The position numbers were made by a program, and so were the translations under genes. A stretch of 51,437 nucleotides of DNA from Vulcanimicrobiota bacterium (GTDB lineage: Bacteria > Vulcanimicrobiota > Vulcanimicrobiia > Vulcanimicrobiales > Vulcanimicrobiaceae), in NCBI GenBank assembly GCA_003151115.1, contig PLWS01000001.1, forward strand, positions 1 through 51,437, given 5' to 3'. This document shows positions 1-51,437 of this stretch, piece after piece. The notes under the pieces are model-generated. The model ran no database searches. It was given only the letters and a program-made list of their open reading frames with translations, and was not told where the DNA came from. How positions within the stretch are numbered: position 1 is the stretch's first letter; each line of letters begins with the position of its first letter.

Positions 1-742
1 TCCCTTGGAACTTGGGCCGGGCGTGGCTGAGCACGAAGGCCGAGACGTCGTAGGCCTGCTGCGGCGTGAGCGACCCCGGGGCGTTTTGCGGCATGTTGTA
101 CCGCACGAAGGCGGCCATGGTCCCGAGCCGGTGCATGCCCGCGCCTCCATTGAACGATGTCGGACCCCACAGCGGCGGGAAGGCGGCCGAACCGGCGCCC
201 GCGGCTCCGTGACAGGCGGAGCACTTCTGGGCGTAGAGCGCGGACCCGCGTTGCGCGCTCGCGGGCTGCGGCGGCGCGAATTTGGTGAGTTTTACCGATG
301 GATCGGGCGTTGCGCCGATCGGCGTACCGCGCGAAAGATACGCGATGTAAGCGACCAGCGCGATCATCTCCCGGCTGTTGTATGCCGGCGGCTTACCGTT
401 CATGCTGTAAAGAAAACATTCGGCCAGCCGGTCTTGCAGCGCGATCATGCGTCGCGCGCGCGCGTTCCATTGCGGAAACTGTCCATAGATGCCGACGAAG
501 CTGCCGCCTTTGGGTTGCGTCCCGCCCGCGACGTGACACGCCGCGCAGTCCAAATTCGCAACGACATAACCGCGCATATGCGCGCGCGTGTTGACGATCA
601 GTTCGCGTCCGTAGCGGATCAGATCGCCGGATGCGCCGGCCGGAAGAGATTTCTCGTCGTACGCCGGCGCCCGCGCCGGCGCACTTTGACTCGCGCATGC
701 AGCCAGCGCGCAAACCGTGAGAAGCAGCGCGAGCTTTTTCAT
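1..742 (-). CDS. TsdA-like diheme c-type cytochrome lipoprotein (3' end cut by window)
   Basis: Read directly from the minus strand; no stop codon is reached before the window edge, so the C-terminus is missing. The start ATG gives a short hydrophobic leader ending in a lipobox-like LAAC, so a lipoprotein is likely. Two CxxCH haem sites are visible: CAACH near residue 63 and CSACH near residue 174. Between them lie a GIYGQFP stretch and SMNGKPP, and after the second haem PLWG, SFNGGAGM and NMP; this pattern fits thiosulfate dehydrogenase/tetrathionate reductase (TsdA) cytochromes. The start overlaps the stop of the DsrE-like gene by 4 bp, so the two are translationally coupled. Thiosulfate as substrate is inference; another periplasmic electron-transfer role is possible. 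Confidence 0.8.
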   Translation of the reverse strand, partial: MKKLALLLTVCALAACASQSAPARAPAYDEKSLPAGASGDLIRYGRELIVNTRAHMRGYVVANLDCAACHVAGGTQPKGGSFVGIYGQFPQWNARARRMIALQDRLAECFLYSMNGKPPAYNSREMIALVAYIAYLSRGTPIGATPDPSVKLTKFAPPQPASAQRGSALYAQKCSACHGAAGAGSAAFPPLWGPTSFNGGAGMHRLGTMAAFVRYNMPQNAPGSLTPQQAYDVSAFVLSHARPKFQG

Positions 743-1428
743 GCGAAGGTTAGCGTCAGGTAGCTGTAATGATAACGTTGCTGCAGTTCGGCGATGGCGG
801 CGATCATCGCGGGGACGACGACCGCGCCCGGAATCAAGTGCGTCAAGATGTCGTCGGCTACGGCGCTCGCATCCATGCCGGCCGGCGCGAAACCGTTTTT
901 CACGATCGCGCGCGCCTGTTCTTCAACCGCCGTGTGACAGGTCAAAACGACCATACCGCGGCTCTGCAGCGTCGCGATCGACGTATCTTGAAACACGCTT
1001 TGCGGATCGTCGGGATCGGTCGTGCTGAGGAATACGTTCGGTGGACGCAGGAAGATATTCGAGTCGAGCGCCTTTCCGGCCGCGTCCTTCAACCCGAAAG
1101 CTTCGCCGATGCGGTATTTCTGCCACACGTCGTCTGAGTAGGTGTACGCACTCGACGGTCCGTGCGGCGCCAGCACCATGCCGATCCGATCCGGCCGGTA
1201 TCCGAAGCCGAAATGCAGACCGTTGAGTCCGTTCTTCATATTATTGAAGATCGCCGGATGAAACGAGACGGCTTCCCAAACTTGGCGGATGTCCGCCGGC
1301 TTGTTGACCGCGCGCGCGAAAGCGGCAGCGTCGAAGTTCGCGCGCCGTTCGACGAAGTTCGATCCGCCGGGCACGCTCGTGGCGGCCGCAGCTATAGTAG
1401 CGCTGGAAAGGAACGACGCCCGATTCAT
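739..1428 (-). CDS. Exported DsrE/F-like protein
   Basis: A 229-residue protein. The N-terminus (MNR, then an Ala/Ser-rich hydrophobic stretch) looks like an export signal, although no clear twin arginine is present. The C-terminal third (GMVVLTCHTAVEEQARAIVKNG, then a VPA-type motif and a terminal YLTLTF strand) resembles DsrE/DsrF-like folds, with one Cys in LTCH. An AAAGGTG ribosome site lies 5 nt before the ATG. It overlaps the downstream TsdA-like cytochrome by 4 bp, which suggests a periplasmic sulfur-compound role. Only 34 bp separate it from the divergent hydrolase gene, so at least one promoter must lie inside the opposite gene. The family call is moderate and the function is inferred from context. 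Confidence 0.6.
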   Translation of the reverse strand: MNRASFLSSATIAAAATSVPGGSNFVERRANFDAAAFARAVNKPADIRQVWEAVSFHPAIFNNMKNGLNGLHFGFGYRPDRIGMVLAPHGPSSAYTYSDDVWQKYRIGEAFGLKDAAGKALDSNIFLRPPNVFLSTTDPDDPQSVFQDTSIATLQSRGMVVLTCHTAVEEQARAIVKNGFAPAGMDASAVADDILTHLIPGAVVVPAMIAAIAELQQRYHYSYLTLTFA

Positions 1429-1462
1429 GAATCACCTTTCTTTGACGCGGGGGAATTACGCC

Positions 1463-2317
1463 ATGAACGAAATTGATCCCACAAACTCCACTAGCCCGAA
1501 CGTGCGGCGCTCGACGTTTCTTGGAGCCACCGCCGCAGCCGCTGCCGGAACCGCGACGATCGGGCCGGCCTTCGCGCAATCCATGCTCGGCAAGCCGCAT
1601 CCGCCGCTCGTTCCGGAAGACGATCCGGGCATTTCGGTCGAGCACGTCCGGCTGGAAAGCCCCGCCGGCGCGATTCCCGCATATGCCGCGCTGCCGCGCA
1701 ATGCGACGGCAACGACGCCGGCGATCGTCGTCACGATGCATATTTGGGGCGTCGACACTTCCATTCGCGACTTCATCCGGCGGCTCGCGAAAGCTGGATA
1801 CTCCGCCATCGGTCCAGACCTATATGGCCGCATGGGCGCGCCGTCCGGCGACGGCGTGACCGATTTCTCCGTCTTCAGGCCGTTCGCGCAGAAACTCGAT
1901 CGCCCGCAAGTGGCGAGCGATCTGCGCGCCAGCGCGCAATGGTTAAAGACGCGTCAGGCACGCGCGCGCGCTGCAGTCACGGGGTTTTGCATGGGCGGTA
2001 CGCTCGCGCTGCGCCAAATGATCGATAATCCCGATATTTTCGCCGCTGCCGGCGCATGGTATGGCAACCCAGCGGGAATCGATCCCGCCGCGGTCACGAT
2101 GCCGGTTCTGGGCAGCTACGGCGGTCGCGACACCAGCATTCCGGCCGACTCCGTTCATGCGTTCCAAAAAGGCTTGCACGTCCCCAACGATATCGCGATC
2201 TACGACGACGCCGGGCACGCGTTCTTCGACGATCAGCGATCGTCGTACGTCGCCGACGCAGCCGAAGACAGCTGGCGCCGCGCACTGGCCTTTTTCACAA
2301 AGTATTTAACCGCTTAG
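1463..2317 (+). CDS. Tat-exported dienelactone hydrolase family protein
   Basis: A 284-residue alpha/beta hydrolase. The ATG at 1463 was chosen over longer in-frame options because GGGGGAATT precedes it and because it gives a Tat-type leader: NVRRSTFLGATAAAAAG, cleaving after AFA. The dienelactone hydrolase triad is complete: Cys176 in GFCMGG, Asp223 in GGRDTSIP and His252 in DAGHAFF. These enzymes hydrolyse cyclic enol-lactones or related esters, but many carry a DLH label without known substrates. The Tat leader puts it in the periplasm, unusual for aromatic-degradation DLH. It is divergent from the DsrE-like gene, and rmuC follows after 16 bp on the same strand. Confidence 0.85.
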   Translation: MNEIDPTNSTSPNVRRSTFLGATAAAAAGTATIGPAFAQSMLGKPHPPLVPEDDPGISVEHVRLESPAGAIPAYAALPRNATATTPAIVVTMHIWGVDTSIRDFIRRLAKAGYSAIGPDLYGRMGAPSGDGVTDFSVFRPFAQKLDRPQVASDLRASAQWLKTRQARARAAVTGFCMGGTLALRQMIDNPDIFAAAGAWYGNPAGIDPAAVTMPVLGSYGGRDTSIPADSVHAFQKGLHVPNDIAIYDDAGHAFFDDQRSSYVADAAEDSWRRALAFFTKYLTA

Positions 2318-2333
2318 CGCGAATCGGTCAGAG

Positions 2334-3449
2334 GTGACGATCTCGCTCGCCGTTCTCTTCGCGCTGTTTGGCGGCGTGGCCGCGGGTGCCGCGATTATGT
2401 GGTTTGCCGCGGGACGGCTCAAAGCCGAACTGCACGAAGCTAACGCGCGCGTAGCCGAAATGCAGCGCGACTCATTCCTGACCCTCGCCAACGAAAAGTT
2501 TGCGGCGATGGTTTCGCCGGTTCAGCAGAAGCTGACCGAGTTCGATGCGCTCGTTCGCGAAATGGAAGAAAAGCGCGCCGGCGCCTACGAAGGCCTGCGC
2601 GAGCAAATAACCGGACTCATCGATCGCAGCGGCAAGATGGAAACCGCCGCAACGCAGCTCTCCGCCGCGCTGCGCAATCCGACGACCCGCGGAAAATGGG
2701 GCGAGATCCAGTTGCGGCGCGTCGTCGAACTTGCCGGCATGGAAGCGTACTGCGATTTCGGCGAGCAGCAGACGCTGCAAACCGGAGAAGATCGCGGACG
2801 CCCCGATCTCACCGTGCAGCTTCCCGGAAACTCGCGCATCTTCGTGGATGCGAAGGTTCCGCTCAACGCCTTTCTCGAGGCCGTCGAGCTTCCCGACGAA
2901 GCCGGCCGGCGCGAACGCTTTCGCGCGCACGCCGCCGCTTTCAAGAATCACGTCGATCAGCTGGCGCGGCGGAACTACCAGCGCGCCGAACGTTCGGCGG
3001 ATTTCGTCGTGATGTTCGTGCCGGGCGAAGCGTTCCTGAGCGCCGCTTGCACCGAGAATCCCGATCTCATCGAATACGGCGCCGGCAAAGACGTCTACAT
3101 CGCGAGCCCGCTCACGATGATCGGCCTGCTTCGTTCGTACGCGTTGGGCTGGCAGCACCGGCAGCAGGAAGAGAACGCAAAAAAGATCGCGGAAGCCGCG
3201 CGCGTGCTCTACGATCGCGTGCGTGCGTTTGCCGGACATATCGCGTCGATCGGCGCGAGCCTCGAGAAAGCCGTCGGCGCCTACAACAGCGCGGTCGGAT
3301 CGATGGAGAGCCGCGTGCTGCCGCAGGGCCGCAAGATCCGCGAGCTTGCCTCGCTGCCCGACGCGGAGCTTCCCGAACTCGTGCCGGTGGAGCTCGCGAC
3401 GCGCGAAATCACCGCGCTCGACGCGCAGCAGCGCAAGAACGCCGGCTAA
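2334..3449 (+). CDS. rmuC: DNA recombination protein RmuC
   Basis: A 371-residue protein with an N-terminal transmembrane helix (residues 2-24), a coiled-coil segment to about residue 110, and the RmuC nuclease-like core. Core landmarks are RGKWGEIQLRRVVELAGM, PDLTVQLPG, FVDAKVPLNAF and SPLTMIGLLR. RmuC limits inversions and recombination at short inverted repeats in E. coli and has a predicted restriction-endonuclease-like fold; its molecular activity is poorly known. The GTG at 2334 is the only start that keeps the membrane helix. It lies 16 bp after the hydrolase stop, so co-transcription is possible. Confidence 0.93.
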   Translation: MTISLAVLFALFGGVAAGAAIMWFAAGRLKAELHEANARVAEMQRDSFLTLANEKFAAMVSPVQQKLTEFDALVREMEEKRAGAYEGLREQITGLIDRSGKMETAATQLSAALRNPTTRGKWGEIQLRRVVELAGMEAYCDFGEQQTLQTGEDRGRPDLTVQLPGNSRIFVDAKVPLNAFLEAVELPDEAGRRERFRAHAAAFKNHVDQLARRNYQRAERSADFVVMFVPGEAFLSAACTENPDLIEYGAGKDVYIASPLTMIGLLRSYALGWQHRQQEENAKKIAEAARVLYDRVRAFAGHIASIGASLEKAVGAYNSAVGSMESRVLPQGRKIRELASLPDAELPELVPVELATREITALDAQQRKNAG

Positions 3450-3464
3450 AGCCGCCGGTTCAGA

Positions 3465-4004
3465 TCAGTGCGGGGACGCCTCGTACTGCTGCAGCGCCTG
3501 CAGCGTATTGGTGACGTGCATCGCCGGATTTAGGTCGGTGTAGGTGTAGATGATCTTGCCATTAGGCGCGATCACGTACGAGGTCCGGTTGGCATAGGTG
3601 GGATTTTGCTGAAGGACCGCGTCGTACGCTTTGGCTACGGTCAGCTGCGGGTCGGCCGCGACGGCAAACTTGCTACGGCATTCGCTGACCGAGAATCTGT
3701 TCAGCGTGTCGATGGTGTCATGTGAGACGCCGATCACGGTGGCGCCTAATTTCTTGTATTGATCGACCGCATCGGCGAAATCGTGCGCTTCGATGGTGCA
3801 GCCCTTGGTGAACGCGGCCGGATAAAAATAGAGAACGACCGGCCCCTTTTTCAGTGCGTCGGCGAGATTGAAATCGAAGACTTTGCCGCCGAGCGAAGCT
3901 TGCGCCTTGAAATCGGGCGCAGTCGCGCCGGTTTGCAAGCTGGCAAGAGCGGGTGCGGAAGCGAGCGCCGCCAATGCGGCGGTGAAAAAAAGACGACGGT
4001 ACAT
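3465..4004 (-). CDS. Secreted peroxiredoxin (Bcp/PrxQ type)
   Basis: A 179-residue protein with a Sec signal peptide (MYRRLFF..., cleavage near ALAS at about residue 22), so it acts outside the cytoplasm. The peroxidatic site is FYPAAFTKGC with Thr66 and Cys69; a conserved Arg follows in NRTSYVI. The usual PrxQ resolving Cys five residues later (CxxxxC) is His74 here. A second Cys, Cys109, lies in SECRSKF and could resolve a disulfide if PrxQ alpha-3-type chemistry applies. It reduces peroxides, with a thiol partner not identified in the window. AAGGAG lies 5 nt before the ATG. It is divergent from the RraB-like gene and convergent with rmuC. Confidence 0.9.
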   Translation of the reverse strand: MYRRLFFTAALAALASAPALASLQTGATAPDFKAQASLGGKVFDFNLADALKKGPVVLYFYPAAFTKGCTIEAHDFADAVDQYKKLGATVIGVSHDTIDTLNRFSVSECRSKFAVAADPQLTVAKAYDAVLQQNPTYANRTSYVIAPNGKIIYTYTDLNPAMHVTNTLQALQQYEASPH

Positions 4005-4088
4005 GAGCGCTCCTTAGATAATGATGCGGCCGCTGAAAGCTACGTTCGAAAGGACGGGCTGGGCGGCCTTTGGGAAAGAACGTTGGGC

Positions 4089-4811
4089 ATGGCGGACTGG
4101 TCGTCGTACTTTGCGCGCGTCGATGGAGAGCCGATCTCGGTGGCCGTCGATCTGGCGCTGCGCGACGGCGCCCCGCAGCCGGGCAAGGCAACCGCGTACA
4201 CGCTTGCGGTCACGCTGCTTGAGCCCGACAGCCACGGCATGACCGGCGCCGGCGAATACCGCGTATTGCAGCGCGTCGAAGAGGAGCTCGCGTCGGCACT
4301 CGAACCGGCCGGCTTGGTCGAAGCGGGGCGCGTGACGGGCCGCGGCATGCGCACCTTCCATTACTACGGCCCGGATAGCGACGACGTCTCTTCGCGCGTT
4401 GCAAACGTCATGTCCGGTCACAAGGAGTACACCTACAGTATGCTGGCGGCCGACGATCCGCTGTGGGCGATCTACACGAACTACCTCTATCCCGATCCGC
4501 AGCAGATGGCGTTCGCCAACGACATGAAGGCGCTGCAAGTGCTGATCGACGCAGGCGACGACCTGGAAAAACGCCGTCCGATCGAACACACGGTGACCTT
4601 CGACGACGGCGAAAAGCGCGACGGCTTCGCACGCGCCATGGCCAACAAAGGCTACCGCGTCGCGATCGACGCGAGCGAAAACGCCGTGCGCTGCGCGAAG
4701 CTGGACACCGTCGATCCGTTTAAGATTACGGAGATGCGCGTCGCACTGACGACACTAGCCGAGGAGTTCGGCGGCGATTACTCAGGCTGGTCGACAGCGG
4801 TACAGAGCTAA
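4089..4811 (+). CDS. DUF695 + RraB domain protein (candidate RNase E/G regulator)
   Basis: A 240-residue cytoplasmic protein. The ATG at 4089 was chosen because MADWSSYFARVDGEPISVAV is the typical DUF695 start and GGAAAG lies about 10 nt upstream. Residues 1-130 match DUF695. Residues 135-235 (ALQVLIDAGDDLEKRRPIEH, GFARAMANKGYRVAI, LAEEFGGDYSGW) match RraB/DUF1260. E. coli RraB binds RNase E and alters its activity; whether this homologue does so is inference. An RNase E/G gene lies 9 kb away. The stop overlaps the convergent acyl-CoA dehydrogenase stop by 4 bp. Confidence 0.8.
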   Translation: MADWSSYFARVDGEPISVAVDLALRDGAPQPGKATAYTLAVTLLEPDSHGMTGAGEYRVLQRVEEELASALEPAGLVEAGRVTGRGMRTFHYYGPDSDDVSSRVANVMSGHKEYTYSMLAADDPLWAIYTNYLYPDPQQMAFANDMKALQVLIDAGDDLEKRRPIEHTVTFDDGEKRDGFARAMANKGYRVAIDASENAVRCAKLDTVDPFKITEMRVALTTLAEEFGGDYSGWSTAVQS

Positions 4812-5956
4812 AGCCCGATCAGCTTCGCAAGGATCATGCGCTGCACTTCGTTGGTGCCTTCGCCGATTTCGTTGATTTTTTGATCGCGGTACATGCGCGA
4901 GACCGGATATTCGTCCATGAAACCATAGCCGCCGTGAATCTGCACGGCATCGTTCACGACGCGGTGTGAGACCTCGGCCGCGTAGAGTTTCGCATAGCTC
5001 GCGCTCTGAACGAAATCGCGACCCTGATCTTTCTCCCAGGCCGCCTTGAGCACCATGAGTTCGGCATGTTCGATCTCCGTGGCCATGTCGACGATCTTGA
5101 ACGCGATGGCTTGAAACTTGCTGATCGGTTTTCCGAACGCATGCCGTTCTTTCGCATACTTCACGGATTCGTCATACGCGCCGCGCGCGAGGCCGACCGA
5201 GAGCGCCGCTACCGAGATGCGCCCGCCGTCGAGGATCGTCAAGAAATTCTTGAGTCCGTCGCCGCGCGCTCCAAGAATGTTTTCTTCGGAAATCTCACAA
5301 TCGGTGAAGACCAGCTCCCGCGTATCCGACGCACGCCAGCCCATCTTGCGGTATTTCTTACTGCGTGTGAAACCGGGCGCATCTTGCGGCAGGATCAGAT
5401 TGCTGATCTCGGGCTTGCCGTCGGGGCGCTTACCGGTCACCGCCGTGATCGTGGTGCCCGCCGTCATGTCGGTCCCGCTGTTGGTGATGAACGCTTTGGT
5501 GCCGTTGACGATCCATTTGCCGTCACGCAGCACCGCTTTCGTCTGCGTATTGCCCGCGTCGCTTCCGGCATTGGGCTCGGTCAGCCCGAAGCCCCACAGC
5601 TTCTCCCCGCGCGCCAGCGGAACCAGATAGCGCTCTTTTTGCTCGCTCGTTCCGAACAGGTAGAACGGCATCGCACCGAGCGAAACGTGCGCCGCCATCG
5701 TGATCGCCGTCGACGCGTCCGCCCGCGCCAGTTCCATGACGGCGAGCGCGTAGCTCACCGTATCGGCGCCCGATCCGCCGTACTCTTCGGGAAACGGCAG
5801 CCCCATCAGTCCGAGGCCGGCCATTTCGCGCACCAGATCGTATGGAAACGCTTCCTCGCGGTCCATCTCTTCAGCGCGCGGCGCAACCCGTTCGCGTGCG
5901 AATTCCCGCACGGTCCGCCGGATGGCCTCTTGTTCGGCAGTTAAGTCAAGATTCAT
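4808..5956 (-). CDS. Acyl-CoA dehydrogenase
   Basis: A full-length 382-residue flavoprotein of the short/medium-chain acyl-CoA dehydrogenase family. Visible landmarks are the FAD/substrate segment FGLTEPNAGSDAGNTQT, the middle-domain MGWRASDTRELVF, QIHGGYGFMDEYPVSRMYRD and the C-terminal EGTNEVQRMILA, which contains the family's usual catalytic-glutamate position. It oxidises an acyl-CoA to the enoyl-CoA and passes electrons to ETF. Chain-length specificity cannot be told from sequence reading. No beta-oxidation partners are adjacent. It is divergent from ftsE across 49 bp. Confidence 0.95.
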   Translation of the reverse strand: MNLDLTAEQEAIRRTVREFARERVAPRAEEMDREEAFPYDLVREMAGLGLMGLPFPEEYGGSGADTVSYALAVMELARADASTAITMAAHVSLGAMPFYLFGTSEQKERYLVPLARGEKLWGFGLTEPNAGSDAGNTQTKAVLRDGKWIVNGTKAFITNSGTDMTAGTTITAVTGKRPDGKPEISNLILPQDAPGFTRSKKYRKMGWRASDTRELVFTDCEISEENILGARGDGLKNFLTILDGGRISVAALSVGLARGAYDESVKYAKERHAFGKPISKFQAIAFKIVDMATEIEHAELMVLKAAWEKDQGRDFVQSASYAKLYAAEVSHRVVNDAVQIHGGYGFMDEYPVSRMYRDQKINEIGEGTNEVQRMILAKLIGL

Positions 5957-6005
5957 AACTAGCGAAGGTATCCGTTCGGGCAGTTTGAAAAACCCTCTTG
6001 CAGCG

Positions 6006-6716
6006 ATGATCTCATTACGCGGCGTCTCGCTCGTTTATCCAAACGGAGTGCGCGCTCTCGACAACGTCAGTCTCGAGATCGGCAAGGGTGAGTTCGTCTT
6101 CCTGGTCGGTCATTCAGGAACGGGCAAATCGAGTCTGCTGCGCCTGCTGTACCGCGAAATGGGTCCCTCGAGCGGGCACATCATCGTCGACGGAATTCGC
6201 GTCGACCGCCTGGCGCGCGGCCGCATTCCCGCGCTGCGCCGCCATCTTGGCGTCGTCTTCCAAGACTACAAATTATTGAACGACAAAACGGTGTGGGAAA
6301 ACGTCGCCTTCGCGCTGCAAGTCACCGGAGCACATACGCGCGACGTGCAGCGTCAGGTGCCGCGCGCGCTCGACTTGGTCGGACTCGGCCACAAAAGCCG
6401 CATGTATCCCGACGAATTGTCGGGTGGAGAACAGCAGCGCACCGCAATCGCGCGCGCGCTGGTCAACAATCCCAAACTGCTGCTGTGCGACGAGCCCAGC
6501 GGCAATCTCGATCCGGCCAACACGACGGAGATCATGGAATTGCTGCGCCGGATCAATCTCAAAGGCACCACGGTGCTCGTCGCAACGCACAATCAAGCCG
6601 TCGTCGATCGGATGCGGCGGCGCGTCGTGCGGCTGGATAACGGCCGCGTGATCACCGATGAAGAACGAGGGTACTACTTCCTTGGACTGGGGCAGGATCA
6701 GATTCTTTCTGGGTGA
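6006..6716 (+). CDS. ftsE: Cell division ATP-binding protein FtsE
   Basis: A 236-residue ABC ATPase. The start ATG at 6006 gives the standard FtsE N-terminus MISLRGVSLVYPNG. Walker A is GHSGTGKSS, the signature is LSGGEQQR, Walker B is LLLCDEPSGNLD, and the switch His is in VATHNQ. FtsE works with FtsX at the septum, where ATP hydrolysis drives extracellular activation of peptidoglycan hydrolases. It heads a seven-gene run that includes ftsX, a histidine kinase, a response regulator and a LytM peptidase. The 3' end overlaps ftsX by 59 bp if the first ATG of ftsX is used. Confidence 0.96.
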   Translation: MISLRGVSLVYPNGVRALDNVSLEIGKGEFVFLVGHSGTGKSSLLRLLYREMGPSSGHIIVDGIRVDRLARGRIPALRRHLGVVFQDYKLLNDKTVWENVAFALQVTGAHTRDVQRQVPRALDLVGLGHKSRMYPDELSGGEQQRTAIARALVNNPKLLLCDEPSGNLDPANTTEIMELLRRINLKGTTVLVATHNQAVVDRMRRRVVRLDNGRVITDEERGYYFLGLGQDQILSG

Positions 6717-7563
6717 GGTTCAGCGGAACTTCACCCGGAACGCCGGCATGCAGATCACGGCCATCGGCACCGTCGCGGTGACGATCGTGATGCTTGGCGT
6801 TTTCTTGTACGCGCGTTCGGCGTTCATCCACGCCGAATCCGGAATCTTCAATCAGATCGAGATTTCCGCGTACGCGGATCCGTCGGCAACCGCCCCCCAA
6901 GAGGACACGATCCGCACCGCGCTGGCGAAAGATCCGCGCATTCTGAGCGTGACCTTCGTCCCCAAACGCGAGGGGCTCGCGCAAATGCGCCGTCTGATGA
7001 GGGGCGAAATCGACACGTCGCTGCTGACGGAGAATCCGCTGCCCGACAAGTTCCGCATCCGCGTCCGCGACGCGCAAGAGGTGCCGGCGGTCGCGCAGAG
7101 CATCTCCCGGCTGCCGCACGTGCAAAACGTCGAGTACGGCCGCCAGGTCGTTCAGCGGCTGCTCCAGCTCGCGGCGGTCATGCGCCCGGTGGGTATAGCA
7201 GTCATCGTGCTTTTCTTACTGGTTGCGGGGATCATCATATCCAATACCATTCGGCTGACCGTCTTCGCACGGCGCCGCGAGATTTCGATCATGCAGTTGG
7301 TCGGCGCGACCAACATGTACATCCGTATGCCGTTCATCTGCGAGGGGCTGCTGGCCGGCATTGCCGGAACCGCCATTGCCGTCGGCGCGCTCGCGCTGGC
7401 GCGAGCATCGCTGGTGCCGAAGATCGCGTCGGCGCTTCCCTGGCTTCCGATAAATACCGTGGCGATCGACGTGTCGGCGCTGGTGCTCGAATTGTTCGCC
7501 GTCGGCGCGGCGGTCGGAGCCGTCGCCTCCTGGATCGCCGTTGGCCGCTATTTACGAGCTTGA
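6658..7563 (+). CDS. ftsX: Cell division membrane protein FtsX
   Basis: A 301-residue ABC permease with FtsX topology: a cytoplasmic N-terminus, TM1 near residues 32-53, a periplasmic domain of about 120 residues, then three C-terminal helices ending VGRYLRA. A TTG at 6682 is an alternative start that would shorten the overlap with ftsE. The TM1-TM2 loop is where FtsX contacts its hydrolase partner in studied bacteria; the LytM protein three genes downstream is the obvious candidate. The C-terminus looks complete, so the kinase that follows is not a frameshifted part of FtsX. Confidence 0.95.
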   Translation: MKNEGTTSLDWGRIRFFLGEVQRNFTRNAGMQITAIGTVAVTIVMLGVFLYARSAFIHAESGIFNQIEISAYADPSATAPQEDTIRTALAKDPRILSVTFVPKREGLAQMRRLMRGEIDTSLLTENPLPDKFRIRVRDAQEVPAVAQSISRLPHVQNVEYGRQVVQRLLQLAAVMRPVGIAVIVLFLLVAGIIISNTIRLTVFARRREISIMQLVGATNMYIRMPFICEGLLAGIAGTAIAVGALALARASLVPKIASALPWLPINTVAIDVSALVLELFAVGAAVGAVASWIAVGRYLRA

Positions 7564-7573
7564 GAGTGATGCC

Positions 7574-8269
7574 ATGCGCCGCATCGACGAAATCGAACAA
7601 CTCAAAAATGAACTCGTCAGCACGGTCTCGCACGAACTCAAGACTCCGCTTGCTGCGATAAAAGCTTACACCGCGACGCTTCGCCAAAACCCCGAGCTCT
7701 TTGCGGAAAAACGTGAAGAGTATCTGCGCATCATCGAAGAGCAGACGGACCGGCTCGCGCGTCTGATCGACGATCTGCTCCTGGTGACGCGCGTCGAAGC
7801 CGGGCAATTGCTGCGCAAGCGTACGATCGTTGCGCTCGAAGCCGTCCTGGAAGAAGCTTTGGCGGCGATCCATTTCGACAAGGAACGCTACCCGGTTGTC
7901 CGCGAAACCGAAAATGCTACCGTTTCCGGCGATTCCGATCGCCTGCGGGATCTTTTTCGCAATCTGATTGAAAACGCCATCAAATACTCCCCCGACGGCG
8001 GCGCGATCACGATTCGCGCGCGCGAAGAAGCGGACGCGACGATCGTCGAGGTCAGCGATTCCGGCATCGGCATCTCCGCCGACGATCTCCCCTACGTGTT
8101 CGAACGCTTTTATCGCGTCGACTCCGAGGCCGTCGAGGCAGCCGGCGGCAGCGGTCTGGGGCTCTATATCGCTCGCGCGATCGTGCGCGCGCACGGCGGA
8201 AAAATAGAGGCCGGCAGCGAGCCCGGGCACGGCACCACATTCACGATCTCGCTGCCCAAGCGCGTCTAA
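7574..8269 (+). CDS. Sensorless (soluble) histidine kinase
   Basis: A 231-residue kinase beginning almost at the dimerisation domain. The phospho-acceptor is His20 in VSTVSHELKTPL; the N box is NLIENAIKYS, G1 is DSGIGIS, the F box is FERFYR and G2 is GSGLGL. There is no transmembrane segment, PAS, HAMP or other sensor domain. An in-frame TTG at 7541 would add 11 residues and overlap ftsX by 23 bp; the ATG at 7574 lies 10 bp after the ftsX stop. The TAATG junction couples it to the response regulator. Placement between ftsX and a regulator suggests it senses the divisome through a protein partner, which is inference. Confidence 0.9.
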   Translation: MRRIDEIEQLKNELVSTVSHELKTPLAAIKAYTATLRQNPELFAEKREEYLRIIEEQTDRLARLIDDLLLVTRVEAGQLLRKRTIVALEAVLEEALAAIHFDKERYPVVRETENATVSGDSDRLRDLFRNLIENAIKYSPDGGAITIRAREEADATIVEVSDSGIGISADDLPYVFERFYRVDSEAVEAAGGSGLGLYIARAIVRAHGGKIEAGSEPGHGTTFTISLPKRV

Positions 8270-9195
8270 TGCCGCAAATATTGGTCGTCGACGACGACCG
8301 GAACCTGCGCAAGATCATCCAGACCAATTTGGAACTTGCGGGATATGAAGTGACGGCGGCTCCGAATGCTGCCGACGCTTTGCACATGCTCGAAACGATG
8401 CAGCCCGACTTGGTCGTGCTCGACGTGATGATGCCGGCCATCGACGGCTACGAACTGGCGCGGCGCATTCGCGCGCAGCCCGCCAACACGCACGTACCGA
8501 TCATCATGCTGACCGCCAAAGGCGAGATCGGAGATAAACTTGCCGGGTTCGAAGCCGGCGTCGACGACTACATCACCAAGCCGTTCGGACCGCAGGAGCT
8601 GCTCGCGCGCGTGCGCGCAAAGATCGCGCGCGTCGAGATGGACGCCTCGCTCTCTCCGCTGACGAAGCTGCCCGGAAACCTTGCAATCGAAGCCGAGCTG
8701 CGCGGGCGCATCGAATCCAACGCGCCTTTTGCCGTGCTGTATATGGATCTCGACAATTTCAAGGCCTTTAACGACGTGTACGGATTCACGCACGGCGACG
8801 AAGCTATCCGTCTCCTCGCGTCGACCGCGGTCGACGTCGTTCGGCGCCGGGGCACGCAAAAGGATTTCGTCGGGCACATCGGCGGCGACGATTTCCTGAT
8901 CGTCACGCTGCCCGAACGTGCGGAAGAAGTCGCGCGAGAGATCATCGCCGACTTCGATCGCCGCATACGCGATCTCTACCGTCCGCAGGACCTGCGCCAA
9001 GGTTTTATCGAAACGCACGATCGGCGCGGCGCGCTCAACCGGTACGCGATTATGTCGCTGTCGATCGCGCTCGTGTCGAGCGAACAGCGCCAACTGACCG
9101 ATTACGCGCAAATCGGCGAAACGGCCGCCGAGCTCAAGCGCTACGCCAAGTCGATCGGGGGTTCGGTTTACGTGAAAGACAAGCGCCGGCAGTGA
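8269..9195 (+). CDS. Response regulator with degenerate GGDEF (GGDDF) output domain
   Basis: A 308-residue protein. Residues 1-120 are a REC domain with acidic residues VDDD, phospho-acceptor Asp52 in VVLDVMMP, a Thr in MLTAK and Lys in TKPF. Residues 125-305 are a GGDEF-type domain with MDLDNFKAFND and the signature GGDDF at 205-209, where the usual Glu is Asp. No RxxD inhibitory site is seen upstream of the signature. It may be a weak diguanylate cyclase, or a nucleotide-binding or protein-binding output. It overlaps the kinase stop by one base (TAATG) and the peptidase start by 4 bp (GTGA). Confidence 0.9.
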   Translation: MPQILVVDDDRNLRKIIQTNLELAGYEVTAAPNAADALHMLETMQPDLVVLDVMMPAIDGYELARRIRAQPANTHVPIIMLTAKGEIGDKLAGFEAGVDDYITKPFGPQELLARVRAKIARVEMDASLSPLTKLPGNLAIEAELRGRIESNAPFAVLYMDLDNFKAFNDVYGFTHGDEAIRLLASTAVDVVRRRGTQKDFVGHIGGDDFLIVTLPERAEEVAREIIADFDRRIRDLYRPQDLRQGFIETHDRRGALNRYAIMSLSIALVSSEQRQLTDYAQIGETAAELKRYAKSIGGSVYVKDKRRQ

Positions 9196-10361
9196 TCTGC
9201 AGACTGGCTGCGGCCGTCTTATTGCTGGTCCTCGTTCCGGCAACGGCCGTGCCGTCCAATTTGAACGCGCGTATACGCGCCGAACAAGCCAAGAAAGCCG
9301 CGATCGACAGGCAGCTCCATCAGAAGCGTTTGGAACTCCGTGCCGCTACCGTGCGCGTCACCAATCTCCAGGGTGCGCTCGATCAAACAAATCATTCGAT
9401 CGGCGAAGTCAACGGACGGCTCGACGCCTTGGCGTCGCAGGCGGCGGAAACGCAGCGCAGGCTCGATTTCAACACGTTACAACTCAATGCGGCGCGCAAG
9501 ACGCTGGCGCTGCACGACAACTTGCTCAAGCGGCGCCTCGTCGACACCTACGAGCGTGGCGACCTCGGCTATCTGAGCGTGCTCATGGCGGCCAAATCGT
9601 TTTCGGATTTCGTGGAACGCTGGCAAGACTTGGGCCTGCTGATCGCCGCCAACCAGCGCGCGGTGCGCGAGAGAAAAGCGGCGGAGAAAACAGTCCGCTC
9701 CGCGCAGCAGGCTTTGCAGGCAACGCAGTCCGCACTGGAAGCGCAGCAGCTCGCGCAGCAGCGCGCGCGCAACCAGCTCGACACTCTCGCCCAAGAGCGC
9801 GGTAATCTCGTCGCGCTGGCGGATGCGCAGCGCCATCACGTCGCCGGACAAGTCGCCGAGATGGAGGGCTTGAGCCAAGCCGAAAACGATCAGCTGGTCG
9901 CGTTGATCCGCGAGCGCGAAGCGCAGATTGCAGCCGCGCGTCTTGCGGCCGGAATTACCACTCCCGACACGGCGCCGGGTGCGCTCGCGTGGCCCGTCAC
10001 CGGCGTGATCACATCGCCGTTTGGCTGGCGGCGCAGCCCGTTCGGCGGCGGCGCGGAGTTTCATCAAGGTCTCGACATCGGCGCGAACATGGGAACGACC
10101 GTCACCGCGGCCGCCGCGGGCACCGTCATTTCGGCGGGCTGGTACGGCGGCTACGGCAACTACATTCTGATCGACCACGGCGGCAAGATGTCGACCGGCT
10201 ACGGTCACCTGTCGCGCATCTTCGTCTCGAACGGCCAGCAAGTGCAACGCGGGCAGGCGATCGGCGCGGTGGGTTCGACCGGCGCTTCGACGGGGCCTCA
10301 CTTGCATTTCGAGGTCCGCATCTCGGGAAAGCCCGTCGATCCCACGGCCTACCTGCATTAA
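9192..10361 (+). CDS. EnvC/PcsB-like LytM (M23) peptidoglycan peptidase
   Basis: A 389-residue exported protein. It has a signal peptide to about residue 23, a long Gln/Ala/Arg-rich coiled coil from about residue 25 to 250, then an M23 domain at 265-389. All zinc and catalytic positions of an active LytM enzyme are present: His291 and Asp295 (HxxxD), His339 (GYGH), and His370 and His372 (HLHFE). This differs from E. coli EnvC, whose LytM site is degenerate and which activates amidases instead. The architecture and linkage to ftsEX indicate the FtsX-controlled hydrolase of this operon. The GTG start at 9192 overlaps the regulator stop. Confidence 0.9.
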   Translation: MICRLAAAVLLLVLVPATAVPSNLNARIRAEQAKKAAIDRQLHQKRLELRAATVRVTNLQGALDQTNHSIGEVNGRLDALASQAAETQRRLDFNTLQLNAARKTLALHDNLLKRRLVDTYERGDLGYLSVLMAAKSFSDFVERWQDLGLLIAANQRAVRERKAAEKTVRSAQQALQATQSALEAQQLAQQRARNQLDTLAQERGNLVALADAQRHHVAGQVAEMEGLSQAENDQLVALIREREAQIAAARLAAGITTPDTAPGALAWPVTGVITSPFGWRRSPFGGGAEFHQGLDIGANMGTTVTAAAAGTVISAGWYGGYGNYILIDHGGKMSTGYGHLSRIFVSNGQQVQRGQAIGAVGSTGASTGPHLHFEVRISGKPVDPTAYLH

Positions 10362-10398
10362 CGAAACCCGGTCCCGCATAGGTGGGTACTAAGCGAGT

Positions 10399-11811
10399 AT
10401 GCCGTCACCCATCCGCGCGATCATCGTCGCGCTCGCGATTACCGCTGCGTTCTTCGCGGGAGCGTTGTATTTCGGAGCGCGCTCGGCGCAGGGTCCGGCG
10501 ACCGCCCGGATGCCGCTGGCCGATCAGCTGGCATCACTCAACTTGAGCCTGGGGTCAGGGGGCGTGGCGGACAACGAACTGCTTCGCGTCGCATTCGATC
10601 AGGTCGAGCACGCATATTACAAGGACGTCGACGCGCAGACGCTGATTAAAGGCGAGCGCACGGGGCTGCTCGCCTACCTAAAGGATACGCTGAAAAAGAA
10701 GCACGTTCAGCCGCAGCTTCCCGCGGCAGCGCCGGGGAACGACGAGTCGCAAGCGCTGGCTGCGCTCAACAGTCAGCTCGCATCCGCGCGCAGCCGTTAC
10801 GCGCCGCTCGGCATTGCGCCGGCGGATCTGACACAGGCGGCGCTGACGGGGATGCTCAAATCGCTGGGCGACCCGTACACGGAATATCTTTCGCCGCAGC
10901 AAATTCGCGCGCTCAACGAGCAGCTCAACGGCGGCGATTTCGGCGGCATCGGCGTATTCCTCAACCAACTGAAGAACGGTCAAGTGATCTTGCAGCCGAT
11001 TCCCGACATGCCGGCAGCGCACGCGGGCATGCACGACGTGGAAGTCATCGACACCATCGACGGTCGCACGATAAAAGGCTTTACGCTCGACCGGGTCGAG
11101 CATTTGATCCGCGGGCCCGAGGGAACTCAGGTCACGCTCAAGACTCACCCTTATAAAGGAACGGTGTCGCGCCAATTCCGCATCACCCGCGAGATCATCC
11201 ACGTGCCGACCGTGCATGCGAAGATGGAAAACGGCTACGACTACATTCGTTTGAGCGACTTCGGCCAGACCTCCGCAGACGAGATTCACAAAGCGCTGCT
11301 CGCCGGAAAGGCACAGCACGCCAAGGGATATATTCTGGATTTGCGCTTCAACGGCGGCGGACTGCTCGATGCGGCCGTCAACATCTCGAGTTACTTCATT
11401 CCGCACGGAACGATCGTCACCGAGATCGATCGCGCCGGCGACAGAGATTCCAAGGAAGCGACCGGCGCTTACATGACGGGCTTGCGCCCGGTCGTCGTGC
11501 TGGTCAACGGCTTCACCGCGAGCGCCTCGGAAATTACGGCCGGCGCGCTTCAGGATTACAAGTCGGCTACGCTGATCGGCACGCAGACCTACGGAAAAGG
11601 CGTCGTCCAGGGTATCTATACGATGCCCAACGGGGGCGCGCTGAAGATTACGACCGAGCGCTACCTGACCCCGGCGGGCCGGGATATCCAGCACAAGGGC
11701 ATCGCGCCCGACCAAACCGTCACACAAGCCAACGATTTCAGGCTGATCGACACACCGAAAGACAAACAACTTCAAGCCGCTAAGGCATATCTGGACCGCT
11801 TCACGCGTTAG
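10399..11811 (+). CDS. S41 carboxyl-terminal processing protease (Ctp), first copy
   Basis: A 470-residue protease with an N-terminal membrane anchor (residues 5-25), a helical region with a low-complexity insert, a PDZ domain near 175-260, and the S41 catalytic core. The Ser motif is TASASE at 374-379 and the catalytic Lys is Lys400 in TYGKGVVQ. Ctp proteases trim or degrade envelope proteins, including peptidoglycan hydrolases in several bacteria. It begins 37 bp after the LytM gene and a second S41 gene follows after 7 bp, so the pair probably belongs to the ftsEX transcription unit and may control the hydrolase level. Confidence 0.93.
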   Translation: MPSPIRAIIVALAITAAFFAGALYFGARSAQGPATARMPLADQLASLNLSLGSGGVADNELLRVAFDQVEHAYYKDVDAQTLIKGERTGLLAYLKDTLKKKHVQPQLPAAAPGNDESQALAALNSQLASARSRYAPLGIAPADLTQAALTGMLKSLGDPYTEYLSPQQIRALNEQLNGGDFGGIGVFLNQLKNGQVILQPIPDMPAAHAGMHDVEVIDTIDGRTIKGFTLDRVEHLIRGPEGTQVTLKTHPYKGTVSRQFRITREIIHVPTVHAKMENGYDYIRLSDFGQTSADEIHKALLAGKAQHAKGYILDLRFNGGGLLDAAVNISSYFIPHGTIVTEIDRAGDRDSKEATGAYMTGLRPVVVLVNGFTASASEITAGALQDYKSATLIGTQTYGKGVVQGIYTMPNGGALKITTERYLTPAGRDIQHKGIAPDQTVTQANDFRLIDTPKDKQLQAAKAYLDRFTR

Positions 11812-11818
11812 AAAGACT

Positions 11819-13147
11819 ATGAACCGTTACATCGCACTCATCTGCGCCGCCGCTTTCCTGACCGCGGCCGCGCCCCAGCAAATCGCTCCGCTGGACGCCA
11901 GCGAGATTCAGTTCAGCTACGAAAAGCTGCGCGCCGATTTTTACCGGAAAACGGATGCCCAGTCGATCGTCAACGGAGCACGCACCGAGATGGCCAAACA
12001 GCTGCGCCTGGCCGGAATCGGCACCGCGCTGCCGCCCATCTTCGCGGCCGACAGCTCCGCGCGCACGGCTCGCGCGCTCGGCCATGAAGTCGACGTCGCG
12101 ACGCGCCTGGCTCGCGGTAAGATCAGCTCGCATATGCTGGCGTACGCCGCAATCGCGGGCATGCTGGACTCGGTTCACGACCGCTATACGACGTTCTTGA
12201 CGCCGAAAGAATACGCGGACCTGAATCAGGGACTCAACGGCGGCTCGTTCGCCGGCACGGGCATCGTGATCGAGCAGGACGACACCACCAAATACATCGA
12301 CGTGAGCAACGTCATTCCCGACGGCCCGGCCGATAAAGCCGGTGTTCAAGAGGGCGACATCATCTCGGCGATCGACGGCATCTCCACCAAGAACATGAAG
12401 CTGCCCGAAGCATCGTCGCATCTGCGCGGCAAGGCCGGCACGCCGGTCAAACTGACGATCGTGCGCGGGGGCCAGTTACTCTCCGCGCCGATTACGATCG
12501 TGCGCGCGCAGATCCGCGAGCTCTCGGTGTATGAAAAAATGCTGCCCGGCAAGATCGGCTACGTCGAACTGACCGTCTTCGGACAAGATACCGGCGCCGA
12601 GCTGGCGCAGGCTCTGGATCGCCTGCAGCAAGAGGGAGCGCGCGCGCTCGTGCTCGACCTGCGCGACAACGGCGGCGGTTATCTCGACGCCGCAATCCAA
12701 GTCAGTTCGAAATTCATCGCAAGCGGGCCGATCGTTTCGGTCGAATCGCGCGCGTCGAACGTCACGACCTACGAAGCCGAGGATACGGCCATCCCGCCGG
12801 TTCCGCTCGCGGTGCTGGTGAACGATCACACGGCCTCCGCGTCGGAGATTACGACGGCCGCGATTCAAGACAGCGGCGTCGGTACGGTGATAGGAACGAA
12901 AACCTTCGGCAAGGGCGTCGTGCAAGAAATCGTCGCGCTTCCGGACGGGTCGGCGATCAAGATTACCGATGCGCGTTACCTGACGCCGCATAACCGCGAT
13001 ATCAACCTGGTCGGCATTACCCCCGATATCTCGGTCACCGAAAATAAAGGCGCGGGATTCCGGTTCGGCGACCCGGCGCGCGACGCGCAATTGGGCCGTG
13101 CGGTTCAGTTCCTCAACGATCGCATCGCGCACATGAACGGCGGCTAG
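11819..13147 (+). CDS. S41 carboxyl-terminal processing protease (Ctp), second copy
   Basis: A 442-residue paralogue of the upstream protease, with a Sec signal (MNRYIALICAAAFLTAAAP) instead of a long anchor. It has the same order: helical region, PDZ domain (GGSFAGTGIVIEQ through VRGGQLL), then the S41 core with TASASEITTAAIQD and TFGKGVVQE. Both copies keep the Ser-Lys dyad, so this is a duplication without visible decay. It is the last gene of the run that begins with ftsE. Its TAG stop overlaps the convergent HAD gene stop by 4 bp (CTAG). Confidence 0.93.
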   Translation: MNRYIALICAAAFLTAAAPQQIAPLDASEIQFSYEKLRADFYRKTDAQSIVNGARTEMAKQLRLAGIGTALPPIFAADSSARTARALGHEVDVATRLARGKISSHMLAYAAIAGMLDSVHDRYTTFLTPKEYADLNQGLNGGSFAGTGIVIEQDDTTKYIDVSNVIPDGPADKAGVQEGDIISAIDGISTKNMKLPEASSHLRGKAGTPVKLTIVRGGQLLSAPITIVRAQIRELSVYEKMLPGKIGYVELTVFGQDTGAELAQALDRLQQEGARALVLDLRDNGGGYLDAAIQVSSKFIASGPIVSVESRASNVTTYEAEDTAIPPVPLAVLVNDHTASASEITTAAIQDSGVGTVIGTKTFGKGVVQEIVALPDGSAIKITDARYLTPHNRDINLVGITPDISVTENKGAGFRFGDPARDAQLGRAVQFLNDRIAHMNGG

Positions 13148-13776
13148 CCGAACAGAGCCGACTCAACTTCGGCGAAGTTCGAAAACGGAGTAAACGCAAC
13201 GCCGCGGTCTCGCAGGTAACGCTCGAGACTGCGGCCGCGCTTTGCAAAGCGCTCCTGTGCGACCAATGCCGCTTCGTAATCGGAGTATCCGTCACCGACG
13301 TAGGCGACTCTTCCAAGGGCCGAAGCTTTACGAACGGCAGCGGCTTTGTCGTGGCCGTTGAGCGAATCGTCGCGAAAAATGATCTCCCAGCCGGGCGCCT
13401 CCGTTGAAACGTCGTTTGCCAAAACGGGAATGTGCGGCAGGCCGTTGCGATGCAGTGCGCGTTCGATCAGCGGCGCTATGCCGGAGCTGACGACCGTAAG
13501 TTTCACGCCTTGCGCAGAGCAGCGCCCAGAGAAGTGTGCGAACGCCGGATCGACGCGCGTCGTCGCCGCGAGCAGTTCGTCGGCCTCTTCGAGCGTCCCG
13601 CGCACGAAGCGCGCTTGTGCCGCGAGCGTGTCGCGCAAAGACATCGAGCCGGCTTGAAGGTGTTCCTCGTAACGCGCCCATTCGTCCGGCCCCGCATAAT
13701 GCTGCACGAGCACGTCGAACGTGTCGAAGTCGGTGACGGTTCCGTCGTAATCGACGAAAACGTGCGTTAAGTCGAT
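13144..13776 (-). CDS. HAD-family phosphatase (MtnX/SerB-like), start codon unclear
   Basis: The reading frame contains HAD motif I (VDYDGTVTD, Asp at 13750-13752), motif II (TVVSSG), a motif III Lys, and motif IV (VGDGYSD), which resembles phosphoserine or methylthiopentenyl-phosphate phosphatases. The frame is open back to a TAA near 13815, but no ATG, GTG, TTG or CTG occurs between that stop and motif I. A GTG at 13713 lies downstream of motif I and would delete the catalytic Asp. The upper coordinate given is an ATC codon and is only a placeholder. The frame is -1 relative to the upstream RNase E/G gene, whose 3' end it overlaps. The family is certain; how translation starts is not. Confidence 0.75.
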   Translation of the reverse strand: MDLTHVFVDYDGTVTDFDTFDVLVQHYAGPDEWARYEEHLQAGSMSLRDTLAAQARFVRGTLEEADELLAATTRVDPAFAHFSGRCSAQGVKLTVVSSGIAPLIERALHRNGLPHIPVLANDVSTEAPGWEIIFRDDSLNGHDKAAAVRKASALGRVAYVGDGYSDYEAALVAQERFAKRGRSLERYLRDRGVAFTPFSNFAEVESALFG

Positions 13777-16280
13777 TTCTTTTTGCGCGCCGTGCTCTTT
13801 ACGGCGGTAGACTTACGCGCGCGCGTCGTCTTCTTCGGTTTTGCTTCGTCCGGCGCAGCGGGCAGCGCGGCGACCGGCTCCGCTTTGGGCGCACGCCGGC
13901 GGCGCGCGGGTTTGGTCGGCTGCGCCGGTTCTTCAGGCACGTGCAGCGCGGGCGGCGGAGCTTCCACCGCGGGCGGCTGCAGCTTCCGGTTCCACGGCGC
14001 GATCGCACGAACGGGCTGCGGCGGAGCGGTCTCTCCGGTCGGTTCTGCCCGGCCGTCGCGCGCGACGCGGAAGATGTGCCGTTCGGGCATCGACGGCGGC
14101 GATGTAGGCTGTGCAGGCTGCGCCGGCGACGGCACGGCGCCCAAAGTCCCACCTTCGCCGCGTCCTCTGCCTCCGCGGCGCCGGCGGCGCCGGCGGCGGC
14201 GGTGCGGATCACCATCGGGTGCCGGCGATGCGGGTTGCGCTTGGATTGGAATCTCCGCTTGAATCTCCGCGCTCGGCGCCGGAATGCCGGCTTGCGCGAG
14301 CTGTCCGTTGCCATGGCCACCGCGGCCTCGGCGCCGGCGTCCGCGCCGGCGATGACGCCCGCCTTCGCGGACCTCCCCGCCTTCGCTGATGAGAATCGCT
14401 TCGGGCGCGCGCTCCGCTTTCGTCTCGGCGACGATCGCTTTGTCTTCGCGCTCTTCTTCCTCGGTAATCGTGGTGATGCCGATCGGCGGACGTGCCGACG
14501 ATTGTTTGGCAGCTTCTTCGGCGAGCTCGCGCAGCTGTTCGGCTTGCTCGGCAGGCGTGAGCGCTTTGCCCGGACGGCGGCGCCGCCGCTTTTTCTTCTC
14601 GCCCGGAGCGGCGACGGCCAGTTCGGCCAGTGCTTTGTCGTCCTCGACGTCGATAACTTTTATGCGCGCGCTCTGTCCGGCCATGTTCGCGCCGTTTTCC
14701 ACTTCGACGATGCGTGTGCCGAGAACGGCCGCCGCGGACGCCGGATTCGGAAGACGCCCTGGAAGCAATTCGACTTCGCGTTCGTCACCGACGCGCACTG
14801 CGGCGTCCGGCGGAATTTCCGTCACGCTGCGTATGCGCGTCTTTTCAGGGTGAAGTAGCGGATCGATCCGCACGTGAATCGCCGCGCCGAGTTGTTCGCC
14901 GAGCGCGCGGGTTTCGTCTTCGTACCAAAATTCGAGTTGCGCGGCAACGCCGGGCGAACTTTCGACGAGCAACAGTTTTCCGTTGAGCGGCTGCGCGCGA
15001 AGTTTGCGCAGCGTTTCGATCGCGACGGACTGCGAGGAGAGTACCGTGCCTAAACCTCCGCAATCGGGGCACGACCCACGCAACTGCGCAGAAAGATCTT
15101 TGCCGACGCGTTTGCGCGTGAATTCCAAGAGCCCGAGGTTGCTGAACGATTGAATGGTCGCCCGCGTGCGATCGCGGCGCAGCCCTTCCTCGAGAACGCC
15201 CACGACTTTGTTGCGCGCGGCCTCGGAGCTCATGTCGATGAAATCGCAGACGATGATGCCGCCGATGTCGCGCAAGCGCACTTGCCGGGCGATCTCCGCC
15301 GCAGCTTCGATATTCGTCTTGACGATAGTATCTTCGAGATTTTTACCGCCCGTAAACTTGCCGGAGTTGACGTCGATGACGGTCAGCGCTTCGGTCGTTT
15401 CGATCACAATCGAGCCGCCGTTGGGCAAGTTGATCTTCGGCTTCATCAGGCGCTGGATCTCTTCGTCGATTTTGTAGTCGGCAAAGAGCGACGAGCCGCC
15501 CGGATAATACGCGACGCGGTCGAGATATTGCGGACCGAGCAGCTGCAAGAAGCTGCAAACCTTACGGTACTCTTCTTCGTTGTCGATCAGGACTTTGTCG
15601 ACGTCGGCGCTCACGAAATCGCGAGCGGCCTTGTAGACGAGGTTCATGTCTTTGTGCAGCAGAGCGGGAGAGGCGGCGCGCTTGTACATTTCGAGGATGC
15701 CGTGCCACATACGGATGAGCACGCCCAAATCCGCGATCAGTTCAGCTTCACTGACGCCCGCGGCAGCCGTGCGCACCACCGTCGCCATGCCTTCGGGACG
15801 GATGCGTTTCATGACGGCTTTGAGGCGGTTGCGTTCCTCGGCGGTGTCGATCTTGCGCGAAACGCCGCTGTACTTGCCGGTGGGCATCAGAATCAGATAG
15901 CGCCCGGGCAGCGAGATGTTGGTGCTTATGCGCGCGCCTTTGAGGCCGCGCGGCTCTTTGACGATCTGCACGAGCACGTCGTCGCCGCGGTTGACCTTTT
16001 CGCTGATCGTCCAGCCGCTGCGCCCTTGCGTGATTTCGACGTCGCCGATATTCAGCGGCGTTTTATTGATGTCGTCGACGTACAGGAACGCGTTGCGTCC
16101 CAGTCCGATGTCGACGAAACTCGCGCCCATACCGGGCAGAACGTTTTGAACTTTTCCTTTGAAGATCGAGCCGATGACTTTTTCTTCGCGCTCGATGTAG
16201 AGTTCGGCGAGGACCTTGTCCTCGAGGATTGCGACCCGGTTTTCCCAGGGATCGCTCGATATGAGGATCTCGGTTGACAA
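13767..16280 (-). CDS. Ribonuclease E/G
   Basis: About 837 residues. The catalytic core (residues 1-480) has an S1 segment (GSIFKGKVQNVLPGMGASFV), the DNase I-like catalytic part (TVIDVNSGKFTGGKNLE, IIVCDFIDM) and the Zn-link CPDCGGLG. Residues from about 560 on are disordered, rich in Arg, Pro, Ala and Lys, with RRRRGRGG blocks, and end in KKKST; this tail may bind RNA or partners. The enzyme makes endonucleolytic cuts in mRNA and rRNA precursors. The start is decided by the ribosome site: GGAGGA at 16287-16292 touches the GTG at 16286 directly, whereas the TTG at 16280 sits 6 nt away. Confidence 0.93.
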   Translation of the reverse strand: MSTEILISSDPWENRVAILEDKVLAELYIEREEKVIGSIFKGKVQNVLPGMGASFVDIGLGRNAFLYVDDINKTPLNIGDVEITQGRSGWTISEKVNRGDDVLVQIVKEPRGLKGARISTNISLPGRYLILMPTGKYSGVSRKIDTAEERNRLKAVMKRIRPEGMATVVRTAAAGVSEAELIADLGVLIRMWHGILEMYKRAASPALLHKDMNLVYKAARDFVSADVDKVLIDNEEEYRKVCSFLQLLGPQYLDRVAYYPGGSSLFADYKIDEEIQRLMKPKINLPNGGSIVIETTEALTVIDVNSGKFTGGKNLEDTIVKTNIEAAAEIARQVRLRDIGGIIVCDFIDMSSEAARNKVVGVLEEGLRRDRTRATIQSFSNLGLLEFTRKRVGKDLSAQLRGSCPDCGGLGTVLSSQSVAIETLRKLRAQPLNGKLLLVESSPGVAAQLEFWYEDETRALGEQLGAAIHVRIDPLLHPEKTRIRSVTEIPPDAAVRVGDEREVELLPGRLPNPASAAAVLGTRIVEVENGANMAGQSARIKVIDVEDDKALAELAVAAPGEKKKRRRRRPGKALTPAEQAEQLRELAEEAAKQSSARPPIGITTITEEEEREDKAIVAETKAERAPEAILISEGGEVREGGRHRRRGRRRRGRGGHGNGQLAQAGIPAPSAEIQAEIPIQAQPASPAPDGDPHRRRRRRRRRGGRGRGEGGTLGAVPSPAQPAQPTSPPSMPERHIFRVARDGRAEPTGETAPPQPVRAIAPWNRKLQPPAVEAPPPALHVPEEPAQPTKPARRRRAPKAEPVAALPAAPDEAKPKKTTRARKSTAVKSTARKKKST

Positions 16281-16598
16281 ATTCACTCCTCCGCGAGGAC
16301 GACCAGCATCCGGCTTTTCAGCTCCTGCGATCGCCTGCTAGCGGTTCTAAAAAATCTTACTGTTACCGGCGCAGCCCATAGCTTTAGAGGGCCGGCTGCC
16401 GGTTTGGCCCCCCGTTCCCGCCGCCTGGGGAGCGGACCTTTAATACGCGGGCGGCGCCCCCCGGCGAAGCGCCGTCTCCAATACATCAAACCATGACTTC
16501 GAATCGCGGATATTGGTTGCGTTTATGGTGTCATCCCGAGCCTGTCGAAGGACCCCGAGTAGTGCGCCCGCAGGCGCACATATCGAGGGGCGCGAGGC
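16281..16598. other. 318-bp gap between rodA and the RNase E/G gene
   Basis: No supportable coding region. On the minus strand this is the leader of the RNase E/G gene: the ribosome site is at 16287-16292, and an A/T-rich stretch near 16349-16356 may contain a promoter. The middle is GC-rich and could fold. The left part carries a dispersed repeat (16531-16590, listed separately). Small open frames here have no ribosome sites and biased Arg/Pro content. RNase E genes can be autoregulated through their leader; nothing in this sequence proves it. Confidence 0.5.
16531..16590. repeat. Dispersed intergenic repeat with hairpin, copy 1
   Basis: Starts TCATCCCGAGCCTGTCGAAG and continues into an imperfect hairpin. 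The hairpin's inner arms are GTGCGCC/GGCGCAC (16562-16568 and 16573-16579, 4-nt loop), flanked by CCCCGA and TCGAGGGG. Related heads are found at 20380-20402 and, inverted, at 22119-22142. It lies just after the rodA stop and may also end that transcript. Confidence 0.75.
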
Positions 16599-17726
16599 TC
16601 AAGCGTTGCCCAAAACGCCCCGATCTTTTTGCGCGTAGACGTTGAGCAGAACGCCGATGGCGGCAAAGTCCGTCAGCACCGCCGAGCCGCCGTACGACAA
16701 GAATGGCAGCGGTATTCCCGTTATCGGCATGATGCCGATCGTCATGCCGATATTGACGACGATGTGAAATGCGAACATGGCGACGATTCCACTTGCGAGC
16801 AAGAACCCAAAACGATCGCGCGCACTTATCATTGCGATGACGCCGCCGAAGAGCAACACGCCGTAACACGCCAGCAGCATTACGGTCCCGACGAATCCCA
16901 GCTCTTCTCCGACGACGGTAAAAATGAAATCGGTCGAGTGTTCGGGCACGAAATTCAACTGCGTCTGCGTGCCGTGATGCAAGCCGCGGCCGAACCAGCC
17001 TCCGCTGCCGACCGCGATCTTCGACTGGTTTAAATTGTAGCCGGCGCCTTGCGGATCGGCCTTGGGATTGAGGAAGATCAGCAGACGGGCTTTCTGGAAA
17101 GGCTTCAGGATATATTTGGTTTCGATCGCGAACGCCATCGCCGCCGCGCCGGCCAGCGCGTAGGCGGCGAAGTGCTGCCACTTCGGCAAACCGAAGAACA
17201 ACTGCGCGCTCATGATCGCCATGAAGACGAGGGCCGTGCCGAGGTCCGGCTGTTTGGCCACGAGCAGCGCGGGGACGGCGACCATCAGCAGCGGTTTCCA
17301 CAACTCGGTCAGCTTCGTGTACTCGCCCTTGCAGAGTACCCACGCGATCGAAATTGCGAGAATGAGTTTTGCCGGCTCCGACGGTTGAAACGTGCCGAGC
17401 GGGCCGAGGCTAATCCAGCGCTGCGCGCCGTGAGACGAGTGTCCGCCGCGAAGGATGAATGCGAGCAGCAGCAATGTTACGACGTATAACCCCGGCGCCC
17501 ACTTGGAGAGATCGCGGTAGTCGATGCGCGAGAAACCTATCATCACGCCGATGCCGAGGATCGCGTAGAGTATTTGCTTGCGGTACTCGCCGGGGTCCGT
17601 GTGCAAACCCGCAGACTGAATGATCACGATGCCGAATGACGTTACGAGAAGCGCGGCCACGACCAAGTACCAATTGACCCGGCCGGCATACCGGCGCGCC
17701 TGCGCGCCGAACGTCATGGTAGCCAC
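16599..17726 (-). CDS. rodA: Rod shape-determining protein RodA
   Basis: A 375-residue SEDS-family polytopic membrane protein, the glycosyltransferase that polymerises peptidoglycan strands for elongation with a class B PBP. Landmarks are GAQRWISLGPLGTFQPSEPAKL, KQPDLGTALVF, NQSKIAVGSGGWFGRG, PEHSTDFIFTVVGEELG and GIPLPFLSYGGSAVLTDFAAIG. The length and motifs fit RodA better than FtsW. The start is GTG 17726 or ATG 17717, both just past the stop of the upstream VOC gene. The usual mreBCD and mrdA neighbours are absent. Confidence 0.93.
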   Translation of the reverse strand: MATMTFGAQARRYAGRVNWYLVVAALLVTSFGIVIIQSAGLHTDPGEYRKQILYAILGIGVMIGFSRIDYRDLSKWAPGLYVVTLLLLAFILRGGHSSHGAQRWISLGPLGTFQPSEPAKLILAISIAWVLCKGEYTKLTELWKPLLMVAVPALLVAKQPDLGTALVFMAIMSAQLFFGLPKWQHFAAYALAGAAAMAFAIETKYILKPFQKARLLIFLNPKADPQGAGYNLNQSKIAVGSGGWFGRGLHHGTQTQLNFVPEHSTDFIFTVVGEELGFVGTVMLLACYGVLLFGGVIAMISARDRFGFLLASGIVAMFAFHIVVNIGMTIGIMPITGIPLPFLSYGGSAVLTDFAAIGVLLNVYAQKDRGVLGNA

Positions 17727-17728
17727 TG

Positions 17729-18112
17729 CTATTCGATCCGTTCGCTAAAGACGATCTGGTTATTGAAAGGATCGACGACGCAGAGGTCGCGCGTTCCCCA
17801 CTCCTGCGTTTGGATGCCGGGATTCATATATTTGTATTTCTTGACAGCCAACTCGGCATGCAATGCGTCGACTCGGTCCATCTGGATGATGACGTGCGTT
17901 CCAGGGGTTCCGTCGCCGTGATGCTCGCTCAAAAACATCACCAGGTCGTCGCGCGATATTCCCATGAACAGCGGAGCAGTGTCGTGGAAGCGGTGTTCGA
18001 AGTCCACCTTAAACCCGAGATAGTCCAGATAGAACTCGCGCGCCTTGACGACATCGAAGATCCGCAAGATGGGAATCAAACGCTTGAGCGTTATTTGGCT
18101 GTTTTCGGCCAT
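17729..18112 (-). CDS. Glyoxalase/bleomycin-resistance (VOC) family protein
   Basis: About 127 residues with the VOC beta-alpha-beta-beta-beta pattern: IPILRIFDVVKAREFYLDYLGFKVDF, then LVMFLSEHHGDGTPGTHVIIQ and GTRDLCVVDPFNNQIVF. The wording and length are close to the single-module glyoxalase-superfamily proteins often labelled bleomycin resistance. The substrate is unknown. A GTG at 18121 is an alternative start. A possible -10 hexamer TATGAT lies about 40 nt upstream on the minus strand. It lies 3 bp before rodA and may be co-transcribed with it. Confidence 0.85.
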   Translation of the reverse strand: MAENSQITLKRLIPILRIFDVVKAREFYLDYLGFKVDFEHRFHDTAPLFMGISRDDLVMFLSEHHGDGTPGTHVIIQMDRVDALHAELAVKKYKYMNPGIQTQEWGTRDLCVVDPFNNQIVFSERIE

Positions 18113-18220
18113 TAAAGGCACCGCTTCTCATCGCGTCTCCCTAAATCATACTTGCCTGCCCAATCTTGCATTGCAGGGGAGCAAATGATACGCTGGCGTC
18201 GCGTCTGAGGTCCCGTGTCA

Positions 18221-18251
18221 CAAAGAGCCGCTCGTTAAGAGCGGCTCTTTG
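18221..18251. terminator. Strong bidirectional hairpin terminator
   Basis: A perfect 13-bp stem, CAAAGAGCCGCTC and GAGCGGCTCTTTG, with a 5-nt loop GTTAA. It lies 22 bp beyond the stop of the small minus-strand gene ending at 18274. The T-run is short (TTTG), so termination is likely but not certain. Confidence 0.8.
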
Positions 18252-18273
18252 CTTGAGGGTAGCCGGCCGAGGC

Positions 18274-18492
18274 TCAGGACGTTTCTTCACAATAAAGCTC
18301 GTCAGAGCCAAACGAATACGGAACGGGAACGTCGTTCTCGCTATCCAGGCGGAAAATCGAATCGTAATCGCCGTTAAAATCAGGGAGACGCACGATCTCG
18401 CGAGCGTCACGGTCGCGCGCAGCGGCCGTTTCGTATGGCCCTTTGGCTTCCGCGTCCACGCCCGAGCCTATGATCAGGTTGTAATACTTCAC
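18274..18492 (-). CDS. Small acidic hypothetical protein (72 aa)
   Basis: Starts at GTG 18492 with GAGAGGA about 7 nt upstream, and ends 22 bp before a strong hairpin terminator, so the gene looks real. The protein begins KYYNLIIGSGVDAEAKGPY, then has a charged helix (ARDRDAREI) and an acidic C-terminal half (YDSIFRLDSE, GSDELYCEE). No membrane segment or signal is seen. It resembles small uncharacterised proteins that also begin with a K-Y-N-L-I strand, but I cannot name a family. It is divergent from the nuclease-like gene across 86 bp and could be its functional partner, which is only inferred from location. Confidence 0.65.
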   Translation of the reverse strand: MKYYNLIIGSGVDAEAKGPYETAAARDRDAREIVRLPDFNGDYDSIFRLDSENDVPVPYSFGSDELYCEETS

Positions 18493-18578
18493 GATCCCGT
18501 CCTCTCGAAAAAAGAGATCCAGGATCCCGCAAACGGGCCGTACTAACCTCCTCGCTCACTGCAATAGGAGTGCCGAGC

Positions 18579-19043
18579 GTGGACGGACCTACGAAGAATC
18601 TTAAAAGCGACGTACTCGCCAAGCAGGCGTATTGTGCTGACCTACTCAAGCGCGGCTTCTCGAATCCAAAGGTGATCGGATCGCCTTCCGATGTCACCGC
18701 GGAAAAAGACGGCGCGATCTGGTATTTTGAGATCAAGTGCACGCGTAAGAAAGACAAATACTTCGGTGCAGCCACGTTAACCGAATGGATCCAGGCGGCG
18801 AAAGATCCACGGCATTTTCGCTTTGTCGTCGCGTCGGAGAATGACGGTCTATGGCTGTTTCAGGAGTACGATCCGGAGACGTTCATCGGACATAGCTATA
18901 TCCCGCCATTCAAAATCTACTTCAACGTGATGATGAAGCCCGAACAAATTATCAAGTCCAGGCGTCAATCCACAAGCGTTCCGATGACGCTGGAACGCTT
19001 AAGACAGATGGAAGAGCTGTACCGAGCTTTCAAGAAAACGTAA
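18579..19043 (+). CDS. PD-(D/E)XK-like nuclease-fold protein
   Basis: About 154 residues. The GTG at 18579 is chosen because AGGAG lies 8 nt upstream; the GTG at 18570 is too close to it. The core SDVTAEKDGAIWYFEIKCTRK supplies Asp38 followed by Glu51-Ile-Lys53, the D...ExK pattern of restriction-endonuclease-like folds. After it comes RFVVASENDGLWLFQEYDPETF, as in DUF3883-like nuclease-fold domains. A role in DNA processing or defence is possible but not shown. Base composition is less GC-rich than the neighbours, and the gene is bounded by a hairpin terminator and a repeat-like segment, so recent acquisition is possible. Confidence 0.65.
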   Translation: MDGPTKNLKSDVLAKQAYCADLLKRGFSNPKVIGSPSDVTAEKDGAIWYFEIKCTRKKDKYFGAATLTEWIQAAKDPRHFRFVVASENDGLWLFQEYDPETFIGHSYIPPFKIYFNVMMKPEQIIKSRRQSTSVPMTLERLRQMEELYRAFKKT

Positions 19044-19061
19044 GTCTAAATAAACTCCACT

Positions 19062-19147
19062 GCCTCGCTGGCCTCGACCACGCTCACTCCGTTCGCTGCT
19101 CGGCCGTGGTTCGACTGATGCGCCTTTCGGCGCATCGCTCACCATGA
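19062..19147. repeat. Intergenic repeat-like element with perfect hairpin
   Basis: Contains a perfect 8-bp hairpin GATGCGCC-TTTC-GGCGCATC (19117-19136) and a longer imperfect inverted repeat (TCGACCACG with CGTGGTTCGA) just upstream, ending in CACCATGACA. The design (GC-rich nested hairpins ending in a TGACA-type edge) is like the other intergenic repeats here, but sequence identity to them is limited. It may also terminate the gene ending at 19043 and the min operon. Confidence 0.5.
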
Positions 19148-19158
19148 CAAAGCGGGAG

Positions 19159-19551
19159 CTAAGTAGCTGGTGCCGGAGCTCCATTGCCGGACGGACCCGA
19201 TTGCGCGAGCCCCGGCTGCGTCGGTTGCAGCGAACGTTTTTTGCGGCGGCGGCGGCGCGGCGGTCCGGCCGGCGGCGACGGCGTGCGGTTCACAGAAATG
19301 ATCGGCACGTTGGCAAGCATCGCGAAGACGCTGTCTTGGTGTTCGAAGCGCACGTCGATTTTGTCGCGATCGACCTCCATATAACGCGAGACGACCGCAA
19401 CGAGATCTTGCTTCATTTGTTCGACCATATCGGGCGCGAGCGATAGATGATCGGACATCAGCACCAAGCGCAGCCGCTCTTTGGCGGTTTCGCCCGATTT
19501 TTCGCGGCCGAATAGGCGGCTCAGATTGTTGAAAACATCGGTGAAGGTCAT
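19159..19551 (-). CDS. minE: Cell division topological specificity factor MinE with basic C-terminal tail
   Basis: A 130-residue protein. Residues 1-12 form the membrane-binding N-terminus (MTFTDVFNNLSRLF). The MinD-interacting segment is AKERLRLVLMSDHLSL, and the topological domain is DMVEQMKQDLVAVVSRYMEVDRDKIDVRFE through VFAMLANVPII. Beyond about residue 92 there is an extra tail with a run of Arg/Lys (RRRRRKKR) followed by a Pro/Gly/Gln-rich end; typical MinE stops near residue 90. MinE drives MinD ATP hydrolysis and the pole-to-pole pattern. It overlaps the second minD by 4 bp and is last in the operon. Confidence 0.93.
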   Translation of the reverse strand: MTFTDVFNNLSRLFGREKSGETAKERLRLVLMSDHLSLAPDMVEQMKQDLVAVVSRYMEVDRDKIDVRFEHQDSVFAMLANVPIISVNRTPSPPAGPPRRRRRKKRSLQPTQPGLAQSGPSGNGAPAPAT

Positions 19552-20420
19552 TTGCGGCCTCCCAGCAGCGATCCGAGTTTATCCATGAACGTTTCTTTGT
19601 ACTCGACCATTGGCGCAGGAACGTCTTCGCCAGCGATGCGAGCGGCGATGCTGTGGTATGCTTTCGCCGTTTCGGTATCGGTGCGCAGCGCGAGCGGTTC
19701 GCCTTTATTGGTCGAAACGATGACGTCGGGTTCGTCGGCGATGACGCCGAGTAGCGGCAGCCGCAGGATCGAGTTCACGTCTTCCACCGAAAGCATCTTG
19801 CCTTTGCGCACCAGGTGAGGACGCACGCGGTTGATGATCAGTTTCGGTGAGAACGCATTGCCGAGCAAGCCGACGACGCGGTCGACGTCGCGCACGGCCG
19901 AAACTTCCGGCGTGCAAACGACGATCGCTTCCTGCGCGCCGACCACGGCGTTTGTAAATCCCATCTCGATGCCGGCCGGGCAGTCGATCAGAACGTAATC
20001 GAACTGCTCGCGCAGCTCTTCGATCAGATCGCGCATGGACTCGGTGTTGACTTCGTCCTTTTCGCGCGACTGCGCGGCGGCCAGCAAAAAAAGATTTGAG
20101 AAATGTTTGTCGCGCACGAGCGCTTCGTCGAGTTCGACCTTTTCTTCGAGGACGTCGAGCAAGTGGTAACGCACGCGGCTCTCCAAGCCCATGAGGATGT
20201 CAAGGTTGCGTAAGCCGACGTCGGCATCGACGAGCGCCACCTTGGCTCCGCGCTTCGCCAGCGCGACGCCGAGATTTGCCGTCGTCGTGGTTTTGCCCAC
20301 GCCGCCTTTGCCGGACGTCAGGACGATCGCGCGGCCCAGCTTCACGGGTACCCCGCTCGTTGCGGCGTCGGCCTGCGAGTCATCCTGAGCCACATCGAAG
20401 GGTTGACGAAGAGGAAGCAC
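19548..20420 (-). CDS. minD: Septum site-determining ATPase MinD, second copy
   Basis: A 290-residue ParA/MinD ATPase: deviant Walker [15 protein letters not shown], switch I region DADVGLRNLD, Walker [11 protein letters not shown], and a C-terminal amphipathic membrane helix (FMDKLGSLLGGRK). The GTG start at 20420 lies one base after the stop of the first minD and has AGCAGG upstream. The first 28 residues (containing PFDVAQDDSQ) are encoded by a dispersed repeat. A GTG at 20345 would omit them and give a normal-length MinD. It recruits MinC to the membrane and is the partner of MinE. It is clearly diverged from the first copy but keeps every catalytic motif. Confidence 0.92.
   Translation of the reverse strand: MLPLRQPFDVAQDDSQADAATSGVPVKLGRAIVLTSGKGGVGKTTTTANLGVALAKRGAKVALVDADVGLRNLDILMGLESRVRYHLLDVLEEKVELDEALVRDKHFSNLFLLAAAQSREKDEVNTESMRDLIEELREQFDYVLIDCPAGIEMGFTNAVVGAQEAIVVCTPEVSAVRDVDRVVGLLGNAFSPKLIINRVRPHLVRKGKMLSVEDVNSILRLPLLGVIADEPDVIVSTNKGEPLALRTDTETAKAYHSIAARIAGEDVPAPMVEYKETFMDKLGSLLGGRK
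20380..20402. repeat. Dispersed repeat head inside the 5' end of the second minD, copy 2
   Basis: Reads TCATCCTGAGCCACATCGAA on the plus strand and is close to the heads at 16531 and 22119. On the minus strand it is translated in frame as PFDVAQDD in the N-terminal extension of the second MinD. Confidence 0.75.
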
Positions 20421-20421
20421 G

Positions 20422-21213
20422 TCAGCCTGCTTTCAGCGCGCCGATGAGCCGGCCGATAAAGCCGGGCGCGTCGAGGTTGGTAAAGGGAATAAGGTCGCCT
20501 TCCAGGCGCCGGACGATTTTTTCGTAGATGCCGCGCAGGCGGTAGCCTTCACCCAGGACGAGCGGCTCGCCGCGGTTGGTCGTGTCGATGATCTCTTCGT
20601 CGTCGGGAATGATGCCGAGCAGCTCGATCGAGAGAATCTCGCAGACGTCGTCGATGGAGAGCATGTCGCCGCTGCGGACCATGTCCGGCCGGATGCGGTT
20701 GATGATCAGGCGCATCGGAATCGAGCGCTCCGCCAGCTTTCCAATCACCCGGTCCGCGTCGCGAATCGCGCTGACTTCCGGCGTTGTGACGACGATGGCT
20801 TCGTCGGCGCCGGCGATCGCGTTGCGGAAACCGCCTTCGATGCCCGCCGGGCAATCGATCAGCACGTAGTCGGCCATGTCCGCGAGTTCGTCGATCAGAT
20901 GCGCCATTTGCGACTCGGTGATCGCATCTTTGTTGCGCGTTTGCGCTGCCGGCAAGATCGCCAGCGATTCAAAGCGCTTGTCTTTGATCAGCGCCTGCCG
21001 GACTTGGCAGCGCCCTTCGATGACCTCGACCAAGTCGAAGACGATCCGTTTCTCCAAGCCGAGCACCAAGTCGAGATTGCGCAGACCGATGTCGGTGTCG
21101 ACGAGAATCACTCGATGACCGCGTTTGGCAAGCGCCGCCCCGATATTTACCGTTGCGGTGGTCTTGCCGACGCCGCCTTTGCCGGACGTCAGGACGATCT
21201 TGCGAGCTTTCAC
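20422..21213 (-). CDS. minD: Septum site-determining ATPase MinD, first copy
   Basis: A 263-residue MinD of canonical length: deviant Walker [15 protein letters not shown] (Lys12, Lys17), [14 protein letters not shown], Walker [28 protein letters not shown], and a C-terminal amphipathic helix ([15 protein letters not shown]). It couples ATP-dependent dimerisation to membrane binding and MinC recruitment. The ATG overlaps the minC stop by 4 bp; the second minD follows after one base. Both MinDs keep all catalytic residues, so mixed dimers or division of labour are possible. Confidence 0.95.
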
Positions 21214-22022
21214 TCCACCTTCTCCTTGGTTTCCTTAGCAAAACGCTCCGCCGAAACCAGCGGAACGATCGTTATGCGTTCGTTCTGCACGCAGGCGGCT
21301 TCCGGCTCTTTATGAGCTCCGCGAACGCCGGATTCGGCAGCGATCAGTGTCGCGATGCGCAGCTGCGTCGGCGAAAGATCGACGGCGTAGACGCGCGCCC
21401 CAGCATCGCCTTGCGCGCCCGCGTGCGCGATGCCGCGCAGCGAACCGAATACGGCGATGTCGCCGCCGGCGATCAGCTCCGCGCCCGGATTGACGTCGCC
21501 GATGACCACGATGTTGCCGACGTTGTGCAGCGCCTGCCCTCCCCGTAAAGTACCCACGTGATAGAGCGTTGCGGGCGCGACCGGCGGAATCTCGACGTAC
21601 TCCGGTTCTGGTTCGGGCGCAGGCACCAAGCGCCGAACGCTGCTCTCCCCGCGGCTCCGGCGCACCGCGATGTCTTTTCGCGCGCCCTCAAAATCGGGAA
21701 CCAGCGACCGCGCTGCGTCCGAGAGCTGTAGCTCCGGTTTCGGACGCAGCGCCCGCCGCCGTGCAAGCTCTTCCCCGTCGTCGGGTTGGGCAACGGTCAC
21801 GCCTTCGAACGCGATCCCATGGGCGGTCAGAAGGGTCCGCAGCCGCGCGAGTTGCTCCTCAGAGAGTCCCTCGCGCCCGACGGCAGCCGTGGCTGACGAC
21901 CCGGAATAAAAGCCGCGACGCTCGCCGAGCTTGCTCTGCAGCTCGGCAAGAGCTTCCTCGAAATCGCGCTCTCCTAAGGCGACTTCAAGGCCAAGGCCCT
22001 TGCCGCGCAACACCGCCATCAT
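21210..22022 (-). CDS. minC: Septum site-determining protein MinC
   Basis: About 270 residues from ATG 22022 ([17 protein letters not shown]), where MinC homology begins; a GTG at 22097 would add 25 unrelated residues. The N-domain (to about residue 85) contains the [19 protein letters not shown] pattern. A charged Pro/Glu linker follows. The C-terminal beta-helix domain has [46 protein letters not shown] and PTQLRIA. MinC, recruited by MinD, blocks FtsZ polymerisation away from midcell. It is first in the minC-minD-minD-minE operon. No good ribosome site is visible at ATG 22022. Confidence 0.92.
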
Positions 22023-22118
22023 CCGAGGCGGTTCGAACGCGCAAGCGGCCGCCCTGCGGCCTCCACAGAAGCCCCACAATAACTTCCGCTTATGCACAGC
22101 TCCTCCACAGCCCCCTTC

Positions 22119-22160
22119 GTCCTTCGACCTGGCTCAGGATGACATAACTCAGGATGACAT
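22119..22160. repeat. Dispersed repeat head, inverted, with duplicated end, copy 3
   Basis: Reads GTCCTTCGACCTGGCTCAGG then ATGACATAACTCAGGATGACAT, so the CTCAGGATGACAT end is present twice in tandem. It is the reverse complement of the heads at 16531 and 20380. It lies about 100 bp upstream of minC, in its leader or promoter region, and upstream of the divergent M48 gene. Confidence 0.75.
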
Positions 22161-22244
22161 AGGTGTAACAAAGGAACCTGGACCTGCGTTCTGGGAGTGC
22201 GCACATATCTGAACTCGGGCCCGCCCCCGCGGGTTATAGGTAAT

Positions 22245-24302
22245 ATGGCCATGCTGTTTCGCAAAATCGTTCCATCAGCGCTCATTTTGGCATTGCTGAG
22301 TGCCATATGTCCGGCACCCGCGCTCGCACTTTCAACGGCGAACGAAGTCGCCATCGGGCGCAGCTACGATCAGCAGATCGTCGAAAGCAGCGTCATCGAA
22401 ACCGACCCGCTCCTGAACGCCTGGGTGCAGAGCGTCTCGGCCAAACTCTGGGCGCAAACCGCGCGCAAAGACGTTCCCTATAACATCAAGATCGTCGGCG
22501 ACACGAGCATCAACGCATTTTCGACGCTGGGCGGCTACGTCTACGTCAACACCGGACTGCTCGACTTCGTCCAATCTGACGACGAACTCGCGGCGGTCAT
22601 CGGCCACGAAACCGGCCACATCGAACGGCGCCATACCGTCACGATGCAGAACAAGTCGCAGATCTTGAGCATCCTGCTCGGCATCGCATCGATCTTCTCG
22701 CCCTTCATCTATAACTTCGGCAACCTGCTCCAAGCCGGCGCCATGGCGAAAATGCAGCGCGTCGACGAGCTCCAAGCCGACGAATACGGCCTGCTGCTCA
22801 TGTCGCGAGCCGGTTTCGATCCGCAAGCGATGATCACGATGCAGCAACATCTGGGGGCGCTCGAAGGCGACCATAACGATCTCGTCACGAAGTATTTCGA
22901 AAGCCATCCGGGCTCAGACGCGCGCATTTCGCACCTGGTCGGTTATCCGGAACTCGATCCGACGAAAGTCACGGCGCAGCAGAAGCTCGTGCGCGCGCAG
23001 CACGACCTCGACGAAGACCGCTACAACGTCGCCGCCATCGATTTGAACGACATCCTGAAGACCGATTCCTCGAATCAGGAAGCTCTACTCGGCCTCGGGC
23101 AGAGCCAGCTCGCGCTCGGACTGACCAGCAAAAGCGAACAGACACTGGGAACGCTCGCGCAGAGTACGTCGCCGCAAGTGAAAGCCGCCGCGCTTCAGCG
23201 CATCTCCGCACTGCGCTCGATGCAGGCGCGCCGCGTCGACCTGACGCGCCCCGACCTGGCCAGCTTGCGCGCGCAGATGCAGCAAGCGGTGCAAGTGCAG
23301 GCGCAAGCGCAAGCCCAGATCGCCGCGCGTCACGATCAGGGTCACAGCCAGCTGAAGTCGCTGCAGCTCCGCCTGCAAGCGATCCAGTATGAAATTCCGG
23401 ACTTCAGTTCGATCGACATCAAGCAAGGTTCGCGACTGGAAGCGATCGTCAAGACCGTCAGCGGGATGAGCCGTTCGGTCAACAGCGCTTTCCAAGACGC
23501 GACCTCGGCCATCGACAACGTCGGCTCGATCGACGCAAAGACGAACAAACCCGACGGCCTGCTGCGCGAGAACGCCCAAATCTTGGACGAGATGCAGGCG
23601 CCGCTGAATCTGAACCCGATTCCCTCGGATTCGATCGCGATATTCCCGTCTTACCCGCACATGATCGGTGAAGTCTCAACCGCCGATGCCGACATGGTCC
23701 GTTCGGTGGACGCCGGCCGCGCGGCTGCGATGCAGCTCGACAGCGGACTTGCCGACCTCGACGCGTTCTTCAAGCGCCTGCAGCAGATTCGCCTGAATGC
23801 CTTCGGCGACGTCGACCAGTTCGACTACAGCTCGCTGCTGCCGTACATGCAGCAAGCGACCGCGTCGCTCGGCGCCGCGGCGATCTCCGCATCGCAGGCA
23901 AATCAACTCTACGATCTGGCGCGGTCGCGGCAACTTTCGACGCGCATCACGCTGCTTGGCGTGGGAACCTCGCCGCAGCGTTACGACACGCTGCAAAAAG
24001 CGATCAACTTGCGCTTTAACGTCGACGACATCGACTACATCGGCATGCTGCACGACAACGTCACGCCGGGCGAGCTGACGGCTGCCTCCATCATTGCGGC
24101 CGATTTCAAGACGACACCGCAGGACATCATCCGCGAAGCCCACGAGACGCACCGCACCGTCATCGACGTGGCAAACGCCCGGGGCATGCACGCGCTGGCG
24201 CTCGAGGTCTTCCTGGGCCTCATCTACTTGGACTACACGGACGACCCGGCCAAGGAAGCTCAGCCGGACGGAGCCGCAACAAACCAGAACGTAGGCGTGT
24301 AG
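22245..24302 (+). CDS. BepA-like M48 metalloprotease with TPR region
   Basis: About 685 residues, starting at ATG 22245 (AGG 4 nt upstream; ATG 22251 also possible) with a Sec signal peptide ending ALA. The zinc site is complete: His121-Glu122 and His125 in HETGH, and the downstream Glu in ELQADEYG. A TPR-like region follows (LVRAQHDLDEDRYNVAAIDLNDIL, then a repeat), then a Gln/Ala-rich coiled coil and a long C-terminal region with no family I recognise. BepA-type proteins degrade or chaperone misassembled outer-membrane proteins in the periplasm. It is divergent from minC across about 220 bp. It is larger than E. coli BepA because of the C-terminal extension. Confidence 0.9.
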   Translation: MAMLFRKIVPSALILALLSAICPAPALALSTANEVAIGRSYDQQIVESSVIETDPLLNAWVQSVSAKLWAQTARKDVPYNIKIVGDTSINAFSTLGGYVYVNTGLLDFVQSDDELAAVIGHETGHIERRHTVTMQNKSQILSILLGIASIFSPFIYNFGNLLQAGAMAKMQRVDELQADEYGLLLMSRAGFDPQAMITMQQHLGALEGDHNDLVTKYFESHPGSDARISHLVGYPELDPTKVTAQQKLVRAQHDLDEDRYNVAAIDLNDILKTDSSNQEALLGLGQSQLALGLTSKSEQTLGTLAQSTSPQVKAAALQRISALRSMQARRVDLTRPDLASLRAQMQQAVQVQAQAQAQIAARHDQGHSQLKSLQLRLQAIQYEIPDFSSIDIKQGSRLEAIVKTVSGMSRSVNSAFQDATSAIDNVGSIDAKTNKPDGLLRENAQILDEMQAPLNLNPIPSDSIAIFPSYPHMIGEVSTADADMVRSVDAGRAAAMQLDSGLADLDAFFKRLQQIRLNAFGDVDQFDYSSLLPYMQQATASLGAAAISASQANQLYDLARSRQLSTRITLLGVGTSPQRYDTLQKAINLRFNVDDIDYIGMLHDNVTPGELTAASIIAADFKTTPQDIIREAHETHRTVIDVANARGMHALALEVFLGLIYLDYTDDPAKEAQPDGAATNQNVGV

Positions 24303-24311
24303 TAGCCTTAG

Positions 24312-25295
24312 ATGGCTACCGCAACCGGCGAGATTCTTCGCCTCGTCCGTAAGGGCATCGACGTCCGCGCGGTTCACGCGCACACCCGCAAGCCTTTCCG
24401 GCTCTATCTTTGCGGCGATCCGGCGCTGGTCGCGTCGATGCGCTCGCTGCTGCTCTCCGGACACGACGAGTCGGTCCCGCCCGACGCGGCCGCGTGCTTG
24501 GAAACGATCGTCCCGGGAATGGCGCAAGTGACGATGACGCGCGAAGGCCGCGCGATTCTCTTCCTGGGGCGGCGCGGCGATGCGCTTGGCGCGGATTTCG
24601 ACAGCCTGCGCTCGCTCGAACTTCCGATTTTCGCGATCACCGTTGACGAAGGCGCGCAGCCCAGCGGTCCAGCATCGCCTCCCGCCGCGGGCGTGATCGG
24701 CGAATACGTCGTGACCGCAGTCACCAAAGAAGCTTTACGCGGACGCGTTTTTCCACACATCGTCGAGCGCTGCAAAGGCGTCGAAATCGCGGTCGGCCGC
24801 AGACTTCCCGTCATGCGCGAAACTGTGGCTGCGAAACTGACGCGCGACGCCGCCAACAATGCGCTCAAGGTCGCGCTGGCAAGCGCCGTCGTCGATCATA
24901 TTCCGGTCTTCGGCCTGGTGCTGGGCGCGTTCGCCTCGGCCGGCGACATGGTGGCGATCACCGGCATCCAGATGATGCTGCTGCTCCACGTCGAGGCCGC
25001 CTACGGCCGCGATCCCGACGTGCAGCACTTGTGGCAACTGCTTCCCGTCGTCGGCGGCGGCTTCGGCTGGCGCATGCTGGCGCGCGAACTTTCCGGATTC
25101 ATTCCGGTCGCCGGCATCGCCATCAAAGGGGCGATCGCCTACGCCGGCACGATCGTCGTCGGCGAGGGCGTAACGTTTTACTACGAACACGGCCGGCACA
25201 TGAGCGCCGGACAGGCAAGCTCGATTTACGAGAACACGAAAAAAGACGCGCTCGACTTCGCGCGCGAGCTGATGAACCGCGTTACAAAGCGCTGA
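24312..25295 (+). CDS. DUF697 domain protein with degenerate GTPase-like N-terminus
   Basis: A 327-residue protein. The C-terminal half (VALASAVVDHIPVFGLVLGAFASAGDMVAITGIQMMLLLHV, then AGIAIKGAIAYAGTIVVGEGVTFYYEHG) matches the DUF697/YcjF-type membrane-associated domain usually attached to GTPases. The N-terminal half begins like a G domain (FRLYLCGDPALV) but lacks a P-loop GxxxxGK(S/T) and NKxD, so it is probably not a GTPase. The function is unknown. It starts 9 bp after the M48 protease gene and may be co-transcribed. The 3' end overlaps the convergent RDD gene by 14 bp. Confidence 0.75.
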   Translation: MATATGEILRLVRKGIDVRAVHAHTRKPFRLYLCGDPALVASMRSLLLSGHDESVPPDAAACLETIVPGMAQVTMTREGRAILFLGRRGDALGADFDSLRSLELPIFAITVDEGAQPSGPASPPAAGVIGEYVVTAVTKEALRGRVFPHIVERCKGVEIAVGRRLPVMRETVAAKLTRDAANNALKVALASAVVDHIPVFGLVLGAFASAGDMVAITGIQMMLLLHVEAAYGRDPDVQHLWQLLPVVGGGFGWRMLARELSGFIPVAGIAIKGAIAYAGTIVVGEGVTFYYEHGRHMSAGQASSIYENTKKDALDFARELMNRVTKR

Positions 25296-26019
25296 GGCGC
25301 GTCAGCAACTCTTCGTCGTCTAACTGCTGCAGATCGCGCGAGATGCGCGGGCGCACCCGCGCGGCAATTTGTGACGCCATCTGCGCGCGGTTGCGCGGCG
25401 CCATTCCCGCGCGGCGCGCGACGAACTGGTCGATCAGCGCGCGCTCTTGGGGACTCAGCATCAACGGATGCGACGTATCCGTGGACTCTTGCATCAGGTC
25501 CGCCAGCTTGGCCGCGCGGGCATCGCGAACGACGATCGTCCCCGCCGCCATATCGCCCAGGCGCTTGTTTTCCGGAGAGATCACCGTCGCGACCGCGCTG
25601 ATTGCATAGAGTCCGGCGGCGAATTCGCCGACGCGAATCAGATTGCGAACGGCGATGCTGGCAAAGTCGGCGGGATATCCGCCGTCGCGAACGACGCGCA
25701 GTCCCATGAGTTTCTTCCCGGGTGTCTGTCCATTCCAAAATGCTTCGAAGAGAATGAAGTACCCGAAGTAGACGATGAAGACGATCGTGATGATGAGCGC
25801 AATAGCCAGGTTCGTTTCGATTCTTGTCGGCGCCGGCACGTTGCGAACGGCGCCGTTTAGGTGCGCCGCGGCGTAAATCAATCCCCAGATGATGCCGATC
25901 ATGACGAGCGTCTGAATCGCCATATCGACGGAAACCGCCAAGAAGCGGCTGCCGAGGCCGGCAAGTTCGTAGGAGAACGCGATGCTTTCGGGCGTGCGAA
26001 CTTCCAGCGTGCGGTCCAT
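25282..26019 (-). CDS. RDD family membrane protein
   Basis: A 245-residue protein. The RDD domain has GLGSRFLAVSVDMAIQTLVMIGIIW (first helix with the conserved Arg and Asp), a second helix near 65-90, FWNGQTPGKKLMGLRVV, and the third helix through NKRLGDMAAGTIVV. A cytoplasmic C-terminal tail follows (ALIDQFVARRAG). RDD proteins are small membrane proteins of mostly unknown role. In many genomes one is grouped with SpoIIM, MoxR, DUF58 and DUF4129 genes, all of which occur within the next 9 kb here. It is divergent from the GT39 gene across 36 bp. Confidence 0.88.
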   Translation of the reverse strand: MDRTLEVRTPESIAFSYELAGLGSRFLAVSVDMAIQTLVMIGIIWGLIYAAAHLNGAVRNVPAPTRIETNLAIALIITIVFIVYFGYFILFEAFWNGQTPGKKLMGLRVVRDGGYPADFASIAVRNLIRVGEFAAGLYAISAVATVISPENKRLGDMAAGTIVVRDARAAKLADLMQESTDTSHPLMLSPQERALIDQFVARRAGMAPRNRAQMASQIAARVRPRISRDLQQLDDEELLTRLSAL

Positions 26020-26040
26020 CGCAGCGGCGCTTCGGCTTAG

Positions 26041-26049
26041 TGCTATAGT
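26041..26049 (+). promoter_or_regulatory. Candidate extended -10 giving a nearly leaderless transcript
   Basis: TGCTATAGT matches an extended -10 (TGn plus TATAGT). The hexamer ends 6 nt before the GT39 ATG at 26056, so a start 6-8 nt downstream would produce a leaderless or nearly leaderless mRNA. No -35 match is seen at the usual distance, and no ribosome site precedes the ATG. Confidence 0.35.
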
Positions 26050-26055
26050 CTGCCT

Positions 26056-27546
26056 ATGAAACGGTTCCTACCCGTGCCGGCGCTCGCGATTGTGGGGGTC
26101 GTGACGCTTTTCAGATTGTACGCCGCCGCGGTCATGCCGCTCAACGACGACGAGATGTACTACTGGGTGTGGAGCGTGCATCCGGCATTCGGCTATGTCG
26201 ATCATCCGCCGCTCGTTGCGTGGCTGATCGCGGCCGCGTCGTTCCTGGGCCGCACCCCGTTTGCCATTCGGTTACCATTCATTCTTTGCGAAACGATCGC
26301 GGCGCTCGCGATCGGACGCGCGGCGCTTGCGCTTGGGGCGAGCATGGCCGGCGCCGGCGCGGCGGCGATCATTTTCGCGGCAATTCCACAACCCGAGTTG
26401 CTCATCGCGCAGGCCAAACCCAACGCGTCATACCTCTTGTGCTGGGCACTCGCGCTGCTCTTTGCCGGGCGCTGCAAAGATCGCGTAAACATGTCGGATG
26501 CGATCTTTCTCGGGGTGGCGCTCGCGGGAGCTCTGCTATCGAGATTTTTCGGCTGGGCGCTCGTACTGGGAGTGATTATCTGGGCGTTTTCGGCAAAAAC
26601 GGCACTCGCACGCGCCCTCGCAATCCCACTTGCGATCGTAACGGTTTTGTATGCGCCGTTCGTCTATTGGAACGCCACCCATCAGTGGATCAATTTCAGC
26701 TTCACGCTCTTTGCGCGGCAGGATTACCACGCGCACGCATGGGTTTTTAGCAGCATTCACGGGATCCGGTTTGCATTGTATGCGATTGCATTTGTCGTGC
26801 TGACATGGGTAACGGCACGCGGACGAAACGGGTCGCTGATTCGTTGGACGGCTCTTCCCATGGTCGTCACGTTTATCGCGCTTTCTTTGGTCGATAACGT
26901 CGAAACGTATTGGCTGCTCGGGCCGTTCACGTCGCTGTGCGCGGCGCTTGGACCGTGGGTTGTGAGTTTACGCCGTCCGGTGCGCTTCACGTTAGCCGCT
27001 GTCTGGATCGCTGCAGCGGCTTTTACGATGGCAAGTATCGCCTATGCGGCAGTCACCCGGGCCGGGCCGCTCGGGACGCGGGATTTCTTCAATCGCGAGC
27101 TGGCAGCAGACACACGCGCCTTACTGACCGCGCGACACGTTCAACCGATCACCGACACCTACCAGATCGCCGGCACGCTTCAATATTACGGCATCCGCAC
27201 GCTGATGGTCGGCGACTCGAGCCAGGCGGTCGTGTGGCGCGAGTGGTACGGCTCGGCGCCTGGCCCGCACGCCGTGCTGCTCACACTCGAACCGCTGGCT
27301 GCCACGCCGGTTTTGCGTGCCGAGATCGAGCGGCAATTCACGCACGTGCAACTCGCGAAGACCTTCCATTACGGCAGACTTCCCGGCCCGCGCGTAGACG
27401 TCTACGCGACCTGGTGCGATAATGGCCGGGATGGATCAGCGAGCGTTCGTCCGCAGACGCGGCCGCGCATGGGAACGCCTCGAGCTTTTGCTGGCGCGAA
27501 CCGGCCGCCGAGGATTGCGCGCACTGGACGCCTCGGAGCTCTTTGA
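26056..27546 (+). CDS. GT39/ArnT-like membrane glycosyltransferase
   Basis: Up to 496 residues. The N-terminus has the polyprenyl-phosphate sugar transferase signature: a first helix, then NDDEMYYWVWS (acidic DDE at 31-33) and YVDHPPLVAWL. About ten transmembrane helices follow and then a soluble C-terminal domain of about 130 residues. Such enzymes transfer a sugar from a lipid carrier to an envelope acceptor; donor and acceptor are unknown here. The last 40 residues overlap the start of the SpoIIM-like gene by 125 bp and look like out-of-frame sequence (Arg/Pro-rich). In another frame a TAATG stop-start sits at 27420-27424, so a frameshift or readthrough extension is possible. Confidence 0.85.
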   Translation: MKRFLPVPALAIVGVVTLFRLYAAAVMPLNDDEMYYWVWSVHPAFGYVDHPPLVAWLIAAASFLGRTPFAIRLPFILCETIAALAIGRAALALGASMAGAGAAAIIFAAIPQPELLIAQAKPNASYLLCWALALLFAGRCKDRVNMSDAIFLGVALAGALLSRFFGWALVLGVIIWAFSAKTALARALAIPLAIVTVLYAPFVYWNATHQWINFSFTLFARQDYHAHAWVFSSIHGIRFALYAIAFVVLTWVTARGRNGSLIRWTALPMVVTFIALSLVDNVETYWLLGPFTSLCAALGPWVVSLRRPVRFTLAAVWIAAAAFTMASIAYAAVTRAGPLGTRDFFNRELAADTRALLTARHVQPITDTYQIAGTLQYYGIRTLMVGDSSQAVVWREWYGSAPGPHAVLLTLEPLAATPVLRAEIERQFTHVQLAKTFHYGRLPGPRVDVYATWCDNGRDGSASVRPQTRPRMGTPRAFAGANRPPRIARTGRLGAL

Positions 27547-28396
27547 AGCCGGCAAGTTGTACCGCTGGGTGACCTCCGATCTCGCCTATGCGCAGGGTCA
27601 CGGCTACACCGATGAGTTGCAACACTATCTCAACCGCCTCGTCGCGCGATCGCACGCGCTGGTCTACGGCGCCGCAGTCGAACCGGGACGCACGCGCATC
27701 GCCCGCTTTTTTACGCATACCTTTCCGCGCGAGTTCCGCCGCTCGTGGCCCTATGTCGGCGCGTGCGCGGCGCTAACGGTCGCCTGGGCCATCGTCGCGT
27801 TTGCGATCGTGAAAGCGAATCCGGGAAACGCCTACGCGCTTTTGCCCGACTCGATCGTGCCGTCGCATATTACGAAGAGCCTGCACGACTCGAACTTTGC
27901 GTTCACGCCGGAATACTCGTCGGTGATGTCGGCATTCATCATCACGAACAACATCAAGGTTGCGGTGTTCGCCTTCGCCGGCGGAATCGTCACGCTCGGG
28001 CTCTTCACGATCTACGAACTGGCGCTCACCGGCCTGATGATAGGCGGCCTCGGCGCGCTCTTCGCGCAAGCCGGATTCGGAGCCGACTATTGGGCGACGA
28101 TCGCGCCGCACGGCGTCATCGAACTCACGGCGATTCAAGTTGCCGCGGCCGCGGGTCTGCTGCTCACGGCAGGCATTCTTAATCCCGGCAGGCTGCACAG
28201 GCGTGACGCCATCGCGGAAAACGGCCGGCGCGCCGGCATCCTGATCGGCGGCGTGGTCGCCATGCTCTGCGTCGCGGGCATGATCGAAGGGTTTTTCTCA
28301 CCGTTGCGCTTCCCGATTCCGGTTCGCGCCGGCGTCGGCGTCTTTACCGCGCTCGCGCTGGTCGTCTATTTCGGTTTTGCCGGGCGAAAGGGCTGA
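27422..28396 (+). CDS. SpoIIM-like (DUF95) membrane protein
   Basis: A 324-residue protein. The cytoplasmic N-terminal part (residues 1-110; LFEAGKLYRWVTSDLAYAQ, FPREFRRSWPYVGACAAL) is followed by about five transmembrane helices with the stage II sporulation protein M core: FIITNNIKVAVFAFAGGIVTLGLFTIYELALTG and WATIAPHGVIELTAIQVAAAAGL. In spore formers SpoIIM works in engulfment; here the genome region shows no sporulation genes, so it belongs to the wider DUF95 family linked to MoxR/DUF58/RDD clusters. The 5' end overlaps the GT39 gene, and the M48-RDD gene starts one base after its stop. Confidence 0.88.
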   Translation: MAGMDQRAFVRRRGRAWERLELLLARTGRRGLRALDASELFEAGKLYRWVTSDLAYAQGHGYTDELQHYLNRLVARSHALVYGAAVEPGRTRIARFFTHTFPREFRRSWPYVGACAALTVAWAIVAFAIVKANPGNAYALLPDSIVPSHITKSLHDSNFAFTPEYSSVMSAFIITNNIKVAVFAFAGGIVTLGLFTIYELALTGLMIGGLGALFAQAGFGADYWATIAPHGVIELTAIQVAAAAGLLLTAGILNPGRLHRRDAIAENGRRAGILIGGVVAMLCVAGMIEGFFSPLRFPIPVRAGVGVFTALALVVYFGFAGRKG

Positions 28397-28397
28397 T

Positions 28398-29663
28398 ATG
28401 CGAGATCTTTTTCGCGGGAAGTTTTCCATCCGGCAGCGCTACGAATGGACCGTCCTCGGTGTCACGCTTGCGTTCGCGCCGGCAATCGCTTTCGTCATCG
28501 GGCGCGTCTGGCACGAGGTCATCGGGGTTTCTTCGGTCGGCGTCTTGATCGTCGTCGCGATGGTCTACGTGACGATCGCGCGCGGCGCGCTGCTGGGCAG
28601 CTGCGTGATGATCACGCGCACGCAGTTTCCCGATCTCTTTTCGGTGGTCGAGCGGTGCGCTTCGATGCTCGAACTACCCATGCCGATGATCTTCCTGCGC
28701 GACGACATCCACATTCCGGTCGTCGCGGTCGGTTTCGGCGACCCGTATTCGCTCATTATCTCAACGCACTGGATCGATCATTTCAAAGAAGACGAGTTGA
28801 CGTTCGTGATCGGCCGCGAACTCGGGCACATCGCCGCCGGACATACGCGGCTGACCTCGATCTTGAGCGTCAACGGGCACGAGAACGCGATCATCTCGCT
28901 GATTTTCGGCGCCTGGCTGCGGCGCACGGAATACACGGCGGATCGCGCCGGGCTGCTCTGCTGCGGAAGCACCGACGCCGCCTACCGCGCGATCGCGCTC
29001 TGTGAATTCCATCTTTTTGCGCGCAAAGTCGATTTGGCCGCGTTCGCGCAGCAGCGCGTCGAGATCGCGCACGACTCGGTGCTGCGCTTGGGCGAGTGGC
29101 TCGCCCCGAACCCGTACGCCACCAATCGCATGGAAACGCTGCGGCTCTTCCACCACACAGCGCTCTACGACTACTGGGAAGAGCGGCTGGTCACGCACCC
29201 GGTTTCGCTCGAACCGGTCGGGCAGCGGTCGGGAAAAGTGACCAAAAGCGACTGCGCGAGTTTCGGCCGCCGCCTCGTGGCGATCGCGATCGATTATACG
29301 CTCGTTGCGGCGATCGGAAATTTGGTCGTTACGAGCACGGGCGCGCACGGTTCTGGAATCCATTGGAGCGTAAACTTCCAAGGCTCCGGACCCGGGATCG
29401 CGTTTCTGCTCTACAACATGGTGCTCGTGGCGATCGCCGGACAAACCTTTGGAATGATGATCGTATCGGTGCGCGTGACGAACACGACGTTCGGCCGGCC
29501 CAGCCTATGGCAAGTGATCTGGCGCTACCTGATCGCGCTGCCGCTCTTCATCTTGAGCCTTCTTTGGCCGGGATTTTGGCGCGTCGAGCTCCACGATCGC
29601 GCTTCGGGAACGCGGGTGGTCGGTTTGGAGCGCACGCTTCAGCGTTCCGCCTTACACGCCTAG
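28398..29663 (+). CDS. M48-type pseudopeptidase fused to RDD domain
   Basis: About 421 residues, from ATG 28398 (GAAAGGG upstream). Residues 1-75 have two membrane helices. The M48 domain lies at about 75-250, and a C-terminal RDD domain at about 275-405 (FGRRLVAIAIDYTLVAAIG, GQTFGMMIVSVRV). The zinc motif reads GRELGHIAAGH: Arg140-Glu141 and His144, so the first zinc ligand His of HExxH is Arg. The downstream Glu178 in EYTADRAG is kept. Proteolysis is therefore doubtful; a binding or scaffold role is possible. The fusion with RDD, and its place after the SpoIIM-like gene, tie it to the MoxR-type cluster. Confidence 0.85.
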   Translation: MRDLFRGKFSIRQRYEWTVLGVTLAFAPAIAFVIGRVWHEVIGVSSVGVLIVVAMVYVTIARGALLGSCVMITRTQFPDLFSVVERCASMLELPMPMIFLRDDIHIPVVAVGFGDPYSLIISTHWIDHFKEDELTFVIGRELGHIAAGHTRLTSILSVNGHENAIISLIFGAWLRRTEYTADRAGLLCCGSTDAAYRAIALCEFHLFARKVDLAAFAQQRVEIAHDSVLRLGEWLAPNPYATNRMETLRLFHHTALYDYWEERLVTHPVSLEPVGQRSGKVTKSDCASFGRRLVAIAIDYTLVAAIGNLVVTSTGAHGSGIHWSVNFQGSGPGIAFLLYNMVLVAIAGQTFGMMIVSVRVTNTTFGRPSLWQVIWRYLIALPLFILSLLWPGFWRVELHDRASGTRVVGLERTLQRSALHA

Positions 29664-29669
29664 CCGAAG

Positions 29670-30993
29670 CTACAGCAGCCCCCGCTGTTTGACCAGCAGA
29701 TACCGGTCGATGAGCGCCGTCGTCAGCTCGCGCGCGGGCACGTCGATGACTTGCACTCCCAGGCGCTGCAAGATCGCGGCTGCCGAGCGCCGTTCATCGC
29801 GCAACTCCAGTGCGACGGCAGCCGCATATACGTCCGAACTCGTCCGCGGCGATGTTTCCAACGCGCGGTCGATCGCGCGGTCGTTCATAAAAACGCAGAT
29901 CACGACGTGCCGCTTCGCCAGAACGCCGACTTGTGCGAGCACCGAACTCTGTGCGACCGGATCCACCATGTCCGTAAAGAAGACGATCAGGCTGCGCTTG
30001 CGCACGTGGGCGCGCACGTAGGCGAAAGCTCGCGCGTAGTCCGATTCTTCGAAACGCGGTTCGAGATCGTGAACCTGCGCGGCGATCGAGGAGATCGAGC
30101 GTCCGCTGCGCGGAGCTTGCGCGCGCAGTATTTCGCCGGCGAATGCAACCAGCCCGATCTTGTCGTTGGCCAGCGACGCGATCGAAGCGACCGACAGCGC
30201 GGCGGTGATCGCATAATCGAACTTGCGCTGCTCGTCGACGCGCGGCGTCATCAAGCGCCCGGCATCCAAAACGATCATGACGTTTTGGCTGCGCTCGACT
30301 TCGTACTCGGCGACCATTAAACGCCCGCGCCGGGCAGTCGCCTTCCATTCGATCGAGCGGAATTGATCGCCCGGAGCCCAGTCGCGCAGGTTTTCTAACT
30401 CCGTGCCGGTTCCGCGCAAACGCATGCGGCGCAAGCCGGCTTCGATGAGGCGGTTGCGAACGTGGAGCGCGCCGTACCGTTCGACCGCGGAGAGATCGGG
30501 ATAGACGCGAACAGGCTGCGGAGCGGCCAAACGCAGCCTGCGGCTCAGAAAACCGAACTGATTTTCCGCGGTGACGTAGATCGTTCCCAACATGTCGGCC
30601 CCACGCGCAACCGGCATCACGCCGCGTTCCCCGGAGGCTTCGCTGTGCGGAGGCACTGCAACGATAATCTCGTCCTGCAAATAGCGGAGTACGCGGCAAT
30701 CGTTTTCGATCAGATGCAAGCGCAGTGCCGCCCCGGAACGGTTCCCAATACGGTAGCGTAGCACGCCCGGCGCGCGCAGCGCGAACGGTTCGGGCTCTTC
30801 GCGTTCGATCTCGAGCAAAGCGCGCGGCACACCGGTGAACGCATCGGCCAGGACGCCTGCAAAGAGCGCCGCCGCGCATAGCGCGGCCAAAAGCAGAAAT
30901 GCCGGCAGCGCGCCGCCGATGGCCAGCAACATCGCGAGGATTGCCAGCGTCCAATACGCGCGTGGTGCCGGCCAAACGCCGGCGAAGCGCGGT

Positions 30994-31010
<17 letters not shown>
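29670..31010 (-). CDS. DUF58 domain protein
   Basis: A 446-residue protein: two N-terminal membrane helices (residues 18-55), a beta-rich domain to about 190, then the DUF58 signature GTGTELENLRDWAPGDQFRSIEWKATARRGRLMVAEYEVE leading into a VWA-like domain (MIVLDAGRLM, FFTDMVDP). DUF58 proteins are nearly always paired with MoxR ATPases and may receive or present VWA-bound substrates. The GTG start overlaps the 3' end of the MoxR gene by 17 bp. It is convergent with the M48-RDD gene, with only 6 bp between stops. Confidence 0.93.
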
Positions 31011-31952
<942 letters not shown>

Positions 31953-31959
<7 letters not shown>

Positions 31960-33017
31960 TCGTAATCCTTTCGCAAGCGCGCGAAGATCGTTCCGGCCAG
32001 CAAGACCTCGCGCGGTCCGGCGTCCCTTCGCTCTCCAAGGCGGCGCAACTCTTCGAACGCCGCGCGCCCGCGTTCGTCTCCGAGCGGCGGCGGCCGAAAT
32101 CCGCCGGCCGCTCGCGTCAGCCGCGCGATGACGTCGTGCGCCGCGCCGCCACGCTGCAGCATGCGCGCCAGCGATTCGATGTACGCGAACGAATTGCGCT
32201 GATCGTCGCGCTCGAGCGCGCGCGCCGGCGCCAGACGCACGTTCGCCGCGACGATGGCGAGCAGCAAGGCCAGGAGAGCCACGATCACCGCCGCGATCAC
32301 CGGCTTCGGCAGCACTTCCCAAAACGTGCGCCCCGCGGCATAGCCATAGACGCGCTCGTCGAACATCGGAGCTCCCGCGCCGGCAAAGAGATCGTATGCG
32401 AATGCTGCGTTGTCGCGCGCGGCGAGCTGCGCGTTGTCGAACAGCGTGGGCGTGACGAATTCAAGGATCGTTCCGCGCCCGTGTTTGACCGCAATTGCAA
32501 CCGGGCCGCCGCGTCCCGCCAGCAGGACCGAGTGCTTCCGGTCACACGACGTTTGCAAGCTCGAAGCAAAGTCTGCGCCGACCGCTCGGCGCGCGCCGTG
32601 GAAGCCGCACACGGTCCACGCTTCTTTATTTTCCGAAGCGCGCGTTTTCGGAAGCCCCAATGCGTCCCGGGTAAACGGAAATATATTTCCAAGCACGATC
32701 AGCTTGCCACCGCGCCGCACCCATTTCTCCAGCGCTGCGGACTCTTTCGAGGAGAGAATCGAGGAATCGATCGTGTAGTCGCCCGCGAAAACGATCGTCG
32801 CGCGGGCAGGCAGTTCTCCGAGCGGCAGCTCGTAGCGCCCAACGTTGACTCCCTCGCGCTGCAAAAACTCATAGAGTGCAGCGTAGCCATTGGCTCCGGT
32901 GTCGAACGTCGAAGGAAACGACGCGTGCGCCCGCGGCGCGGTCGCGCGCAGCACGGACAAAACGGCAAACAGCAGCAGCGCCGCGGCTAAGATGATGACT
33001 TCGAAGCGATTACGCAC
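31953..33017 (-). CDS. DUF4350 domain membrane protein
   Basis: About 354 residues from GTG 33017, giving one N-terminal helix (VIILAAALLLFAVLSVL), then an extracytoplasmic domain like the GATase-type fold of DUF4350 (GANGYAALYEFLQREGVNV, then YTIDSSILSSKESAALEKWVRRGGKLIVLGN), a second helix near 255-280 and a cytoplasmic C-terminus (SFAYIESLARMLQRG). The family is found in MoxR-DUF58-DUF4129 clusters, with no known reaction. It overlaps both neighbours by 7-8 bp, so the arm is translated as a unit. Confidence 0.82.
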
Positions 33018-33645
33018 GTGCGGGCTCGACCGGCAGCGCGACGTAGGCGTCGTGCGCCTCCAGCCATTGGCTGCGCGCGACCGGCATTTCCGCGTAGAAT
33101 GCGGCGACGAACGGTCGCGCGATTGCGTCGAAAGCGGGCAGCACCGCCGGCTGCGTTCCGCGAAGCGCGCGCCGCCATTCGTTGACGGTACGGCTCGGAT
33201 CTTCGCGCGCGAATCCCAACCGTTCCAATCGCCGCATCGCGGCAGCAAAGAGCAGCGCAACCGCCAAGCGGTAGTCGCCGCGCGCCGCGGCCTCGTGGCT
33301 CAATTCGTATAACGCCCCGGGGTCGGGCGAGTCTGTCAACGGATGCGCCAAATCCGGACGCCGCGCATCGCGAATCGATCCCAGCGCGAGACGAACCAGC
33401 ATCACGACGACGAGCGCAATAAGCGCGAAAGCCAGCACGTCGCCGATGACCACGCTCGTGCGGCTGCCGATATGCACGTGCGAAAAGAGCGCGTCCCACA
33501 TGCGCGACCACAACCCGCGCAGCCAATCCCAAAACATTTCCCACAGCGTTTTGTGTGCGGACGGAACCGCCACACGGAAACGCCTCTCCAAAAGAATCTC
33601 ACGCGCGAGCTCGCGCGCGCCAAGCGGCGGCCGGCTCGCGGTCAT
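33010..33645 (-). CDS. DUF4129 domain protein
   Basis: A 211-residue protein: an N-terminal soluble part with Trp-rich amphipathic helix (WEMFWDWLRGLWSRMWDAL), one membrane helix near 70-90, and a C-terminal DUF4129 domain (AAARGDYRLAVALLFAAAMRRLERLGF, then PSRTVNEWRR, AFYAEMPV). In other proteins this domain often sits at the end of transglutaminase-like or membrane proteins beside MoxR. The function is unknown. It overlaps the upstream membrane protein gene by 4 bp and DUF4350 by 8 bp. Confidence 0.82.
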   Translation of the reverse strand: MTASRPPLGARELAREILLERRFRVAVPSAHKTLWEMFWDWLRGLWSRMWDALFSHVHIGSRTSVVIGDVLAFALIALVVVMLVRLALGSIRDARRPDLAHPLTDSPDPGALYELSHEAAARGDYRLAVALLFAAAMRRLERLGFAREDPSRTVNEWRRALRGTQPAVLPAFDAIARPFVAAFYAEMPVARSQWLEAHDAYVALPVEPARA

Positions 33646-34577
33646 TCCAGCCGGTCGAGCTGCGTCTGCATGTCCAAGCCCTCGCGCCTGACCCGAACGT
33701 CAAAATAATAGACGGCGAAGAGCAATGCGGTAAACGTGCTGCTGAGGATAGAGATCGGGGCTGTGACGATTCCATAGAGCACGAGCGAATGCGTGAGACC
33801 TTGCGCGAGCGCGGCCGCGATTCCGAGCACGATGTACAATCCGATCGAGATCGCGATCAGCGCGAGAAAGACGAGCACCGCGCGCCCGAGCTCGCCGCGG
33901 TTAAAAATGCGCGCAAACCCCGAGCTGATCGCGGGGAAGACGGCGGCGTCTTCGACCACGATCGAGATAAACGCGAACCCCATTGCAAAGACGCACAGCG
34001 CCAGCGCCAGCAGCCAGGCTATGAAGAAAACAGCCATGACGACGCCGAACGCGATGATGGCGAGCGTCGAACCGCGCACCACGAATATGCCGGCGGCAAA
34101 GACCGCCCCGAACGCGAACGCGCCGGCAAAGATCGCGGCGCCCATGATGACGATCGTCATGAATTCGGCACCCAAGATAGCCGGCCAGCGCCGCAAAGCG
34201 GCAGCATAGCTTTGGCGCCACGTCGGGCGCTTGGCGCGATACAGATCGGCGACCGCCGACGCCGTCGCCGCGTTTGCAAACGGCAGCAAGAGCAGCTGCA
34301 GCAGCAGCACGAGCATCAGGATGCCTTCGAACTGCAGCAATCGAGAAAGAACGACTGGCGAAGGGGTACTGGACGGATGCGTCGCCTGCTGAAGCACCTG
34401 CTGATACGCTCCGCTGCCGTATGTCGAAAAATACGAAGCGACCGTCAACGGAAGCACGACCACCAGCATGATCAACGTGAAGAGCCCGAAGTATCGCACG
34501 TAGAGCGTGACCGTGCGGTCGAATATTTCGCCGATGCTCAACGGCCGCAGCGGCAAGGCGTCACCCGCAATGCTCAT
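33642..34577 (-). CDS. Polytopic membrane protein of the MoxR/DUF58 arm
   Basis: About 311 residues from ATG 34577, with GAAGGGCG upstream. It begins LPLRPLSIGEIFDRTVTLYVRYF, a pattern common in membrane proteins resembling the glycerophosphodiester-phosphodiesterase membrane domain, followed by six or more hydrophobic helices. There is no catalytic motif. It is the first gene of the minus-strand arm (this gene, DUF4129, DUF4350, MoxR, DUF58) and overlaps the next by 4 bp. The 50-bp gap to the divergent MOSC gene must hold promoters for both. Confidence 0.75.
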   Translation of the reverse strand: MSIAGDALPLRPLSIGEIFDRTVTLYVRYFGLFTLIMLVVVLPLTVASYFSTYGSGAYQQVLQQATHPSSTPSPVVLSRLLQFEGILMLVLLLQLLLLPFANAATASAVADLYRAKRPTWRQSYAAALRRWPAILGAEFMTIVIMGAAIFAGAFAFGAVFAAGIFVVRGSTLAIIAFGVVMAVFFIAWLLALALCVFAMGFAFISIVVEDAAVFPAISSGFARIFNRGELGRAVLVFLALIAISIGLYIVLGIAAALAQGLTHSLVLYGIVTAPISILSSTFTALLFAVYYFDVRVRREGLDMQTQLDRLE

Positions 34578-34627
34578 GCGCCGCCCTTCTTGAGGGTTTG
34601 TTTGGGGTCCTATGGTAATGAAGCGGC

Positions 34628-35260
34628 ATGCAGCTCGGAGAGATCGCCGCAATCACGCGCTATCCGGTGAAAAGCCTGGCGGGCGTGGAGCTGCAATCGG
34701 TGGAGATCGCTCGAGACGGCATCCCGGGCGACCGCGAAGCCGCCTTCTTCGTAACGGCGGGCCACGCGCGCACCGGCAAGACCTATCGCGGAAAAGAAAA
34801 CAATCTGCTGCACCTGACGAGCGACGTGCGACGCGCGGAGCTTCTCGCGCGCGAGAAGAACGCCGAGGTCGAGCTTCGGCGAGGGGATCATTTCTTCGAT
34901 GCCGCGCCGATCTCGATCGTCTTCGATCGCTGGGTGGACGACGTTTCCCGCGGCGTAGGGCGCGAGCTCGACTTCAGGCGCTGGCGTCCCAACTTCTTCG
35001 CGAAAGCTGCCCCGGATTTTCAGTTCAAGGAAAACGATCTCTCGGACTGTGTCATTGAAGCCGGGACAGCCGTGCTGCACGTCCTACGGCCGATCCTGCG
35101 TTGCGCCGTGATTAGCTATGACGTTAACACCGGAGAGCCCGATCCCGAGGTGCTGCGCTATGTCGCCCAGGAGCGCGAAAATATTTTTGGGATCTACTGC
35201 GAGGTCGAGCTGGCGGGCGAAGTGCGCACGGGCGACGCTTTGCGTTTGCGCGCGCGCTGA
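34628..35260 (+). CDS. MOSC domain protein
   Basis: A 210-residue protein. The N-terminal MOSC beta-barrel part is present (IAAITRYPVKSLAGVELQSVEI, GIPGDREAAFFV), and the core has RRWRPNFF and LRCAVISYDVNTGEPDPEVLRYV. The Cys in LRCAV is at the usual position for molybdenum-cofactor sulfur or MOCO binding in mARC-like proteins. A redox or sulfur-carrier role with molybdenum cofactor is known for the family, but the substrate is unknown. The last 67 bp overlap the 3' end of the winged-helix regulator on the other strand. Confidence 0.85.
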   Translation: MQLGEIAAITRYPVKSLAGVELQSVEIARDGIPGDREAAFFVTAGHARTGKTYRGKENNLLHLTSDVRRAELLAREKNAEVELRRGDHFFDAAPISIVFDRWVDDVSRGVGRELDFRRWRPNFFAKAAPDFQFKENDLSDCVIEAGTAVLHVLRPILRCAVISYDVNTGEPDPEVLRYVAQERENIFGIYCEVELAGEVRTGDALRLRAR

Positions 35261-35559
35261 ACTTCGCGCACGACCGATTCGAGCGCGTCGATATAGTCGA
35301 GAAAGCGATCCCGTCCCGCCCTCGTGATGCGGACCAGGGTCTGCGGGCGTCCTTTTCCCGTAATCCGGCGAGTCTCCACGATGTCCATTTCGGCGAGCGC
35401 GTGCAAGTGGCGGTTCAAATTGCCGTCGGTCAGGTCGCACGCTTCCTGCAGCTGCGTAAAAGACACGCCCTCCGGATGCGCGATCAGCGCGCTGCAGATC
35501 GCCAAGCGTCCGCGTTCGTGAAAAACTCGATCGAGCGCGCTCAATGCAAACTGCGTCAT
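35194..35559 (-). CDS. Winged-helix transcriptional regulator (HTH_34/MarR-like)
   Basis: A 121-residue protein starting at ATG 35559 with GAAAGGAC upstream. The DNA-binding core is LDRVFHERGRLAICSALIAHPEGVSFTQLQEACDLTDGNLNRHLHALAEMDIVE, with a wing ITGKGRPQTLVRITRAGRDRF. The basic C-terminal tail (RARKRKASP) is encoded antisense to the MOSC gene. It overlaps the membrane protein gene by 4 bp; such regulator/membrane-protein pairs are common. An inverted repeat just upstream of the pair is the likely site of autoregulation. Confidence 0.88.
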   Translation of the reverse strand: MTQFALSALDRVFHERGRLAICSALIAHPEGVSFTQLQEACDLTDGNLNRHLHALAEMDIVETRRITGKGRPQTLVRITRAGRDRFLDYIDALESVVREVQRARKRKASPVRTSPASSTSQ

Positions 35560-36158
35560 GCCGTTGTCCTTTCGCGTATCACGATAATGCCGATCGCCGC
35601 CTGCCCGGCGCCGAATCCGAGTGCTAACACCCACGGCGCCAGCGCAGTCGCCGGCGGCGCGAACAGCAGTGCGGCGCCCGCGGCCAAAAATGCGACGCAG
35701 ATCGGAACGACCGCGCGCGGGAGCATCGTGCGCGAAGCGATCAGTCCGACGCCGTAGCATCCGAACCAAACGCCCGGAAGAAACGCGAAGAGATTCGCAC
35801 GTAAGAGGGCAAACGAAAGGGCCGCCCCGAGCAGCAGCGCAGGCAGGATCGCAAAGCCGACGGTCGCGGTCTGCCAGCGCTCGCGCGCAGTCGCATCGTT
35901 GACGTACCAGTGCGCGATCGCGCTGTAGTTGAGAACGACCGACGCCGCGCAGCAGGCAAACCAAATCGCAAAATACAGGCGGCCGTCGTGCGCCGACGTC
36001 ACCGCCGGAACAAGCAGCCACTGCACCACGCCGGCGGTCAAAGCGAATCCGCCCGAGACCAGCGCCGCCAGGCCGGAGTAGCCTTTGAACCGCTGCACGC
36101 CACTCAGCCGCTCGCGGACCTCCGCGATGTCGGCGAGGGCCCGTTCTAAATCGGTCAT
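35556..36158 (-). CDS. Six-helix membrane protein paired with the regulator
   Basis: A 200-residue protein: a short helical cytoplasmic N-terminus (MTDLERALADIAEVRERLSGVQRFKGYSG) and about six transmembrane helices in pairs. No catalytic motif is seen. It is co-transcribed with, and translated 4 bp into, the winged-helix regulator. Homologous pairs are often annotated simply as hypothetical membrane protein plus regulator; a sensory or transport link is inferred only from the pairing. Confidence 0.75.
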   Translation of the reverse strand: MTDLERALADIAEVRERLSGVQRFKGYSGLAALVSGGFALTAGVVQWLLVPAVTSAHDGRLYFAIWFACCAASVVLNYSAIAHWYVNDATARERWQTATVGFAILPALLLGAALSFALLRANLFAFLPGVWFGCYGVGLIASRTMLPRAVVPICVAFLAAGAALLFAPPATALAPWVLALGFGAGQAAIGIIVIRERTTA

Positions 36159-36164
36159 CTCTTA

Positions 36165-36179
36165 CTTTGTATCACAAAG
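36165..36179. promoter_or_regulatory. Candidate operator CTTTGT-ATC-ACAAAG
   Basis: A perfect 6-bp inverted repeat with a 3-nt centre, starting 6 bp upstream of the ATG at 36158 of the membrane protein/regulator operon. Its position at or just past the expected transcription start suits an autorepressor site for the winged-helix protein. Confidence 0.55.
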
Positions 36180-36271
36180 CCGCGCCTGACTCAACTGCCG
36201 CAGGCGTGGTGCCCAGGGCCGCCTAAGGCCTGCTTGTCTTCCTTGCTTTCCTCTCAAATAAGGAGCTACGT

Positions 36272-36667
36272 GTGAAAAATACGACGCCGAAAATCGACCG
36301 GGCGACTTTGCTGAAGGGCGGCGGGACCGCAGCATTGGCGGCGGTGCTCGCCGGCACCCTCGAAAGCCGTGCCGAAGCGTGCTGTTTTCCAATCGACCTG
36401 AGCTACGGCGACAGTCTGACGAGCATGACAAGAATGACCGAAAATACGAGTGTCCGGAGGAGGACCGGCGCGACGGAATTCACCGCGGTTAGGATTTGGG
36501 CGCCGAAGCCCGGGGGCGGCGGGACGCCTCAGCCCACGGCGCCGTGGACGTTGCTTTTTACCGCTTCCAACGCCGAGGTGAACGGCAATGATGAGAATGG
36601 GAATAAACATGGGAACAACGGCAAACCCAAGTCCTTAGGCGGTGAAATTTGGGTGTACGTTAAGTAA
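36272..36667 (+). CDS. Small exported protein of unknown function
   Basis: A 131-residue protein starting at GTG 36272, with AGGAG 6 nt upstream. The N-terminus (DRATLLKGGGTAALAAVLAGTLESRAEA) looks like a signal peptide with a possible cleavage after AEA, followed directly by two cysteines (CCFP). The mature part has a Met/Thr/Arg-rich stretch (SMTRMTENTSVRRR), then Gly/Pro-rich, then Asn/Gly/Lys-rich sequence (NGNDENGNKHGNNGKPK) and a beta-like end (GGEIWVYVK). No family is recognised. Its stop lies within the 3' end of the convergent cyclase gene (8-bp overlap). Confidence 0.65.
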   Translation: MKNTTPKIDRATLLKGGGTAALAAVLAGTLESRAEACCFPIDLSYGDSLTSMTRMTENTSVRRRTGATEFTAVRIWAPKPGGGGTPQPTAPWTLLFTASNAEVNGNDENGNKHGNNGKPKSLGGEIWVYVK

Positions 36668-39359
36668 CCGTCACTTTTGAGCGGCGGCTCAAACGAGGAA
36701 GCAACGCTTGGGCCGCCGCTTTCCAATTCGCCGTGAGTTCCGCCCGTTCGTCGATAGCATCGCCGAAACGCGAGCGTAATTTTGATTCCGCCTCATCGTG
36801 GCCTAGAGACGTTTTCTCGTTCAGTGAATACATCCGCCGGATTGACGACGCCAGCGTAAATGCATCTTTCGCAGCGTCGGCATCTTGACTGTGAAGCAAT
36901 ACTACTGCGCACGATTCCAAACTGCTCACGACGAGGTTGGGCGCGTCGACTCTTATCGCCGTATCGAGACTTTCGGCCGCAAGCTCGCCCGCTTCGTCCG
37001 CGCGCCCACGGTACACCGAATTGACGGCCAATGCGGCCAAAATGTCCGCCTCGCCGAACTCGTTCTTTAGTTCTCGCTTTACCGCCAAGGCTTGATCGAA
37101 CAATTCGGCCGCGCGATCGAATTGGCCGCGTTTGAAGGCGAGCGTCCCGTGCAGTGCGGTAACCGTTGCAGCAACATCGGGATCGCCGAGAACTCCTGCC
37201 GCCGTCACGCATTCCGTTAGCAGCTGCGCGGCCGCATCGAGTTCTCCGTGCTGAAGCTTGATAGCGGCGCAGTTCGCGCTTGACGCCACGAAAGCGCGCT
37301 CTTGGCCGGATTGCTTGCAGCGCGCGGCGATATCGCAATAGAGCCGCTCGGCACCGGCAGAATTTCCCCGGCGGCTCTCGTTGACCGCCAGCGTATGCAA
37401 GGCCCCGAGCACGCCGGCCCCCTCGTCCTTCTGATGGTAAGCCAGGAGAGCGCGCTTCGCGAGCGAGTCAGCCTCGTCATAGGCGCCTTCGATACTGGCG
37501 AAAGTGGCCGCGTGCCGCAAAATGTTCGGAGGCGCAGCATCGCCGGCGTGCACATCCAGGAAACGCTTAAGCCATGTGCGCCCTTCTTTGACCGTACGCC
37601 GTATGTACCAGTAACGAAATATGCCCAAAAGCATCTGCCCGAGACGTGCGTGCTTGTTTTCGAAACCAAACTCAAGGGCTGCACGAATGTTTGCAACGTC
37701 GGAGTCCACGGCGGTAAGCCACGATGCGAGCTCATCATGCGCAAGCGTGGCAGCACCTCGCTCGGCCAGCGCGCAGAATACTTCAAAATGCGCAAGGCGG
37801 GACCGTTTCAAAAGCTCAGCATCGGTCCGTTCGCACGCGTATTCACGGATGACGTCCAGGATACGATAGCGGTTTTCTGGTGCGCCGAAGGCGACGGCCA
37901 AAAACGATTTATCGACGAGTGTTTCCAAAACATCAAGCGCTTCCGATTCGCCCGCTGCGGAAGCTATCGCCTCGCACGACGGTAACGTAAATCCACCGAC
38001 AAAGATCGAAAGGCCGCCTAATAGCGACCGCTCGCGCGCCGATAGCAGCTCGTAGCTCCAGGCAATGGTTTCGCGCAACGTGTTGTGGCGGCCGTCGTCG
38101 ACGTTGGAAGAGCGCAAGAATGCCAGCTGCGATCCGAGACGCGCGCGTATATCGCGTAGCGATAATGTCGATAGCCTGGCGGCCGACAGTTCGATCGCCA
38201 GCGGGATGCCCTGAACGGCATTCGCGATAGCAGTAAGATCCTCAGAATCACCGGCCGGATTGAAATCATGAACGGCAGACTGGGCGCGCTCGATAAACAG
38301 ACGCGCCGCCGCTTCGTCGCTCACAGGCCCCAGCCGGAAGATCTGCTCGCCGCGAACGTGCAGTGATTCCCGGCTCGTCGCCACGATTCGCACGCCTTTT
38401 GCGTTGTCGAGAATGGTTTTTGCGACAGAGCCGATCGCCGGCATCAGGTGTTCAGCGTTGTCGAGCACAATCAGCAAGCGCTTGAGTGCGAGATCGCGCA
38501 GCAGCGTTATCTCGATCGGTTCCCCGGCTGCCTCTCCGACGCCAATAGCGGCCGCGATTGTTTGGACTGCGAGCGCAGAATCGGAAACCTGCGCAAGGCG
38601 CACGAGCCAGACGCCGTCTTCAAATTCGTCCAGCAATTCCGCGCTCAGTTGAATCGCCAGCCGAGTTTTTCCGATTCCGCCCGGTCCACATAGCGTGACG
38701 AGCCGTTTTTGTGCAACCAGGGCGCGCAACTCTTGCAGCTCGCCATCGCGGCCGACAAAACTCGAAAGCTCGATCGGGAGATTGTTCGGCCGGAAATCGA
38801 GCGTGCGCGGCGGCGGAAAGTCCCGCTGCAGTTCCGGAGCGCAGAGTTGAAAGATCGTTTCGGGTTCGGCCAGATCGCGCAGGCGATGGGTGCCGAGATT
38901 TTTGCAGTCGATTCCGGGCGGCAGCTCGCTGCTCACCAATGCGGCTGTCGCCGTTGACAGCAGTATTTGCCCGCCGTACCCGCACGCCATCAGACGCGCG
39001 GCACGGTTGAGCGCCGGCCCGAAATAGTCGTCATCGGCGGCAAGCGCATTGCCCGTGTGAAGTCCGATGCGAACGCGCAAGTCTCCGACCGCTCGATCCC
39101 ACGCCTGGCTTGCAAGCTTCCGTTGTACTTCGACGGCAGCTTCGGCTGCGCGAGCCGGCACTGGAAAGACACAACAAAATCCATCGCCCAACCGCTTAAA
39201 GACGCTACCGCCATGCGCTTGCAGCGTTTCGGAGACGATCGTATCGTGCGTTGCGAGCGCCTGCGCCATGGCGTCGGGCGCGCGATCCCAGCGAGCCGTG
39301 CTGCCTTCTATATCCGTGAAAACAAAAGTCAGCACGCCGGTCTGAGGCAGCGGGTGCAT
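36660..39359 (-). CDS. Class III nucleotide cyclase - STAND ATPase - TPR protein
   Basis: An 899-residue protein in three parts. Residues 1-170 form a class III cyclase with Asp16 (FTDIEGST) and Asp59 (GDGF) as metal residues, Lys55, Asn118 and Arg122 (DYFGPALNRAARL), so a complete active site is likely. Residues 190-500 form an NB-ARC/STAND NTPase with P-loop GPGGIGKT (Lys231) and Walker B LLIVLDNAEHL. The remainder is TPR-like helical repeats. There is no DNA-binding domain. Such proteins probably make cyclic nucleotide in response to a ligand bound by the TPR end. It begins 16 bp after recR with GGAAAG before the ATG, so it is likely co-transcribed with dnaX-ybaB-recR. Confidence 0.92.
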   Translation of the reverse strand: MHPLPQTGVLTFVFTDIEGSTARWDRAPDAMAQALATHDTIVSETLQAHGGSVFKRLGDGFCCVFPVPARAAEAAVEVQRKLASQAWDRAVGDLRVRIGLHTGNALAADDDYFGPALNRAARLMACGYGGQILLSTATAALVSSELPPGIDCKNLGTHRLRDLAEPETIFQLCAPELQRDFPPPRTLDFRPNNLPIELSSFVGRDGELQELRALVAQKRLVTLCGPGGIGKTRLAIQLSAELLDEFEDGVWLVRLAQVSDSALAVQTIAAAIGVGEAAGEPIEITLLRDLALKRLLIVLDNAEHLMPAIGSVAKTILDNAKGVRIVATSRESLHVRGEQIFRLGPVSDEAAARLFIERAQSAVHDFNPAGDSEDLTAIANAVQGIPLAIELSAARLSTLSLRDIRARLGSQLAFLRSSNVDDGRHNTLRETIAWSYELLSARERSLLGGLSIFVGGFTLPSCEAIASAAGESEALDVLETLVDKSFLAVAFGAPENRYRILDVIREYACERTDAELLKRSRLAHFEVFCALAERGAATLAHDELASWLTAVDSDVANIRAALEFGFENKHARLGQMLLGIFRYWYIRRTVKEGRTWLKRFLDVHAGDAAPPNILRHAATFASIEGAYDEADSLAKRALLAYHQKDEGAGVLGALHTLAVNESRRGNSAGAERLYCDIAARCKQSGQERAFVASSANCAAIKLQHGELDAAAQLLTECVTAAGVLGDPDVAATVTALHGTLAFKRGQFDRAAELFDQALAVKRELKNEFGEADILAALAVNSVYRGRADEAGELAAESLDTAIRVDAPNLVVSSLESCAVVLLHSQDADAAKDAFTLASSIRRMYSLNEKTSLGHDEAESKLRSRFGDAIDERAELTANWKAAAQALLPRLSRRSKVTVT

Positions 39360-39375
39360 ATCTTAGACTTTCCGG

Positions 39376-39984
39376 CTAGAGCGTGCGGCGGCCTTCGATA
39401 GCTTTCGCCAGCGTTACCTCGTCGGCGTAATCCAAATCGCCGCCGATTGGCAAACCGTATGCGAGCCGCGTCACCGCGGATGCGAGCGGCGTCAACAGCC
39501 GCGAAAGGTAGACCGCCGTTGCCTCTCCCTCGGCATTCGGATTGGTCGCCAAGATAATCTCGTGCGGATTTTCCCTACCGACGCGATCGACCAGTTCTTT
39601 GACGCGCAGCTGCGCCGGACCGATGCCGTCCATCGGCGAGATCAGTCCGCCAAGCACGTGATAGCGGCCCTTGTATGCACCCGTGCGTTCGAGCGCAAAG
39701 ATATCCTTGGCTTCGGCGACGACGCAAATTATCGTGGCGTCGCGGCGCTCGTCGGTGCAGATCGGACACGGATCCTCTTCGGTGATCGAAAAACAATTGG
39801 AACAGAGGCGCACGCGATCTTTGACCGCAAGGATCGCTTCGGCCAGCGACTGCGCTTCGTTGCGCGGACGGTTGAGCAGATAGAAGACGAGGCGCGCGGC
39901 CGTTTTCGGACCGATCGTCGGCAGCTTGCTGAGTTCGTTGATGAGCGCTTGGACCGGGCCCGCGATCGAGCCGGAGCTTGGCAC
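39376..39984 (-). CDS. recR: Recombination protein RecR
   Basis: A 202-residue protein. The N-terminal HhH region is LINELSKLPTIGPKTAARLVFYLL. The Zn finger is CSNCFSITEEDPCPIC. The Toprim domain is ICVVAEAKDIFALERTGAYKGRYHVLGGLISPMDGIGP, and the C-terminus has ATNPNAEGEATAVYL. RecR loads with RecO and RecF onto gapped DNA to help RecA. Start GTG 39984 is placed directly after the ybaB stop (TAAGTG). The dnaX-ybaB-recR order is widely conserved. Confidence 0.96.
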   Translation of the reverse strand: MPSSGSIAGPVQALINELSKLPTIGPKTAARLVFYLLNRPRNEAQSLAEAILAVKDRVRLCSNCFSITEEDPCPICTDERRDATIICVVAEAKDIFALERTGAYKGRYHVLGGLISPMDGIGPAQLRVKELVDRVGRENPHEIILATNPNAEGEATAVYLSRLLTPLASAVTRLAYGLPIGGDLDYADEVTLAKAIEGRRTL

Positions 39985-40293
39985 TTACGAGAGGCCGGGA
40001 ATGCGCAAGCCGCCCGTGACCTGGCCCATGCGCGACTGCGTCGCCTCATCGGCTTTTTTCAACGCGTCGTTACAGGCCACGACGATCAGATCTTCGAGTG
40101 TCTCGACGTCGGCCGGATCGATTGCCTCGGGCGCGATCTCCACCGACTTGACGCGATGATCGCAGGTCATGTCCACGCGCACGGTTTCACCGGCGGCGGT
40201 GCCGGTGACGATCGTGTTCGCGAGCTCTTCTTGAGCTTTGGTCATCTCTTGCTGCATCTTGCGCATCTGCGCCATGATGTTGGCCTGGTTCAT
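39985..40293 (-). CDS. YbaB/EbfC nucleoid-associated protein
   Basis: A 102-residue protein with the family N-terminus MAQMRKMQQEMTKAQEELANTIVTGTAAGETVRV and core DHRVKSVEIAPEAIDPADVETLEDLIVVACNDALKKA. It binds DNA as a dimer and is nearly always between dnaX and recR, as here, with one base to dnaX and none to recR. The genomic position supports the call more strongly than any motif. Confidence 0.95.
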   Translation of the reverse strand: MNQANIMAQMRKMQQEMTKAQEELANTIVTGTAAGETVRVDMTCDHRVKSVEIAPEAIDPADVETLEDLIVVACNDALKKADEATQSRMGQVTGGLRIPGLS

Positions 40294-40294
40294 C

Positions 40295-41848
40295 TCACGT
40301 CATCCGTTCGTTGATGTAGGAAAGCAGTGCGTCCGGATCCTCCGGCGGCGCGGCGACGGCATTTTTTGCCGACGCTTCAACTTTGAAGCGAGCGCGCAAG
40401 GGCGTGCCCAAGACTTCCGCGATCGCGTCTTCGATCATCTTCGCATTATCTTTGAGGGTCTCGGCGAGAACCGCGTTGGGAAGTTTGATCACCAGCGCGT
40501 TCCCTTCGATCGCTTCGGGAACGGCGCGCGAAAGCTGCGTACGCAGCGATTGGCGCTCGCCTTCGACGCGCGTGCGGATCGATTGCCACGCCGAACGAAC
40601 CTTCTGAATCGTCACCGGCCCGTTGGTCGCGACGGGTTCGACGGCGGCTTGGGCGCGTGGCGGCGGAGCTTCGGCTTTTGCCGGCGCCGCTTTCGCCGGC
40701 GCAGCAGGTGGTGGCGGCGCGCCCTGTTCGAGCACGCTGACGCGCGCGGCGATTGCGTCGAGCGTCGGATCTTCGGCGGCCAGCGTAAAACGCAGGAGTG
40801 TGGTTTCCAATTCGAGCCGCGGATTGCCGCTCGAACGAACCGTAGACAGCGCTTCGGCCAAGAGCCGCAGCGCGCGGACGATCTGCGCCTGCGTGAGTTC
40901 TTTGCTTCTGCCCACGGCAGCTTGCGCGTCGGCCGGCGCGAGGTCGCGCGCGAGCAGCTCCGGATCGATTCGCGCGACCAAGAGGTTGCGGAACTCGGCG
41001 ATCATGCCGCGGATCAGCACTTGCATATCGGTTCCGGCATCGCTCGCCTCGTCGATCGTCTTCAGCACGCCGGCCGGATCGCGAGCGATGGCGCGATCGA
41101 GCAGCCCACGCGCGTACGTTCGCCCGCTCGCGCCAAATGCCAACTCGACGGTGGCCGCGTCGATCTTCCCGTCAGCAAATGCGGCCGCTTGTTCGAGCAT
41201 CGTGAGCGCGTCGCGCAGCCCGCCGTCGGCACGATAGGCGATTGCGGAAAGCGCCGAATCGTCGATCGCGATTTTTTCGGCCGCGGCTATTTCCCGCATG
41301 CGTTCGATCATGACCGGAATGGCGATGCGCCTGAACGCATAGCGCTGACAGCGCGAAAGAATCGTCAGCGGAAGTTTCTCAGGTTCGGTCGTGGCGAGAA
41401 TAAAGACTGCGTGCGGCGGCGGCTCTTCGAGCGTTTTTAGAAACGCGTTGGCGCCCTCTTTCGTGAGCATGTGCGCCTCGTCGATGATGTAGACTTTCAT
41501 GCGCATCGACGACGGTGCGAATTTCACCGCATCGCGCAGTGCGCGAATCTCATCGATTCCGCGATTGCTGGCCGCGTCGATCTCGAGCACGTCGAGCGCC
41601 GTACCCGAAAGCATGGCCACACAATTTTCGCACGTGTTGTCCGGCGTGGGTGTCGGCCCGTTGACGCAGTCGATACAGCGCGCCAAGATTTTCGCGGCCG
41701 ACGTTTTCCCCGAACCGCGCGGCCCCGAGAAGAGGTAGGCGTGAGCCAGCTTACCGCTGGAGATCGCGCTGGTGAGCGTCCGGACGACGGCTTCTTGGCC
41801 GACCAAATCGGCGAAACTCTTCGGCCGCCAGTCGCGATACAGGGACAC
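40295..41848 (-). CDS. dnaX: DNA polymerase III subunit gamma/tau
   Basis: A 517-residue protein from GTG 41848 (MSLYRDWRPKSFADLVGQEAVVRTL). Walker A is GPRGSGKTSAAK; the Zn-binding cysteines are CIDCVNGPTPTPDNTCENC; Walker B is VYIIDEAHML; sensor 1 is LATTEPEKLPLTILSRCQRY; sensor 2 is GGLRDALTMLEQA. Domain III and a Pro/Ala linker follow, with a shorter C-terminal domain to residue 517. It is the clamp-loader motor of the replicase. Both gamma and tau might be made, but no clear slippery site was identified. Confidence 0.96.
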   Translation of the reverse strand: MSLYRDWRPKSFADLVGQEAVVRTLTSAISSGKLAHAYLFSGPRGSGKTSAAKILARCIDCVNGPTPTPDNTCENCVAMLSGTALDVLEIDAASNRGIDEIRALRDAVKFAPSSMRMKVYIIDEAHMLTKEGANAFLKTLEEPPPHAVFILATTEPEKLPLTILSRCQRYAFRRIAIPVMIERMREIAAAEKIAIDDSALSAIAYRADGGLRDALTMLEQAAAFADGKIDAATVELAFGASGRTYARGLLDRAIARDPAGVLKTIDEASDAGTDMQVLIRGMIAEFRNLLVARIDPELLARDLAPADAQAAVGRSKELTQAQIVRALRLLAEALSTVRSSGNPRLELETTLLRFTLAAEDPTLDAIAARVSVLEQGAPPPPAAPAKAAPAKAEAPPPRAQAAVEPVATNGPVTIQKVRSAWQSIRTRVEGERQSLRTQLSRAVPEAIEGNALVIKLPNAVLAETLKDNAKMIEDAIAEVLGTPLRARFKVEASAKNAVAAPPEDPDALLSYINERMT

Positions 41849-41973
41849 CCCCGATAGTACTTTTCGGCGTTTCGGCGCGCCTGCCGCGGGGTATATTCCT
41901 TACGCTTGGCGCTTCTTTTCATTTAACAAAGGGGCGGAATCGCACGTCCGGACGGCGTGCAGCGGAGAGGGAA

Positions 41974-43617
41974 ATGATCGACCTGCGGGCCGAGCTTCGT
42001 GAGAAGTTCGGCTTCGAAGAATTTCAATCGGGCCAGGAAGAGGTCATAAACCGGATTATGTCCGGCGAAGATACGCTGGCGATTTTGGCTACCGGCGCGG
42101 GCAAGAGCCTGACCTATCAGCTGCCTGCTCTCCTGCTCGAAGGAACCACGGTCGTCGTCAGTCCGCTAATCGCCTTGATGAAAGACCAGCTCGACATGCT
42201 GCGCGAGCTCGGAGTAACCCAAGTGGTCGCCCTCAACTCGACGCTCTCGGAGGACCAAGAAGCTGCCGCGCTCGCGCGCGTGCGCAGCAAGGGCGTGAAA
42301 ATCGTTTTCGTCACCCCAGAAAAACTCGAGGACGAGAGTTTTCTGCGGCTGCTCGGCGAGATTTCGGTTCCGCTCTTCGTCGTCGACGAGGCGCACTGCA
42401 TCAGCCAGTGGGGCCACGACTTCCGCCCGGCATACCTCGCGCTGGGCGGCGTGATCCAGCGCCTCGGCCATCCGACCGTGCTGGCGCTTACGGCAACCGC
42501 GACGCCCGCCGTGCGCGAAGATATCTTGCACCAGCTCGGAATTCCGGCGGTCAAACCGATCGTTCGCGGATTCGACCGCCCGAATCTGATCTACGACGTG
42601 CGGCGCGCCGAAAAAGAATCCGACAAACTCAAGATCTTGCGCCGGCTCTTTCTCAACGACGAGCTGGAAGGCACCGGCATCATCTACACCGCGACGATCA
42701 AGAACGCGCTGGAGGTGCAAGAGTACTTGCAGGACGAGCTCGACATTCCGGCCGCCGTCTATCATTCGAAGCTGCAAAAGCACGACCGCACGTCGGTGCA
42801 CGAACTGTTCATGAACGAACATATACGCGCGGTCGTCGCTACCAATGCGTTCGGCCTGGGAATCGACAAGCCCAATATCCGCTTCGTGGTGCATTACGAT
42901 CTGCCGGGATCGGTGGAAGCCTACACGCAGGAGGCGGGCCGAGCAGGGCGCGACGGACTGCCTTCGCGATGCATACTGATCTACCGGATGAGCGACACGC
43001 GCGTGCAGAACTACTTCCTGACCGGCAAGTATCCGGACATCGAGGAAGTGCAGAAAGTTTTCGGAACGCTGCAAATCTTCGCCGGTCAGTCGGGTGGGGT
43101 CTCGATGACCGATCTGCGCAAGATCCTGCAACTGCCGCTCACGAAGCTCAAAGTGATCCTGGCCATTCTCAAAAAGGGCGGCTTCATCGAAACGCCGAGC
43201 CGCTCGAAGTACGCGCTGACTGAAGCGGCACGCAACAACGAAGTGATGCTCCTGAATCTGGCCAGCTACGAAACCAAAAAGTCCTACGATCAAAGCAAAC
43301 TGGCGATGATGCTGCAATACGCCGAGACGACGTCGTGCCGCCGCCGCTTCATTCTGAACTACTTCGGCGAGGGTTTCGACCGCACGAATTGCGGCGCGTG
43401 CGACAACTGCCGTCGCCCGCGCATTGCCGTGCGCAACGGCAAGCCTGCGGCGGGCGAATCCGGCTACCGCATCGCCGATATCGTTCATCATCCCAAGTTT
43501 GGACAGGGCACGGTCGAGCGCGCCGACAAAGACTTGGTAACCGTGCTCTTCCCAAGTGTGGGCTATAAAACGCTGCTCGCCACCGCTGTGAGCCGCGAAG
43601 TAGCCAAAATCGCGTAA
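41974..43617 (+). CDS. recQ: ATP-dependent DNA helicase RecQ
   Basis: A 547-residue protein with GGAGAGG before the ATG. Helicase motifs: ATGAGKSLTYQLP (Walker A), VVDEAHCISQWGHDFRP (motif II), ALTATATP, ATNAFGLGIDKPNIRFV and QEAGRAGRDG. The Zn-binding subdomain is CRRRFILNYFGEGFDRTNCGACDNC. The RQC winged helix is reduced and there is no HRDC domain; instead the C-terminus (YRIADIVHHPKFGQGTVERADKD) resembles the C-terminal module of UvrD/PcrA helicases. It unwinds 3'-5' structured DNA for repair. It is divergent from dnaX across 125 bp. Confidence 0.95.
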   Translation: MIDLRAELREKFGFEEFQSGQEEVINRIMSGEDTLAILATGAGKSLTYQLPALLLEGTTVVVSPLIALMKDQLDMLRELGVTQVVALNSTLSEDQEAAALARVRSKGVKIVFVTPEKLEDESFLRLLGEISVPLFVVDEAHCISQWGHDFRPAYLALGGVIQRLGHPTVLALTATATPAVREDILHQLGIPAVKPIVRGFDRPNLIYDVRRAEKESDKLKILRRLFLNDELEGTGIIYTATIKNALEVQEYLQDELDIPAAVYHSKLQKHDRTSVHELFMNEHIRAVVATNAFGLGIDKPNIRFVVHYDLPGSVEAYTQEAGRAGRDGLPSRCILIYRMSDTRVQNYFLTGKYPDIEEVQKVFGTLQIFAGQSGGVSMTDLRKILQLPLTKLKVILAILKKGGFIETPSRSKYALTEAARNNEVMLLNLASYETKKSYDQSKLAMMLQYAETTSCRRRFILNYFGEGFDRTNCGACDNCRRPRIAVRNGKPAAGESGYRIADIVHHPKFGQGTVERADKDLVTVLFPSVGYKTLLATAVSREVAKIA

Positions 43618-43624
43618 GCGAGAG

Positions 43625-45232
43625 ATGGAGCGAACCCCGCTCGCCGCGATAGTCGCGGCCGCTGCTCTTTTTGCATGCGCCACCGGATCCGCCGCGCTGC
43701 TCGCGCGCGGTCAAACGCCCGCGCCCTCACCCAGCGCTTCGCCGCTGCCCGGAAGCCCCAGCCCCGCTCCCACTCAGCCGCCCATCGTCGTGACGCCGGC
43801 GTCCGCCCAAGTTGCCGTCGGCGGCCAAACCACCGTCCGCATCAATTCCGCACTCGGTCAGCTGACGTTCGTGAATTCGAATCCGGCCGCCGTCGACGGA
43901 ACGATCGACCAAACGACGCAAACGCTCACGCTCTCCGGAAAATCTCCCGGCACCGCGATCGTTACCGTCACCGATCAGCGCGCCGTCAGCGCGCAGATCC
44001 AAGTGCGGGTCGCCTACAAGGCCGGCAGCATCGCCGACGCCGCATCCATTCGCATCACGGGCGACCCCGCCAGCGCGGAGTTCGTCAAAGGAGAAGCGGT
44101 CGCGACCGCCTCCGCGCTGCTGCAAGTGCGGCCCGGCGCGCAAGCGATCGTCACAACGGATTTGGTGAATCTTACTCAGCCGCTTCAGCAAGACGAGATT
44201 GCCATCGTCGACGTTCCGGTGCTGTTGCAGGGGGAGCAGTACTTCACGGTCTCCGGCACGACGCACGTCCGCGTGGAGAACGTCGCGGCGCCCGCGATTC
44301 TGCCCGACTCGCTCATGGTCAGCGACTACCCCGAACGGCTCACCGCCAACGGCATTCTCTTCGCCGCCGATCTCGAACGCGGGCAGCCTTCGCGCTTTTT
44401 GTACTTTCATTTCAATCCGCCCGGCGAGCCCGCGCGGCGGATCGTCCTGCGCGCCGAGAACCGTTCGGCACAGCCGGCGCAACTGCAATTCATCTCCGGG
44501 CAAGCCGGCCCGGCGCCCAACGAGATGGAGGTCGGCCACGCCGCCACCAACCGCTTCCTCGAGCGCCAAGTGCAAAACGAAGGCCGCATCATCACCTTGC
44601 CCGGAAGCGGAACGCTGCAGCTCGCGCAGCAAGATCTTCCGCCCAATGCGATCGTCTGCGGACTGCTGCAGCTGCGCGTCCTCAACGGCAGCACCGTGCA
44701 TCTGACGCTTTTCGTGCAGAACGCCACGAGCTCGCCCGACGAACCGCTGACCGGAACCGACTTGCTGCAAGGCGGCCAACGCCATGCGCGCGGACTCTAT
44801 AGTATTCCGGAGTTCCACTACTCGCGAACGTGGAGCACTGACGCCGACTATCTCGAACTTCCGATCGGCGACATCCCGCTTCCCAACGTCATGCAGGGCG
44901 AAGCACTCTCCGGCGACTACGGCGTCAAGCAAAGCTTCGTCGTCAAGGTGCAGAACCCGACGAGCCAACCGCAAGCGATCGCGATCTACGAGAACCCGCG
45001 CGGCGGCCGCGCCACCGGGACGTACGTTATCGACGGCGTGCTGATCCAGTCGCACGGCGTCCCGGCGTTCTCGCGCTACAAGATCCGGCAGTACGTCGTG
45101 CCGGCGCGCGGATTCGTGCGCGTCACGATCGTAACGATTCCGGAAAGCGGCTCGAGCTATCCGCTGCGCCTGATCTTCGCACCTGACGACGGCAGCGTTG
45201 CGCCGGGCGCACCGGGCTCACCGGTTTACTAA
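43625..45232 (+). CDS. Large exported protein with Big-2-like domain (probable lipoprotein)
   Basis: A 535-residue protein. It has a hydrophobic leader with a lipobox-like LFAC, then a Pro/Ser-rich linker (PAPSPSASPLPGSPSPAPTQP). Residues 55-125 form a bacterial Ig-like region (VVTPASAQVAVGGQTTVRIN, GTAIVTVTDQ), and about 400 residues of beta-rich sequence follow with repeated FHFNPPGEPARRIVLRAENR-type strands. No catalytic motif is seen. Likely a surface or periplasmic structural protein. It begins 7 bp after recQ, but the pairing is probably accidental. Confidence 0.75.
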   Translation: MERTPLAAIVAAAALFACATGSAALLARGQTPAPSPSASPLPGSPSPAPTQPPIVVTPASAQVAVGGQTTVRINSALGQLTFVNSNPAAVDGTIDQTTQTLTLSGKSPGTAIVTVTDQRAVSAQIQVRVAYKAGSIADAASIRITGDPASAEFVKGEAVATASALLQVRPGAQAIVTTDLVNLTQPLQQDEIAIVDVPVLLQGEQYFTVSGTTHVRVENVAAPAILPDSLMVSDYPERLTANGILFAADLERGQPSRFLYFHFNPPGEPARRIVLRAENRSAQPAQLQFISGQAGPAPNEMEVGHAATNRFLERQVQNEGRIITLPGSGTLQLAQQDLPPNAIVCGLLQLRVLNGSTVHLTLFVQNATSSPDEPLTGTDLLQGGQRHARGLYSIPEFHYSRTWSTDADYLELPIGDIPLPNVMQGEALSGDYGVKQSFVVKVQNPTSQPQAIAIYENPRGGRATGTYVIDGVLIQSHGVPAFSRYKIRQYVVPARGFVRVTIVTIPESGSSYPLRLIFAPDDGSVAPGAPGSPVY

Positions 45233-45236
45233 CCAA

Positions 45237-45391
45237 CTCCATCGAGCCGAGCATCATGCCGCTTCCCGCGGACACTTGCCGGGCACATCCTGTGCCCGGC
45301 TGCGCTCCTGAATTCAGACCGCTCTCGCCGTCCATGGCTTCGCGGCGAATTCAGAGCCGCGTGAACCTGCACGATGCTCAGCTCGATAGAG
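45237..45391. repeat. MITE-like or structured intergenic element with 19-bp terminal inverted repeats
   Basis: Left end CTCCATCGAGCCGAGCATC (45237-45255) and right end GATGCTCAGCTCGATAGAG (45373-45391) are inverted repeats matching at 17 of 19 positions, 117 bp apart. Inside lies a perfect 10-bp hairpin GCCGGGCACA-TCC-TGTGCCCGGC (45278-45300) and a palindrome CTGAATTCAG. The right end includes the last codons and the stop of the GT4 gene. It may be a small transposable element or a bidirectional terminator between convergent genes. Confidence 0.55.
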
Positions 45392-46406
45392 CTTGTTCGT
45401 AAACCGTCAGCATCTGTGAGGCTGCACGCGCCCACGAGAAACGTTCGACCGAGCGAGCGCGCACGGTGTCGCTGTGCGCTTGCGCGGAACGCGGATCCGC
45501 GACAATAGCATCGATGACGCTCGCCCACGCCTGCGGATCGTCGACGGGAACGACGGGTGCGTCGCCGCCCACGACTTCGGGCAGCGACGACTGATCGGAG
45601 ACGGCGACCGGAACGCCGGCGCAAAGCGCCTGCGCCGCGGCATAGCCGAAACCTTCGTACCGCGATGGCACGGCGACGAGCGCGCACTTCGCGTAGAGAT
45701 CGATGAGCGCGGCGCGTCCGATGTACCCGCGAAACTCGACGCGGTCGCGCACGCCCAGCGATTCGGCGAGGCGCAAACATTCGTCGCGATAAGGCGTAAA
45801 CGGCCCCGCCGAAACGACGCGCATACGCGAACCAATCAATGGAAGCGCACGGATCAGGACTTCTAAGTTCTTGCGCCGTTCGACCGTGCCGGGAACCAGG
45901 ATGACGTCGCTTGGAAACTGCCGCTCTATCTTGCAATAGTCGGCGGCGACGCCGTTGTACACGACGTGGATATGCTCCGGCGCTACGTCCATGACGTCGA
46001 GGAGCTCGCGGCGCGAAAACTCCGAGTCGACCGCGATGGCTTTAGCCGCCGCGTACCGTTTGATCGCGAAGCGTCCGAAGTAGTAGCGCGCGTAAGCGGG
46101 CGCGTGCCGCTGCACTTTGAGCCACGCGACGTCGTGCACGGTGACGACGATGGGCAGAGGCGACGACAACGGCATGGTGCCGGAAGCGCAATGCAGCACT
46201 TGCGCGCCGGATGCACGCGCGCGCGCCGGCAACAGCACCTGGTCCCACAGCAGGCGCCGATCGAAGCGCCACGGATCGAGCTTGGGCTCGCGCAACTCAA
46301 CGACGCCGGCCCCGGCTGCACGCAGCGCTTCAGCCAATCCCGTCACGTACTCGCCGATGCCGGTAGCGGTCCCGAGCGTCAGCTGCGCGTCGAGCGCAAC
46401 GATCAT
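45378..46406 (-). CDS. GT4 family glycosyltransferase
   Basis: A 342-residue GT-B enzyme: GIGEYVTGLAEALRAAG near the N-terminus, VTVHDVAWL, AVDSEFSRRELLDV and VVYNGV, then the nucleotide-sugar side with VPGTVERRKNLEVLIRAL and VPSRYEGFGYAAAQALCAGVPVAVSDQSSLPEVVG (the E-x7-E motif). It transfers a sugar, often mannose or a related hexose, to a polysaccharide or lipid. It overlaps the TPR gene by 4 bp and its stop lies within the inverted-repeat element. Confidence 0.92.
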   Translation of the reverse strand: MIVALDAQLTLGTATGIGEYVTGLAEALRAAGAGVVELREPKLDPWRFDRRLLWDQVLLPARARASGAQVLHCASGTMPLSSPLPIVVTVHDVAWLKVQRHAPAYARYYFGRFAIKRYAAAKAIAVDSEFSRRELLDVMDVAPEHIHVVYNGVAADYCKIERQFPSDVILVPGTVERRKNLEVLIRALPLIGSRMRVVSAGPFTPYRDECLRLAESLGVRDRVEFRGYIGRAALIDLYAKCALVAVPSRYEGFGYAAAQALCAGVPVAVSDQSSLPEVVGGDAPVVPVDDPQAWASVIDAIVADPRSAQAHSDTVRARSVERFSWARAASQMLTVYEQALSS

Positions 46407-47269
46407 TTTAGCAGCGCTTGCAGCGTGTGCAGAAAATGCGAACGGGGATCGTACGACCAGCTCAGACGCTCGTACTGCCGCGCGGATGCAAGGTCGCCGA
46501 GCCGGAACGCAGCGACGCCCAATCCCGCGTAAGCATCCGCGCTGGCGGGATTTCCGTCGACCGCACGCTTGAAAAATGCCGGCGCGCGCGCGGGTTCGTC
46601 GAGATTGAGTTCCTGGATGCCCGCCGCGATAAGGTATCGTTCGGCCAGCGGCGCGAGCTTCACAGCCGCCGCGTAATCGCGCATGCCTTCCTCAAACCAC
46701 GCGCGCCGGTGCGGTGGATCCATATATCCGCGTTGCGTCGCCAAGCGGCCGAGTCCCCAATAGGCATCGGCAAGTGCGTCCGGATGCGTCGCGGTTCGCT
46801 CCAACCGGTTTTTCAGAGTCAACTCCAGCTCGTAGGCGCCGGCCAGATCGTGTGAGGCCAAGCGGTTGACTTCGCGACGAATTGCAAAGACGTCGTTGGC
46901 GCCGACGAAGTACCGCGAGGCTTCGGCTTGGTCGCCGCGCGCTTGCGCGATCTCGCCCAAGAGTTCGGCCCGGGCGGGCGATTCGGGCAGCTTCTGCGCG
47001 TACGTTTGGGCGAGTGGCAAGTTGTGCCGGTCAAGGGCGGCAGCCGCGAGCATCGCGGCAACATAGGGCGCTGGGGCGATGCGTTCGATCGCGGCATACG
47101 CCGATGCGCCCCACGCGGCCGATATGCGCGCGGGAATCGAGACCGGCGCGGCCGCGCGAGAAAAAACCGCATCGGAAGCTGCTTGAACGAAGCCTAAGCC
47201 AAAGGCGAGAGCCACGAGGACGACGATGAGGATGGCGTAAACTGCCGAGCGGCGCGCCGCCTCGGTCAG
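46403..47269 (-). CDS. Membrane-anchored TPR protein
   Basis: About 288 residues. The only annotatable GTG (47215) would cut into the membrane helix. The frame stays open upstream to a CTG at 47269, overlapping the barrel gene stop (TCTGA), and then gives LTEAARRSAVYAILIVVLVALAFGLGFVQAA, a complete helix. I favour the CTG start. The rest is helical with TPR-like repeats (NLPLAQTYAQKLPESPARAELLGEIAQARGDQAEASRYF; DAYAGLGVAAFRLGDLASARQYERLSWSYDP). It is positioned between a beta-barrel protein and a GT4 enzyme, so a role in polysaccharide assembly is possible. Confidence 0.75.
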   Translation of the reverse strand: MTEAARRSAVYAILIVVLVALAFGLGFVQAASDAVFSRAAAPVSIPARISAAWGASAYAAIERIAPAPYVAAMLAAAALDRHNLPLAQTYAQKLPESPARAELLGEIAQARGDQAEASRYFVGANDVFAIRREVNRLASHDLAGAYELELTLKNRLERTATHPDALADAYWGLGRLATQRGYMDPPHRRAWFEEGMRDYAAAVKLAPLAERYLIAAGIQELNLDEPARAPAFFKRAVDGNPASADAYAGLGVAAFRLGDLASARQYERLSWSYDPRSHFLHTLQALLK

Positions 47270-48411
47270 AATTTCACCGTGAAGTTTAGGTCGGCGCGCG
47301 TCTGCTCGAGGTTATAGTCGGGCGCGAACGAGTCTTGATAATGATACTGACGCGCCGAAAGCGTGATCGCACTCGAGCCCGACGGCAGCTGGTACGTCAC
47401 GTTTCCGAGGTAGGTATCTTTGCGCGCGTCGAGCCCGGGAAAAAGCAGTGCGCCGTACTGCCCTTGATAATGCTGCTGCTCGTACTGCAAGCCCAGCGTA
47501 ACGCGCGGCGTCACCGGCACCGCAAGCTTCGCGCCGACGGACTGTTTAACCAAATTGGTCAGCCCCGGATAGTACAGCATCGGCGCTTGCGGATCGAAAC
47601 TGCCGGAACCCTGACCGCCGAAGATGGGGTCCGGATCGGCCGCAACGTACGGAAAGGCCGCATCTTGCTGAAAGCCGATGTGTTCGATGCGGCCGGAAAG
47701 TTGCAGCCCTAACCGTTCGTTTCCGGTGCGCAGCGTGAAATTGGTTGCAGCGGTCAGACTCTGTGCGCGCGCGTCGCTCACGTACGGACACGGCGCGGCT
47801 TGGTCGGTCGTACCGCACACCTGCAAAATGTGAAATGCGTCGGGATGCAGCGACTGCATGCCGGCGCCCGCGAGTTGTCCCGAAAAATGCAGCGCGCCGA
47901 TCCGGATCGGAACGGTGAGCTCGGCCGTCACGGATTGCAGCGTCGGCACATAGGGCTGATAGACGCCGAAGCGCACGGGCGGACTCTGCGCGAAACTGCG
48001 CGCGATCGCAGGCAAGCTGATCGCGTCTTGCTGATCGGTGAGCGGAGCGATCAGCGGCGCATCGTCGGCGTACATCGGCGCCGACGTTGCAAAGGCTTGC
48101 GCCGAAACGCCCTGCGCGGTCTGCGCGCGTTCGCTCGGCAGCGTCAGATGTACGCGCGCCACCGGCGGGTTCTGCGCCTGCGCCGGAGCCGGCAGCGCGA
48201 ACGAATCGGTTACGGCGACATGAAAGAGCGCAGTGGCAAAAGTCGACGGGGTACGCGCAGCGGGCGCAAGTGAGAAAAAACTCTCGGCGTTACGGTCGAA
48301 GATGCGGGATGGATCGAGCTTCGCCCCCGCGCCGGCACTGGCAGCCGCAGGCACGCTTAAGGACAGCGCTGCCACCAGCACTGCCAAGACGGCCGAGCGA
48401 GACCGAGTCAT
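47266..48411 (-). CDS. Predicted outer-membrane beta-barrel protein
   Basis: About 381 residues from ATG 48411 with GGAGAAG upstream. The Sec signal ends near AAASA. The rest alternates hydrophobic and polar residues in strand-like stretches (VTAELTVPIRIGALHFSGQL, FTLRTGNERLGLQLSGRIEHIGF, VTLGLQYEQQHYQG) and ends NFTVKF, with a C-terminal Phe as in many outer-membrane barrel proteins. A Pro/Ala/Gln-rich N-terminal region (residues 60-110) has no recognised fold. It supports a diderm envelope. It heads the group with the TPR and GT4 genes. Confidence 0.7.
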   Translation of the reverse strand: MTRSRSAVLAVLVAALSLSVPAAASAGAGAKLDPSRIFDRNAESFFSLAPAARTPSTFATALFHVAVTDSFALPAPAQAQNPPVARVHLTLPSERAQTAQGVSAQAFATSAPMYADDAPLIAPLTDQQDAISLPAIARSFAQSPPVRFGVYQPYVPTLQSVTAELTVPIRIGALHFSGQLAGAGMQSLHPDAFHILQVCGTTDQAAPCPYVSDARAQSLTAATNFTLRTGNERLGLQLSGRIEHIGFQQDAAFPYVAADPDPIFGGQGSGSFDPQAPMLYYPGLTNLVKQSVGAKLAVPVTPRVTLGLQYEQQHYQGQYGALLFPGLDARKDTYLGNVTYQLPSGSSAITLSARQYHYQDSFAPDYNLEQTRADLNFTVKF

Positions 48412-48476
48412 ATCTTCTCCATACCCGCAAACGAGGCGCACCCTTTACTATCGGCTCTAAGCGGGGGACGTTTCAT

Positions 48477-48893
48477 CTACGGCAAGGGCGTCCCAAAACC
48501 CCGTTGAGCATAGCGCCGGGCTATCAGCAGGGCCGCATAGTCGTCGATGGGGCGGGGAGGCAGCTGGAGGCCCAGGGGTATGAGGCGGCGCCAGCCCGTG
48601 GGGGGATGGTCGGCAAAGTAGAGGGCCCGGGCGCGGTAGCTGGTGTCGGTTTCATCGATCAGATGGACGGGTGCCCCCAACCGCTCGAGCAATGCCCTCA
48701 CGGTGGCCGCGTTGGTGCCGCCGCCCAGCGCCACGGCGCGCAGCGGGTGGGCGGCCGCGAGCGGCGCCAGGGTTCCAAGCAAGCCGTCCAGAGTTTCGAT
48801 TCCCAGTGCCAGCGGCGGGGCGACCGCATCCTCGATGAGGGCGAAACCGATCTTGCGCGTTCCCGGATCGATCCCGAGAACAGCGCGGCTCAT
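48477..48893 (-). CDS. YqgF/RuvX-like nuclease-fold protein
   Basis: A 138-residue RNase H-fold protein: LGIDPGTRKIGFALIED at the N-terminus (catalytic-type Asp), ALGGGTNAATVRALLE, DETDTSYRARALYF and PPTGWRRLIPLGLQLPPRPIDDYAALLIARRY. This matches the cyanobacterial-type group labelled YqgF rather than typical E. coli YqgF. The family processes the 5' end of pre-16S rRNA, and this subgroup is untested. It overlaps the DUF3084 gene by 4 bp, the same pair found in cyanobacteria. Confidence 0.88.
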   Translation of the reverse strand: MSRAVLGIDPGTRKIGFALIEDAVAPPLALGIETLDGLLGTLAPLAAAHPLRAVALGGGTNAATVRALLERLGAPVHLIDETDTSYRARALYFADHPPTGWRRLIPLGLQLPPRPIDDYAALLIARRYAQRGFGTPLP

Positions 48894-49864
48894 GGAACCT
48901 TCTGAAGAACGACGACGATCGGCAGCTGGAGCGTATGCGGATAGATATCGGTGGCGGCAAACGCCGTCATCACGTAGTTGCCCGTTCCGTTTGCGAGCAT
49001 CGTCTGCATTTGCGCGGCGGTGGGCGGTAAGGTCTGCACGGGCAAAACGTTGCGCACGAAATAGGGCGGGAATCCATCGCTGGTCGCTTTTTGCGGCACA
49101 AAGTTTGCCAACAATTCGTAAAGAGCCAGCTGCGCGCTGACGTTCTTGCCGCTCGGCACGCTTTCATAGGCGATCAGATCGCCGCGTTTGTACATCAGGC
49201 GGTCCGGAATCGGCGGCGTGATTCCGAAATGCACCTCGTCGCCGCGCTCGCCGGGCCGGCCGGCCGCGTACAGATTCTGGTCCGCCGCAGCCAGCACGAG
49301 CACGTCGCCTTCGGCCAGCGCCGCGCGCATCTCGGGGCTGTCGGCGTAGCTGTCGAGCACTTGCTGCACGTTGGCCGGAGGTGTGAACGGTCGCAGGCCG
49401 AGCGGCGGATAGACGCGATTGACGTATGCAACGGTTTGATCGTAGAGCTGTTTGACGAGGCGCCGCCGCATCTGCGGGGTCGCGTCCGCAGGAATGAGCA
49501 CCGCGCCATTGCCCATCGGCGTTCCGACGCCGACGACGAGACGACCGTTGTTGACTTTACTCTCGGCCTCGGTCGCGCGCGCTTGTGCCTTGGCGATCTC
49601 GGCATTGATCTGATTGAGGCGGAAGAACGCCGTCTGCACTTGATTTGACGCGAAAATAGCGGCGAGCGTCACGATCAGCGCGATGATCATGCCGGTTGCA
49701 ACTGCGATGATCGTCGATGTATACCGCGGCCGGATGTTGAGCAGCGTCAAACGCTTTCTGCCGACTTGATGGCCGATGCGGTCGCCCGCATACGCGATGA
49801 GACCCGCAAGCGCGACGATGAAGAGAATGGTGCCGGCGCCGCGGACCAGATCGACAAAACTCAT
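48890..49864 (-). CDS. DUF3084 membrane protein
   Basis: A 324-residue protein with two N-terminal helices (residues 10-27 and 49-71, with VGRKRLTLLNIRPRYTSTIIAVATG between), a short coiled coil (FFRLNQINAEIAKAQARATEAESKV) and a soluble domain to the end (GDVLVLAAADQNLYAAG, YVMTAFAATDIYPHTLQLPIVVVL). DUF3084 has no known function; it is best known from cyanobacteria, next to the YqgF-like gene as here. It starts directly after the LptF/G stop, so it is in the lpt transcription unit. Confidence 0.88.
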   Translation of the reverse strand: MSFVDLVRGAGTILFIVALAGLIAYAGDRIGHQVGRKRLTLLNIRPRYTSTIIAVATGMIIALIVTLAAIFASNQVQTAFFRLNQINAEIAKAQARATEAESKVNNGRLVVGVGTPMGNGAVLIPADATPQMRRRLVKQLYDQTVAYVNRVYPPLGLRPFTPPANVQQVLDSYADSPEMRAALAEGDVLVLAAADQNLYAAGRPGERGDEVHFGITPPIPDRLMYKRGDLIAYESVPSGKNVSAQLALYELLANFVPQKATSDGFPPYFVRNVLPVQTLPPTAAQMQTMLANGTGNYVMTAFAATDIYPHTLQLPIVVVLQKVP

Positions 49865-50998
49865 TTACACCAGCCCCGCCCGGCGCAGCCGCTGCGCTCC
49901 GATCGCGGTGAAGATCAGATTCGGCATCCAGGCCGCCAGCGCGGCGATCGCCGGCGCGGCCTCGCCGATCCCCGTAAAGATAGTCTGCACGACGTAGTAG
50001 ATGAACGCGATGAGCACCGCTAAGCCGAAACCCAAGCTCGCGCTGCCGCCGCTGCGCACCGAGCGAATCCCGAACGGCACCGCGATGAGCGTGAAGACGA
50101 AACAGGCAAAGGGCTGCGCGAGCTTTTCTTGATAGGCCATCCAATATTTGCGCAGCTCGGAAGGTGTGAGCTGCCCGGTCCGGATGATTTCGGCAAGTTC
50201 CGCCCGGCTCATGTTGAGCGGATTGTTGCCCGCCGCGCGCTTGGCGATCTCCGCGGGGCTTTGCCCGAGTTCGACTTGGAGCGCCGGTGTCTGCGATCCA
50301 ACGATGCTTTGACCGCCGGGCCCGCTGAAACGGTAGATGCGCGCGTTGTCGAGCGTCCAATTGTCGGCCGCAAAATCCGCGCGATCGGCAAAAATGATTT
50401 GCGTCGGGTTGCCCGACCTGTCGTACTGCACGAGCGTTACCTGCAGCAGCCCGTGCGTATTCGGATCGTAGGCGTTGAAAAACGTGATCTGGTGGCCCCC
50501 GCCCGGCAGCGGGGCATTCACGGTAGTGTCGCTCGCGAACGCGCTCGTATGATTGATCACGGTGTTTTCGATGATCGTGAACTGCGTCTGCGCGTAGGGA
50601 ACGATCGCCTCTTGCAGGATCAGGTTCACGATCGACATGACGAACCCGGCGACGAGCAGCGGCACGATGATCCGTATGAACGTAATGCCGCCGGCGTTCA
50701 TCGCGGTGATCTCGCTCTCGCCCGAGAGACGCTGCATCGCGAGCAGCGTACCCAGCAGCAGCGCCATCGGAATCGTCAGCACGACCATCGAGGGAAGTTG
50801 CCAAAGAAACGCTTCGATCGCGGCCCACACCGGCGCGTGCGCCTCCGAAACGGCGCGGCCGATCGCGATGATCTGCGTGGCGGCGAAGATGAGCGTGAAC
50901 GCCGAGAGCCCAAAAAGAAACGGCCCGAGCAATTCGCCGAGCATGTAACGGTCGAGAATGGTGAACCGGAAAAGAGAAGGCCGTGCGGCTTGGATCAA
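49865..50998 (-). CDS. LPS export permease LptF/LptG
   Basis: A 377-residue membrane protein of the YjgP/YjgQ family: ILDRYMLGELLGPFLFGLSAFTLIF, PMALLLGTLLAMQRLSGESEITAMNAGG, a periplasmic beta-jellyroll (about 140-260) and three C-terminal helices. It forms the transmembrane part of the LptBFG transporter that extracts LPS from the inner membrane. Only one such gene is seen here; it could act as a homodimer or pair with a second copy elsewhere. The TTG start overlaps the lptB stop (TTGA). Confidence 0.92.
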   Translation of the reverse strand: MIQAARPSLFRFTILDRYMLGELLGPFLFGLSAFTLIFAATQIIAIGRAVSEAHAPVWAAIEAFLWQLPSMVVLTIPMALLLGTLLAMQRLSGESEITAMNAGGITFIRIIVPLLVAGFVMSIVNLILQEAIVPYAQTQFTIIENTVINHTSAFASDTTVNAPLPGGGHQITFFNAYDPNTHGLLQVTLVQYDRSGNPTQIIFADRADFAADNWTLDNARIYRFSGPGGQSIVGSQTPALQVELGQSPAEIAKRAAGNNPLNMSRAELAEIIRTGQLTPSELRKYWMAYQEKLAQPFACFVFTLIAVPFGIRSVRSGGSASLGFGLAVLIAFIYYVVQTIFTGIGEAAPAIAALAAWMPNLIFTAIGAQRLRRAGLV

Positions 50999-51437
50999 AG
51001 GCGGAACCCTTCACCCAGATAGAACTTGCGCGCGACCGGACTGTCGAGCACTTCTTGCGCCGACCCGGAGACTTCGATGCGGCCGTTGTTCAAGATGTAG
51101 GCACGATCGACGATAGCGAGCGTTTCGCGTACCTGGTGATCGGTGATCAAAATGCCGAGACCGCGGTCGCGCAGCTGCCGGATCATGGCTTGGATGTCGG
51201 CGACGGCGATCGGATCGATACCGGTGAACGGTTCGTCGAGCAGCAAGAACGCCGGCTCCGTGGCTAGGCAACGGGCAATTTCGACGCGCCGCCGCTCGCC
51301 GCCCGAAAGACTGTCGCCGCGCGCATCGATCAGATGGAGCAGCCCGAACTCTTCGAGCAACGGTCCCAGGCGAGATTCTTGTTCTTCGCGCGGCACGCCG
51401 TGCATTTCCCAAATCAAACGGACGTTGTCGCCGACGG
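50995..51437 (-). CDS. lptB: LPS export ABC ATPase LptB (5' end cut by window)
   Basis: The C-terminal 147 residues of an ABC ATPase: VGDNVRLIWEMHGV at the edge, signature SLSGGERRRVEIARCLA, Walker B FLLLDEPFTGIDPIAVADIQ, switch His in LITDHQVRETL, and DRAYILNNGRIEVSGSAQEVLDSPVARKFYLGEGFRL at the end. The LDEPFTGIDP and ILITDHQVRETL strings are typical of LptB. Walker A lies beyond the window. It powers LPS extraction with LptF/G, whose gene starts within its stop codon. This is good evidence for a lipopolysaccharide-containing outer membrane. Confidence 0.93.
   Translation of the reverse strand, partial: VGDNVRLIWEMHGVPREEQESRLGPLLEEFGLLHLIDARGDSLSGGERRRVEIARCLATEPAFLLLDEPFTGIDPIAVADIQAMIRQLRDRGLGILITDHQVRETLAIVDRAYILNNGRIEVSGSAQEVLDSPVARKFYLGEGFRL

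Follow-up and report, generated by a model that had tools for sequence, protein, structure and literature searches.

A divergent gene pair in the 51,437-nucleotide stretch of DNA analysed here (the window) reads best as a horizontally swapped, restriction-like nuclease gene that lies without an adjacent methyltransferase and is locally controlled with an acidic small protein, a reading to which we give about an even chance of being right. The plus-strand gene (positions 18579..19043, 154 aa, GTG start) would yield a small, metal-dependent PD-(D/E)XK nuclease, most likely a DNA-cutting, restriction-like defence enzyme. The minus-strand gene (18274..18492, 72 aa, GTG start) would encode an acidic protein that, within the limits of the search, is linked to the nuclease in this one genus alone and that most likely tunes it. 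The two genes, referred to below as the islet, diverge from an 86-bp intergenic region (18493..18578), as the initial annotation had described. Both are under protein-coding constraint: dN/dS between congeners amounts to 0.06–0.12 for the nuclease (four pairs compared of ten possible) and to 0.17–0.21 for the acidic gene in three of these four, the remaining pair having saturated synonymous sites.

Translation from the GTG at 18579, the likely nuclease start, gives 154 residues and the numbering Asp38, Glu51 and Lys53 for the D...ExK residues. A GTG start recurs at the same alignment column in the nearest relative, and an AGGAG at 18566..18570 on the plus strand, read from the sequence, is the likely ribosome-binding site of the gene; an alternative frame from the GTG at 18570 (157 aa) overlaps it. 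The three residues, already named in the initial annotation, are invariant in all 17 rows of the family alignment and likewise in 16 of 16 rows of a second alignment, and the 17-row alignment also contains an FGAATxTEW block and a PPFK block. An AlphaFold model built with 16 rows (pLDDT 85.4, pTM 0.80) displays an alpha-beta-beta-beta-alpha-beta core (H10-24, E39-43, E46-55, E60-65, H67-75, E80-88), so that both the core topology and the D...(D/E)xK residues of the PD-(D/E)XK class are present. Foldseek returned the Holliday-junction resolvase Hjc 1gef as best match (E 3.6e-4), and the 14 matches at E ≤ 0.001 comprise 13 Holliday-junction-resolvase chains and one SPARDA chain, with modest TM-scores against Hjc (0.40–0.49 by query length). 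VIA-align, in which rows within 1 Z unit count as tied, superposes the model on archaeal Hjc (2wcw_B; Z 10.7, rmsd 2.5, 101 residues), the SPARDA nuclease chain (Z 9.7, rmsd 4.0, 111 aligned), the homing enzyme I-Ssp6803I (Z 9.0, rmsd 2.6, 103 aligned) and NhoI (Z 8.9, rmsd 3.1, 104 aligned). The nuclease-like fold suspected for the larger protein is thus upheld by the structural model, which places it firmly in the PD-(D/E)XK class.

At family level, the protein appears to lie between NOV_C and Hjc, reaching neither cut-off, and it would come closest to being a divergent NOV_C branch. At E ≤ 1, NOV_C matches 16 and Hjc 13 of the 17 family members, the best NOV_C match having an E-value of 2.8e-6. 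The window nuclease itself scores 19.1 bits against NOV_C (PF13020), below the gathering cut-off of 22.1, and no match to Hjc (PF01870) is listed for it at E ≤ 10. The NOV_C match covers the D...ExK region and the T-E-W block that follows. In passages of two papers this domain, also named DUF3883, is treated as a restriction endonuclease domain: it is called "a novel REase domain" (PMC3710099) and listed as "(presumably) DUF3883" among Type II endonuclease groups (PMC10609329). Unlike NOV_C, the window nuclease is a free-standing protein of 154 aa with its own PPFK block and a C-terminal helix. With archaeal Hjc it shares the fold and the D...ExK residues, but identity in the fold alignments is only 10–17%, and the window protein is bacterial, patchily distributed and extended by the additional C-terminal helix. 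A search of its own genome with the family gave nothing at E ≤ 0.001, and at E ≤ 10 no entry of NCBIfam, PADLOC or PHROGs matched the nuclease or the acidic protein. The nuclease family is small and spans seven bacterial groups, and its member in the window stays below every curated cut-off of the libraries that were searched.

The acidic protein of the window (pI 4.1, charge about −9.5) has four congener versions that are 55–72% identical, and is predicted, with low to medium confidence, to form a beta-beta-alpha-beta-beta arrangement. Of the fold checks that the initial annotation suggested, the one on this small protein gave five models, of which two are fair (76.5 and 73.1) and three poor (39–43). 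Searched for a fold shared with acidic DNA-mimic inhibitors, these weak models retrieved no PDB chain at Z 5 and none above Z 4.8, the phage antitoxin Dmd reaching only Z 3.5–3.6. Across the five pairs known, net charge ranges from −6.3 to −9.5 for the acidic protein and from +2.8 to +5.7 for the nuclease, and such opposite charges would allow the acidic protein to inhibit the nuclease by binding to it. A basic nuclease is not peculiar to the pairs, since partnerless members of its family range from −4.4 to +10.8.

The intergenic region contains a 13-bp near-palindrome, GATCCAGGATCCC (18516..18528), that is identical in the gap of all five pairs. Only 23 of the 72 other ungapped columns in the gap alignment are invariant, and an invariant run of 13 arose in 4 of 20,000 permutations. 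In the window the element precedes the acidic start by 23 nt and the nuclease start by 50 nt. A 12-bp form, GATCCAGGATCC, is present as a single copy in four islet genomes and as two copies in G004, where the second copy sits within another reading frame, and it was not found in G001, G003 or G050 (such labels designate the genomes and bins compared, G000 being the genome with the window). Among 86 loci, the 11-bp core is confined to the islet loci and to this second place in G004. Most simply, a near-palindrome between divergent genes is a candidate operator shared by both, and a leader hairpin of the acidic gene is the other role it might have; as an alternative to direct inhibition, the acidic protein may therefore act in expression control at this element. 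Other roles were considered and set aside. A terminator on the acidic strand would fit the six T that follow the element in the window and in G004 alone, and mostly C and A stand there in G002, G005 and G006, so that we reject a general role of this kind. Nor does the element give a hint of a cut site, as the window contains 10 GGATCC sites against 9.0 expected and thus shows no avoidance. An AACCT block before the nuclease gene is conserved, and RNA folds of the five sequences around a supposed ribosome-site hairpin before this gene were no better than shuffles (z −1.5 to +0.9), so that this hairpin was set aside as well. No sigma-70-type promoter was found in 18100–19160.

Within the genus, the survey of co-occurrence agreed with the pairing that the initial annotation had proposed: in five of the seven genomes both genes are present, adjacent and divergent, and the remaining two have neither, so that the genes are linked in every genome of the genus that contains either one. 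Outside the genus the pairing did not hold. Among 149 genomes of the phylum, the nuclease occurs in six and the acidic gene in five, the sixth nuclease being that of G050, which lacks the acidic gene. Of 116 candidate stretches scanned in public genomes, 15 proved to be nuclease loci: four belong to the genus, and 10 other assemblies contribute the remaining 11. The hosts of these 11 loci are Clostridia, Nitrospirales, several Bacteroidota, SAR86, Hydrogenedentota and Gastranaerophilales. In these 10 assemblies and G050, the acidic profile has no match at E ≤ 0.001 (0 of 11 genomes, some of which may be incomplete assemblies), and the sub-threshold matches there (E 0.58 and 1.8) fall inside frames of 449 and 483 codons. 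As far as was searched, the partnership is therefore a feature of the genus and not of the nuclease family. Twelve phage and plasmid records (nine and three, respectively) matched the nuclease at E 2 or more and were dropped, and no match was obtained in viral contigs with either the first or a larger alignment as query. Literature searches on DUF3883/NOV_C, Eremiobacterota defence, defence-island resolvases, nuclease/antitoxin/DNA mimic and PD-Lambda-5 gave no title or abstract opening that describes the pair.

Relatives of the acidic protein are likewise found away from the nuclease. Distant ones turned up in two genomes among 395 from the phylum to which the Nitrospirales genome belongs (E 2.8e-11 and 5.6e-10), and another lies C-terminally in a protein encoded by the Geoalkalibacter plasmid pGSUB1 (E 1e-3 in tblastn with the G002 query); at E ≤ 0.001 the nuclease was not found in the three genomes or records outside the genus that bear such relatives. 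Of the two contigs from that phylum, one looks phage-like from its neighbours: its 75-aa acidic relative (L084 5027-5254) lies close to SbcC- and SbcD-like PHROGs matches and to what we take, by eye, to be dUTPase- and ribonucleotide-reductase-like genes. Nine phage records that matched the acidic protein (E 0.04 to 10) were dropped, the best of them, S-B64, being inside a larger gene. The distant relatives as queries gave no phage match, and the acidic protein itself had none in viral contigs. Three of four plasmid matches were dropped at E 4 or more, the Geoalkalibacter match was retained, and further plasmid searches with acidic relatives returned this same record and nothing else.

Several distant nuclease loci lie among genes of defence type, judged on neighbours that were chosen by eye (20 of them for Pfam), with no baseline of random loci for defence genes. 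In G050 (L070 2156-3763), the nuclease is directly preceded by genes for an XRE-type regulator and for a 391-aa protein whose type IV restriction match is weak (E 0.005); the Nitrospirales locus has a PD-Lambda-5_A-like protein (E 4e-17) and methyltransferase genes, and a Schlafen-group-3 helicase (E 7e-69) is encoded at one Prevotellaceae locus. Related AAA ATPases accompany the nuclease in Bacteroidales and at one Gastranaerophilales locus, the latter ATPase matching IetA, and the Hydrogenedentota locus holds what by eye are presumably PIN- and AbrB-like toxin-antitoxin genes. A DnaB-like helicase was seen on the Prevotella contig and a transposase at the other Gastranaerophilales locus, and no defence-type neighbour was recognised by eye at the Clostridia, SAR86 and two Bacteroidota loci (4 of the 12 distant loci). 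Overlap between neighbourhoods is limited to the AAA ATPase and to the two Gastranaerophilales loci of one assembly, apart from a short stretch of methyltransferase similarity that links the Nitrospirales locus with contig C19 of G005. Nuclease-antisense frames ignored, no small neighbour common to the distant loci was found. The Clostridia locus starts 64 bp after a tRNA-Val gene; in the 13 other loci scanned, no tRNA gene lies beside the nuclease.

In the genus, the islet is cargo of a slot whose content varies between congeners. One edge is formed by a gene that we recognise by eye as minE-like (19159..19551, minus strand) and the other by a RodA/FtsW-like gene (16599..17726, minus strand); a further slot gene (17729..18121, minus strand) is VOC (glyoxalase)-like. 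The islet is present in the slot of G000, G002, G004, G006 and contig C15 of G005. G003 has 243 bp between minE and rodA and no islet, and in G007 and G009 minE adjoins rodA. G004 keeps the islet and lacks the VOC gene, which is also absent from the G003 slot. On contig C19 of G005 (L063 1184-2963) the slot holds no islet and instead an N6/N4 methyltransferase (PF01555, E 6.1e-54) and a BglII-family endonuclease (PF09195, E 8.6e-10). With two contigs containing the slot region and a stated contamination of 5%, this bin probably combines two populations, represented by C15 and C19. The slot is a site in a little-studied phylum at which congeners carry different cargo, a restriction system among it. 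The islet shares with this Type II restriction-modification system the slot and the broad nuclease fold class, but its nuclease has no BglII-family match and no methyltransferase at its side, the neighbours in the window being the acidic, VOC- and minE-like genes. Of the initial suggestion of a toxin-antitoxin or defence-like pair, the defence setting is made plausible by the BglII system in the same slot, and the toxin-antitoxin part is weakened, as discussed below. A VOC-like gene lies elsewhere in the genome of G001 (L060 / L065 2831-3172), in a match with an in-frame TAG. The G008 slot (L072 2383-3266) contains a further frame, by eye presumably an AlkB-type oxygenase-like gene.

Comparison of G000 and G002 points to exchange of the islet. 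Their DNA is 46–61% identical across the islet, mostly 83–93% in the flanks and 74–80% in the VOC gene, and their nucleases share about 42% protein identity. Because this divergence is embedded in similar flanks and dN/dS is low, the difference looks like replacement rather than slow drift. In a tree of 17 nucleases the genus falls into two groups, which none of 200 bootstrap trees joins, and a single genus clade, imposed as a constraint, was rejected at AU p 0.028 with all 17 rows and at 0.036 with 15 after removal of two long branches, in a test chosen after the identities had been seen and on a tree with six inner branches unresolved. Between G002 and G006 (L069 about 2425-3025, against L068), the nuclease and gap are 97–99% identical in surroundings of 83–94%; another patch of 96–99% lies outside the islet, so that ordinary recombination can explain the first. 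Taken one step further, these patterns would fit a compact restriction-like module of a new type, with a single PD-(D/E)XK nuclease and no adjacent methyltransferase, in which the acidic protein checks or switches the nuclease via the 13-bp element, one regulator serving interchangeable nucleases, and the slot would keep the acidic gene kind and the control element while nuclease versions exchange. We regard this extended form as tentative and rather unlikely. If the acidic protein does control the nuclease, the pair would show on a small scale what keeps a nuclease safe when no methyltransferase accompanies it.

Two other explanations turn on the relationship between the genes. In a classical toxin-antitoxin system the nuclease would poison the cell that makes it, with the acidic protein as cognate antitoxin. 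The strict linkage in the genus (5/5), the opposite charges in every pair, the shared 13-bp element and the patchy presence argue for it, and the islet resembles Type II systems as a small two-gene unit with opposite charges and a shared control region. It differs from them in that its genes are divergent rather than co-directional and that the acidic partner was not found outside the genus; where an antitoxin should accompany its toxin, it does so in 0 of 11 genomes (assemblies may be incomplete). A nuclease alone in that many hosts makes an obligate antitoxin role unlikely, the distant loci have no common small neighbour, and acidic relatives exist without the nuclease. We consequently disfavour an obligate pair and hold the system as a whole to be improbable, although the acidic protein may still inhibit the nuclease. 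The absence of either family beside the other outside the genus would also suit two unrelated hitch-hiking genes that are adjacent by descent in one genus and have no joint function, the more so as the five pair-bearing genomes are congeners and thus not independent. What this account leaves unexplained is that two nuclease types, about 42% identical, both keep a divergently oriented acidic gene and the same 13-bp element, while the flanks have stayed mostly 83–93% identical in DNA; it has, in our view, a minor but real chance of being correct.

The remaining alternatives concern the nuclease by itself. It could be an Hjc-like, structure-specific junction or repair nuclease that spread as a single gene, with the acidic neighbour a passenger or regulator. 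Archaeal Hjc is its closest solved fold, the best PDB sequence match of the family profile is Hjc 1gef (weak, E 0.16), 13 of 17 members show the Pfam Hjc similarity given above, and the gene is solitary in other hosts. A presence in 6 of 149 phylum genomes nevertheless seems too patchy for a core repair enzyme, NOV_C matches more members than Hjc does, and the N-terminal Glu of Hjc, which is catalytic, is unmatched in the profile-Hjc alignment; this role is therefore unlikely, though worth keeping in mind. More remote still is a selfish, homing-like nuclease whose gene would propagate through cleavage of either an empty minE-rodA slot or an alternative allele. The rank of I-Ssp6803I, a PD-(D/E)XK homing enzyme, among the best fold matches, the near-identical G002/G006 patch and the split of the genus in the nuclease tree are consistent with it; distant homologues, however, lie among unrelated neighbours, the second G002/G006 patch is outside the islet, and the one-clade test was made with the identities already seen. 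We retain the locally controlled, horizontally swapped restriction-like nuclease as preferred reading.

The composition and borders of the islet were also revisited. Its low GC was confirmed: the nuclease gene has 50.3% and the acidic gene 54.8%, compared with 62.4% for the window, and only 0.04% of 774-bp windows reach a GC content as low as that of the islet; the VOC-like neighbour is also low, at 52.7%. Downstream of the acidic gene, a hairpin with perfect 13-bp arms (18221-18233 and 18239-18251) and a 5-nt loop occupies 18221..18251 and is more stable than shuffles (z −5.7 and −7.1). The initial annotation had called it a terminator; the hairpin stands, and the function is unproven, given that a T-tract is absent on both strands and that a terminator scan did not include it. 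No known RNA families or tRNAs were detected in the window. Just past the nuclease gene, the repeat-like sequence noted earlier proved to be a dispersed element (19056..19160), which, counting itself, has 22 or more matches in the genome, a lower bound obtained from 40 of 60 candidates scored. These matches are roughly 50–85 bp long, and 12 of them lie on contig C8.
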